From Campylobacterales bacterium (lineage in GTDB: Bacteria > Campylobacterota > Campylobacteria > Campylobacterales > Sulfurimonadaceae), in NCBI GenBank assembly GCA_016938735.1, contig JAFGUB010000016.1, positions 1 through 42,547 of the forward strand: DNA of 42,547 bases, read 5' to 3'. The notes beneath the pieces were generated by a model. That model saw nothing but the letters and a program-made list of their open reading frames with translations, was not told the DNA's origin and did no database searches. Below are positions 1 through 42,547 of the stretch, piece after piece (position 1 is the first letter of the stretch; each line of letters begins with the position of its first letter). Both the position numbers and the translations under genes were made by a program.

Positions 1-39
1 CTCTTCCGCCTCTAGCCATCTATGGATTCCTTGATACAT

Positions 40-1566
40 TTATGATTTTTGATCGTTTCTTTGTACCAAGAAGTGTAGCCAGATCACGTTTTGGATCGCT
101 CCGGTCTCCGGATTGATCCCAAAAACCCAAATTTTGCTGTTCCCAAACGCATAAATATACTGCAAACCGTCCGATTCGCTTCGTTGCACAAGCGTCGGAG
201 AGCCCAGTGTTGCACCGATCTCTTTTTTCCAGACGACGGTGCCGTCTTCAGATGAGAATAGATAGAGTTGTCCCGTATTTTCACCGGTGAGGACCCACTT
301 TTCATTGGCCGAGATGGTCGGCGAAGTGGCGCTATTGATCCCGTCTACCATGCGGCCAAAGCGGGCGCGGTTGAGAGGTGATTGGTAATTGACGACCGTT
401 AGCCGCTCAGCTTCAGGCTTGGCAGGCTCAAAATCGACACGATACAAGATCGCATCCTCCTCCGAGGAGGTAGTATCTAAGTTGGCGAGTAAAGCGGTTT
501 GGGCGCCGACAACAAAAATACGATTGATACCGGCATTGGAGGGGTCTTGGGCGACTGAAGGGGTGTTGACGACCAAAGAGCCGCTGCCGGCCGTGTTGCC
601 TGCAAAGTATGCATTGAGCTGGCATGGGCTAATAAAGTAATCGCTGTCGGCAATGTTAGTCTCGGGTTGCACGCCGGTGCACCAAATCCCAAAGGGGTTA
701 GAGTCATCGCCCGAGCCATCGCCACCCCCTGAAACCTGCACGACATACGCACCGAGTCCAGTAAGGCTAGCACTCATATCATACGACATGGGATCGTCAT
801 TGGCGACATAGTCATCGACATAGCAGACCCCATCACTCCACTCTACGCCTCCTTGGGGCGCGGACTCCACTAGGTGCGAGGAGGCGACGAGGGCACCGTC
901 TTCGGGGTCAAACATATAAATACCACCGTCAACGCTGATGCCTCCGATGTAGCGTTTACCAGCAATCTCATGTGACATAAAAAGCGTTATAAAGGGCTTG
1001 GCCATCGCCTCGGGGCTGGTGGGATTAGTCGAGGGATACCACAGGCCATCCGCAGTATTGAATGCGCGGAGCCCCGGCATCATCACACGCCAATGGTAAG
1101 CTTTGGTGCCGTCTATGACAGGGTCGCTCATACGATAGTGATAGAGGTAGTGGCAGTCAGAAAGGTAAAGATTGCCGGCATTGTCGATGACGGATGAGCC
1201 TGTCATCGCACATGCGTCTGGTCCGCCATTGGACGAGAGGGTGCTGTGCCATACCGGCGCACCTGTCGCAAGGTGATAGACATGCACGTTGGGCTGTGAG
1301 ACCTTGCCGGTATTAAAGGTGGCATACTCCTGACCGTCATAAGAGAAGTTTTGTATTGATGTCATCACAACTGATGGATGCTCACTTTCGTTTACCAGCC
1401 ATGCAATCTCTTCAAAACCGCTGATACCATTTACAGTACCAAGTGTATCTGCTAAATGGTCTGAGTTGTGCATGTCGTGGTGCAGTGTAGGCCAGTAGTC
1501 GGTTTGAAGCGAAACCGCATGCAGTACCGAGATGCCAAGAAATCCTAATAAGACAAGCGTGCGCAT
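40..1566 (-). CDS. Secreted PQQ-like beta-propeller protein
   Basis: About 508 residues. The reading frame stays open further upstream, but I place the start at the ATG at 1566: it follows an AGGGAG ribosome site and begins a clear signal peptide (MRTLVLLGFLGISVLHA). The mature part has spaced propeller-type repeats, such as GSSVIDNAGNLYLS near residue 100 and, near the C-terminus, SPTISANEKWVLTGENTG followed by GQLYLFSSEDGTVVWKKEIG and GSPTLV. These resemble quinoprotein dehydrogenase-like (PQQ) repeats, but no catalytic or quinone-binding residues could be assigned. It probably folds as a periplasmic or exported propeller used for binding or scaffolding. It lies 10 bp downstream of the interrupted hydrolase gene on the same strand, so the two likely formed one operon. 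Function unknown. Confidence 0.7.
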   Translation of the reverse strand: MRTLVLLGFLGISVLHAVSLQTDYWPTLHHDMHNSDHLADTLGTVNGISGFEEIAWLVNESEHPSVVMTSIQNFSYDGQEYATFNTGKVSQPNVHVYHLATGAPVWHSTLSSNGGPDACAMTGSSVIDNAGNLYLSDCHYLYHYRMSDPVIDGTKAYHWRVMMPGLRAFNTADGLWYPSTNPTSPEAMAKPFITLFMSHEIAGKRYIGGISVDGGIYMFDPEDGALVASSHLVESAPQGGVEWSDGVCYVDDYVANDDPMSYDMSASLTGLGAYVVQVSGGGDGSGDDSNPFGIWCTGVQPETNIADSDYFISPCQLNAYFAGNTAGSGSLVVNTPSVAQDPSNAGINRIFVVGAQTALLANLDTTSSEEDAILYRVDFEPAKPEAERLTVVNYQSPLNRARFGRMVDGINSATSPTISANEKWVLTGENTGQLYLFSSEDGTVVWKKEIGATLGSPTLVQRSESDGLQYIYAFGNSKIWVFGINPETGAIQNVIWLHFLVQRNDQKS

Positions 1567-1576
1567 CTGGGCTCCC

Positions 1577-2410
1577 TTAGTGCTTTTGGATAAAATTGAT
1601 GAGCGCACGTGTCGTCGGGTGGTCATAATCGCTTGTATTGATAGTAAAAACTTCGGCGTAATGCCCGGGGAAGTCCGCAAATACAACCTGTTTTGTCGCC
1701 ATGTCTTGGGCTGAATCCCATGCATCCGTGCTGATGTCGGCTTTTGAAACAAAATGCAGTTCGACGGAGTTGTTGGACTCTTCGATGGCTTTGGCAAATG
1801 CCATCGCATCACCGGCAAAACCGCTGATGTCATCTTGGGCATACAAGACCATAAAAGGAGGTTTGGTTCCTTCGAGTAGCATTGCTGGTGAGGCTGCATC
1901 CAGTGCGGCTTTGTTGGTACTACCAAAGGCATCCTCGATGAAATCCGCCAGCGTATCAATATCCTCCTTTGGCATGCCGTAGGGATTGTTCGGATACACA
2001 GTCATGTCGTAGAGGTTGTAGGTGCCACTCATGGCAATGACGCCGCGGATTTCGCCGAGCGAGCGCCCATGGGCGGCAAGATACTGCTCGTTGGTGCCCA
2101 GTAATGCTACCAGATGCCCTCCGGCAGACTGGCCAAAGAGAAAGACACGCTGGGTATTGGCGTATGCGCCTAGGTGCTCTTTGACCCAGTCAAACGCGGC
2201 GGCAATGTCTTGAACATGCATCGGGTGTTTAATGGAATCAAACGAGCCTAAGCCAGAGAGGCGGTAGTTGGCGATGACGACGGTCAGGCCGTAGCGGCTC
2301 ACCAGTGTATGGGCCAACTCATCGTATGTATCTTTGTCGCCAAAGTGCCACGCACCCCCAGGGACATACAAAACAATAGAGCTGTCGGTCTTGCCCTCGG
2401 GACGGTACAC
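1577..2410 (-). CDS. Alpha/beta hydrolase (BD-FAE/HSL-like), catalytic part of an interrupted gene
   Basis: This 277-codon frame encodes an alpha/beta hydrolase. Visible landmarks are the oxyanion region VPGGAWHFGDKD near residue 17, the nucleophile elbow GQSAGGH near residue 93, the acid region near VLYAQDDISG and a late histidine in DFPGHYAEVF. The layout is that of carboxylesterase-like enzymes (BD-FAE, hormone-sensitive-lipase group) that act on ester bonds, often acetyl or feruloyl groups on polysaccharide. The only start codon available here is a GTG at 2410 with no convincing ribosome site. The same frame continues upstream through a second domain to a signal peptide and is cut by a TAA at 2720-2722. 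I therefore read this as the 3' part of a secreted enzyme gene, not an independent cytoplasmic enzyme. Confidence 0.6.
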   Translation of the reverse strand: MYRPEGKTDSSIVLYVPGGAWHFGDKDTYDELAHTLVSRYGLTVVIANYRLSGLGSFDSIKHPMHVQDIAAAFDWVKEHLGAYANTQRVFLFGQSAGGHLVALLGTNEQYLAAHGRSLGEIRGVIAMSGTYNLYDMTVYPNNPYGMPKEDIDTLADFIEDAFGSTNKAALDAASPAMLLEGTKPPFMVLYAQDDISGFAGDAMAFAKAIEESNNSVELHFVSKADISTDAWDSAQDMATKQVVFADFPGHYAEVFTINTSDYDHPTTRALINFIQKH

Positions 2411-2791
2411 ATCGAGCTTGTGGCGCTCTTCATTGCTGCCTTCGATGTAGGTGATGTTATGTTCGCTTGAGACAGTATAGAGCTTTTGCGCGTCGCCGGT
2501 GTGGAGCGTGCATGCACCCGAAGACTTGACCCAAAACCCCTCCAGTGGCTTTACTGCATCCAGTGTACCGGTGCCGCCGGCCGTACTGCAGCTGAGCCAC
2601 TGCCCCGAGCGGTAGACCCACAGGGTGTCGATGCACGCGGCGTTGAGCTTGGAGAGGTCATCAAACCCGACTGCCGTACCGGCGAAATTCCAGCCCGCAC
2701 CAAAGGCGTGATCCTCTTGTTAGCCAACTTCTGCCGTAGCGTCAAAACACGTGAAAAATAAAGCCGTAAATAAGATTGCTATGCGTCGCAC
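2411..2791 (-). pseudogene. 5' part of the hydrolase gene: signal peptide, in-frame TAA, accessory domain
   Basis: On the minus strand an AAAGGAG ribosome site precedes a GTG at 2789-2791 that begins MRRIAILFTALFFTCFDATA, a good signal peptide. After EVG the frame meets TAA at 2720-2722. It then continues, with no further stop, through about 100 residues that include GWNFAGTAVGFDDLSKLNAA, DTLWVYRSGQWLSC and GFWVKSSGACTL, straight into the hydrolase that starts at 2410. The GWN...W...GFW pattern resembles a small domain found beside other secreted Campylobacterota proteins (recalled resemblance, not searched). One base change, for example TAA from CAA, would explain the break. Sequencing error is the alternative. 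Confidence 0.6.
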
Positions 2792-3072
2792 GATTTCTCC
2801 TTTGTAGGTGTGTGTGCAGTGTGTCAAAGTGATCGGATAGCCACACAGTCGCAATCCAATCCTTAACCCAGTCGAAACAGATAAATCATACTAGCATTTT
2901 TTAATTAAGAATAAATAATTAACGTGAATCTTGGATGTGAACCCAAATGGAGAAGTTTATGTGCACCCTCAAAAAAATCTCATTTTCCATCAAAAACCAA
3001 AAAAGGTAAAATAATCAGAGGTTAGAGAGGGTTAAACGCTACAAAATTGCTACATGTAAGCGGCCCTTGGCA
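2792..3072. other. AT-rich intergenic region upstream of the pot operon
   Basis: About 280 bp without a supported gene between two divergent transcription units. It is much richer in A+T than its surroundings. On the minus strand it holds a TATGAT hexamer (2885-2890) within TGCTAGTATGATT, a string repeated exactly upstream of folE at 34027-34039, so it may be a -10 element for the hydrolase operon, although no good -35 is visible. A 20-codon frame at 2947-3009 has no ribosome site and I do not call it. A CTACATGTAA palindrome lies at 3050-3059. Confidence 0.5.
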
Positions 3073-3081
3073 TGGTATAGT
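3073..3081 (+). promoter_or_regulatory. Extended -10 promoter for potABCD
   Basis: TGGTATAGT matches an extended -10 element (TGnTATAAT with one mismatch) 21 bp upstream of the potA start codon. No strong -35 is present at the expected distance, which is normal for extended -10 promoters and common in Campylobacterota. The ribosome site before potA (AGAGAG) is weak. Confidence 0.4.
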
Positions 3082-3101
3082 TTTACCTAAAAAGAGAGCT
3101 C

Positions 3102-4190
3102 ATGACCCAACCGCTTCTGTCGCTTCGCAACATTCAGAAAACTTATAACGGAATCGATGTGCTGCGGGGCTTTTATCTGGAGATCCAGCAGGGTGAATTT
3201 CTCACGCTCCTTGGCCCTTCAGGCTGCGGTAAGACGACGGTGCTGCGGCTTATCGGCGGGTTTGAAGGGAGCGATGGGGGAGAGATTGTGATGGATGGCG
3301 TACGCATCAACGATCTTCCGCCGCATGAGCGCACTGTCAATACGGTCTTTCAAAGCTACGCACTTTTTCCACACATGGACGTTTTTGAAAATGTCGCTTT
3401 TGGTTTGCGGATGAAGAAGCTCGGCGAGGCGCAGATTCAAAGCGCGGTGGCTGAAGCGCTGGAGATGGTACAGCTGGGCGCGCATGAGCGCAAGCGCCCT
3501 TCGCAGCTCAGCGGCGGTCAGCAGCAGCGCGTCGCCATTGCCCGCGCGGTGGTGAACAAACCGCGTATTTTGCTGCTGGATGAGTCGCTCAGTGCGCTGG
3601 ATTACAAGCTGAGAAAGCAGATGCAGATCGAGCTCAAAACCTTGCAGCGCCGCCTTGGGATCACCTTTTTGTTTGTCACGCACGATCAGGAAGAGGCGCT
3701 TTCGATGTCGGATCGCATCGTGGTGATGCACGAGGGGCGCATCGAGCAGGTCGGCACGCCCAAAGAGATCTACGAAGAGCCCAAAACCCTCTTTGTGGCC
3801 AACTTCATCGGTGAGGCCAATACCTTTACATGTAACCTCATAGAGCAGCGCCAAGGTGAGGTGCTGCTGGGCTATGAGGGGCGCACTTTTTGTGTTAAAA
3901 CGACCAAAACGCCCTCTGCGCGCCTGACCTTGCTGATCCGCCCCGAAGATCTGCGGGTGGAGCGGCGGCTGGAGGATGTGAAATCGCCCAACTATTTTGA
4001 AGCGGTTTTGGAGCAGGTGATCTACAAAGGCACCACCATCGACTTGTTGCTGCGGCTTGATAACGCTAGAGAGATCATGGCAAGCGAGTTTTACAACGAA
4101 GACAGTGACGCGCTGCTCTATCAAGAAGGAGAGCGGCTCTATCTGTACTGGGTGGACGGCTGGGAGGTGCTGCTCGATGAAGCTGAGTAG
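3102..4190 (+). CDS. potA: Spermidine/putrescine ABC transporter ATP-binding protein PotA
   Basis: 362 residues, the usual PotA length. The ABC domain shows Walker A GPSGCGKTT at residues 38-46, the Q-loop in FQSYALFPHMDV, the signature LSGGQQQR from residue 136, Walker B ILLLDE at 156-161 with the D-loop SALD, and the switch histidine in FVTHDQEEALS. A C-terminal TOBE-like regulatory domain follows (IRPEDLRVE and beyond), as in importers for polyamines and related substrates. It energises the permeases PotB and PotC at the inner membrane. It is the first gene of potABCD and its 3' end overlaps potB by 14 bp, which suggests translational coupling. Polyamine specificity is inferred from the full potABCD order. 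A related substrate cannot be excluded. Confidence 0.92.
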   Translation: MTQPLLSLRNIQKTYNGIDVLRGFYLEIQQGEFLTLLGPSGCGKTTVLRLIGGFEGSDGGEIVMDGVRINDLPPHERTVNTVFQSYALFPHMDVFENVAFGLRMKKLGEAQIQSAVAEALEMVQLGAHERKRPSQLSGGQQQRVAIARAVVNKPRILLLDESLSALDYKLRKQMQIELKTLQRRLGITFLFVTHDQEEALSMSDRIVVMHEGRIEQVGTPKEIYEEPKTLFVANFIGEANTFTCNLIEQRQGEVLLGYEGRTFCVKTTKTPSARLTLLIRPEDLRVERRLEDVKSPNYFEAVLEQVIYKGTTIDLLLRLDNAREIMASEFYNEDSDALLYQEGERLYLYWVDGWEVLLDEAE

Positions 4191-5016
4191 GTTTGCCCGT
4201 TTTTCGATTGCGCTGCTCTTTGTTTGGATCGTGCTCTTTGCCTTTTTGCCGCAGATTATGGTGCTCATCGCCAGTGTGCTCTCCAAAGGTGCCACCGATT
4301 TTATACTCTTTGAGCCGACGGTTCAAAACTATGCGCGGCTTTTTGATCCGATCTATCTGCAGATTTTTGTCGATTCTCTGGTGCTGGCGAGTGTCACTAC
4401 GCTGCTGTGTCTGATTATCGCCTTTCCCTTCGCCGCTACCCTTGCCCGTGCCCCCAAGGCGTGGCGACCGCTGCTGCTCATACTGGTGATCATCCCTTTT
4501 TGGACCAGTTCGCTGGTGCGCACCTACGCGCTGATCGCCTTGCTCAAAACCAAGGGGCTGATCAATGCCGCGCTGCTGTTTCTGGGCATCATCGACGCGC
4601 CGCTGGAGCTGATGTATACGCAGGTGGCGGTCTTTATCGGGATGGTCTACACCCTGCTGCCTTTTATGATTTTGCCGCTTTACGCCGCGCTGGAGAAGAT
4701 CGACGTGCGCCTCATCGAGGCGGCGAGCGATCTGGGGGCGGGCTTTTGGAGCCGCCTCATGCGCATCACGATTCCGCTCTCGCTTAGCGGCATCATCGCC
4801 GGATCGATGCTGGTCTTTTTGCCGGCTTTGGGGATGTTTTATATCCCCGATCTACTAGGTGGGGCCAAAAATCTGATCATCGGGAGTTTTATCCGCAATC
4901 AGTTTCTCACCTTTCGTGACTGGCCCTTCGGGGCGGCTGCGTCGATGCTGCTGAGTCTGATGATGCTGCTGATGGTGGCGCTGTATGCCTATGCGCAGCG
5001 AAGGGAGCGTGCATGA
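4177..5016 (+). CDS. potB: Spermidine/putrescine ABC transporter permease PotB
   Basis: 279 residues from the ATG at 4177 (MKLSRFARFSIALLFVWIVL). The frame is open further upstream inside potA, but this start gives a normal length and begins just before the first membrane helix. About six hydrophobic segments are visible. The conserved permease EAA loop, IEAASDLGAGFWSRLMRITI, is where the ATPase PotA docks. The protein forms half of the membrane channel together with PotC. The gene overlaps potA by 14 bp and potC by 4 bp (ATGA), so it is translated as part of a tight operon. Confidence 0.9.
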   Translation: MKLSRFARFSIALLFVWIVLFAFLPQIMVLIASVLSKGATDFILFEPTVQNYARLFDPIYLQIFVDSLVLASVTTLLCLIIAFPFAATLARAPKAWRPLLLILVIIPFWTSSLVRTYALIALLKTKGLINAALLFLGIIDAPLELMYTQVAVFIGMVYTLLPFMILPLYAALEKIDVRLIEAASDLGAGFWSRLMRITIPLSLSGIIAGSMLVFLPALGMFYIPDLLGGAKNLIIGSFIRNQFLTFRDWPFGAAASMLLSLMMLLMVALYAYAQRRERA

Positions 5017-5777
5017 GAAGCATCAAAACCGCGTACGTATTGCTGATCTATGTGCTGCTCTACCTGCCTATCGGCGTGCTCATTCTCTACTCCTTCAACG
5101 CTTCAAAATTCTCGACCGAGTGGAAGGGCTTTACGCTCATGTGGTACGAGAAGCTCTCAAGCAATGACGGCCTCATTGAAGCCGCATTGCACTCGCTCAA
5201 CATCGCGCTCTTCTCCTCGCTGCTGGCCACGCTGATCGGCACGCTGGGCGCGGTGGCGCTCTTTAGACACCGCTTTTTGGGCAAGAAGTTTTTGGAGTCG
5301 ATGGTCTATATCCTCATCGTTTCGCCCGAGATCGTGATGGGGATCTCCTTGCTGATGCTCTTTAGCGCGGCGCAGATGCCGATGGGCTTTTGGACGCTGC
5401 TCATCGCGCACATTACGCTGTGCGTTCCGTTTGTGATCGTCACCGTCGCCAGCCGTTTGGCCAACTTCGATCAAAGCGTGATCGAAGCCGCCAAGGATCT
5501 GGGGGCGGAGGAGTTCACCCTCTTTTACAAGGTGGTGCTGCCGATGATTGCGCCGTCGGTCATCGCGGGCTTTTTGCTTAGCTTCACCCTCTCGCTTGAT
5601 GACGTGATCATCAGCTTTTTTGTGACGGGGCCGGGCTATGAGATCTTGCCGCTCAAGATCTATTCGATGGTGCGCGTCGGCGTTAAGCCCGAGATCAATG
5701 CGCTGTGTACAATCATGTTTGTTCTGACCATTTTTGTGGTACTGTTATCTCAATATTTACTGAAGGAGAAGCGATGA
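5013..5777 (+). CDS. potC: Spermidine/putrescine ABC transporter permease PotC
   Basis: 254 residues, with six likely membrane helices and an EAA loop (IEAAKDLGAEEFTLFYKVVL) followed by SLDDVIISFFVTGPG, a stretch typical of PotC. It pairs with PotB to form the membrane pore of the polyamine importer. The start overlaps the potB stop and the stop overlaps the potD start (both ATGA), so the four subunits are probably translated together. Confidence 0.9.
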   Translation: MRSIKTAYVLLIYVLLYLPIGVLILYSFNASKFSTEWKGFTLMWYEKLSSNDGLIEAALHSLNIALFSSLLATLIGTLGAVALFRHRFLGKKFLESMVYILIVSPEIVMGISLLMLFSAAQMPMGFWTLLIAHITLCVPFVIVTVASRLANFDQSVIEAAKDLGAEEFTLFYKVVLPMIAPSVIAGFLLSFTLSLDDVIISFFVTGPGYEILPLKIYSMVRVGVKPEINALCTIMFVLTIFVVLLSQYLLKEKR

Positions 5778-6796
5778 AGAAGATCATTTTGGCGGCGCTG
5801 TTGGCGCTGGGGTTGCAGGCGGCACAAAAAGAGTTGGTGGTGTATAACTGGAGCGAGTATATGCCCGAATCGGTGATCGAAGATTTTGAAAAAGAGAGCG
5901 GCATCAAGGTGCGCTACTCCACGTATGATAGCAACGAAGCGATGTACGCCAAGATCAAGACGGCCGGCGGCGAGAGCTACGATATCGTGGTGCCTTCGAC
6001 CTATTTTGTGAACAAAATGTCGCGCGAGGGGCTGCTTGCCAAGATCGATAAAAGCAAGCTCAAAAACTACGCCAACCTCGATCCGAAGCTGCTGGGTAAA
6101 CCTTTTGACCCCAAAAACGACTACTCCATCCCGTATATGTGGGGTTCTACCGGCATGAGTTACAACGCCAAAGTTCTGGGCGAAGGGGCCGTGAGCGCAT
6201 GGAGCGACCTGTGGAACAAAGAGTTTGCGGGCAAACTGCTGCTCACCGATGACCTGCGCGAGGTGATCGGCATGGCGCTGCTGAGCCTTGGCTACTCCTC
6301 CAACACCACCGATCCCAAGCAGATTGAAGCGGCCTACAACAAGCTCAAAACCTTGATGCCAAACGTCAAACTCTTCAACTCCGAATCACCCAAAGGGGTC
6401 TACATCAGCGAAGAGGTCGTGGTGGGGATGAACTTCAACGGCGAAAACTATATGGCCAACACCGAGATGCCCGAATTGCGCTACGTCTACCCCAAAGAGG
6501 GGGTGCTGGTGTGGGTTGATTCGCTTGTGATCCCCAAGGGAGCCAAAAACATCGCCGCCGCCCACGCCTTTATCGACTACCTGTTGCGCCCCGAAGTGGC
6601 CAAAACCATCAGCGAAGAGATCGGCTACGCCACCCCCAACCTCGCGGCGGTCAAACTGCTTGAGCCCGAAACTGCCGCCAACCGCATCATCTACCCTACT
6701 GCAGACGACCTAGCCAAAAGCGAGTTTCAGCTTGATGTGGGTGAAGCGATCACGATCTATGAGCAGTATTGGGAGAAGCTTAAGACGGGGAATTGA
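5774..6796 (+). CDS. potD: Polyamine-binding periplasmic protein PotD
   Basis: 340 residues from the ATG at 5774, which follows a GAAGGAGAAG ribosome site inside the end of potC. The N-terminus is a signal peptide (MKKIILAALLALGLQAA) and the mature protein opens with KELVVYNWSEYMPESVIEDF, the standard start of PotD/PotF-type solute-binding proteins. Later blocks such as YDIVVPSTYFVNKM, YSIPYMWGSTGMSYN and LRYVYPKEGVLVWVDSL are also characteristic. It captures spermidine or putrescine in the periplasm and delivers it to PotBC. The binding residues were not mapped one by one, so the exact polyamine is uncertain. Confidence 0.9.
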   Translation: MKKIILAALLALGLQAAQKELVVYNWSEYMPESVIEDFEKESGIKVRYSTYDSNEAMYAKIKTAGGESYDIVVPSTYFVNKMSREGLLAKIDKSKLKNYANLDPKLLGKPFDPKNDYSIPYMWGSTGMSYNAKVLGEGAVSAWSDLWNKEFAGKLLLTDDLREVIGMALLSLGYSSNTTDPKQIEAAYNKLKTLMPNVKLFNSESPKGVYISEEVVVGMNFNGENYMANTEMPELRYVYPKEGVLVWVDSLVIPKGAKNIAAAHAFIDYLLRPEVAKTISEEIGYATPNLAAVKLLEPETAANRIIYPTADDLAKSEFQLDVGEAITIYEQYWEKLKTGN

Positions 6797-6828
6797 TCGT
6801 CTGAGCCTCTTTTTAAGGAGACCTGACC

Positions 6829-8616
6829 ATGAGATTTTTAATCTACTGCGCCACCGCGCTTTGGGCGTTTGGCGGTTGTAGCGGTTCGGGAGGCGGTTCA
6901 AGCGCATCAGGGGGTGACGCTTCTTCAAGTGTCGCGGTACCAAGCAGCGCTTCGAGCGCCCTTTCGTCGAGCAGTTTTTCAAGCGCCGCATCCTCTTTGA
7001 GCAGTGCGCTCTCATCCACTGCCTCAAGCAGCGCGCAGAGCTCTTCGCTCGCCGCCGGAGTGCCGCCGCTCTATCTCTTTTTGTTCATGCACACCGAAGA
7101 CCATATCAACCACGCCTACAGCGAGCGGCGCTACCGCGAGCTGCTGCCCGAGGTGCGCGCGCTCAAAGAGGCTTATGCGCAGACGGGCCTCATTTGGACC
7201 ATCGAGTTTCAAGGCAGCGACGCCAAGACGGTGGCCGAGCGCAACGAAGAGGCTCTGGCCGACACCCTGCGCGAAGCCGCCGCTGAGGGGGTGATTGCCT
7301 TTGGCTATCACGCCAGACACGATCCCACCTACGCCAACAACCCCATGCAGGGGATTACCGCCAGCGACACCTTCGAGCGCAAAGTCGATGCGATGCGTGA
7401 GTGGGTTTCGTGCGAAAAAGAGCCTACGTTTGGCGGAGCGCTTTATGATAGCAACGGTACATGTAAGCCCGGCGGCGTGCGCGCCATTATGGATCACTTC
7501 GGCACGCCCGGGCTGGTAACGGGACTCTTTTTGTACTCCAAAGCCGCCATCGGCGAGCACGACGCGGGGGTGCATGCCATCAGGGAGCATCTAAGCACGC
7601 GCTATCTGGGTTTTGGCTTTCCCGATCACGGCTCAGCGGCGCAAGGCGGCGACGCGGCGCTGGAGGATCTTTTCACCCGCCTCACCCCAAGCCCCTATAC
7701 CTCGGGGACGCTCTTTTGGTCGGAGAACATTTTGCGCATCAACGACGGCGACGCGCTCAACCATATTTCTTCGCTCTCGCTTATCGACGGCAGCGAGGCG
7801 ATACGAGCACAGCTTGACCGGCTCGATCGCTCGCGCCCTCTGGTGATCAACGCCCATTTGGGCTCGAAGTACACCTACACGCGCAACGATCTGCGCCCAA
7901 GTACCAGCCCCACCATCTACGCCTATGATCACCCCGACGCACCCGAGCTGCCCGAGACGCATCGCAACAGTGATGAGGAGATTGATCGGCGCTTTGCAAC
8001 CGAAAAAGAGGCCCTCCAAACGCTGGTGGTCTTTGCCGCGAGCGAGAAACAGGTGCGCTTTGTCAGTGCGCAGGAGTTGGTGGATCTGGTGATGAGCGAA
8101 GAGTTTAAAACCGTCGATGCGCAGGAGCTCACAACGCTTGCACAGGCTTTTAAAACCCATGTCGATACCCACGGCGTCGTGCCCGACTTTGTAGGGGACG
8201 GTATGCACTACTACGCCCTGCGCGACCTTTTTTCGCTGCTGATGCGCTCAAGCACAGAAAATGAGACCTTGGCGCTGCTGGAGAGCTATGGTCCCTTCAA
8301 CCTTGCGACCCAATCAAACGCCGCGACCATCGAAGCCTCCAAACTTGAATCGATCAAAACAAGCCACGCACAGCGCTTCGAGGCACCCAAAAGCTGGAAC
8401 GTGCGGGCCGAGAATATCGTCTTGAACCGCTATGACACCCTAAGCGCCGCGCAACTGCTCTACGCCATGGCCGCGCACCATCTAGGAGCGCGCAGAGCGA
8501 TCACAATTCCGGCGATGCAGAGTCTCCCCGAAACCTACGCCTTGCTGCAAGCGCTTGATTATGAGGATGCGCAGGCGACTTCATGGTCGCTTAAGCCTGC
8601 GGTTTTGATGCCTTGA
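6829..8616 (+). CDS. Large lipoprotein with Ser-rich linker, unknown catalytic-type domain
   Basis: 595 residues, start supported by AAGGAG at 6815-6820. The lipobox AFGGC places the lipidated cysteine at residue 17. Residues 18 to about 75 are an almost pure Ser/Ala/Gly linker, as in surface-exposed lipoproteins. The main domain starts at PPLYLFLFMHTEDHINHAY and includes TGLIWTIEFQGSDAKT and GVIAFGYHARHDPTY. Its alternating strands and conserved-looking His and Asp residues recall barrel-fold deacetylases or glycosidases, but I cannot assign a family. Near the C-terminus, HVDTHGVVPDFVGDGMHYY and the following Leu-rich stretch resemble a pseudomurein-binding-type repeat, with a second partial copy at LSAAQLLYAMAAHHL. 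It lies 32 bp after potD and could be read through from that operon. Likely role: a surface protein acting on or holding polysaccharide (inference). Confidence 0.6.
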   Translation: MRFLIYCATALWAFGGCSGSGGGSSASGGDASSSVAVPSSASSALSSSSFSSAASSLSSALSSTASSSAQSSSLAAGVPPLYLFLFMHTEDHINHAYSERRYRELLPEVRALKEAYAQTGLIWTIEFQGSDAKTVAERNEEALADTLREAAAEGVIAFGYHARHDPTYANNPMQGITASDTFERKVDAMREWVSCEKEPTFGGALYDSNGTCKPGGVRAIMDHFGTPGLVTGLFLYSKAAIGEHDAGVHAIREHLSTRYLGFGFPDHGSAAQGGDAALEDLFTRLTPSPYTSGTLFWSENILRINDGDALNHISSLSLIDGSEAIRAQLDRLDRSRPLVINAHLGSKYTYTRNDLRPSTSPTIYAYDHPDAPELPETHRNSDEEIDRRFATEKEALQTLVVFAASEKQVRFVSAQELVDLVMSEEFKTVDAQELTTLAQAFKTHVDTHGVVPDFVGDGMHYYALRDLFSLLMRSSTENETLALLESYGPFNLATQSNAATIEASKLESIKTSHAQRFEAPKSWNVRAENIVLNRYDTLSAAQLLYAMAAHHLGARRAITIPAMQSLPETYALLQALDYEDAQATSWSLKPAVLMP

Positions 8617-8639
8617 GTCGAATGAGCGCCCTAATTGAG

Positions 8640-8668
8640 TTTACATGTAAGCTCTAGCTGTATATAAT
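8640..8668 (+). promoter_or_regulatory. mazEF promoter with palindrome in the -35 and paired repeats round the -10
   Basis: TTTACA (8640-8645), 17 bp, then TATAAT (8663-8668), close to the sigma-70 consensus. The -35 is formed by the palindrome TTACATGTAA (8641-8650). Two copies of TAGCTGTAT (8655-8663 and 8668-8676, 13 bp apart) flank the -10 and are candidate operator half-sites for autoregulation by the ribbon-helix-helix antitoxin. AAGGAG at 8681-8686 is the ribosome site. Confidence 0.7.
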
Positions 8669-8691
8669 AGCTGTATCTAAAAGGAGTTAAA

Positions 8692-8937
8692 ATGCTTTCT
8701 GGAAATACAGTTAAAACGACCATGCTGTTTCCGGTGGAGATCAAGCAAGAGGTGGAACTTTTGGCCAAAGAGCTGAAGGTGTCGATGACCTCTTTTGTGC
8801 TTGATTCGATCAGGGAGCGTATGGAACGTATTGAGGCGCAGCGCTGGGAAAAAGCCGCCGCCATGATGGCAGATGAGTATCTAAACGATGAAGCGTTGAA
8901 AGAGTGGAGCGGATTTGTCGGGGATACGCATGATTAG
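8692..8937 (+). CDS. Ribbon-helix-helix antitoxin, MazE-like partner of MazF
   Basis: 81 residues. The N-terminal half, VKTTMLFPVEIKQEVELLAKELKVSMTSFV, is not quoted in full but shows the beta-strand/helix/helix pattern of ribbon-helix-helix DNA-binding antitoxins. The charged C-terminal tail (EAQRWEKAAAMMADEYL and the following Asp/Glu-rich residues) is the part expected to bind and block the toxin. The stop overlaps the start of the MazF-type gene by 8 bp, the usual antitoxin-first order. The promoter and repeats just upstream fit autoregulation. Confidence 0.75.
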   Translation: MLSGNTVKTTMLFPVEIKQEVELLAKELKVSMTSFVLDSIRERMERIEAQRWEKAAAMMADEYLNDEALKEWSGFVGDTHD

Positions 8938-9286
8938 CCAAGGCGAAATCTGGAATATTCAACTTGATCCGACCATCGGGCAAGAGATCGGTAAAAGTCG
9001 CCCATGTATCGTAGTTAGCCATAACAGTGCGGGCGCACTGAGACTTCGCATCATTGTGCCGATTACTGCATGGAAACCGTACTACACTGAGGTGCCGTGG
9101 ATGGTCAAAATCGCACCCGAAGAAGCAAACGGCCTTCACAAAGAGTCCTCCGCCGACGCCTTCCAGGTCAAAAGTGTCTCGCTGGATCGTTTTGTCCAAA
9201 AGCTAGGCAGCGTCACTCCGCAGCAGCTAAGTGCCATCCACACGGCTATTGCCAAAACACTCAACTCGAAATACAACCTCTACTAA
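8930..9286 (+). CDS. MazF/PemK-type endoribonuclease toxin
   Basis: 118 residues from the ATG at 8930 (MISQGEIWNIQLDPTIGQEI). An upstream TTG is possible but would lie deeper inside the antitoxin gene. GEIWNIQLDPTIGQEIGKSR followed by PCIVVS is the signature N-terminal block of MazF/PemK toxins, with the basic residues used in RNA cleavage. The later block ADAFQVKSVSLDRFVQKLG is the family's second conserved strand-helix region. The enzyme cuts mRNA at short sequence-specific sites when the antitoxin is lost. Its end lies 10 bp from the convergent RelE-type toxin gene. Confidence 0.85.
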   Translation: MISQGEIWNIQLDPTIGQEIGKSRPCIVVSHNSAGALRLRIIVPITAWKPYYTEVPWMVKIAPEEANGLHKESSADAFQVKSVSLDRFVQKLGSVTPQQLSAIHTAIAKTLNSKYNLY

Positions 9287-9296
9287 ACGCGCGGCT

Positions 9297-9569
9297 CTAT
9301 TCATACACCTCTTTGCGCCTGCCGATACGCAGTACCAGCAAGATAATCTCTTCGCCTTCGATTCTGAAAATCGCCCGGATTTTGCGCGCTATGGTGTAGC
9401 GGTATTGGGCTTCGTAGCGTGTACCTTTGAGTTCGCGCACCTTCTTTCCTCTCTTTAGGATGTCTAAGTTGGCACTGAGGTATTCGATCTTCTGCGCGAT
9501 GAGCACGCGTTCTGCGGGGTTGAACGCTTTGAGATCTTTGATGGCTTGCTCAGAGTAACGTATGGTCAC
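9297..9569 (-). CDS. RelE/ParE-superfamily toxin
   Basis: 90 residues. The pattern MTIRYSEQAIKDLKAFNP, then RELKGTRYEAQYRYTIARKI and RAIFRIEGEEIILLVLRIGR, then RKEVYE, is that of RelE-type toxins: a core beta-sheet rich in Arg with a helical N-terminus. The C-terminal basic and aromatic residues fit a ribosome-dependent mRNA nuclease more than a gyrase poison, but sequence alone does not decide between RelE and ParE activity. The start overlaps the antitoxin stop by 4 bp (ATGA). Confidence 0.8.
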   Translation of the reverse strand: MTIRYSEQAIKDLKAFNPAERVLIAQKIEYLSANLDILKRGKKVRELKGTRYEAQYRYTIARKIRAIFRIEGEEIILLVLRIGRRKEVYE

Positions 9570-9799
9570 GGCTCGATGCCCAGCTCTTTGTAGACCTCTT
9601 CGCTAGAGTAGGTTTTCATGGTTCCCGCTCTGATTTCATCGGTGATTTTATCGGCCAAGATACCGTCGGTATAGTCAAAATAAAAATCAAGCGCCGACTC
9701 TATGAGCTCTCTTTGAGAGACGCTGAGTGCCGACGCGACCCGATCAAGCTCTTTAGCAACATTCTCATCGAGGGAGATCAATTTTTTCACGGTAGCCAT
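9566..9799 (-). CDS. Ribbon-helix-helix antitoxin of the RelE-type toxin
   Basis: 77 residues. TVKKLISLDENVAKELDRVA begins a ribbon-helix-helix domain (strand, then ELDRVASALSVSQRELIESA as two helices), followed by an acidic toxin-binding tail (TDEIRAGTMKTYSSEEVYKE). It should bind palindromes at its own promoter and neutralise the toxin encoded 4 bp downstream. Two perfect palindromes with an AGATATCT core lie on its promoter. Confidence 0.78.
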   Translation of the reverse strand: MATVKKLISLDENVAKELDRVASALSVSQRELIESALDFYFDYTDGILADKITDEIRAGTMKTYSSEEVYKELGIEP

Positions 9800-9814
9800 A
9801 GAGACCCTTTTGAA

Positions 9815-9863
9815 ATTAGATATCTAATCATATATACTATTTCGGATAGAGTCAAGATATCTT
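9815..9863 (-). promoter_or_regulatory. Promoter and two palindromic operators of the RelE-type module
   Basis: Reading on the minus strand: TTGACT (9850-9855), 17 bp, TATGAT (9827-9832). ATTAGATATCTAAT (9815-9828), a perfect 14-bp palindrome, overlaps the -10 edge and start site. AAGATATCTT (9854-9863), a perfect 10-bp palindrome, overlaps the -35. Their centres are 37 bp apart and both share AGATATCT, as expected for two operators of one autorepressor. Confidence 0.7.
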
Positions 9864-9875
9864 TTTAGAGGTTGT

Positions 9876-10436
9876 TTAATAAGAGCGGATTTTTGATTCA
9901 GTGCGCCCGAAATTCCGAAAAAGCCGCGCAAAGCTGAGGGTGGCATTACATGTAAGCCCCTCAAAACGGTACTCCTCATCAAAAAAATCCCCCTCTTTGC
10001 TGAAGCGTCCGTCGATCAGGCGGTAGATTTTGGCTTTGGTTTCGCTAGGGTAGATAAGGATGTAGTAGGGGACATTTTCGGCCTCATAAAGGGCAAATTT
10101 AATCTGTTCGTCCTTGCGCGCGCTTTGGCGTGAGACGATTTCAACGACGATTTCTGGGGTTTTGGTGAGGTGCTCTTGACCCTTTTCATTACATGTAAGT
10201 ACCACGTCGGGGCGTACGACGGTGGCTTCGTCGATTTTCCAGTCCTCTTCAGCGAGTACCATGCACCCTTCGCATTCATCAATCTCTTTGAGCATCTCAA
10301 AAATCAATTGTGCCGCAATCGCCTGATGCGTCACCGTAGGCGAGGGGGAGATGGCCACCGCTTCGCCGCCGATGAGCTCCCAATCGCCCTTCCATTGTGC
10401 GTAGTCGTTGTAGGTGTAGTAGTCGATCGCGCCCAT
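9876..10436 (-). CDS. Uma2 family (DUF820) PD-(D/E)XK-like endonuclease
   Basis: 186 residues from the ATG at 10436 (MGAIDYYTYNDYAQWKGDWE), which follows AAAGGAGC. A start 33 bp upstream is open but lacks a ribosome site. The fold signature is IGGEAVAISPSPTVTHQ, then VVRPDVVLTCNEK, then PEIVVEIVSRQSARKDE and YILIYP, giving the D...E-x-V pattern of Uma2 nucleases. These are widespread, often in many copies, and their role is unclear. The gene holds two perfect TTACATGTAA palindromes (9946 and 10189), both read as Thr-Cys. It stands 23 bp after the NicO-like gene and could be transcribed with it. Confidence 0.8.
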   Translation of the reverse strand: MGAIDYYTYNDYAQWKGDWELIGGEAVAISPSPTVTHQAIAAQLIFEMLKEIDECEGCMVLAEEDWKIDEATVVRPDVVLTCNEKGQEHLTKTPEIVVEIVSRQSARKDEQIKFALYEAENVPYYILIYPSETKAKIYRLIDGRFSKEGDFFDEEYRFEGLTCNATLSFARLFRNFGRTESKIRSY

Positions 10437-10458
10437 CTCTGCTCCTTTGGTTGGAAGA

Positions 10459-11862
10459 TTATAGCGCAAGGAGCGCCAGCCCCAAAACCAAAATCACCCC
10501 AAGACTGATAAACTCCAGCGCGGTTTTGAGCCGCGCAAACCGCGTGCTCACCCCACGGCGCAGCAGACTTCCCAGCGCGGCGGAGCCGAAGATGACGCTG
10601 CTCATCCCCAGACTCATAGAGAGCGCAGAGGCGCTGCCCACCGCATAAAGCCCCTGAGAGAGCGCGAAGATAAAGAGCGTGACGGTGCCCGGACAGGGGA
10701 TGATGCCTGCTGAGATGATGAGCGCAAGATCGGTGCTTTTGGGATCGACTTTGCAAGCGTTGCAGCCGCAGGAGCTTAGATGGGGTTTGGGCGCGCTTAC
10801 ATGTAAAGAAAAAGCGCTTTGGGGCGCGGCGCTGAATTTGAGGACGGGTTTGGCACGCAGGGCGCGGATTTTGCGTATGATGAGCCACAATGCAATGGCG
10901 ATGATGAGCAGCGCCGAGATGACGGTGGTGAGCCGCACGATGTTCTCCATCACGCTGGAGAGCAGTGTGCCCAGCAGGGTGTAGACGATCAGCGTGAGCG
11001 CGAAGGCGGAGAAGGTGTGCACCGTGCCGATGCCCAGCGCCACCCAGAGCGCACGCATGATGGAGCGCTCATTGCCTACAAAATAGCTGCCCACCAGCGC
11101 CTTGCCATGCCCAGGCCCCATCGCATGCACAAAGCCGTACATGTAAGCAAAAAGCAGCAGCGTCCAGAGCGCTTCCATGCTGTGTTCTTGCTTGATACGC
11201 ACCATCAAATCGCGCATGGATTCGATGGTGCGCTCCAGCAGATTTTGGGGCTGCGGCGCAGGCGCGGCGGTGGCGTTGGCTTCGGTTGGGGTGTTTTGGG
11301 GCGCTTCAAAGGCCACGGTGGCGGTAAAGAGATAGCCCCCAAGCTGCACGGGCAGCTCTGTGCCCAGCACATCGATGCTCTGGGTGCGAAAATCAAAAAA
11401 GCCGCCTTCATCGGTAAACGCCATCATCAGCACGTCGCCCTCATACAGGCTTAGATCCGCCACTGCGTTAAACTCAAGCTGCAGGTGGGTGCCCTCCATA
11501 CGCAGCGCAAAGTCCTCATAGCGCAAAGCCACGTCACGCTCCGGCTCATCGCCGCGTGCAAGTTTGAGGGTGGTGAGCATGGAGCGCGGTTGCATGTACT
11601 CCAGCTTGAGCTTAAGGATGTGTGATAGCTCTTGATCGTCGAGCGTGCCGTCGCGGTTGCGGTCGTACTGATAGACGATCTCGTCGGTATAGACCATGCT
11701 AAAACGCCAGACAAAATCGATGCGCTCCAGATGCGCACCCTTGCACTGCAGCGTGAGGCCCACCTCCGTCATGGGCGTCATGGCCATACATGTAGCGCAG
11801 CCGTAAAGCGCAGGGGTAAGTGCGAGCCAAAAGAGCCAGAGGTGTATCAGCGCTTGTGCCAT
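10459..11862 (-). CDS. NicO/RcnA-like nickel-cobalt type transporter with N-terminal DUF1007-like domain
   Basis: 467 residues. The N-terminus has a signal-like helix, then a periplasmic domain of about 190 residues (IDFVWRFSMVYTDEIV; an EF-hand-like DRNRDGTLDDQEL; later LYEGDVLMMAFTDEGGFFDF) typical of DUF1007 proteins. A Pro/Ala linker near residue 215 leads to six membrane segments with FVHAMGPGHGKALVGSYF and SAGIIPCPGTVTLFIFALSQ, the hallmarks of the NicO/RcnA family of Ni/Co transporters. A Cys/His cytoplasmic loop (HLSSCGCNACK) may bind metal. The start overlaps znuB by 16 bp, so it is the last gene of znuA-znuC-znuB. That placement suggests a role in zinc, or cross-talk between zinc and nickel, but the metal is inferred from context only. 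Confidence 0.75.
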   Translation of the reverse strand: MAQALIHLWLFWLALTPALYGCATCMAMTPMTEVGLTLQCKGAHLERIDFVWRFSMVYTDEIVYQYDRNRDGTLDDQELSHILKLKLEYMQPRSMLTTLKLARGDEPERDVALRYEDFALRMEGTHLQLEFNAVADLSLYEGDVLMMAFTDEGGFFDFRTQSIDVLGTELPVQLGGYLFTATVAFEAPQNTPTEANATAAPAPQPQNLLERTIESMRDLMVRIKQEHSMEALWTLLLFAYMYGFVHAMGPGHGKALVGSYFVGNERSIMRALWVALGIGTVHTFSAFALTLIVYTLLGTLLSSVMENIVRLTTVISALLIIAIALWLIIRKIRALRAKPVLKFSAAPQSAFSLHVSAPKPHLSSCGCNACKVDPKSTDLALIISAGIIPCPGTVTLFIFALSQGLYAVGSASALSMSLGMSSVIFGSAALGSLLRRGVSTRFARLKTALEFISLGVILVLGLALLAL

Positions 11863-12656
11863 AGCACCCTCCCAAGCTCAAAAACGCCCATCAGCGCCGT
11901 TGCTACCAAAATGATCGCCGCGCCGGATGAGAGGCTGTACATGTAAGCAAGCCATAGCCCGATCAGGCTGGATATAAGGGCAAAAAGGGCGGAGAAGAGC
12001 ATCATCTGCAGCAGTGATTTGGCGATTTTTTGGGCCATATAGACCGGAATCGTGAGCATGGCGATCACCATGATCAGCCCCACGATCTTCATCGCCACCA
12101 CGACGCTCAGACCGCACAGCAGCAAGATGAGGCTGTAGTAAAAGCGTACGTTGATCCCCAAAAGGCGGGCATATTCGCTGTCGTACGAGACGGCGAGGAT
12201 GGCACGGTAGCGCAGGGTGATGACCCCAAGGGTGATCAAAAGCAGCGCGGACATGCCCCAAAGGTCGCTGCGCTCAATGGCCAGAATCGATCCAAAAAGG
12301 TAGCTCATCAGATCGGCGGTGTAGCCCGGAGTGAGATCGACGAGGATGATGCCCGAAGCCATGCCCACCGCCCAGATGATCCCCACCAGCAGGTCGTTGT
12401 GCTCACGTCTGTAGAGGGTGTAATGCGCCATCACGAGTGAGGCGAGCGCCGTGACCGCAGCGGTAGAGAGAAACATCGGCACGGAAAAAAAGATCGAAAG
12501 TCCGATCCCGCCATACGCCGCGTGCGCGATGCCGCCGACGAGAAAGACCATGCGGTTCACCACCGCCAAAGAGCCGATCACCCCCGCGACGATGCTAATC
12601 AGCACCGCCGCGATCAGCGCGTGCTGCATAAAAGGATACGAGAGCGCCTCAACCAT
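11847..12656 (-). CDS. znuB: Zinc ABC transporter permease ZnuB
   Basis: 269 residues from the ATG at 12656 (MVEALSYPFMQHALIAAVLI). The frame is open 39 bp further into znuC but this start fits the family. Eight or nine hydrophobic segments are visible, with the ABC-3 family blocks VGGIAHAAYGGIGLSIFF, YLFGSILAIERSDLW and VVAMKIVGLIMVIAMLTIPV. It forms the inner-membrane pore for zinc delivered by ZnuA. It overlaps znuC by 8 bp and the NicO-like gene by 16 bp. Confidence 0.88.
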   Translation of the reverse strand: MVEALSYPFMQHALIAAVLISIVAGVIGSLAVVNRMVFLVGGIAHAAYGGIGLSIFFSVPMFLSTAAVTALASLVMAHYTLYRREHNDLLVGIIWAVGMASGIILVDLTPGYTADLMSYLFGSILAIERSDLWGMSALLLITLGVITLRYRAILAVSYDSEYARLLGINVRFYYSLILLLCGLSVVVAMKIVGLIMVIAMLTIPVYMAQKIAKSLLQMMLFSALFALISSLIGLWLAYMYSLSSGAAIILVATALMGVFELGRVLWHKR

Positions 12657-13347
12657 GCAAGCCCTCCAGCAGTTCGACTTCGCAGAAGTGCTCACCGTGC
12701 GCGGCGTAGGCGCGCTGCATCGCGGAGAGATCGTGAAAGGTAAGGGTGCGGTTGATGTAGGCGACCTTTTTGGCGTAGCGCACCACCACCGCGATATCGT
12801 GGCTCACCACCACGACCGTCATCGCTTTGCCGAGTTTTGCGAGCAGTTCGTAGATGTCGCGCTGGCCTTGGGGGTCGATGCTGGAGGTGGGCTCATCGAG
12901 CATCAGCACCTCAGGTTTGGCCACCAGCGCGCGGGCGATCATCACCCGCTGGCGCTGTCCGCCGGAGAGTTCACCGATACGCCGCTGCGCCAAAGCTTCC
13001 ATCCCCACGCTGCGCAGCGCTTCGAGCGAGCGAGTGCGGCGCTCTTTGCCCACTACGCCCATGCCCACCACATCCAGAGCGGTGATCGGAAACGCGGTGT
13101 TGATGTTGGTGTTTTGCGGGACGTAACCGATGGCTTTTGCCTTACATGTAATGCTTCCCTGAGTGGGGGTCAATACGCCCAAAATCAGCCGAAGCAGGGT
13201 GCTTTTGCCGCCGCCGTTGGGGCCGATGAGGGCGAGAAAATCGCCGCGCTCAACCTCCAGCGAGACATTGCGCAAAATCGGTTCGCGCCCGTAGCCGAAG
13301 CTGACGCTTTGGACGCTGATGAGGCTATCTGGCGATGGTTTGGGCAA
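12649..13347 (-). CDS. znuC: Zinc ABC transporter ATP-binding protein ZnuC
   Basis: About 232 residues if the TTG at 13347 is used. The domain begins at LISVQSVSFGYGREPILRNV and has Walker A GPNGGGKST, Q-loop YVPQNTN, signature LSGGQRQRV, Walker B VLMLDEPTSS and switch His VVSHDIAVV. It powers ZnuB. The start is uncertain: between the znuA stop and the first conserved residues there is no ATG, GTG or TTG, only CTC and ATC codons, so the true start must lie inside znuA (TTG 13347, 23 bp overlap, or ATG 13416) or be a rare codon. Coupling to znuA translation is likely. Confidence 0.85.
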   Translation of the reverse strand: MPKPSPDSLISVQSVSFGYGREPILRNVSLEVERGDFLALIGPNGGGKSTLLRLILGVLTPTQGSITCKAKAIGYVPQNTNINTAFPITALDVVGMGVVGKERRTRSLEALRSVGMEALAQRRIGELSGGQRQRVMIARALVAKPEVLMLDEPTSSIDPQGQRDIYELLAKLGKAMTVVVVSHDIAVVVRYAKKVAYINRTLTFHDLSAMQRAYAAHGEHFCEVELLEGLHG

Positions 13348-14155
13348 GCTGCGTGAGGTTGTGTGACCAGTCGGAATGCAGGGGGCTGAAGTGGCGCACG
13401 TCGATGCCCAGCGCATCGGCGAGGGCGCGCGCACTTCGGTCGGAGAACTCTTTTTGGGTGATGATGGCATGAATGTGCTCCTTTTTGGCCGTTTCGATCA
13501 GTTGCATCAGCGCTTTGGGTTTGGGCTCTTTGCCCTCTACTTCCATAGCGAGCTGGATCAGGCCGTAATCACGCGCGAAGTAGCCCCACGCGGGGTGAAA
13601 GACCATAAACTTCGCGCCTTTGGGCGTCTGCTTTAGTGCGGCGCGGATGGTTTCGTCGGTCGCGTCGATCTCGCGCAAAAAGGCCTCAAGCCCCGCTTTA
13701 TACTGCGCCGCGCCCGCTTCGTCGGCTTTGATCAGGGCGTCTGCAATGGTGTGCGCCATGATACGCACATTTGCCGGAGATGTCCAGATATGCGGATCGT
13801 GGGTGCCGTGGTCGTGGTCGTCGTGCGCTGCTTCGTGATGCGCCTCCATCTTCTCGATACCCGCGTCGGTGCGAATGATGCTCATCTTGGGGTTGGCATC
13901 GCCAAAGCGCCCCAGCCACGCCTCTTCAAACTCGATGCCTACGGCAAAGTAGAGCGCGGCTTTGGAGAGAGCCTTCATATCGGCGCTTTTGGGCTCATAG
14001 CTGTGCGGCGAACTGCCAAGCGGCACCATTACGGTGACATGGACGCGATCGCCGCCGATTTTTTGCACGAAGGTCTGCTGCGGTACGACGCTCACCGCCA
14101 CCTCAAGCGCGGCGGCTTGCAATACGATGAGCAGGGTGAAGAGTAGGGTTTTCAT
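13325..14155 (-). CDS. znuA: Periplasmic zinc-binding protein ZnuA
   Basis: 276 residues from the ATG at 14155, which follows AAAAGGAGCC. Signal peptide MKTLLFTLLIVLQAAALE, then AVSVVPQQTFVQKIGGDRVH. The metal-site landmarks of cluster-9 binding proteins are present: SSPHSYEP, an internal His/Asp loop (HHEAAHDDHDHGTHDPH) before IWTSPANVR, FHPAWGYFARDYGL, and a late Asp in the C-lobe. The His-rich loop is typical of zinc rather than manganese binding. It is the first gene of the znuACB-NicO unit, divergent from the Fur/Zur-type regulator, with which it shares a candidate operator. Confidence 0.9.
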   Translation of the reverse strand: MKTLLFTLLIVLQAAALEVAVSVVPQQTFVQKIGGDRVHVTVMVPLGSSPHSYEPKSADMKALSKAALYFAVGIEFEEAWLGRFGDANPKMSIIRTDAGIEKMEAHHEAAHDDHDHGTHDPHIWTSPANVRIMAHTIADALIKADEAGAAQYKAGLEAFLREIDATDETIRAALKQTPKGAKFMVFHPAWGYFARDYGLIQLAMEVEGKEPKPKALMQLIETAKKEHIHAIITQKEFSDRSARALADALGIDVRHFSPLHSDWSHNLTQLAQTIAR

Positions 14156-14177
14156 GACGGCTCCTTTTAATGGCAGT

Positions 14178-14216
14178 ATTGTAGTCAAGGATCGTTTAAA
14201 TGCAACTAAGTCGCAT
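14178..14216 (-). promoter_or_regulatory. znuA promoter and candidate Zur operator
   Basis: On the minus strand TTGCAT (14200-14205), 16 bp, TACAAT (14178-14183) is a reasonable promoter for znuA. The -35 lies inside an interrupted palindrome at 14200-14216, ATGCAACTAAGTCGCAT, with 7 of 8 pairs matching round a central A. Binding there would block znuA transcription. The position, between znuA and a Fur-family gene, makes Zur the natural candidate ligand, but the sequence was not compared with a curated Zur motif. Confidence 0.5.
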
Positions 14217-14257
14217 CTATTAAGCATCATCGAAGTTACAGGCGCTACAATTTCGCC

Positions 14258-14644
14258 ATGAATTTTGAAAAAGTCATCAAATCAAACGGTTTAAAAGCGA
14301 CTCGGTCGCGTCTGCATCTGCTTGAACTGCTGCATGACTCGTCTCACCCCGTGAGCTACGAAGAGCTCAAAGAGCAGCTGCAGATGGACAAAGCGACCTT
14401 TTATCGTAACGTCGCGGCGTTTGAGAGCGAAGGGGTGATTAAGAGCATCGAATCGCACGACAAACGCCGCTACTTTGAGCTTGCCACCACGCCGCACGCC
14501 CACTTTATCTGCCTTACATGTAACCGTGTGGAGTGCATCGAGAGTACGGGCATGTTCTTGCTGCGCGGCTACGAGATCGAGAGCATCACCATCAACGGGC
14601 GCTGTGCGCAGTGTCTCAACCAAACTACAGGAGTCCACTCATGA
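14258..14644 (+). CDS. zur: Fur-family regulator, probable zinc regulator Zur
   Basis: 128 residues. The N-terminal winged helix contains LKATRSRLHLLELL and MDKATFYRNVAAFESEGVIK, the recognition region of Fur proteins. The C-terminal part has HAHFICLTCNRVEC and a final CAQC, the two Cys-x2-Cys pairs of the structural zinc site. Assignment to zinc rather than iron comes from its neighbours: znuACB diverges from it and a zinc-type TonB receptor follows. No ribosome site precedes the ATG. A TACAAT hexamer ends only 6 bp upstream, so the message may be leaderless or the promoter may lie elsewhere. The stop overlaps the next gene by 4 bp (ATGA). Confidence 0.8.
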   Translation: MNFEKVIKSNGLKATRSRLHLLELLHDSSHPVSYEELKEQLQMDKATFYRNVAAFESEGVIKSIESHDKRRYFELATTPHAHFICLTCNRVECIESTGMFLLRGYEIESITINGRCAQCLNQTTGVHS

Positions 14645-15541
14645 AACGATTTTCACCCCTTTTGGCGCTTGGCGCCGCACTTGTGCTTGCCGGATGCGGC
14701 GGCGGTAGCTCAGGCGGATCAAGCGGTAGCGTCGCGCAGTTGCCCGAGGGCAAAACGCTTGCCTTTTACAACAGTCAAAACGGCGCACAAATGGTTTTTG
14801 ATACAACAACCTCCACATCGGTTTCGCTCGATCACAATGCGACCAACCCCATCTACATGAAAGACAAAGAGCAAGGCCGTCTGCTCTATTGGCCCGATGA
14901 AGCCACCGGCGATGCAAAAATCATCATGTTCAAAGCCGCCTATGCGTTTGATGGCAACGTGACGCATGAGGACTTTATCTATCTGGGCCATTTTCACGGC
15001 ACCGAGGTGGCGGCGCACAGTGCGAGTGAATTTGATCCTGCGGTGGCCAGCACGATCAAACTATCAACGCTGGATCGTTTGAGTGCCTACCTACAGGAGC
15101 AAACACAGATCAAAGAGGAGATCACCGAGGCGATGATCGCGCAGGGCGAAGAGCTTTGCACCTTATTACGTGCCCGAACACGCGCATGAAGAGAATGCAA
15201 CCGAGGCGCACGAAGCGCTCCATTTCGCCATCAGCAAAAGCGCCAAGCTCTACATCTTGCAAGAGGGCGATGCGGGTCTGGTACCAATCAAGGGACAGGT
15301 GGTTGTAGCGCTTGAAGGCGCCACTACATGTAACGAAGATGAGAGCGGCATCACCGGCTATGGCGAAGCAGGGGTTTTGATCTTTTTGGCCCAAACACAG
15401 ACGCTCTATTTGGTCGATTCGTACGGGTTGGATTATCATCAGCACAGCCGGTGGCATCTTGAGGAGTTCTTGCCCAAGGGTTTCAGCGCCATGCAGATGG
15501 TAGGCCTTGGCGAAGGCGCTCATGACGATCATGCGTACTAA
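14641..15541 (+). pseudogene. Frameshifted His-containing lipoprotein of the zinc operon
   Basis: The first frame (14641-15189) starts with MKRFSPLLALGAALVLAGCG, a lipoprotein signal with the lipidated Cys at residue 19, then a Gly/Ser linker and a domain with YLGHFHGTEVAAHSASEF. It ends abruptly in CTLLRARTRA. The +1 frame continues as APYYVPEHAHEENATEAHEA, then LHFAISKSAKLYILQEGDAG, and on to a C-terminus GEGAHDDHAY at 15541. Dropping one T at CTTT (15154-15157) joins the halves as one product of about 299 residues. The His-rich segments and the position between zur and the TonB receptor suggest a zinc-binding surface or periplasmic lipoprotein. It is either a recent pseudogene, a sequencing error or, less likely, a +1 frameshift site. 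Confidence 0.7.
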
Positions 15542-17594
15542 GGCGCTTGCGCTTTTAGCGCCTGCACTGTTGGGTGCGAACGAGTTAGGCACCATCGACG
15601 TCCACGGCGACCACGAACATCATCAACTTGAAGAGCGCAAATTCCAGCGCAGTAGCGATCTGGCGCTGAGTGCCAAGGGCGAAACGCTGGGCGATTTTCT
15701 TGAAAAAGAGCAGTTTGTCGATTCGGCCACCTACGGCGCGGCGGTGGGTCGGCCGGTCGTGAAAGGGATGGATGGCTACCGCGTAGGGATCACGCAGGGG
15801 AATGTCATGCTCAATGACCTCTCCGCCATGAGCCAAGACCACGCGGTCGGCCTGATGCCCAGAGCGTCGCAGAACATCGAGCTGATCAAAGGCCCCGCCT
15901 CTTTGCTCTATGGCAGCTACAGCGGCGGGGTTATTCGCGTGCTGGGCGAAGAGCATGAGCGCGGACTCAAAAGCGGCTTCGGCGGCGACGCAACCCTCTC
16001 TAGCGGCAGCGCAGCAGCGGGCAGCGTGGCGGGATCGAGCCTTTATGGCGGCGCGGGAGATTGGGCGCTCTCTGGCTCTTTTTATGCTCACGACGCCCCC
16101 GAGTACGACGCGCAAGGCAGCGAGCGCGTCAAAGACTCCGACACGCAAAGTCTGCAGGGTCATCTGGTCTCTGGCTACCGCGCGGATGAGAACCACCTCT
16201 TCAAGCTCTACGGCGATTGGCTCTCCAAAGAGTACGGCATTCCCAACACCACCCATGAGCGCACCTCTATCGAGATGGCGCAGAGCCGCTACGGCTTGGT
16301 CTGGCATGCCGCACGGCTTTTTGATGCGCTGGAGCATGTGCAGAGCGAGCTGCACTACAGCGACTACCTGCACAGCGAGTGGGAAGGCAGGAGCGAAGAC
16401 GGGCTTTTTGGCCAAGAGCAGTTGGGGCTTTCGACGCTCTTTGGTTTTGATGTAGGCGCTTGGCACGGTGATGCGCATATTGAGGCGCTGCAAAGCGATT
16501 TGAGGGTCTGCCATGAACACGGTAAGTGCCAAAACTTTAGCAAGGCGGCGCGTACCGACGCAACAGACGGCGCCTCTTTGCTAGGCTACCTTGAGACAAC
16601 GGGCTTGCCCTTTTCGCACGCCCATCCGATGCCCGATACCAACGAAGCGCACCTCAGCGCCGCCGTGACGCTCAAGCGCTATGTGGATATGCACGAACTC
16701 AGCCTTGCGTTGCGCGCGGCGCACCGCATCCTTGAGAGTGATCCAAGCAACATCCAAGAGACCTGGCTGGTGCCGCAATCGCTGGATGCGCACTACTACG
16801 ACACCCGCCGCGAGGACGCTATAAGCGCGTCGCTGGGCTACTTTGCCGATTTTGACGGCCTTTGGTCGCTGCAGTCGTCGCTGGGCTACGTCGAGCGGCT
16901 GCCGAGCGCTCAGGAGCTCTACTGGAACGGTTTTCACCACGCTACCGATAGCTACATCTTCGGCGATGCGCATCTGGATAAAGAGCGCTCGATCAACGCC
17001 GATGCGGAGTTGATCGTGCACTACGGGCCGTGGAGTACGCAGGTGGGCGGGTTTTATTACCACTTCGAGCACTACCTCTACCAAAAACCTTTGGTGGGCA
17101 GTGAGGGCAGCGCGATGCAAGACCCCTTTCACAAGAGCGCCGTCTGGGCGATGGAGGGGGTGGGGGCGCGCATCTACGGCGGCGCACTCGCGCAGTACTA
17201 CGCGCAAACACTGGGTGCGCACCGTCTGGAGGCGTCGCTGACGCTTGAAGCGCTGCGCGGCGTGATAGAGGGCGGCGGCAATCTGCCGCGCATGGCACCC
17301 TATAGCGCCACATTGGAGCTCAAACATGGCCTCGGCGCGTTTGCGACAACGCTGCGCTACAAGCGCGTCGATGAGAGCCGCCATGAAGCGCAAAACGAAA
17401 GCGCCACGGAGGGCTTTGACTGGATCTCGGCGCGTATGGAGTGGACGCAAAAGCGCTCTTGGGGCGGCTACACTCTCTACGTCAAAGGTGAAAACCTCAG
17501 CGACGCCCTTGCCTACAACCACCTCTCCTTTCTCAAAGAGAGTGCGCCGCTGAGCGGTCGGCAGCTGAGTCTTGGGGCGACGCTGCGGTTTTAA
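15531..17594 (+). CDS. znuD: ZnuD-like TonB-dependent outer-membrane zinc receptor
   Basis: 687 residues from the ATG at 15531, with signal peptide MRTKALALLAPALLGA; upstream in-frame starts (15507, 15522) lie inside the lipoprotein. A TonB-box-like ELGTIDVHGD is followed by a His cluster (DHEHHQLEERK) and the plug domain (RPVVKGMDGYRVGITQGNVM; IELIKGPASLLYGSYSGGVI). The barrel carries more His-rich loops (FSHAHPMPDTNEAHLS; CHEHGKCQNF) and ends in LGATLRF with a terminal Phe, as outer-membrane barrels do. It should bring zinc across the outer membrane to ZnuA using TonB. It overlaps the lipoprotein frame by 11 bp, so zur, lipoprotein and receptor form one unit. Specificity for zinc is inferred from context and His loops. 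Confidence 0.82.
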   Translation: MRTKALALLAPALLGANELGTIDVHGDHEHHQLEERKFQRSSDLALSAKGETLGDFLEKEQFVDSATYGAAVGRPVVKGMDGYRVGITQGNVMLNDLSAMSQDHAVGLMPRASQNIELIKGPASLLYGSYSGGVIRVLGEEHERGLKSGFGGDATLSSGSAAAGSVAGSSLYGGAGDWALSGSFYAHDAPEYDAQGSERVKDSDTQSLQGHLVSGYRADENHLFKLYGDWLSKEYGIPNTTHERTSIEMAQSRYGLVWHAARLFDALEHVQSELHYSDYLHSEWEGRSEDGLFGQEQLGLSTLFGFDVGAWHGDAHIEALQSDLRVCHEHGKCQNFSKAARTDATDGASLLGYLETTGLPFSHAHPMPDTNEAHLSAAVTLKRYVDMHELSLALRAAHRILESDPSNIQETWLVPQSLDAHYYDTRREDAISASLGYFADFDGLWSLQSSLGYVERLPSAQELYWNGFHHATDSYIFGDAHLDKERSINADAELIVHYGPWSTQVGGFYYHFEHYLYQKPLVGSEGSAMQDPFHKSAVWAMEGVGARIYGGALAQYYAQTLGAHRLEASLTLEALRGVIEGGGNLPRMAPYSATLELKHGLGAFATTLRYKRVDESRHEAQNESATEGFDWISARMEWTQKRSWGGYTLYVKGENLSDALAYNHLSFLKESAPLSGRQLSLGATLRF

Positions 17595-17656
17595 AAGGAT
17601 ATAAAAGCCTTACATGTAACGGATAGTTTGGGCAGATAAAAGATCGACAGCCTAGA

Positions 17657-18046
17657 TTAATAGCTTTTTGCGCTGTTGCCGGAAAACGATTTGGGTATCA
17701 ATACTTCCAGCGGAATATGAAGTGCTGATGATAGATTCGAGATCATGCTGAGCGAAAGATTGATTTTATGGTTGAGCAATTCGGAGACTTTGCTTTTGCT
17801 TCCAATCAATGGGACAAGATCTTTTTGCTTAAGACCCATCTCCTCCATACGATATTTGATCGCTTCAATCGGATCAGGTGTGGCGATTGCCCAATGCTTC
17901 TCTTCGTATTTTTCAACCAGTATCACCAGCACCTCCAGCTCATCCCCATCAGCAGAAGCAATGTCAGGGTTTAACTCCATTAACGTATCAATACGTTGAA
18001 GTGCTGCGTCATAATCAGTTTCTGTTCGTATAGGACGGATATTCAT
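17657..18046 (-). CDS. higA: HigA-type helix-turn-helix antitoxin
   Basis: 129 residues from the ATG at 18046, preceded by AGGAG. The N-terminal part (IRPIRTETDYDAALQRIDTL) is the dimer/toxin-binding region common in HigA proteins; the C-terminal helix-turn-helix spans YRMEEMGLKQKDLVPLIGSK and SKVSELLNHKINLSLSMISN. It should repress its own operon and neutralise HigB. It starts 1 bp after the toxin stop, in the toxin-first order usual for higBA. Confidence 0.82.
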   Translation of the reverse strand: MNIRPIRTETDYDAALQRIDTLMELNPDIASADGDELEVLVILVEKYEEKHWAIATPDPIEAIKYRMEEMGLKQKDLVPLIGSKSKVSELLNHKINLSLSMISNLSSALHIPLEVLIPKSFSGNSAKSY

Positions 18047-18047
18047 T

Positions 18048-18341
18048 TTAAATCTCCTCTGCGTTGATTTTGTCATATTCGGCATGTGTACCGATAAATT
18101 TCACCCGAACGATTTTACGTTTGTAATCGATATGGACGATGAGACGAAAACTGTTCCCTTTGATATTAAAAACAATACGATTATCCCGCAGAAACGAAGC
18201 AGAATGATAATCACGCTTAATGTCTTCAGGATTGTCCCATAGTGCTTTTTTCACATCGGCATACCACACTTCTAAAGGCACTTTCGCTTGTGGATGATTT
18301 GCATAAAACTGAACCAATGTGCGTTTGCTGATGACGTTCAT
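18048..18341 (-). CDS. higB: HigB-type mRNA interferase toxin
   Basis: 97 residues. MNVISKRTLVQFYANHPQAK, then LEVWYADVKKALWDNPEDIK, then DNRIVFNIKGNSFRLIVHID and RVKFIGTHAEYDKI match HigB toxins of the RelE superfamily (the Gram-negative HigB group), which cut mRNA in the ribosome. The final IGTHAEYDKI block is the family's signature end. First gene of higBA. Confidence 0.85.
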   Translation of the reverse strand: MNVISKRTLVQFYANHPQAKVPLEVWYADVKKALWDNPEDIKRDYHSASFLRDNRIVFNIKGNSFRLIVHIDYKRKIVRVKFIGTHAEYDKINAEEI

Positions 18342-18360
18342 AACGAGAAGATTATCCGTT

Positions 18361-18377
18361 GTTCCATTAAAAGGAAC
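18361..18377. promoter_or_regulatory. Inverted repeat upstream of higBA
   Basis: GTTCCATTAAAAGGAAC, with 7 of 8 pairs matching round a central base, lies 20 to 36 bp upstream of the higB start codon. Its place over the expected promoter makes it a candidate HigA operator. A GATAAT hexamer lies between it and higB on the minus strand. Confidence 0.45.
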
Positions 18378-18431
18378 TTTGCAAGATTTTAGCTAGAAAG
18401 CAGGGAAATTACTGTGAGCGAATCTTCGCTT

Positions 18432-20747
18432 TTAATCCCCATTGACCGCAATGCGGTTGCGCCCCTGCGCTTTGGCCTGATACAGCAGGCTATCGGCCTC
18501 TTTGTAGATCTGCTCCATACTCTCTATCTCGCGTGCGCTGCGCACCACCAGACCAAACGATGCGCTAAGGCACGCAGCTACGTCGCTGCTCTTGTGCTCG
18601 ATTCGCAGCGCTTCGATTAGGGTGCGGATCTGCTCGATCTGGGCGCTCGCCTCTTTTTTTGACGCCCCTTTAAAGAGCAGCGCAAACTCTTCGCCGCCCA
18701 TACGGTAGCAGTAGTCGTCGCCGCGCTGCATGGCGCTTTGAAGCACCTGTGCGACACGACGGATGGCGTCGTCTCCGGAGGCGTGACCGTAGGTGTCGTT
18801 GTACTGCTTGAAGCGGTCGATATCCATGAGCGCAAAGCAGAGCGTTTGACGTTCGCGTGCGGCGCTGCCGAGCATTCGGGGAAAGTGTTCGCTGAGGTGG
18901 CGGCGGTTGTACAGACCCGTGAGTGCATCGGTAAGGCTGAGCTCTTCTAAAATACGCTCCGCCTTTTTACGCTGCATGATTTCGACCTTGAGCCGTCGGT
19001 TGATCCAGAGTACAAAGCCCAGAATCAGCGCCAGCGCCCCCACGGCCGCAGTGCCTAAGAGAATGATCCGCTCATAGTTGTCGCGGCGTTCGAAGGCGGT
19101 GTTGAACCAGCGCGCCTGAATCTCTTGTTGGGTTGCTTCGGGGATGCTTTTGAGCGCTTTGTCAAAGATGGAGCGCAGCAGCGGTTCGTCGTTGCGGGTG
19201 CCGATGCTGAAGTTCCAGGTTTCATCGAACTTGCCCGCGACGGTGAGTTGCCCCAGGTAGTCGTGCTGAATCGTGTAGGCGAGGGTGGGGAGGGTGTCGA
19301 TCATGCCGTATAGCTTCCCTTTGACCACCTGTTCCAGCCCCTCTTCGAGATGACTCACGGTGACGAGCTTGAGTGAGGGGTAGCGCTCGCGCAGGATCTC
19401 CGCAAAGGCGTACCCTTCGACGATGCCCAGCGTCTGATCCGCGATGCGGTCGATATTGTCGATGTAGATCTTGTCAAGCCGTGTGGCGATGGCGACGCTG
19501 GCGCGCAGGTAGGTGGAGGTGAAGTTGAGAAAGCTACGCCGCTCTTTGGTGGGCATCACCAGCGAGAAGAGGTCGCAGCCGCGAGCCCTGCCCAGTGCGA
19601 GCGATTCGCCCCAGCTTTGGGTGCAGACGGGCGTGATGGGGGTCTCTATGGCTTCACTGAGCCGCTTGAAATACTCCGCGCTGAGCCCCTCATGCACGCA
19701 ATCTTTGCTGCGCTCAAAAGGCATCCAATCGGGATCGATGCAGAGTTTGAGGGTTCCTTTGCTTTTGAGGTAGTCGCGCTCCTGCGGGGTGAGAAAGTCC
19801 GTCGGAGCGTTTTTGGACGTGATGGGCTCAAAGATATAGTCGCCAAGCGCGACGGGATTGTCAAGCAGGCCGTATTTATGGTAGAGATCGAGTGTGTAGC
19901 GGATGCGTCCGCGATCGATGGTGCCTAGAGGGATGCTCTTATGCGCCGAGAGCTGTTCGATCGCGTCGGCTTCATAGAGCAGATGTTCAAGGGTTTTGTC
20001 GGGGCGGTATTTTTGTTGGATAAGCTGCGCTACCTCCTCTTTGTGCTGTAGCGCGTAGACCCAGCCGCGCAGGCTCGCCCGCTTGAAGCGCTCGACGCGC
20101 TCAGGATGGTGAGTCGCCTCGTCGCGGTGGGTAAAGAGCATATCGCCGTAGAGATCAAAACCGTAGTGGGCGGGGTAGAGGATGTTGATGTCGATCCCAG
20201 CGGCCTGAAAGTAGTAGGGCTCGTTGGAGAGGTAGCCGACGTAAGCGTCGCTCTTGCCCTCGATGAGGTGGGTGTGGTTGGTGCGGTCTTTGATGCGCTG
20301 GTATTCGGGTTTGAGCCCCAGCGACTTGAAGAGTGCCAGAATGCCGAAACCGTCGGCATCTTTTTTATAGAAGGTGATCTGCTTGCCGTCAAGTTTGTAG
20401 GGGCTGTCCAAACCGCTGTTTTTCAGGGTGATGAGGATATTGCCGGCATGTTGAAAGATGGGTGCGACGATGGAGACGGGCTCGTTTTTAGCGCTGTAAA
20501 GCAGCAAAACCGAATCGGCGATACCGTAGTGCGCTTCGCCCTCGATCACCTGAGCGATGTTGTCTTTGCTCAGGTCGCGCTCTCGTATCTCCACCTCCAG
20601 ACCCTCGTCGCGGTAAAAGCCCTGTTCCAGAGCGGCGTAGTACCCCGCAAACTGAAACTGGTGCAGCCATTTGAGCTGCAATACGACCTTCTCCTCGGCG
20701 CAGAGCAGCAGACCAAAGCAGTAGAGACCAAAAAGGAGTCGGATCAA
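18432..20747 (-). CDS. Diguanylate cyclase with NMT1-like and SBP3-like periplasmic sensor domains
   Basis: 771 residues, TTG start at 20747 before signal peptide MIRLLFGLYCFGLLLC. Domain order: an NMT1/THI5-like binding domain (VLQLKWLHQFQFAGYYAALE) to about residue 310; a family-3 solute-binding domain from LKLCIDPDWMPFERSKD to about 575; one membrane helix (IILLGTAAVGALALILGFVL); then GGDEF. The active-site loop is GGEEF at residues 684-688 and an inhibitory RxxD (R675-D678) stands exactly five residues before it, so product inhibition is expected. It would make cyclic-di-GMP in response to periplasmic ligands. The NMT1 domain suggests a pyrimidine- or thiamine-precursor-like or sulfonate-like ligand, and the second an amino acid-like one, but neither ligand is known. 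Confidence 0.88.
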   Translation of the reverse strand: MIRLLFGLYCFGLLLCAEEKVVLQLKWLHQFQFAGYYAALEQGFYRDEGLEVEIRERDLSKDNIAQVIEGEAHYGIADSVLLLYSAKNEPVSIVAPIFQHAGNILITLKNSGLDSPYKLDGKQITFYKKDADGFGILALFKSLGLKPEYQRIKDRTNHTHLIEGKSDAYVGYLSNEPYYFQAAGIDINILYPAHYGFDLYGDMLFTHRDEATHHPERVERFKRASLRGWVYALQHKEEVAQLIQQKYRPDKTLEHLLYEADAIEQLSAHKSIPLGTIDRGRIRYTLDLYHKYGLLDNPVALGDYIFEPITSKNAPTDFLTPQERDYLKSKGTLKLCIDPDWMPFERSKDCVHEGLSAEYFKRLSEAIETPITPVCTQSWGESLALGRARGCDLFSLVMPTKERRSFLNFTSTYLRASVAIATRLDKIYIDNIDRIADQTLGIVEGYAFAEILRERYPSLKLVTVSHLEEGLEQVVKGKLYGMIDTLPTLAYTIQHDYLGQLTVAGKFDETWNFSIGTRNDEPLLRSIFDKALKSIPEATQQEIQARWFNTAFERRDNYERIILLGTAAVGALALILGFVLWINRRLKVEIMQRKKAERILEELSLTDALTGLYNRRHLSEHFPRMLGSAARERQTLCFALMDIDRFKQYNDTYGHASGDDAIRRVAQVLQSAMQRGDDYCYRMGGEEFALLFKGASKKEASAQIEQIRTLIEALRIEHKSSDVAACLSASFGLVVRSAREIESMEQIYKEADSLLYQAKAQGRNRIAVNGD

Positions 20748-20809
20748 GAAGAGCCTTTGTGCATGAAAAGTCCAATTGTACGCCCGAGCGGCTAAAATCG
20801 GGGTAAAGC

Positions 20810-20836
20810 GTTACCCAAACGTTACTTAGAAGTTAC
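20810..20836 (-). repeat. Three GTAAC repeats at 11-bp spacing upstream of the diguanylate cyclase
   Basis: GTTAC occurs at 20810, 20821 and 20832 on the plus strand, so GTAAC on the minus strand, exactly 11 bp apart and thus on one face of the helix. A TACAAT hexamer lies downstream toward the diguanylate cyclase start. Such phased direct repeats are the usual binding pattern of OmpR/PhoB-type response regulators. Confidence 0.5.
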
Positions 20837-21025
20837 CGCAATGGCCGCATACTGAGCGCCGAGTAAGCCTTTGTGCTTGCTACACCAACCAAGGAGTACG
20901 CGATGAACTTTTGCTGAGCATCAACGCCATCGCTTTGAAAGCAGCCTCAAAAGCATCGACTTGCGCGGACACTGCACCGTGGCGGCGGCCACAAGGGCGA
21001 AGGTTACATGTAAAGGCTTATTCAT
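20833..21025 (-). pseudogene. Decayed small secreted-protein gene
   Basis: An AGGAG ribosome site is followed by the ATG at 21025 and MNKPLHVTFALVAAATV, a signal-peptide start. That frame soon fails and stops at 20921. The next frame gives SAQVDAFEAAFKAMAL (a good signal-peptidase junction) and a third frame gives DAQQKFIAYSLVGVASTKAY before TAA at 20833. Two frameshifts are needed to join them, so this is probably a gene remnant. A TTACATGTAA palindrome lies in the signal-peptide codons (21004-21013). The family is not recognised. Confidence 0.35.
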
Positions 21026-21069
21026 GGGGTTTCTCCTGTTTTGGAATAAGCCATCTTAAGACGGGTGCG

Positions 21070-21087
21070 GTAACTTTGGGGTAACTT
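21070..21087 (+). repeat. Two GTAACTT repeats at 11-bp spacing
   Basis: GTAACTT at 21070-21076 and again at 21081-21087, 11 bp apart. This is the same GTAAC core as the repeats at 20810-20836 but on the opposite strand. It lies 45 to 62 bp upstream of the decayed minus-strand gene and could serve either direction. Confidence 0.5.
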
Positions 21088-21100
21088 GGAGCGCTTTAAA

Positions 21101-21169
21101 TTGAAATCAATTATCAATTTAAAGCAGGTGTAAGCGACCATGCTCTATTATTTTGAGATCAATTATCAA
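21101..21169. promoter_or_regulatory. Pair of Fur-box-like sites
   Basis: TTGAAATCAATTATCAA (21101-21117) and TTGAGATCAATTATCAA (21153-21169) differ at one base. On the minus strand each contains TGATAAT followed by a weaker mirror half, close to the 7-1-7 Fur pattern (about 12 of 14 positions). They lie between the decayed minus-strand gene and the small gene at 21181, so they could control both. Iron control is inferred from sequence only. Confidence 0.45.
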
Positions 21170-21180
21170 AAGGAAAAGAG

Positions 21181-21354
21181 ATGTCCGCCAAACTGCTCCA
21201 AGTCGAAGTAACCGCCCTGATTTTGCGTTCGGGGATCAAACCCGATAAAAAGATGCGTTGCTCCCTGCTGCGCACGATCAGGATGCGTCACGGTGCCATT
21301 GATCCGCAAATGGCAAACGACGCCGTCGAAGCGGCGCTTGATGCGATGGTGTAA
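21181..21354 (+). CDS. Small protein of 57 residues, unknown
   Basis: The frame begins at an ATG 6 bp after AAAGGAAAAGAG, a good ribosome site, and encodes MSAKLLQVEVTALILRSGIK and then a basic middle (KKMRCSLLRTIRMRHG) and an acidic/Ala-rich helix (ANDAVEAALDAMV). Codon use looks like the neighbouring genes. No signal peptide or membrane segment is visible and I recognise no family. A Fur-like box ends 11 bp before the start, so expression may respond to iron. It lies 96 bp upstream of the PhoH-type gene. Confidence 0.55.
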   Translation: MSAKLLQVEVTALILRSGIKPDKKMRCSLLRTIRMRHGAIDPQMANDAVEAALDAMV

Positions 21355-21450
21355 TGCACCGTCGTTTCAAGTAAAGATTAATCTGTATACCGCCATAATA
21401 CCCTGAACTCCTACTCCACTCCACACCACACCACAAAGGAGCCCGTCTTC

Positions 21451-22914
21451 ATGGGTATGAAACAAAACTGCTATCTGCTGGACACTTCCGTAATTCTCGA
21501 TGATCCCGCCAACATCCTTCGTATCGCTCAGAACAATGAAAATGCCGTCGTCATCACCAATATCGTTTTGGCCGAGCTGAACAACAAAAAAGACGATATG
21601 CGCGGCGAAGCGGGCTTTCGGGCGCGGGAGTTTTTTCGTCTGGCGGACAACTCGCCCGGGGAGACCATCGACTTTGAATCGCTGCCTGAGTGTATGCGCC
21701 GCTGCGCCGATACCAAGCAGTGCGCGATGGATAAATACTACCGCATCAGCATCCGCTTTGATCCTTCCTTACATGTAGGGGCGATCGAACCGATCAATCT
21801 TTATGCGATCTACCGCGACGAGTACCGTGTGAGCGGCAGCTACTACGAGGTCAAGGGGCTTAACGACGCCAAAATCGCCGAGATCGTGCGCGACTACGGC
21901 ATGACGCTGCTCACCAACGACATCTCTTTTAAGATCGCCGCCGAGGTGCAGGGCTTAAGTGCGCAGAGCGTACGCAACGCCAGCGTCGAAGACCCCGACC
22001 GCATCGATTTCGCGCATCTGGTGCGCTACGACGACACCCCCAAGATGCCCCCGGAGATGCAGAGCGTCAATTTCGAGCAGTTCACCTTCGTGCAAGAGGC
22101 GACCAGTAGCACGGGCGAGCGCTATGAGAGCGGGATTCAGCGTTACGCGCTGAGTTACAACAACCAGCTTGAGTGGTGCGATTTCGACAAGCGCTTCGGC
22201 GAGCTGTTTAATGAAAACCTGATCCGCCCGATCAATCTGGAGCAGAAGTTTTACTACTCCATCCTCACCCATCCGCAAAACTACGTCACCGTTGTAGCGG
22301 GTTCGACGGGTTCGGGCAAAACGCTCATCGCGCTGCAGGCGGGGCTGGAGCTCTATCATGAGGGGATCGTCGAGGGGATCGTCTATGCGCGCAACACCGT
22401 CACCTCTACCGACGCCTCTTCGGAGCTGGGCTTTCGCAAGGGCGATGAAGATCAAAAGCTGGGCTACTTCATGTATCCGCTCTACGCCGCGATCAATTTC
22501 ACCATCGAGCATCAGGCCAAATACTCGATTGACGCGCGGGTGGAGTACACGGGCAACATCAACTCCACCAAAAGCGAAAACGCCACGGTCAACTTCATGG
22601 CCAAGCACAACATCGAGGTGATGGATATCGCCCACATGCGCGGCACCACCATCTCGCGCAAATTCGTCATTATCGACGAGGCGCAGAACATGACCAACGC
22701 CACGCTTAAACTCATCGGTACCCGTATGGGCGAAGAGACGCGGCTGGTGGTGATGGGCGACACGCGCCAGATCGACCACCCCTTTCTCTCACGTCGGCGC
22801 AATGCGCTTGTGACGCTCCTGCAAAAAGCCCAAAACAGCGACTTCGTCTCAGGTATTCAGCTGCGCCACACCATCCGCTCTGAGGTAGCCAACTGGTTTG
22901 ATTGTAACCTCTAG
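21451..22914 (+). CDS. PIN domain-PhoH-like ATPase
   Basis: 487 residues. The N-terminal PIN ribonuclease domain has Asp11 in YLLDTSVILDDP, the conserved LAELNNKK region and a late acidic site in LLTNDISFKI. The C-terminal PhoH ATPase has Walker A AGSTGSGKT (residues 283-291), ARNTVTST, and Walker B VIIDEAQNMT with Asp409-Glu410, plus MGDTRQID as sensor. Proteins with this order (PhoH2 type) can unwind and cut RNA. The first residue could be either M1 or M3. It appears to be a single-gene unit, ended by a hairpin that starts on the stop codon. Confidence 0.88.
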   Translation: MGMKQNCYLLDTSVILDDPANILRIAQNNENAVVITNIVLAELNNKKDDMRGEAGFRAREFFRLADNSPGETIDFESLPECMRRCADTKQCAMDKYYRISIRFDPSLHVGAIEPINLYAIYRDEYRVSGSYYEVKGLNDAKIAEIVRDYGMTLLTNDISFKIAAEVQGLSAQSVRNASVEDPDRIDFAHLVRYDDTPKMPPEMQSVNFEQFTFVQEATSSTGERYESGIQRYALSYNNQLEWCDFDKRFGELFNENLIRPINLEQKFYYSILTHPQNYVTVVAGSTGSGKTLIALQAGLELYHEGIVEGIVYARNTVTSTDASSELGFRKGDEDQKLGYFMYPLYAAINFTIEHQAKYSIDARVEYTGNINSTKSENATVNFMAKHNIEVMDIAHMRGTTISRKFVIIDEAQNMTNATLKLIGTRMGEETRLVVMGDTRQIDHPFLSRRRNALVTLLQKAQNSDFVSGIQLRHTIRSEVANWFDCNL

Positions 22915-22933
22915 CCTTTATATGTAGGCTAGA
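22910..22933 (+). terminator. Hairpin overlapping the PhoH-type stop codon
   Basis: TCTAGCCT (22910-22917) pairs perfectly with AGGCTAGA (22926-22933) round an 8-nt loop, and the stop codon TAG is in the first arm. No T-run follows, so it is either a weak terminator or an mRNA-stabilising 3' stem. Confidence 0.4.
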
Positions 22934-23030
22934 AGAGGAGATAGTGGGGGCGTAGCGATTTGATTTAAAGCTACACTTTACACAAATATCGTTATGATCC
23001 CCAAAAGCGCTTACATGTAAAGAGAATCAT

Positions 23031-24134
23031 ATGGAGACAATACGCATTCTAGCGGTCGATGACGAGCCGTTTAATCTTGATCTGATCGAAGCGGCATTCG
23101 CCATGAACGACAATGTGCGGATCACCAACGCGACTGATGGGTTTAAGGCGCTTTCATTGGTGATGGAACACCCCTTTGATGTGGTGCTGCTCGATATCAG
23201 CATGCCGCGTCTGGACGGCTTGAGCGTGCTGCAAAAGATTCGCGCCGAGCCGTCGCTGGCGCATCTACCGGTGCTCATGGTCACGGCCAATCCCGAAAAG
23301 AAGCATGAAGCGCTAGAGAAGGGTGCGAGCGACTTCATCGCCAAGCCCTATGATATCGAAGAGCTGCAGCTTCGCGCGCTCAACTACGCCAAAATTAGCC
23401 GCTATCAGACACGCTTAAGTCGCTACAATGAAGAGCTTGAGCGCGAAGTGGCACTGCGCACGCAGGCGCTTCAAGAGAGTCTGAAGCTGGCAAAGGCGAC
23501 CGAATACGAGATCTCCATCCGTCTGGGGCGCGCTTCGGAGTTTCGAGACCTTGAGACAGGCGGGCACATCAAGCGGATGAGCCACTACTCGGCCCATTTG
23601 GGCCGGTTGCTCGAGCTGAGTGATGAAGAGTGCGAACTGATTTTATACGCTGCGCCGCTGCATGATATCGGCAAGGTCGGGATTCCCGATCGGATTTTGC
23701 TCAAACCGGGGCGTTTTGAGGGCAATGAGTTCGAAATCATGAAGCAACACGCCGTATTGGGGGCAAAAATGCTCGAAGAGGCGGATCAGTTTCCGGTGCT
23801 GCGCGCGGGACGGATCATTGCTCTGGAACACCATGAGAAGTATGACGGTACGGGCTATCCTACCGGCAAACGGGGCGAAGAGATCCATCTCTACGCGCGC
23901 ATCGTCGCGGTGGCCGATGTCTTTGATGCGCTCAGTTCGCGCCGTGTCTACAAAGAGCCGATGCCGCTCGAGCAGACCCTGCGGCTCATGCGCGAGGGTG
24001 CGGGGAGCCATTTTGATCCTCATATCGTGACACTGTTTTTAGATCATCTGGATGATTTTATGGCGATCAAAGAGCGTTTCCCTGACAGTGAGAAACAGCA
24101 CTCCATACTGGATCTGATTGAGGAGATACGCTAA
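23031..24134 (+). CDS. Response regulator with HD-GYP cyclic-di-GMP phosphodiesterase domain
   Basis: 367 residues. The receiver domain has the acidic pair in LAVDDEPF, phospho-acceptor Asp55 in LLDISMP and the Lys in IAKPYD. A coiled coil (residues 125-160) leads to the HD-GYP domain: HDIGK with His211-Asp212, and the GYP motif at 275-277 inside HHEKYDGTGYPTGKRG. All catalytic residues are intact, so it should hydrolyse cyclic-di-GMP under control of phosphorylation. First gene of a run of four; the stop overlaps the next start (TAATG). A TTACATGTAA palindrome lies 10 bp before its start codon. Confidence 0.92.
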   Translation: METIRILAVDDEPFNLDLIEAAFAMNDNVRITNATDGFKALSLVMEHPFDVVLLDISMPRLDGLSVLQKIRAEPSLAHLPVLMVTANPEKKHEALEKGASDFIAKPYDIEELQLRALNYAKISRYQTRLSRYNEELEREVALRTQALQESLKLAKATEYEISIRLGRASEFRDLETGGHIKRMSHYSAHLGRLLELSDEECELILYAAPLHDIGKVGIPDRILLKPGRFEGNEFEIMKQHAVLGAKMLEEADQFPVLRAGRIIALEHHEKYDGTGYPTGKRGEEIHLYARIVAVADVFDALSSRRVYKEPMPLEQTLRLMREGAGSHFDPHIVTLFLDHLDDFMAIKERFPDSEKQHSILDLIEEIR

Positions 24135-24505
24135 TGCGCATTTTGATCGTTGAAGATAATGAGTTTAACCGGATCGTGCTGGGTGATATGATCGAGTTAC
24201 TGTATCCGGAGGCTGAGGTACAGATGCATGAATCGGCAGAGGTCTCGTTGCAAGAGGGGGGACATGACACCTTCGATCTTATTCTAAGCGATATCGACAT
24301 GCCGGGGATGGATGGTATGGCCCTTTTTACAAAGCTGCGTAAAGAACTTGGGGTAAAAGTGCCAATTGTCGCGGTGACGGCATTGGCGATTTCCGGAGAT
24401 AGAGAACGTATTTTGATGCACGGTTTTGACGCGTACATCTCTAAGCCGATCAATTTAGATGAGCTAGAAGCAATCCTCAAGACCTTTCTTGGAGCTCAGG
24501 AGTGA
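24134..24505 (+). CDS. Single-domain response regulator (receiver only)
   Basis: 123 residues: IVEDNE acidic pair, Asp53 in LILSDIDMPGMDG, Thr/Ala switch in AVTALAISG, and Lys in YISKPINLDELE. There is no output domain, so it probably acts as a CheY-like partner or a phosphate relay between the two histidine kinases and the HD-GYP protein. The stop overlaps the GTG start of the next gene by 4 bp. Confidence 0.9.
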   Translation: MRILIVEDNEFNRIVLGDMIELLYPEAEVQMHESAEVSLQEGGHDTFDLILSDIDMPGMDGMALFTKLRKELGVKVPIVAVTALAISGDRERILMHGFDAYISKPINLDELEAILKTFLGAQE

Positions 24506-26808
24506 TCGACGTAGAGAGCTTGCGTCGCGATTTTCATCTCGATGACGCCTTGATTGAGCGGCGCAGCGAGATGGGGGAGTATCTGCACTCGTTTGCCTCC
24601 TTGCTGGTCGATGAATTTTACCTGCAATACCTCAAAAATGATCCCGAGCTCTCCCGTTTTTTGGCCCACACCGACGGTTCGGTACTGCTGCGCAAACTTA
24701 AGGAATTTATCGTTTTTCTCTTCTCTGAGCCGCTGGATCAGCGCTATGTGGACCGTATTGAGCAGATCGGTTTTGTCCACTACTCGATCCGCCTGACGCC
24801 TGCCAAGGTGAGTTACGCCTTTTGGGCGCTACGTGAGCTGCTCATACGCATGGCGGAGGTTAATACCACCATCCGCTCTAGCCGTGATATGATCTCGCGC
24901 ATTCTTGGAGTGGCTGAGTATGTGATGAACCACAGTTATGAAGCCTATGTACGCAGTGAACAGAAGACGGACCGCAGCCATATGCAGATTATGGGCACCT
25001 TTGACGCCCTCTACGGCTCAGTGCATCTGCATCGGCAAAACTTTGCGAAAGTGGAGGCTGCCTATCGGGGTGAGACACCGATGGAGGAGCTCTCATCTTT
25101 GGTGCATCTTGATCCGCATTTTTGCATGATGGGCAAGTTGCTTGAGGGGCTTGCAAGCGATGCCACGCTACTGGTACAGATCGGGATTGATCTGAAGCAG
25201 ATTGAGGCATTACATGCACAGTGGCATGAGCACTTGAAGGCTTTTTTAGCAGCGCCGCTTCAAAGCTTGTCGCAGCGCGAGGTGTTGCAGCGGCTTGGGG
25301 TGATTACCGATGAGATCGCAAGACGCATCGATACGCCGATGCACAGCTACGGCAACGAGAGTCTACTGGTACTCTCTTCGGGCATGAAGGCGATGCGCAG
25401 CATGATGGAGCGCTTTTATTACCTACAGAGTCAGGAGTATGAGACGCTCTTCGCCGCGCTTAAAGAGGAGTTTGCCGGCTACTTCTCATGGGGCCTTTCG
25501 CAGGTTATGATCGGTTTTGAACCGCAGAGTGCGTCACAGTTCGATCTCTACCGCGCCATCGCTTTGGGAGAGCAGACCATCCATGTGGGGATTCGCTTCA
25601 ATCCGCTCTCGATCCACTCCTATCTTCGGCAGATGATCGAGTTGCTCTTAGAGGTTTTGGAGGTCAATTTTCATATTCAAGAGCGTGAGCGCTCTTTGAT
25701 GGCTTTTGCGCAGGTAGCCGAGAGCGCCAACCGTTCCAAGGATATCTTTCTGGCCAATATGAGCCACGAGCTGCGCACGCCTCTCAATGCCATCACGGGA
25801 TTTTCGCAGATTCTGATGATGCGCCCCGATACACCCGATAACGTCAAAAAATATGTCGAGAAGATCAATATTGCCGGTAACAGCCTGCTGGAGCTGGTCA
25901 ATACCATTTTGGACTTTGCCAAGCTCGAATCGGGCAAAATGCAGTTCAATCCTCAGCTTAGCAGCCTCAAATCGATGATCGATCAGGTCTATGCACTGGT
26001 GTCGGCTCAAGCCCAAAAAAAGCAGATCGCGCTCTCCATTCCGAGCATTCAGTCGCTCAATTTGTTGCTGGATGCCCATCTGATGCGTCAGGTGCTGGTC
26101 AATCTGCTCAGCAACGCCATCAAATTTACCCCCGAGGGCGGATCGGTTTCGCTCGCGCTAAGCTACGACGAGCGGGATAAAGCATACATTTTTAGCGTTT
26201 GTGACAACGGGATCGGCATTGCCAAAGAGGAGCAGGAGAAGCTCTTCAAGCCCTTTTCACAGGTGGAGAACGTCTATCACAAAGAGCAAAAAGGGACGGG
26301 GCTTGGGCTGATGATCTGCAAAAAGATCGTCGAAGAGCTCCACAAGGGGCGCATTTGGGTGGAGAGCGACAGCGGCAAGGGAAGCTGTTTTTACGTCAAG
26401 CTGCCCATCCCTTCGCTTGAGTCGCACACCTACATGGTCGAGGAGAGTGAGTCGACACGGCAGTTGTTGGTGGTCGAAGACAGCGTACCGCATCAGCAGA
26501 TGATTATCGAGCATCTTAAACCGCTCTACCGCATCACCGTTACCGATACCGTCAACCGTGCCAAAGAGCTGCTGGTGAGCAACCGCTACGATTTCATCAT
26601 TCTCGATTTCTTCCTTATCGACGGGGTGAGCTCGGAGGTACTACAGTTTATGGATGAAGAACGTATCGATACCCCTTGTATCGTTATCTCTGCCGAACAC
26701 GACATCAGTATTGCCCAAGCGCTTAGTGGCTACACCAATCTACAGAGTATCCTCAACAAAGAGGATATTCACGAGATCTGTTCGATGCTCAAAAATCCGG
26801 AGCCCTAA
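24502..26808 (+). CDS. Globin-coupled hybrid histidine kinase
   Basis: 768 residues, GTG start overlapping the previous stop. Residues 1-150 form a globin-coupled sensor (protoglobin-like) domain: FYLQYLKNDPELSRF, and the proximal haem ligand His93 in IGFVHYSIRLTPAKVSYAFW. A long helical middle region follows (150-400). The kinase core has His422 in FLANMSHELRTPLNAITGFS and an ATPase domain with NLLSNAIKFTPEGG, CDNGIGI and GTGLGLMICKKI. A C-terminal receiver has VVEDSVPHQ, Asp in IILDFFLIDG and Lys in ILNKED. No membrane segment is visible, so it should sense O2, NO or CO in the cytoplasm and pass phosphate to the adjacent receivers. Confidence 0.9.
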   Translation: MIDVESLRRDFHLDDALIERRSEMGEYLHSFASLLVDEFYLQYLKNDPELSRFLAHTDGSVLLRKLKEFIVFLFSEPLDQRYVDRIEQIGFVHYSIRLTPAKVSYAFWALRELLIRMAEVNTTIRSSRDMISRILGVAEYVMNHSYEAYVRSEQKTDRSHMQIMGTFDALYGSVHLHRQNFAKVEAAYRGETPMEELSSLVHLDPHFCMMGKLLEGLASDATLLVQIGIDLKQIEALHAQWHEHLKAFLAAPLQSLSQREVLQRLGVITDEIARRIDTPMHSYGNESLLVLSSGMKAMRSMMERFYYLQSQEYETLFAALKEEFAGYFSWGLSQVMIGFEPQSASQFDLYRAIALGEQTIHVGIRFNPLSIHSYLRQMIELLLEVLEVNFHIQERERSLMAFAQVAESANRSKDIFLANMSHELRTPLNAITGFSQILMMRPDTPDNVKKYVEKINIAGNSLLELVNTILDFAKLESGKMQFNPQLSSLKSMIDQVYALVSAQAQKKQIALSIPSIQSLNLLLDAHLMRQVLVNLLSNAIKFTPEGGSVSLALSYDERDKAYIFSVCDNGIGIAKEEQEKLFKPFSQVENVYHKEQKGTGLGLMICKKIVEELHKGRIWVESDSGKGSCFYVKLPIPSLESHTYMVEESESTRQLLVVEDSVPHQQMIIEHLKPLYRITVTDTVNRAKELLVSNRYDFIILDFFLIDGVSSEVLQFMDEERIDTPCIVISAEHDISIAQALSGYTNLQSILNKEDIHEICSMLKNPEP

Positions 26809-26809
26809 G

Positions 26810-28651
26810 ATGAAGCGGATCGTGCGCATGATCGGTGACTCGTTTTTGGGCCCGGTGGTCGTCGTTTCACTAATGACGGCGCTCGGTCTGCTTTATATTA
26901 TCCCCAGCCTCAACGAAGCGAGCATTAAGGCGCAGAGCATAGAGCAAGCTGAGCGTCTGGTAGAACATATACGTATCTTTCGCAGCTATTACAATGATCA
27001 TATACTTTCGAAAGTGCGTCAAAGCGGTGAATTGAAAGTCAATTACGACCATTTTGAGCGTAACGATACCGTGCCGCTGCCGGCGACGACGGTGCATGAT
27101 CTGGGTGCCGCTTTTAACCGTGGCAGTAATGTAGGGGTGCAGATGTACAGCCGTTATCCCTTTCCCAACCGAAACGATAGGGTGTTAGATGGTTTTGCGT
27201 CGCGTGCGCTCGATCATTTCGCACAGCGCAGTGACGCGCCTTACGTCGAATACGACGGCCACAAACAGGCCTACCGTGTGGCTTTTCCCGACTTTTTGAG
27301 TGCGCCTTCGTGCGTTGAGTGCCATAACACGCGCGCCGATTCACCCAAGCGCGATTGGCGTCTTGGAGATATTCGCGGCGTCATCGAAGTCATTGAGCCG
27401 ATTGACACTGCCGTGGGTGCGGGACGCACGATGATGATCTACGTTATCGTCTTTGTCGGGGCCAATCTTCTCATCTTGATTGTTCATTTCTCTTTGCTCT
27501 CCTACCGGCGCTCCAAAAACTTACATGTACAGAATCTGAAGCTAGAAGATGAGGTGCACCAGCGAACCCTAGAGCTGGAGAACCGCAACAAGATTCTAAG
27601 TGAATACAAACAAGCGGTGGATGCCGGCGGTATTGTTTCAAAGACGGATCGTCACGGGGTCATCACTTACGTTAATCAGGCTTTTGTACAAATTTCGGGC
27701 TATACACGCGATGAGCTGATCGGTCGAAGCCACAACATCGTCCGTCATCAAGATACGCCTAGCACGTTGTTTAAGGAGCTCTGGAGGACGATTTTGGCGC
27801 GGCGTATCTGGAAGGGCGAGATCAAAAACCGGCGCAAAGACGGCAGCAGTTATTTTGTACATGCCACCATCTGTCCGATCGTCAACGAGCATGACGAGAT
27901 CACCGAATTTTTGGCCATTCGCTATGAAACGACCGCTTTTCATGAAGCGATCGAGAAGGCGCAGCGGGCCGAGCAGGCCAAGGGGCGTTTTTTGGCCAAT
28001 ATGAGCCATGAGCTGCGCACACCGCTCAATGCCATCATCGGATTTTCTCAGATCCTGCAGCGTAAGCCTTCGTTGGCGCCCGCCGAAAAGAGCTATGTCG
28101 ATAAGATTTTGATTTCAGGACAAAACCTTTTACAGCTCGTGAATACGATTTTGGATTTTTCCAAAATTGAAGAGGGGAAGATGGATTGCCGTCTTGAGCG
28201 CTTTGCGTTGGAGCGTCTGATCAGCGAGGTTCGGGTGCTGTTTGAGGCGCAGATTCGTGCCAAGCGCTTACATGTAACGTGGCCCAATCAGACAGATGCC
28301 TGGGTCTACGCCGATGTGCAACTGCTCAAGCAGGCGCTGGTCAATCTGATCGGCAACGCTGTCAAATTCACCCCCGAGGAGGGGTCGATACAGATTACCT
28401 ACGACGCAGATACGGACCGCTGTCGTCTTTGTGTCTGCGACAGCGGCAAAGGGATTGCGCCTGAAGATCTTTCAAAATTGTTTCAGCCTTTTGAACAGGG
28501 CTCCAATGCAGAGGGTGTCAAAGGTACCGGATTGGGGCTTGCGCTGAGCAAAAAGATTGTCGAAGAGCTGCATGGAGGCTCTCTTCTGGTTGAGAGCAAA
28601 CCTGAGCGCGGATGCTGTTTCACCATCACCTTGCCCTTAGTGCAGGAGTGA
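26810..28651 (+). CDS. Histidine kinase with periplasmic c-haem DUF3365-like domain and PAS domain
   Basis: 613 residues from the ATG at 26810, 1 bp after the preceding stop. A membrane helix (FLGPVVVVSLMTALGLLYII) and a second at about residues 205-230 enclose a periplasmic domain with a haem-c site, Cys168-x-x-Cys171-His172, in SAPSCVECHNTRADSPKRDW, as in DUF3365 (Tll0287-like) sensors. Then a coiled coil, a PAS domain (DRHGVITYVNQAFVQISGYT; GRSHNIVRHQDTP) and a kinase core with His400 in FLANMSHELRTPLNAIIGFS and an ATPase domain (NLIGNAVKFTPEEG; GTGLGLALSKKI). It likely senses redox state or small gases outside the inner membrane. It meets the next gene tail to tail, overlapping 15 bp. Confidence 0.88.
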   Translation: MKRIVRMIGDSFLGPVVVVSLMTALGLLYIIPSLNEASIKAQSIEQAERLVEHIRIFRSYYNDHILSKVRQSGELKVNYDHFERNDTVPLPATTVHDLGAAFNRGSNVGVQMYSRYPFPNRNDRVLDGFASRALDHFAQRSDAPYVEYDGHKQAYRVAFPDFLSAPSCVECHNTRADSPKRDWRLGDIRGVIEVIEPIDTAVGAGRTMMIYVIVFVGANLLILIVHFSLLSYRRSKNLHVQNLKLEDEVHQRTLELENRNKILSEYKQAVDAGGIVSKTDRHGVITYVNQAFVQISGYTRDELIGRSHNIVRHQDTPSTLFKELWRTILARRIWKGEIKNRRKDGSSYFVHATICPIVNEHDEITEFLAIRYETTAFHEAIEKAQRAEQAKGRFLANMSHELRTPLNAIIGFSQILQRKPSLAPAEKSYVDKILISGQNLLQLVNTILDFSKIEEGKMDCRLERFALERLISEVRVLFEAQIRAKRLHVTWPNQTDAWVYADVQLLKQALVNLIGNAVKFTPEEGSIQITYDADTDRCRLCVCDSGKGIAPEDLSKLFQPFEQGSNAEGVKGTGLGLALSKKIVEELHGGSLLVESKPERGCCFTITLPLVQE

Positions 28652-29683
28652 GATCAGCTTCTGAATATACTGAATATTGAGTTGTTGGGGCATATCCCTC
28701 AGCATCAACATTAGGGCGTCATAGCTGTTGTAGCGCTCCCTGAAGGTGCGTTGGGTGCTGAGCGCGTCAAAGACGTCGCAAACACCGATGACCTGTGCAA
28801 AAAGAGAGATTTGATTGCCGGCGAGACCACTAGGATAGCCGCTGCCGTCAAGTTTTTCGTGATGGTGGAGAATGGCCTCTAGGATGGGGCTCTTTTTGAT
28901 GCCCATCTGTCTGGCCAAAGTGACGCTCTCTTGAGCATGTTTCTGGACCAGCAGATATTCATGCCAATCCAGTGCACCCTCTTTGTGGAGGATGGTTGGA
29001 TCAATGGTGATTTTACCGATGTCGTGTAGCAAAGCGGCGGTGATCAGATCAGAGAGCTGATGATGGCTGAAGTGTAGAGCACGACCCAGAAAGAGGCTAA
29101 GGATGGCGACATTGACATTATGGGTAGGGTCGTTATAGCTTTGTGGCAGATGATCGAGAAAGTACTTGGCGCTAAGCTGGCTATGGGCTTCATTGAAAGT
29201 GATCATCTGCTCTACCCATAGATCGATCTCATGAAGCAGAAGCGGTGTGCGCTGTTTGAAAAAGCGTTCCAATAGTGCAGCAGCATCATGGTAGAGACGA
29301 AAAAAAGCGTCAACTTTGACGTGGACGAGCGCATGGCGCAAGCGTTGTTGGAGTTTAAAAGGCTCAACGGGTTTGAGTAGGTAGTCGATACCGAGCGATT
29401 TGGCTTTGACGATGCTGGGTTTATCGTTGTTTGAAGTGAGAAAAATAATAGGTATATGGGCGGTTTGCGGATTGCTTTTAAGCTGTTTGGCCAAGGTCAA
29501 TCCATCCATTTTTGGCATCACGATATCCAGTAAGATCAGCTCGGGCACGCGTTTTTCGAGCGCATTGAGCGCCTCTTCGCCGCCGGTTGCGATCATAATT
29601 CGATAAAATTGGCGGAGTATCTCTCCCACCGTTTTAAGGTTGATGGGTTCGTCGTCGACCAGCAAAATGAGGGGTTTATCCAT
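28637..29683 (-). CDS. Second response regulator with HD-GYP phosphodiesterase domain
   Basis: 348 residues. Receiver: LLVDDEPINLKTV, Asp53 in LLDIVMPKMDG and Lys in LLKPVEPF. HD-GYP: His220-Asp221 in LLHDIGKITIDP and HHHEKLDGSGYPSGLAGNQI. All catalytic residues are present. It is convergent with the kinase at 26810 but clearly belongs to the same signalling island. It has its own extended -10 promoter just upstream. Confidence 0.92.
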   Translation of the reverse strand: MDKPLILLVDDEPINLKTVGEILRQFYRIMIATGGEEALNALEKRVPELILLDIVMPKMDGLTLAKQLKSNPQTAHIPIIFLTSNNDKPSIVKAKSLGIDYLLKPVEPFKLQQRLRHALVHVKVDAFFRLYHDAAALLERFFKQRTPLLLHEIDLWVEQMITFNEAHSQLSAKYFLDHLPQSYNDPTHNVNVAILSLFLGRALHFSHHQLSDLITAALLHDIGKITIDPTILHKEGALDWHEYLLVQKHAQESVTLARQMGIKKSPILEAILHHHEKLDGSGYPSGLAGNQISLFAQVIGVCDVFDALSTQRTFRERYNSYDALMLMLRDMPQQLNIQYIQKLISLLH

Positions 29684-29710
29684 GCACGTCGCTTTGATGA
29701 AGTAAGGTTG

Positions 29711-29719
29711 ATTATAGCA
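29711..29719 (-). promoter_or_regulatory. Extended -10 promoter of the second HD-GYP gene
   Basis: On the minus strand TGCTATAAT, a perfect extended -10, lies 28 bp before the start codon at 29683. No clear -35 is seen. The hairpin made by two TTACATGTAA palindromes ends about 20 bp upstream of it. Confidence 0.6.
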
Positions 29720-29738
29720 GATCGTAGGAAGAAATTTT

Positions 29739-29766
29739 CCTTACATGTAAGTCGTTACATGTAAGG
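29739..29766. terminator. Perfect hairpin built from two TTACATGTAA palindromes
   Basis: TTACATGTAA at 29741-29750 and 29755-29764, separated by GTCG and flanked by CC and GG, so that the 28 bases form a perfect 12-bp stem with a 4-nt loop. It lies between the nifU stop and the promoter of the next minus-strand gene. It lacks a T-run but may act as a terminator or boundary element for nifSU. Confidence 0.5.
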
Positions 29767-29773
29767 AACCAGC

Positions 29774-30748
29774 TTAGATGGGTAGAACGCGGATGCGTTT
29801 GGAGAGCTTCTCTTTAAGCGTCGCTTCGATGGCATAGAGCGTGCCGGTGGTAGAGCTGGCACAGCCGTTACAAGCGCCGAGGTAGCGGATGTAGATGTCG
29901 CAATAATCCTCAGAGTCGCGCACGTCCACAACCTCCATATTGCCGCCGTCCATGATGAGAAACTGGCGCAGATTTTCATCAATCACGGCATCAATAGCCT
30001 TGATCTTCTGCACCAGCGTCATCTCATCGAAGTTGCCGCCAAGACCCGCCGTGGCAGCTGCCGCCATCTTCTCTTGATCCATTTTCTTTCTTACGTCGGC
30101 GAGGATGTCTACAAGGTAGTATTCACGCGCTTCATGTCCGCCGGGCTTGATACAGCTCTTACAAAAGCCGCCCGCTTTGGTGTAGTCGGTGATCTGCTCA
30201 ACCGTGTGTAGATCGTTGAGGCGGATCACCTCTTGAAGCGTGCCCAGGCTTACCCGCGCACATTCGCACACGATGATCTCATCTTCAAAGTGCGCGGCGT
30301 CCACGCCGAGGTAGAGCCCCGCCGCTTTTTTGATAACGTCATACGCCATAACAGAGCAGTGCATCTTCTGAGGCGGAACGGCGGGTACGTCGGGGGTGTC
30401 GCGCAGCGCCATCTCCACGTCGATGTTGGTGATCTTGACCGCTTCTTGCACGGTTTTGCCGATGCACAGCTGGGTCATCATATCGGAGCTGGCAATCGCC
30501 GTGCCGCAGCCAAAGCTCTTGAACTTGGAGTTGACGATGGTATCGCTTGCGGGATCGATCTCCCAGTACAGACGTACCGCGTCGCCGCAGCTCTCCGCGC
30601 CAAAATCCGCGACAATGAGGCGGTTGCCATGAGCCGCCGCTTCCTCTTCGCTGATCTCGCCTTGATGGGTGGGGTTGTTCATCAGGGAGGTCACTTTGTT
30701 GGAGTATTGATCCCAAAGTGAGCCGCCTAAAAGGTCATTTTTTGCCAT
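29774..30748 (-). CDS. nifU: Iron-sulfur scaffold protein NifU
   Basis: 324 residues with the three-part NifU layout. An IscU-like domain (NRLIVADFGAESCGDAVRLY; FKSFGCGTAIASSDM; KMHCSVMAYDVIKKA) is followed by a central [2Fe-2S] domain (EIIVCECARVSLGT; GGFCKSCIKPGGHE) and an Nfu-type C-terminal domain (YIRYLGACNGCASSTTGTL). It assembles clusters with sulfur from NifS and passes them to target proteins. In Campylobacterota NifSU serves general cluster assembly, not only nitrogenase. It lies 27 bp after nifS, with a TTACATGTAA palindrome (30759-30768) in the gap. Confidence 0.92.
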   Translation of the reverse strand: MAKNDLLGGSLWDQYSNKVTSLMNNPTHQGEISEEEAAAHGNRLIVADFGAESCGDAVRLYWEIDPASDTIVNSKFKSFGCGTAIASSDMMTQLCIGKTVQEAVKITNIDVEMALRDTPDVPAVPPQKMHCSVMAYDVIKKAAGLYLGVDAAHFEDEIIVCECARVSLGTLQEVIRLNDLHTVEQITDYTKAGGFCKSCIKPGGHEAREYYLVDILADVRKKMDQEKMAAAATAGLGGNFDEMTLVQKIKAIDAVIDENLRQFLIMDGGNMEVVDVRDSEDYCDIYIRYLGACNGCASSTTGTLYAIEATLKEKLSKRIRVLPI

Positions 30749-30775
30749 GATTTATCCTTTACATGTAATGGTGTG

Positions 30776-32008
<1,233 letters not shown>

Positions 32009-32011
32009 TCA

Positions 32012-32024
32012 GACAAATTTTGTC
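32012..32024. promoter_or_regulatory. Perfect palindrome upstream of nifS
   Basis: GACAAATTTTGTC is a perfect 6-1-6 inverted repeat 19 bp upstream of the nifS start codon, in the promoter region. It is a candidate operator for a dimeric regulator. The regulator is unknown, and an Rrf2-type iron-sulfur sensor would be one logical guess. Confidence 0.4.
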
Positions 32025-32102
32025 CTCTTTATGGTCGGGATGATAGAGCAACTGTTGTTACAGCTGCCTTAAGCTTAAATGAGTGAGCGGTTTTTTTAAG
32101 GA

Positions 32103-33407
32103 TTAGCGCATGATGTCGATCAGCAGGGCTCTGGCGTCGTCAAAGGTGGTTTTGAAGGTGGCCCCTTGCTGCATGAACTTCTCCATGGCGGCTTTTTTGG
32201 CAATGGCCTCGTCGAGCTCCTTGTCGCTCCCTTTGGTGTAGGCACCAATACGGATCAGCATCTCGTTCTCTTTAAGTAGTGTATAGAGACGACGAAATTT
32301 ACGCGCCGCTTCGAAGTGCTCAGGCGTGATGATGTCGTTCATAATCCGCGAAGCGGAGTTGAGGATGTGGATGGGCGGATAGATGCCAAAGTCGGTCAGT
32401 TCACGCGAAAGCACGATGTGCCCATCGAGAATAGAGCGCGACTGATCGGCAATCGGATCACTGAGATCATCTCCTTCAACCAATATGGTAAAAAAAGCGG
32501 TGATGGAGCCTTTGCCCTCCTCTTTGCCGGCGCGCTCCATCAGCTGGGGCAGAAGCGTGAGCGCCGAGGGCGGATAGCCTTTGGAGGTGGGCGGCTCGCC
32601 CAGAGCCAGGCCGATCTCACGCTGCGCCATCGCAAAGCGGGTGACGGAGTCCATCATAAAGAGCACGTCGCGGCCTTGATCCTTGAAATATTCCGCCACG
32701 CTCATGGCCGAAAAAGCGCCGTATTTGCGCATCAGCGGCGAGTCATCCGAGGTGGCGACGATGATGACGGTATTTTCAAGGTTGCCGCCAAGGTTTTTTT
32801 CGATAAATTCGGGTACTTCACGCCCGCGCTCACCAATCAATGCGACCACCTTGATCGGTGCGTCCGCACCGCGTACGATCATCCCCATCAGCGTTGATTT
32901 GCCCACGCCGCTGCCGGCAAAGATCCCCAGTTTTTGTCCTTTGCCGCAAGAGAGCAGACCGTCAATGGTTTTGACGCCTACGCCAAAGGCCTCATCAATC
33001 ATCCCCCTACGCATGGCGGCGATGGGGGGCTTCATGATGGGGCTGGCGCGGTGGCAATAGAGCGCGCCTTTGTCATCGATGGGGTTCATAAAGGGATCGA
33101 CCACGCGTCCTAGCATCGCTTCGCCTACGGGGATGCTCATGCCGCCTTGGTTGAGGTAGACCTTGTCGCCGACGCGAAAACCTTCGATAAAACTAAACGG
33201 AGAGATGAAAAACTGCGTCGCGTCAATCTCGGTGACCATCCCTAGCGTCGTCGATCCGTCGGTTTGCGACACCAGCGTCACCGTATCGCCGATGCTTACA
33301 TGTAAGCATCGGGCGACGATGATCGTCGAGCTGATTTTGACCACTTGGCCGAAGCTTAGGGTGAGTTCGGTGTTGCGGATGCGCTCTTTTAGCGATTTGA
33401 GCGGCAC
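32103..33407 (-). CDS. fliI: Flagellar type III export ATPase FliI
   Basis: 434 residues, the normal length. Walker A AGSGVGKST at residues 164-172, the block VVALIGERGREVPEFIEKNL, Walker B DVLFMMDSVTRFAMAQREI, and PPTSKGYPPSALTLLPQLME are diagnostic of FliI. It powers export of flagellar subunits, so the organism is probably motile. It starts 2 bp after folE, as in Campylobacter. Confidence 0.93.
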   Translation of the reverse strand: MPLKSLKERIRNTELTLSFGQVVKISSTIIVARCLHVSIGDTVTLVSQTDGSTTLGMVTEIDATQFFISPFSFIEGFRVGDKVYLNQGGMSIPVGEAMLGRVVDPFMNPIDDKGALYCHRASPIMKPPIAAMRRGMIDEAFGVGVKTIDGLLSCGKGQKLGIFAGSGVGKSTLMGMIVRGADAPIKVVALIGERGREVPEFIEKNLGGNLENTVIIVATSDDSPLMRKYGAFSAMSVAEYFKDQGRDVLFMMDSVTRFAMAQREIGLALGEPPTSKGYPPSALTLLPQLMERAGKEEGKGSITAFFTILVEGDDLSDPIADQSRSILDGHIVLSRELTDFGIYPPIHILNSASRIMNDIITPEHFEAARKFRRLYTLLKENEMLIRIGAYTKGSDKELDEAIAKKAAMEKFMQQGATFKTTFDDARALLIDIMR

Positions 33408-33409
33408 GT

Positions 33410-33994
33410 TTAGTAGCGCGTACCCGCCGGCGCGTTGATAAGGTTGAAAAACTCCATGCGGGTTTTTTCGTCACGCTTAAACAGACCGCGCAGGGCGCTG
33501 GAGGTGGTGGTGGAGTTGATCTTCTCAACCCCGCGCATCTCCATGCACATGTGTCTGGCCTGCAAAACCACCGCTACCCCTTTGGGTTCGATGGTCTGCA
33601 TGATGGCGTCGGCGATCTGCTCTGTGAGCTGCTCTTGAATCTGCATGCGTCTGGCAAAGACATCGACCACGCGGGGAATCTTGGAGAGACCGACTACTTT
33701 GCCATCGGGTATATAAGCGACATGCGCCCGCCCGATAATCGGCAGCAAGTGGTGCTCGCACGTGGAGTAAAACTCGATGTCCTTGATCAGGACCATCTCG
33801 TCGTTGCTGGTGTGAAAAAGTGCGGACTCTAAAATCTCTTGCGGGTTTTGGGCGTAGCCGCCGAAGATGAACTGATAGGCTTTGTAGACCCGTTCGGGTG
33901 TTTTGAGCAGCCCTTCACGTGTCGGATCTTCGCCCACGCTTTGCATCATGGTGACAACGGCTTGTTCAAAAGCTTCTTGTTCGGCTGTTTTCAC
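33410..33994 (-). CDS. folE: GTP cyclohydrolase I FolE
   Basis: 194 residues. [20 protein letters not shown] holds the zinc-binding Cys and His residues; [40 protein letters not shown] and ALRGLF complete the family signatures. It converts GTP to dihydroneopterin triphosphate, the first step of folate synthesis. The TGCTAGTATGATT string upstream (34027-34039, minus) may carry its -10. Confidence 0.94.
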
Positions 33995-34160
33995 GTCGAA
34001 CCTTTACTGTGTAGAATAGAGACGCTAATCATACTAGCAAATTGCTTATGCTACCATGTAAGCGACTCAGCCATCCATCAACTCTTTTTGGGTAGCATTG
34101 CCGGAATTTATACTGAGCGTATTGTTCGCTCTGTCATAGTCAATTTAGAAAAGGGATTCA

Positions 34161-35459
34161 ATGCAAATTAAGACAAACAAGATCGACGGCGCCAACGCGG
34201 AAATTTCAGTAACCGTACCCAAAACTACGATCGTATCGAATGTGGAAAAGATCGCATCAGAGCTGACCAAAAGTGCCAAAATTCCAGGCTTTCGCAAAGG
34301 CAAAGTGCCTGCAAGTGCCGTGAAAAAACAGTACGGTGAGCGTCTGGTGCAAGATGCCGAGGCGGAAGTGCTGCGCGAAGTGCTGAATGAAGGACTTAAG
34401 GCGATGGGCATAGACAATGCCGCCATTATCGGTGAGCCGCAGATCAGCAAATTTGAGCGGGGTGACGACAAGATTGAAGTCGAGGTCAAGGTGGCGATGC
34501 GTCCTGAAATTAACATGGAAGGTTATGCCGAACTCGTTGCCGAGTTTGATAAGCCTGCCATCAGCGACGAGGCGGTCGATACCCGCATCAAAGAGCTGGC
34601 ACAGGCGCAAGCCCCAATGGTCAGCGTCGAAGAGGACCGCGCACTGGTTTCAGGTGATACCGCAAAGATCGATTTTGAAGGGTTTGTAGACGGTGAGGCA
34701 TTTGAAGGCGGTAAAGCTGAGGGCTTCTCTTTACGTTTGGGCAGCGGACAGTTCATTCCGGGCTTTGAAGATCAGGTCATCGGTATGAAAAAGGGCGAAG
34801 AGAAGATGATCGACGTTACCTTTCCCGAGAATTACAACAGCGAGAAGTTGGCCGGTAAACCTGCACAATTTAAAGTGAAGGTTCATGACATTTTGGCTAA
34901 GGGTGAAGTGGCGCTCGACGATGCGCTGGCCAAAAAGATGCTTCCCGGACAAGAGGGTGCCGACATGGCGATGCTGCGCGAGAAGGTCAAAGAGCAGCTT
35001 GAGAGTGAAGCGCTCAGTAAGCTCTACAACGAAGAGCTTAAACCCAACCTACTCAACACTTTTGTGGACAAGTTTGATTTTGCTCTGCCGAGCTTCGTCG
35101 TAGAACAGGAGATTGACATGGCGCTGAATAAACACGCCCAAAGCCTTGCTGCCAATGAGATCGAAGCACTGAAAACGGATGCCGAAAAACTCAAAGCACT
35201 GCGCGAGAGCTTCCGTGACGATGCGGCCCGCAGCGTTAAGGCGACCTTCATCATCGATGCCCTTGCGCAGGCTGAAGGGGTGCGCGTAGCGGAGCAGGAA
35301 GTGATGCAGACCATCTACTTCGAAGCCCTGCAGATGGGTCAAGACCCTGAAGCGGCCTATAAGATGTATCAGCGCTCAGGCTACCTGCCTGCCATTCAGA
35401 TGGCGATGGTTGAGGATAAAGTCCTTAGCAAACTGCTCAACAACAAAATCAGAGCTTAA
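34161..35459 (+). CDS. tig: Trigger factor, ribosome-associated chaperone and prolyl isomerase
   Basis: 432 residues. The ribosome-binding signature IPGFRKGKVPASAVKKQYG lies near residues 41-60. The FKBP-type PPIase domain spans about 150-240 (GDTAKIDFEGFVDGEAFEGG; IPGFEDQVIGMKKGEEKMID). The C-terminal chaperone arms are helical. It binds nascent chains at the ribosome exit. AAAAGGG before the ATG is its ribosome site. First gene of tig-clpP-GGDEF-def. Confidence 0.95.
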   Translation: MQIKTNKIDGANAEISVTVPKTTIVSNVEKIASELTKSAKIPGFRKGKVPASAVKKQYGERLVQDAEAEVLREVLNEGLKAMGIDNAAIIGEPQISKFERGDDKIEVEVKVAMRPEINMEGYAELVAEFDKPAISDEAVDTRIKELAQAQAPMVSVEEDRALVSGDTAKIDFEGFVDGEAFEGGKAEGFSLRLGSGQFIPGFEDQVIGMKKGEEKMIDVTFPENYNSEKLAGKPAQFKVKVHDILAKGEVALDDALAKKMLPGQEGADMAMLREKVKEQLESEALSKLYNEELKPNLLNTFVDKFDFALPSFVVEQEIDMALNKHAQSLAANEIEALKTDAEKLKALRESFRDDAARSVKATFIIDALAQAEGVRVAEQEVMQTIYFEALQMGQDPEAAYKMYQRSGYLPAIQMAMVEDKVLSKLLNNKIRA

Positions 35460-35462
35460 GCA

Positions 35463-36056
35463 ATGAGCTACATTCCCTACGTCATCGAGAAAACGGGGCG
35501 GGGCGAGCGTTCGTACGACATCTACTCGCGTCTGCTTAAAGACCGCATCATTATGCTCAGCGGCGAGGTGAATGACCCCGTCGCATCGACGATTATTGCG
35601 CAGATGCTCTTTTTGGAAGCGGAAGATCCCGAAAAAGATATCTATTTTTACATCAACTCTCCCGGCGGTATCGTCACCTCCGGTATGGCGATGTATGATA
35701 CTATGAATTACATCCGCCCTGATGTGGTGACCATCTGTATCGGACAAGCGGCTTCGATGGGGGCGTTTTTGCTCAGTTCGGGTGCCAAGGGTAAGCGTTA
35801 TGCGTTGCCCCATGCCCGCATCATGATCCATCAGCCTCTAGGCGGTGCACAAGGTCAGGCAACCGATATCGAAATTCAAGCCAAAGAGATTTTGCGTATG
35901 AAGCGGGAGCTGAATGAAATTTTGGCCAAAAACACCGGTCAAAATGTCAAGAAAGTCGAAAAAGACACCGACCGTGACAACTTTATGAGCGCACAAGAAG
36001 CAGTGGAATATGGTCTGATCGATGAAGTGCTGCTCAAAAAAGTGAGTAAGAAGTAA
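35463..36056 (+). CDS. clpP: ATP-dependent Clp protease proteolytic subunit ClpP
   Basis: 197 residues. The nucleophile Ser is in [16 protein letters not shown], the His in [20 protein letters not shown] and the Asp in the [18 protein letters not shown] region. [20 protein letters not shown] is a typical ClpP start. It degrades proteins with Clp ATPases. It follows tig by 3 bp. Confidence 0.95.
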
Positions 36057-36059
36057 GCC

Positions 36060-37076
36060 GTGGGAGTGGATAAGCGAGAGGGCGTCGGTAGCGGCATCAC
36101 GATCAATGCGCTAGGAGAACCCACCAGCGATCTTGAGGTTTATGCCAAAGAGGTTTTGAGTACTCTGATTTCAGACAATCTTCCCCCCACCCCAAGCAAT
36201 TTCTCGCTCTATTTTGACCGTTTGATGGAGGAGAAAAGCGAGAGCTTTCGTAAGCAGGTTAACGCCATCTTGGAGATCGAAGATGGCAATGATGATGAGC
36301 AGAGCATGGAGCTGGAAAAAAGCCTCAAAGAGGGTTTTGTCTCCGTCAAAAATATTCTTCAAGTCAGTGCCAGCCTTTATAAAAATATGGCGCTGATGAC
36401 CAAGATTCTTGAAAAACACAAGGTAGAACTACAGACAAGCACAGAATCGCATACCGTGATGCGGATTGTCAAGAGTCTTGATGATGATGTCGGCAAGCTC
36501 AACACGATTCTAAAAAAACAGACCTCACAAATGAAGACGCTTTATGATGAGACGGCAGGGATTATCAAAAGCGTTGAAAATGAGACCATTTTTGACAATC
36601 AATATGGCCTCTATAACCGACGTTATGCGATGAATAAAATCGATCAAGAGCGCCAGCTTGTTATAGAATTCAAGCATAAAAGCTCACTTATCGCTCTTAA
36701 GCTATCTAAAGAGATCGAAGGGCAGATCAGTAGTGAAAAGGTGCTGCATCTGATGACGCGCACGATTGCACGTTTGTTGCTTAAAACCTCGCGACGCAGT
36801 GATATTATCGCCCATTATGGCAGCGGAATTTTTTTGATGCTCTTAAAGCATACCGATGCACCGAGTGCGAAGAATGCGGCTCAACGACTTTATGATTTGG
36901 TGGCCTCTAGCAACTTCTTTTTGGCAGAAAAAGAGTACAACCTCAAAATTGCCATCGGTGTGGCAGAGATTAATAACGCTAAGAGTGCCGAAGAGTTGAT
37001 TATTGCAACCATTGATGCGATGGGGCGTGCCGATGAGGCGCCTGAATCGATTCATTACGTTGTGTACGAGGGCTAA
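36060..37076 (+). CDS. Degenerate GGDEF-domain protein between clpP and def
   Basis: 338 residues, GTG start (36060 or 36066) 3 bp after clpP. Residues 1-165 are helical, with a likely coiled coil. The C-terminal half follows the GGDEF fold ([60 protein letters not shown]), but the active-site loop reads YGSGIF in place of GGDEF, so the acidic catalytic residues are gone. It should not make cyclic-di-GMP. It may bind a nucleotide or act through protein contacts. Its place 1 bp before def ties it to the expression of chaperone, protease and deformylase. Confidence 0.8.
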
Positions 37077-37077
37077 G

Positions 37078-37593
37078 ATGCGCTTACCGATTGTCACCTA
37101 CCCCGATAAGCGTCTTAAAGCTCTTTCAGGCGAAGTGACGGTTTTTGATGCTCTTTTACACGAACTTTTAGACAATATGTATGAAACGATGATTGCATCG
37201 AATGGCATTGGTTTGGCCGCAATTCAGGTTGCTCAGCCCATAAGGGCGCTGATCATCAATCTCCCAGACGAAGAGGGCGTGCAGCATTCGGAAGCAACCT
37301 TGGAAGTGATTAATCCAAGGATCGAAGTCGTCGAGGGCTCCACCTATTATCAAGAGGGATGTTTGTCAGTTCCGGGTTTTTATGAGGATGTAGAACGGCA
37401 TGAGCGTTTGCGTCTTAGGTATCAAGATCGCTTTGGTAATGAGCTCTTATTGGAGGCGGAGGGGCTGCTTAGCATCGCGCTTCAGCATGAAATGGATCAT
37501 CTCGATGGGAAGCTTTTTATTGAGAAGCTCTCTTATGCGAGACGGAAAAAGTTCGAAAAAGAGTACAAGAAAAACCAAAAAAGCAAAAGCTAG
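37078..37593 (+). CDS. def: Peptide deformylase
   Basis: 171 residues from the ATG at 37078 ([20 protein letters not shown]). The three metalloenzyme motifs are all present: [17 protein letters not shown] (Cys ligand) and QHEMDHLDG (two His ligands and the catalytic Glu). It removes the formyl group from new proteins. The end overlaps the convergent gene at 37590 by 4 bp. Confidence 0.95.
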
Positions 37594-37904
37594 AGCTCTT
37601 GCTCCGGTTTCTTCCCTGTTGCCAGCCACTGTAGATAGTGAATGGACCACGTTAAGTCATTTAGCGCCTCTTCGATCCCCTGCTGGGGCGTATCAAGTTT
37701 CAGTTTGATTTCTTTTAGACGCTGTTTGAGATATTGAGCCATACTGTAATACAGATTAAACGAGCGGTCGTCTTGTACCTTGAGAATTTCGGCCTCAAGG
37801 GTTTCAACAAGTTGTTGTTCGTTTGGAAAAATATTACCGGCCTTACGCAGGGTGCGTTGCACCTTTTGAAGGTGCTTCATATCCAGAGTAAAAGCCTCTG
37901 TCAT
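37590..37904 (-). CDS. Conserved helical protein, unknown
   Basis: 104 residues, mostly charged helices ([54 protein letters not shown]) ending in an aromatic patch ([16 protein letters not shown]). There is no signal peptide or membrane segment, and I do not recognise the family. Its start shares a base with the pyrE stop (TGATG), so it is the last gene of the secG-frr-pyrE run and is probably translated by coupling. Confidence 0.65.
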
Positions 37905-38512
37905 CAGTTGCCTCGTGAGCCGGGCTTGATTGCTTCTGATCCATCAGCGCAAAGGGGGCAGTTTTCGGGCTCATAGATTGTGAACGTAAAATCTTCTAAG
38001 GCAAAAAATGGGAGATTTTCGGGGAGCTTACAGTTTGCCATTCTTTTGAGCGAACTTCCTTTTCTGGCGCAAAATCCACGGTTGGCAAGAGCAGCATAGG
38101 CAACCACGACACCACCCATTTGTGCGACGGCTTCACCGGCTTCCATAGCAGAGCCACCTGTTGTAATGATGTCTTCACAGATAAGGACGTTTTCGCCTAC
38201 ATGTAGATCAAATCCACGGCGAATAGTCATCACCCCGTTAACACGCTCGGCAAAAATGGATCGTACGCCGAGCGCTTGTGCGAGCGCGAAACCGGCGATC
38301 ATGCCACCAAGAGCCGGAGCACACACGGTGTCAACCTTTAAGTCGCTTGCACGAATCTGCTCTGCGAGTGCCTCGGCCAACATCTTGGCTGTTGCTGGTT
38401 GCTCTAATACTTTGGCAGATTGTAGATAATATTGCGAGTGTTTGCCCGAACTTAGCTTAAAGTGGCCCTCAAGCAGGGCATCGGCTTTAACATAGATCTC
38501 TTTGACGTTCAT
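37904..38512 (-). CDS. pyrE: Orotate phosphoribosyltransferase PyrE
   Basis: 202 residues. HFKLSSGKHSQYYLQSAKVL at the start, the PRPP loop VLICEDIITTGGSAMEAGEA, and APALGGMIAGFALAQALGV are diagnostic. It makes orotidine monophosphate in pyrimidine synthesis. The C-terminal ENCPLCADGSEAIKPGSRGN adds a short Cys-containing tail. It lies 1 bp after frr. Confidence 0.94.
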   Translation of the reverse strand: MNVKEIYVKADALLEGHFKLSSGKHSQYYLQSAKVLEQPATAKMLAEALAEQIRASDLKVDTVCAPALGGMIAGFALAQALGVRSIFAERVNGVMTIRRGFDLHVGENVLICEDIITTGGSAMEAGEAVAQMGGVVVAYAALANRGFCARKGSSLKRMANCKLPENLPFFALEDFTFTIYEPENCPLCADGSEAIKPGSRGN

Positions 38513-38513
38513 G

Positions 38514-39071
38514 TTAAACCGTCATGATGTCTTGCTCTTTGGCTTTGAGAATATCATCAACCAGAGCAATGTATTTATCGGTCATTTTTTGGATCTTATC
38601 TTGAGCTGATTTCGACTCATCTTGGGTTGCGGCTTTATCTTTTTCAAGTTTTTTCACAGCATCATTGGCTTTTTTCCGATCGTTTCGAATGGCGATTTTT
38701 GCATTTTCGCCCATGCCCTTCATCTGCTTGACGGTATTTTGGCGTTGCTCAATGGTCATAGCCGGAAAAAAGAGTTTGATTTGATTGCCGTCATTGTTAG
38801 GGTTGACGCCGATATTCGCGCGCGCGATAGCACCTTCAATGGCTGAAAGCAAATGACGCTCCCATGGAGTGACCGTGATGGTGGTGGCGTCTGCAGCTAA
38901 AACGGTTGCAACTTGCGACAGAGGGGTCATTGTGCCGTAATAATCTACCCTAATGTGATCCAAAATGCTGACTACCACTTTACCGGTGCGTAGCGACTTA
39001 AACTCATGCTTCATATGCTCGACCGAATGCTGCATGTTGGCATCACACTCTACATAAATCTCTTCTAACAT
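38514..39071 (-). CDS. frr: Ribosome recycling factor
   Basis: 185 residues from the ATG at 39071; the open frame extends upstream into the deacetylase gene but this start gives the standard length. [54 protein letters not shown] and [20 protein letters not shown] are the standard RRF blocks. It frees ribosomes after termination, with EF-G. Confidence 0.95.
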
Positions 39072-39072
39072 G

Positions 39073-40014
39073 TTACTCCTTTGCGATAATGGTACTGCTA
39101 TAGCAAAAGCCGCTTCTGATGAATATACGGCTTCGTGCGTGTTTAAGTGGGCGCACAAGCGAGATTTTGACCTCTCCACTCTGTACGGGGGCCGGCTCCC
39201 AGCCATAGCCTGAAATATAATACTCTATGTGCTCGATAGATGGTGAAATTTTAGCGTGTATTGATTTAAGAAGAGCATCTTTGGGATAGGTTTGCGGCTC
39301 AATCCACTCTGCAGCAAGATGCTGAATCTTCAATTTTGATGTCAGATCAACCTCTCTCGTTAAGGCAATACGGTCAAGATTATACGGGTTACTTGTTTCA
39401 TTGACAGCACCGTTGTTTTGATTGAGTATGAGTTTGAATCCATGTGATTGTATGTTCTCGAGCACATCTGAGGAGTATTCTCCATAGGGATAGGCGTAAT
39501 AAGCGGGAGAGTGGCCCATGGCCTTTGTGAAAAGCTCTATGGCCTTGCGCGTATCTTGGGCTATGGCCTCAGCATCAAGCGATATGAGATGGGGGTGCGC
39601 GTAACTATGCAGGGCAATTTCTCCGTATGCGGCAGCCTCTTTGAGTTGTTGCCACGTCATATAGTCTCGGTAGCGGCTCTGTGTTGCTTCGACATATACA
39701 AACAGGGTAAAAGGGTAGCCGTAAGATTTAAACAGTTCAAAAGCCTTGTCATAAAAGCTGCGATAGCTGTCGTCAATCGTTAAGACAACCCATTTGGGAT
39801 CTATGGGTCTATGGTTGTGAAGAGCATCGGCCAGCTGGCTAAGTGGGATAACTTTGTAGCCGTTTTGCTGAAAATGGTCGAATTGAGCTTTGAGTTGGTC
39901 TATTGACGTATTGGCTGAAGCCCTTTTAGGGTCATCGAAACGGTGATAGACAAATATGTGGGCGTCCCCATATAAGAGGAGCGTAAAAATCGTGATCCAA
40001 AGTAGAAAACGCAT
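39073..40014 (-). CDS. Polysaccharide deacetylase (NodB-like), exported
   Basis: 313 residues with a signal peptide ([18 protein letters not shown]). The NodB motifs are visible: TIDDSY with Asp81-Asp82, the metal His pair in [15 protein letters not shown], and [14 protein letters not shown]. It likely removes acetyl groups from peptidoglycan or a surface glycan in the periplasm. It is inserted between secG and frr, with no gap to secG and 1 bp to frr, so it is locked into the housekeeping operon. Confidence 0.88.
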
Positions 40015-40353
40015 CTACTTGGAGCTGTTTGCCTCTGGTGCCACTGACGTAGGCTCAAATGGAGCAATAGCAGCCGGAGCAGCGACATCGGTAGATTCGA
40101 TCATGGCATCGACGACGGACTTGTTTTTGCTCTGAGCGTAGAAATAACCAAGCGCAACGGTGTTCACAACAAAAAGAAAACCGAGAAAAAAGGTCGCTTT
40201 CGCAAGAAAACCGCTAGGGCCTTTGGCACCAAAGACCGATTCGTTTGAGCCGCTGTATGCTCCTAGTCCGATACTTGAACTCTTTTGTAGCAAAACCGCA
40301 ATGGTGATGAAGATCACGAGGACGATTTGCATGATGAGCAATGTAGCTGTCAT
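40015..40353 (-). CDS. secG: Preprotein translocase subunit SecG
   Basis: 112 residues from the ATG at 40353. Two membrane helices (LLIMQIVLVIFITIAVLLQ and ATFFLGFLFVVNTVALGYFY) flank the family loop SSSIGLGAYSGSNESVFGAK. The Ala/Pro-rich tail is common in Campylobacterota SecG. It assists SecYE in export. First gene of its operon; its TATAAT (40385-40390, minus) lies 32 bp upstream. Confidence 0.92.
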   Translation of the reverse strand: MTATLLIMQIVLVIFITIAVLLQKSSSIGLGAYSGSNESVFGAKGPSGFLAKATFFLGFLFVVNTVALGYFYAQSKNKSVVDAMIESTDVAAPAAIAPFEPTSVAPEANSSK

Positions 40354-40384
40354 GATGATTCCCTTAAAGATAAAAAAGTGGCGC

Positions 40385-40431
40385 ATTATAGCGAAAATAG
40401 CCTTTTACATGTACGCCCTATAGGCTATAAT
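40385..40431. promoter_or_regulatory. Divergent secG and methyltransferase promoters sharing one palindrome
   Basis: TATAAT on the minus strand (40385-40390) faces secG; TATAAT on the plus strand (40426-40431) faces the methyltransferase. TTACATGTAC (40405-40414) lies between them and supplies both -35 regions: TTTACA (40404-40409) 16 bp from the plus -10, and TACATG (40408-40413, minus) 17 bp from the minus -10. Confidence 0.6.
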
Positions 40432-40482
40432 AGTGTGAACTGGACCATGAAACAGGGGTTCGACAGGGATTGGGAGTATGCA

Positions 40483-41175
40483 GTGTCAATAAAAGTTGCA
40501 CGTGAGTTTTCAAGATTTGCATCTCAATACGGTAGATATAACCTTATACAAGATCAGGTAGCCAACAAATTAGTACTCGATACGGTATTAAAGCCCAAAC
40601 GTATCTTGGATCTTGGATGCGGTAGCGGTGCTATTGTCAAACGGCTGGATTGGGAGATAGAGTGCTTTGTCGGGATTGATCTTGCCGAAGGGATGCTTGC
40701 GGAACACCCGAAAAGAGATCGTGTTGAGTGTCTCTTGGGCGACTTTAATGATTTTGAGTGGCTAGGCGGGCTTGCCTCTTGGCGGTTCGAGCATATCTAT
40801 TCCGCATCTGCACTGCAGTGGGCAACGGATATAGATGGGTTGTTGGCACTACTTAAAACATTTAAGGCGCCGCTTTCGCTTGGTATCTTTACATGTAACA
40901 CATTTAAAACACTCTATGAAACGGCTGGAATCCCCCCTCTTTTACGCAGTGCAGATGCATTGATCCAGAGTGTTAAGGAAGTATTTGATGCACGTTTGGA
41001 ATTGGTGCAATACACTCTGGCTTTTGAATGCAAGCAGGATCTGTTTGGTTATATCAAATGCTCTGGTGTAAGCGGAGGGCGCAATCTGCTTGGCTACCGT
41101 GATACGAAACGGCTTATGAGGGAGTATCCAAGTCTTACGCTCGAATTTGAAGTTCTGTTCATCTACACAGATTGA
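40483..41175 (+). CDS. SAM-dependent methyltransferase, BioC-like
   Basis: About 230 residues from a GTG at 40483, which follows GGGAG at good spacing; an ATG at 40447 would give 242 but leaves only a short leader. VAREFSRFASQYGRYNLIQD at the start resembles BioC, and ILDLGCGSGAIVKRL is the SAM-binding motif I, with FVGIDLAEGMLAEHPKRDRV and HIYSASALQWATDIDGLL as later motifs (the SALQW block is typical of BioC). BioC methylates malonyl-ACP at the start of biotin synthesis. No other bio gene is near, so the substrate is inferred. It overlaps the convergent gene by 17 bp. Confidence 0.7.
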   Translation: MSIKVAREFSRFASQYGRYNLIQDQVANKLVLDTVLKPKRILDLGCGSGAIVKRLDWEIECFVGIDLAEGMLAEHPKRDRVECLLGDFNDFEWLGGLASWRFEHIYSASALQWATDIDGLLALLKTFKAPLSLGIFTCNTFKTLYETAGIPPLLRSADALIQSVKEVFDARLELVQYTLAFECKQDLFGYIKCSGVSGGRNLLGYRDTKRLMREYPSLTLEFEVLFIYTD

Positions 41176-41554
41176 GATGCTCTTTCTCGGCTGTATAGAG
41201 TGTATAGCGGATCGTTTTGAATTTTTCAGACTCAGAGGGGAGAAGCACTTTGAAAAGCTCTTCAAGCACTCTTGATGACTCTTGTGCTCTTTTGTAGTTA
41301 GCAATGATCAGGTCTACAAGATTGCTCCGCTGCATTTCTGTGGTTAGTGTGGGGCGCAATACATCATTATCACTGTCTCGAGAGGATACTAAGAGGGTGT
41401 AGGACTCAACAATGCACTGATGACGTAGAGATTTTAGTGTTTTTGAAAGAGGCTGATTATTTTGAGCGTAACGCGCAATGTCTTCAACGACGCGAATGCC
41501 TTCTTTGAGGCGGTTGAGGTTGGCATCGACAACCCGATTGAGTTCGGGCGTCAT
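41159..41554 (-). CDS. ThiE-associated N-terminal-type domain protein
   Basis: 131 residues from the ATG at 41554. NRVVDANLNRLKEGIRVVED and IARYAQNNQPLSKTLKSLRH match the helical domain found in front of thiamine-phosphate synthase in some bacteria and as a stand-alone protein in Campylobacterota. There is no synthase domain here. A link to thiamine metabolism is therefore by family name only. It lies 4 bp after the Bax-inhibitor-like gene. Confidence 0.65.
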   Translation of the reverse strand: MTPELNRVVDANLNRLKEGIRVVEDIARYAQNNQPLSKTLKSLRHQCIVESYTLLVSSRDSDNDVLRPTLTTEMQRSNLVDLIIANYKRAQESSRVLEELFKVLLPSESEKFKTIRYTLYTAEKEHLNLCR

Positions 41555-41558
41555 AGCA

Positions 41559-42266
41559 CTATTCGTCACTGCCACCAAAAAGACCGAAAAGTTGGAGCAG
41601 AGTAACGAACATATTAAAAAAATCAAGATAAAGTCCTACGGCTCCATCCATAGGCGTCTCATAGGCACCACGCATAATGTTTTGCGTGTCATAGATCACC
41701 ATGATGCTAATGACAAGCATAAACGCTGCTTGAATAATAAGATAGAGGACGGGGCTTTGCATCAAAAAAATGTTGACCAAAGAGAAGCCTAGAATGATCA
41801 TAAATGCAATCATTAAAGGCTTGCCGTAAGAAGAGAAATCCTTGGTCGTTTTGATAGCAAAAAAGCTAAGCGCCCCAAAAAGTGCTGCTGTCATCAAGAA
41901 AGCATTAGCAATCAAAGACGCGCCATTGGCAAAACTAAGAATATGGCTCAATAATGGTGTGATGATCACACCACTGGCAAAAGTGAAGCCAAAGAGTGCA
42001 ATCATGTTGATACCAGGCTTATTCTTGACCATTTGTAAGCCAAACATTCCAAAAAGCATCCATGGAATAGCGATAAACCAATAATTGGCAGCAACTGTTG
42101 CTGCGAAAGGTATTCCAGCATAAGCACCGGCTGCGCCTGCAAGCATAGATGCGGCAAATAGTTTGTAGGTCTCTTTTACAAAAGAGACGATGTGTGACTC
42201 GGATCGTGTAGAGTATTCAAATGAACTACTTTGATCATGCGCGTAATCTCTATCATAAAGTCCCAT
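41559..42266 (-). CDS. Bax inhibitor-1/YccA family membrane protein
   Basis: 235 residues with about seven membrane helices, starting after a cytoplasmic stretch of about 25 residues. FVKETYKLFAASMLAGAAGA, the central GVIITPLLSHILSFANGASL and the C-terminal VISIMVIYDTQNIMRGAYET, then YLDFFNMFVTLLQLFGLFGG, are typical of the family, including the two Asp of the pH-dependent calcium site. In bacteria such proteins (YccA, YbhL, YetJ type) modulate FtsH or leak calcium. An AGGAAAAG ribosome site precedes the ATG. Confidence 0.88.
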   Translation of the reverse strand: MGLYDRDYAHDQSSSFEYSTRSESHIVSFVKETYKLFAASMLAGAAGAYAGIPFAATVAANYWFIAIPWMLFGMFGLQMVKNKPGINMIALFGFTFASGVIITPLLSHILSFANGASLIANAFLMTAALFGALSFFAIKTTKDFSSYGKPLMIAFMIILGFSLVNIFLMQSPVLYLIIQAAFMLVISIMVIYDTQNIMRGAYETPMDGAVGLYLDFFNMFVTLLQLFGLFGGSDE

Positions 42267-42280
42267 TTTCTTTTCCTTAT

Positions 42281-42301
42281 GAAAACGTTGATGACGTTTC
42301 C
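42281..42301. promoter_or_regulatory. Inverted repeat before the Bax-inhibitor-like gene
   Basis: GAAAACGT (42281-42288) and ACGTTTCC (42294-42301) pair with one mismatch round TGATG, 15 to 35 bp upstream of the start codon at 42266. It could be an operator or a leader stem. Confidence 0.3.
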
Positions 42302-42464
42302 GAAATTTTCTCTGCCACTATATTTTCATAGAGTGAACGAACCGTAAATCGTCGAGCACCTGATCAAAAGTCATTTCATCAATTATTTAATGTATAAGAG
42401 CGGTGCCACAAAGTACATTTCTCAATGTATTTTCGAGAAACTCTAAAATTTCCCTCAACCCCTC

Positions 42465-42493
42465 TTGACATTCCCCATTGATTCTCCTATAAT
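42465..42493 (+). promoter_or_regulatory. Perfect consensus sigma-70 promoter, rRNA-operon type
   Basis: TTGACA (42465-42470), 17 bp, TATAAT (42488-42493), with a C-rich discriminator TCCCGTCC directly after. Both hexamers and the spacing match the consensus exactly. Perfect promoters are rare and in this phylum are expected mainly at rRNA or tRNA operons. The transcript would run off the window end, so the gene served is not visible. Confidence 0.75.
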
Positions 42494-42521
42494 TCCCGTC
42501 CACAAACGATGAGACCTCGAA

Positions 42522-42540
42522 AGAGCGTCTAGGTCGCTCT
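42522..42540 (+). other. Leader hairpin after the consensus promoter
   Basis: AGAGCG (42522-42527) pairs with CGCTCT (42535-42540) round a 7-nt loop in the first transcribed bases. An alternative pairing of GACCT (42513-42517) with AGGTC (42531-42535) is also possible. It fits an rRNA or tRNA leader, with no coding sequence. Confidence 0.4.
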
Positions 42541-42547
42541 AAGTAGA

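Follow-up and report, generated by a model that had tools for sequence, protein, structure and literature searches.

The window analysed here, a stretch of 42,547 nucleotides from a Campylobacterales contig (JAFGUB010000016.1), carries a compact run of four genes on its forward strand. It begins with tig (34161–35459, +), whose product, trigger factor, matches the Pfam families Trigger_N, FKBP_C and Trigger_C, and continues with clpP (35463–36056, +; ClpP protease subunit, CLP_protease E 5.7e-89), a gene for a degenerate GGDEF protein of 338 residues with a GTG start (36060–37076, +), and def (37078–37593, +; peptide deformylase, Pep_deformylase E 1.2e-45), which starts at the ATG at 37078. 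Coordinates and sequence agree with the spacing described in the initial annotation, the GGDEF gene following clpP after a gap of 3 nt and preceding def by 1 nt. The divergent upstream neighbour of tig (33410–33994, −), a presumed folE-like gene, is found in front of tig in several distant families as well. A promoter and terminator scan of the locus gave signals at the level of shuffled sequence. The sole Pfam match of the 338-residue protein is GGDEF (PF00990, residues 178–325, E = 1e-11), and its score of 45.3 bits against a curated cut-off of 23.8 places it within the family; Sulfuricurvum sp. has a copy that is 90% identical. There are 82 PF00990 matches in the genome from which the window comes, which is thus rich in c-di-GMP enzymes. 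A second GGDEF domain in the window lies at 18453–18935 (−), inside a 792-codon frame (E 2.4e-45).

We first consider the active site. The GGDEF-fold domain (residues 176–338; 36585–37073, +) has its catalytic residues replaced, with YGSGIF at residues 253–258 (36816–36833, +) in the place of xxGG[DE]EF and no metal-binding DxDxFK motif. The same holds for its relatives: a GG[DE]EF-like loop occurs in 0 of 153 orthologs, which span 41 genera and ten family groups, and columns 212–217 are not of the DxDxFK type across these 153 rows. The commonest ortholog loops are GNGVF, GEGIF, GEGVF and GDGVF, together with GNNIF, and an acidic residue stands at one loop position in seven rows, at the next in four, and at both in none. 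The proposal of the initial annotation that the protein is catalytically dead is therefore borne out by the loop and by the missing DxDxFK, and orthologs with an intact GGDEF, which it held would speak against this, were looked for among the 153 and none was found. An active site that is dead by sequence would leave no c-di-GMP synthesis, and we reject an active diguanylate cyclase on the motifs, the loop and DxDxFK both being missing.

The AF2 model, obtained from a 52-row alignment (mean pLDDT 85.6, pTM 0.65), places helices over residues 24–175 and a GGDEF fold over residues 176–338. Residues 173–337 of this model superpose on the c-di-GMP-bound structure 3ign with Z 24.6 and an rmsd of 2.2 over 163 aligned residues, which is the best structural match, and Foldseek gave only GGDEF-domain entries among the best 50 matches listed. 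Secondary structure prediction and conservation delimit the N-terminal part as a helical, coiled-coil module (residues 24–175; 36129–36584, +). It has no Pfam match, only weak PHROG matches (E 0.023 or worse) and no credible match among PDB sequences, and its single-sequence model (pLDDT 77.9) brings up nothing beyond generic coiled coils (Foldseek E 0.23 and VIA Z 10.2 at best).

A strong ortholog is present in 78 of 101 genomes sampled from the window's family and in about 181 of 298 genomes sampled across the phylum, both hand counts from search tables with cut-offs near 1e-50 (family) and 1e-14 (phylum), weaker matches being other GGDEF proteins. By tblastn, the order clpP-gene-def is found at 99 of 102 loci, which include eight genome repeats (L009, L061, L062, L067, L072, L076, L077 and L079) and thus represent 91 of 91 distinct genomes, all of them with tig-clpP-gene-def. 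The gene is likewise flanked by clpP and def at 43 of 43 later, more divergent loci from cyclase-free genomes, so that its position in other Campylobacterota, which the initial annotation had suggested examining, is kept in all orthologs checked (91 genomes and these 43). Ten family groups of the phylum have it in place, including many members of genus g26, which is probably a Campylobacter-like genus; several other groups have tig-clpP-def without it, clpP lying next to def. Among 24 genomes chosen mainly for weak or no matches and searched with ClpP, 23 yielded a ClpP locus, with a divergent gene in place at 5 and clpP-def without the gene at 17; at one locus (L128 in G136) tig-clpP has no def within the stretch examined, the run being broken or def having moved. 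Groups f4, f7 and f8 have cyclases, and the clpP-adjacent GGDEF gene is absent from their genomes that were checked. The presence of the gene in ten family groups indicates that the arrangement is old in the phylum and has been lost several times. The wording of the initial annotation, an insertion into the operon, reads as a late event and does not fit: a late insertion is ruled out by the ten family groups with the gene in place and other groups without it, and the adjacency of tig, clpP and def that the annotation gives for C. jejuni is better read, from these comparisons, as a probable lineage loss.

The remaining three loci (L044–L046), in three genomes of genus g14, are non-syntenic paralogs located elsewhere, full-length and 32–35% identical, that carry RRSD alongside a degenerate loop; at the two with neighbours listed (L044 and L045) the next gene is presumably greA-like. 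One ortholog (about 1766–2700 of L043, from G018, a genome with other cyclases) contains an internal stop or frame break, which may reflect either faulty assembly or a recently formed pseudogene. G007 and G010, in which no GGDEF gene lies beside the main clpP, carry a second, divergent ClpP that is about 50% identical (L129; G010:C1:1586222–1586803).

Directly before the YGSGIF loop, the window protein reads KTSRRSD. The allosteric I-site, which the initial annotation did not mention, neighbours the loop, and its primary motif RxxD is represented by R245-R-S-D248 (36792–36803, +), as supported by alignment and conservation. In a first alignment of 89 rows, from which eight repeats, L043 (internal stop) and L023 (start unclear) had been dropped, RxxD was missing in a few orthologs. 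The final set of 153 rows has L023 restored and L043 left out; the profile used to read it (A1) derives from 52 of its sequences and can favour common residues. Of the 103 orthologs in this set that come from cyclase-bearing genomes, 101 keep RxxD, so that a dead A-site is combined with a conserved RxxD, and of the 50 from cyclase-free genomes none does; the two cyclase-bearing exceptions have KxxD (G072 and G011). The first 90 rows, from which the idea came, give 81/83 and 0/7, respectively, and the 63 rows fetched after it give 20/20 and 0/43, although these later rows are not phylogenetically fresh, being mostly from genera already seen. The nucleotide binding that the initial annotation considered possible thus gains backing from sequence in a more specific form, a c-di-GMP I-site that is kept with cyclases and lost without them.

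This contrast depends on how the two classes were assigned. A genome was counted as cyclase-bearing if it held at least one other intact diguanylate cyclase motif, which is true for the genomes of all 103 orthologs, and intact cyclases were counted by a motif scan of 298 genomes and by PF00990 searches of 40 + 37 genomes. The first motif scan gave zero for five g27 genomes and for G262, yet RxxD is kept there, which put the idea at risk. RWGGEEF-type cyclases, invisible to that scan, were found by reading G303, G110 and G262, and others were found inside PF00990 matches in G114, G121 and G313 by a wider scan (56 genomes and the 101 family genomes), whose pattern spans only some of the codons for the preceding residue. 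Cyclase-free status was assigned by genus and then checked in each of the 50 genomes, all of which were searched with PF00990. The orthologs concerned come from six genera, g19 (17), g46 (7), g29 (4), g42 (4), g58 (2) and g26 (16), where for g26 the term means that no intact motif is present and c-di-GMP may remain, since low c-di-GMP has been reported with CbrR (PMC8779298). Genomes of g29, g42, g46 and g58 have either no PF00990 match at threshold or a single one, which is the ortholog itself. Every further GGDEF-like protein read in g19 and g26 is degenerate; second proteins of this kind were read in g19 (G119, G105 and L214–L219) and g26 (G208, G133 and G122), and also in G141 and G163, where no ortholog of the clpP-adjacent gene was found. 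G119 has a GGEEF within a PF00990 match, but without DxDxFK, and in G172, G265 and G212 the GG[DE]EF pattern has stray occurrences that fall outside every PF00990 match. At L138, L139 and L214–L219, g19 has a second GGDEF-like protein of ~400 residues with loops such as GEEEF, GDEEF, SEEEF or GGEEF, in which DxDxFK and RxxD are both lost. EAL domains are absent from 48 of the 50 cyclase-free genomes, the exceptions being 1197-codon frames in G250 and G340.

The loss is concentrated in particular columns. Columns conserved at ≥90% in the cyclase-bearing set were ranked by how far conservation drops in the cyclase-free set, and the six largest drops (columns 245, 244, 273, 243, 246 and 276) all lie in the I-site loop or in the helix that holds R276. 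This residue (36885–36887, +) aligns with the arginine that forms the secondary I-site in diguanylate cyclases, as found in the c-di-GMP-bound cyclase domain 3ign and in 4urs, and is presumably the equivalent of PleD R390; it is present in 102 of 103 cyclase-bearing against 11 of 50 cyclase-free orthologs. In the g19 rows, R276 survives in 11 of 17 and R246 in 10 of 17. The N-terminal residues P45, F52 and E86, on the other hand, are found in 103/103 cyclase-bearing orthologs each and in 49/50, 50/50 and 50/50 cyclase-free ones. Falls of 0.5–0.6 are also seen at K263, K97 and K90, residues without a known part in the I-site, and agreement with the consensus is lower overall in the cyclase-free than in the cyclase-bearing set: the mean match is 0.297 against 0.556 for the N-terminal part and 0.326 against 0.587 for the GGDEF part.

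On the tree built without columns 240–280 (INDEPENDENCE), we count no fewer than 4 changes of cyclase state and 6 of RxxD, the latter read as four changes plus the two KxxD cases. Three independent cyclase losses are supported, with four on the best tree, and the three supported contrasts agree in direction in nearly every random pairing (sign test p 0.25). With only 3–4 independent losses, the sign test cannot reach 0.05 and no significance can be claimed; support for the link between I-site and cyclases is thus concordance and column specificity, not a p-value. Between close pairs, dN/dS is about 0.03–0.06 in the cyclase-free g26 and g46 and similar in the cyclase-bearing g27, g14 and g53. 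It is higher in g19 (median 0.381), where the pairs listed have dS close to saturation, and a value of 0.24 in the cyclase-bearing g2 makes the comparison a rough one. The low values in g26 and g46 suggest that, at least there, the gene is useful without c-di-GMP.

From sequence, we consider it probable that the protein encoded between clpP and def is a receptor for c-di-GMP, its active site dead and its predicted I-site live, because the predicted c-di-GMP site was lost along with the cyclases and the remainder of the gene was retained. Such a receptor would derive from a diguanylate cyclase that has lost its active site and with it the synthesis of c-di-GMP. The ligand would bind the allosteric I-site at R245xxD248, with R276 as secondary arginine, given that their conservation tracks the presence of cyclases. 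Binding may alter how the protein dimerises or how its N-terminal coiled coil (residues 24–175) is oriented, and this module would carry the output. That output appears to be selected even without c-di-GMP, as lineages without the I-site still have the gene in its place and with its N-terminal signature, and co-translation between clpP and def may provide steady expression alongside the protein-maturation and turnover machinery. Since the gene persists in 50 cyclase-free genomes, c-di-GMP binding is unlikely to be its sole function. The locus thus amounts to a natural experiment in which the same gene, at the same position, has or lacks the c-di-GMP pocket depending on the genome's capacity to make c-di-GMP, and may show what remains of a receptor once its messenger is gone. 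To our knowledge, c-di-GMP effectors are poorly known in Campylobacterota, and here the second messenger would be tied, at least by genome position, to housekeeping proteostasis.

What the receptor acts on is where the readings diverge. The output could be unrelated to the neighbours (motility, the cell pole or metabolism), the operon giving only constant expression, and we regard this as a serious candidate, if one that falls just short of an even chance. It accords with the tig-clpP-def runs kept in groups that have no GGDEF gene, with the non-syntenic RRSD paralogs beside a presumed greA-like gene, and with VidB of C. jejuni, a degenerate GGDEF relative reported to act in flagellar motility (PMC10790790); the position is, however, unusually stable for a gene of unrelated function. 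That very stability, clpP-gene-def in every ortholog checked, is what speaks for an adaptor that, under c-di-GMP control, would deliver substrates to ClpXP or ClpAP, with its operon mates as working partners. The model here is PopA of Caulobacter, which also has a dead active site, an RxxD I-site and a link to a Clp protease, a link that in our case is one of gene order. The likeness covers the GGDEF fold: PopA has receiver domains N-terminal to GGDEF, none of which was found in the clpP-def protein, where Pfam matched GGDEF only and the N-terminus is a helical coiled coil encoded within a tig-clpP-def run. PopA is described as a PleD paralog and response regulator, a degenerate GGDEF protein with RxxD that serves as c-di-GMP effector in directing CtrA to ClpXP-mediated degradation (PMC12564702). 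Gene order, though very stable, shows no physical partnership, and clpP and def stay adjacent where the GGDEF gene has been lost, so that an adaptor of this kind seems rather unlikely. The part in proteolysis or nascent-chain handling that the initial annotation thought possible is likewise suggested by gene order, with PopA and ClpXP as a functional parallel. We are equally doubtful of a working connection with ClpP, trigger factor or deformylase, attractive as it is, and of its broadest version, an ancient, phylum-wide, c-di-GMP-gated regulator of maturation or turnover, acting with one of these three, that would have become a constitutive adaptor where cyclase-free lineages lost the I-site.

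Other readings dispense with the ligand. A structural or scaffold protein that has not bound c-di-GMP in recent times, its I-site lost by drift in fast-evolving lineages, would fit the higher overall divergence of the cyclase-free set, the few independent loss events and the retention of the gene without c-di-GMP. Drift leaves unexplained why R245 stands at 101/103 where cyclases are present, and equally conserved N-terminal residues show no decay, and we therefore hold this reading to be improbable. A functional cyclase with an unusual loop is far less credible still: some degenerate loops, such as AGDEF, are active (PMC3974145), but in this family the acidic residues of the loop and DxDxFK are both gone.

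The c-di-GMP receptor that we favour has several counterparts among described proteins. VidB of C. jejuni shares a cyclase-derived C-terminal domain from which catalysis and a well conserved I-site have been lost, and differs in length (465 residues), in locus and in its flagellar velocity phenotype (PMC10790790); the same report finds no cyclase activity for CbrR or VidB. Campylobacter subgroup II is reported to have four inactive DGCs, with A-site and I-site degenerate in cyclase-free Campylobacter (Mo et al. 2022, PMC9239204), and the clpP-def gene is probably one of these four. The text of that paper mentions neither clpP nor trigger factor nor def, and its passages on these DGCs do not follow them into cyclase-bearing relatives, where we find the I-site intact. 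Our literature search, thin on subscription journals, found no description of a GGDEF gene between clpP and def, and the position of the gene across the phylum, the I-site kept intact by relatives with cyclases and the repeated, parallel loss of that site appear to be new here. CbrR of Campylobacter is likewise a degenerate GGDEF protein of the Campylobacterota, for which c-di-GMP binding at the I-site has been reported (PMC8779298), but it has 414 residues, two receiver domains and another locus. The g26 genomes encode a separate protein of about 420 residues that is of the CbrR kind and that we infer to be CbrR.
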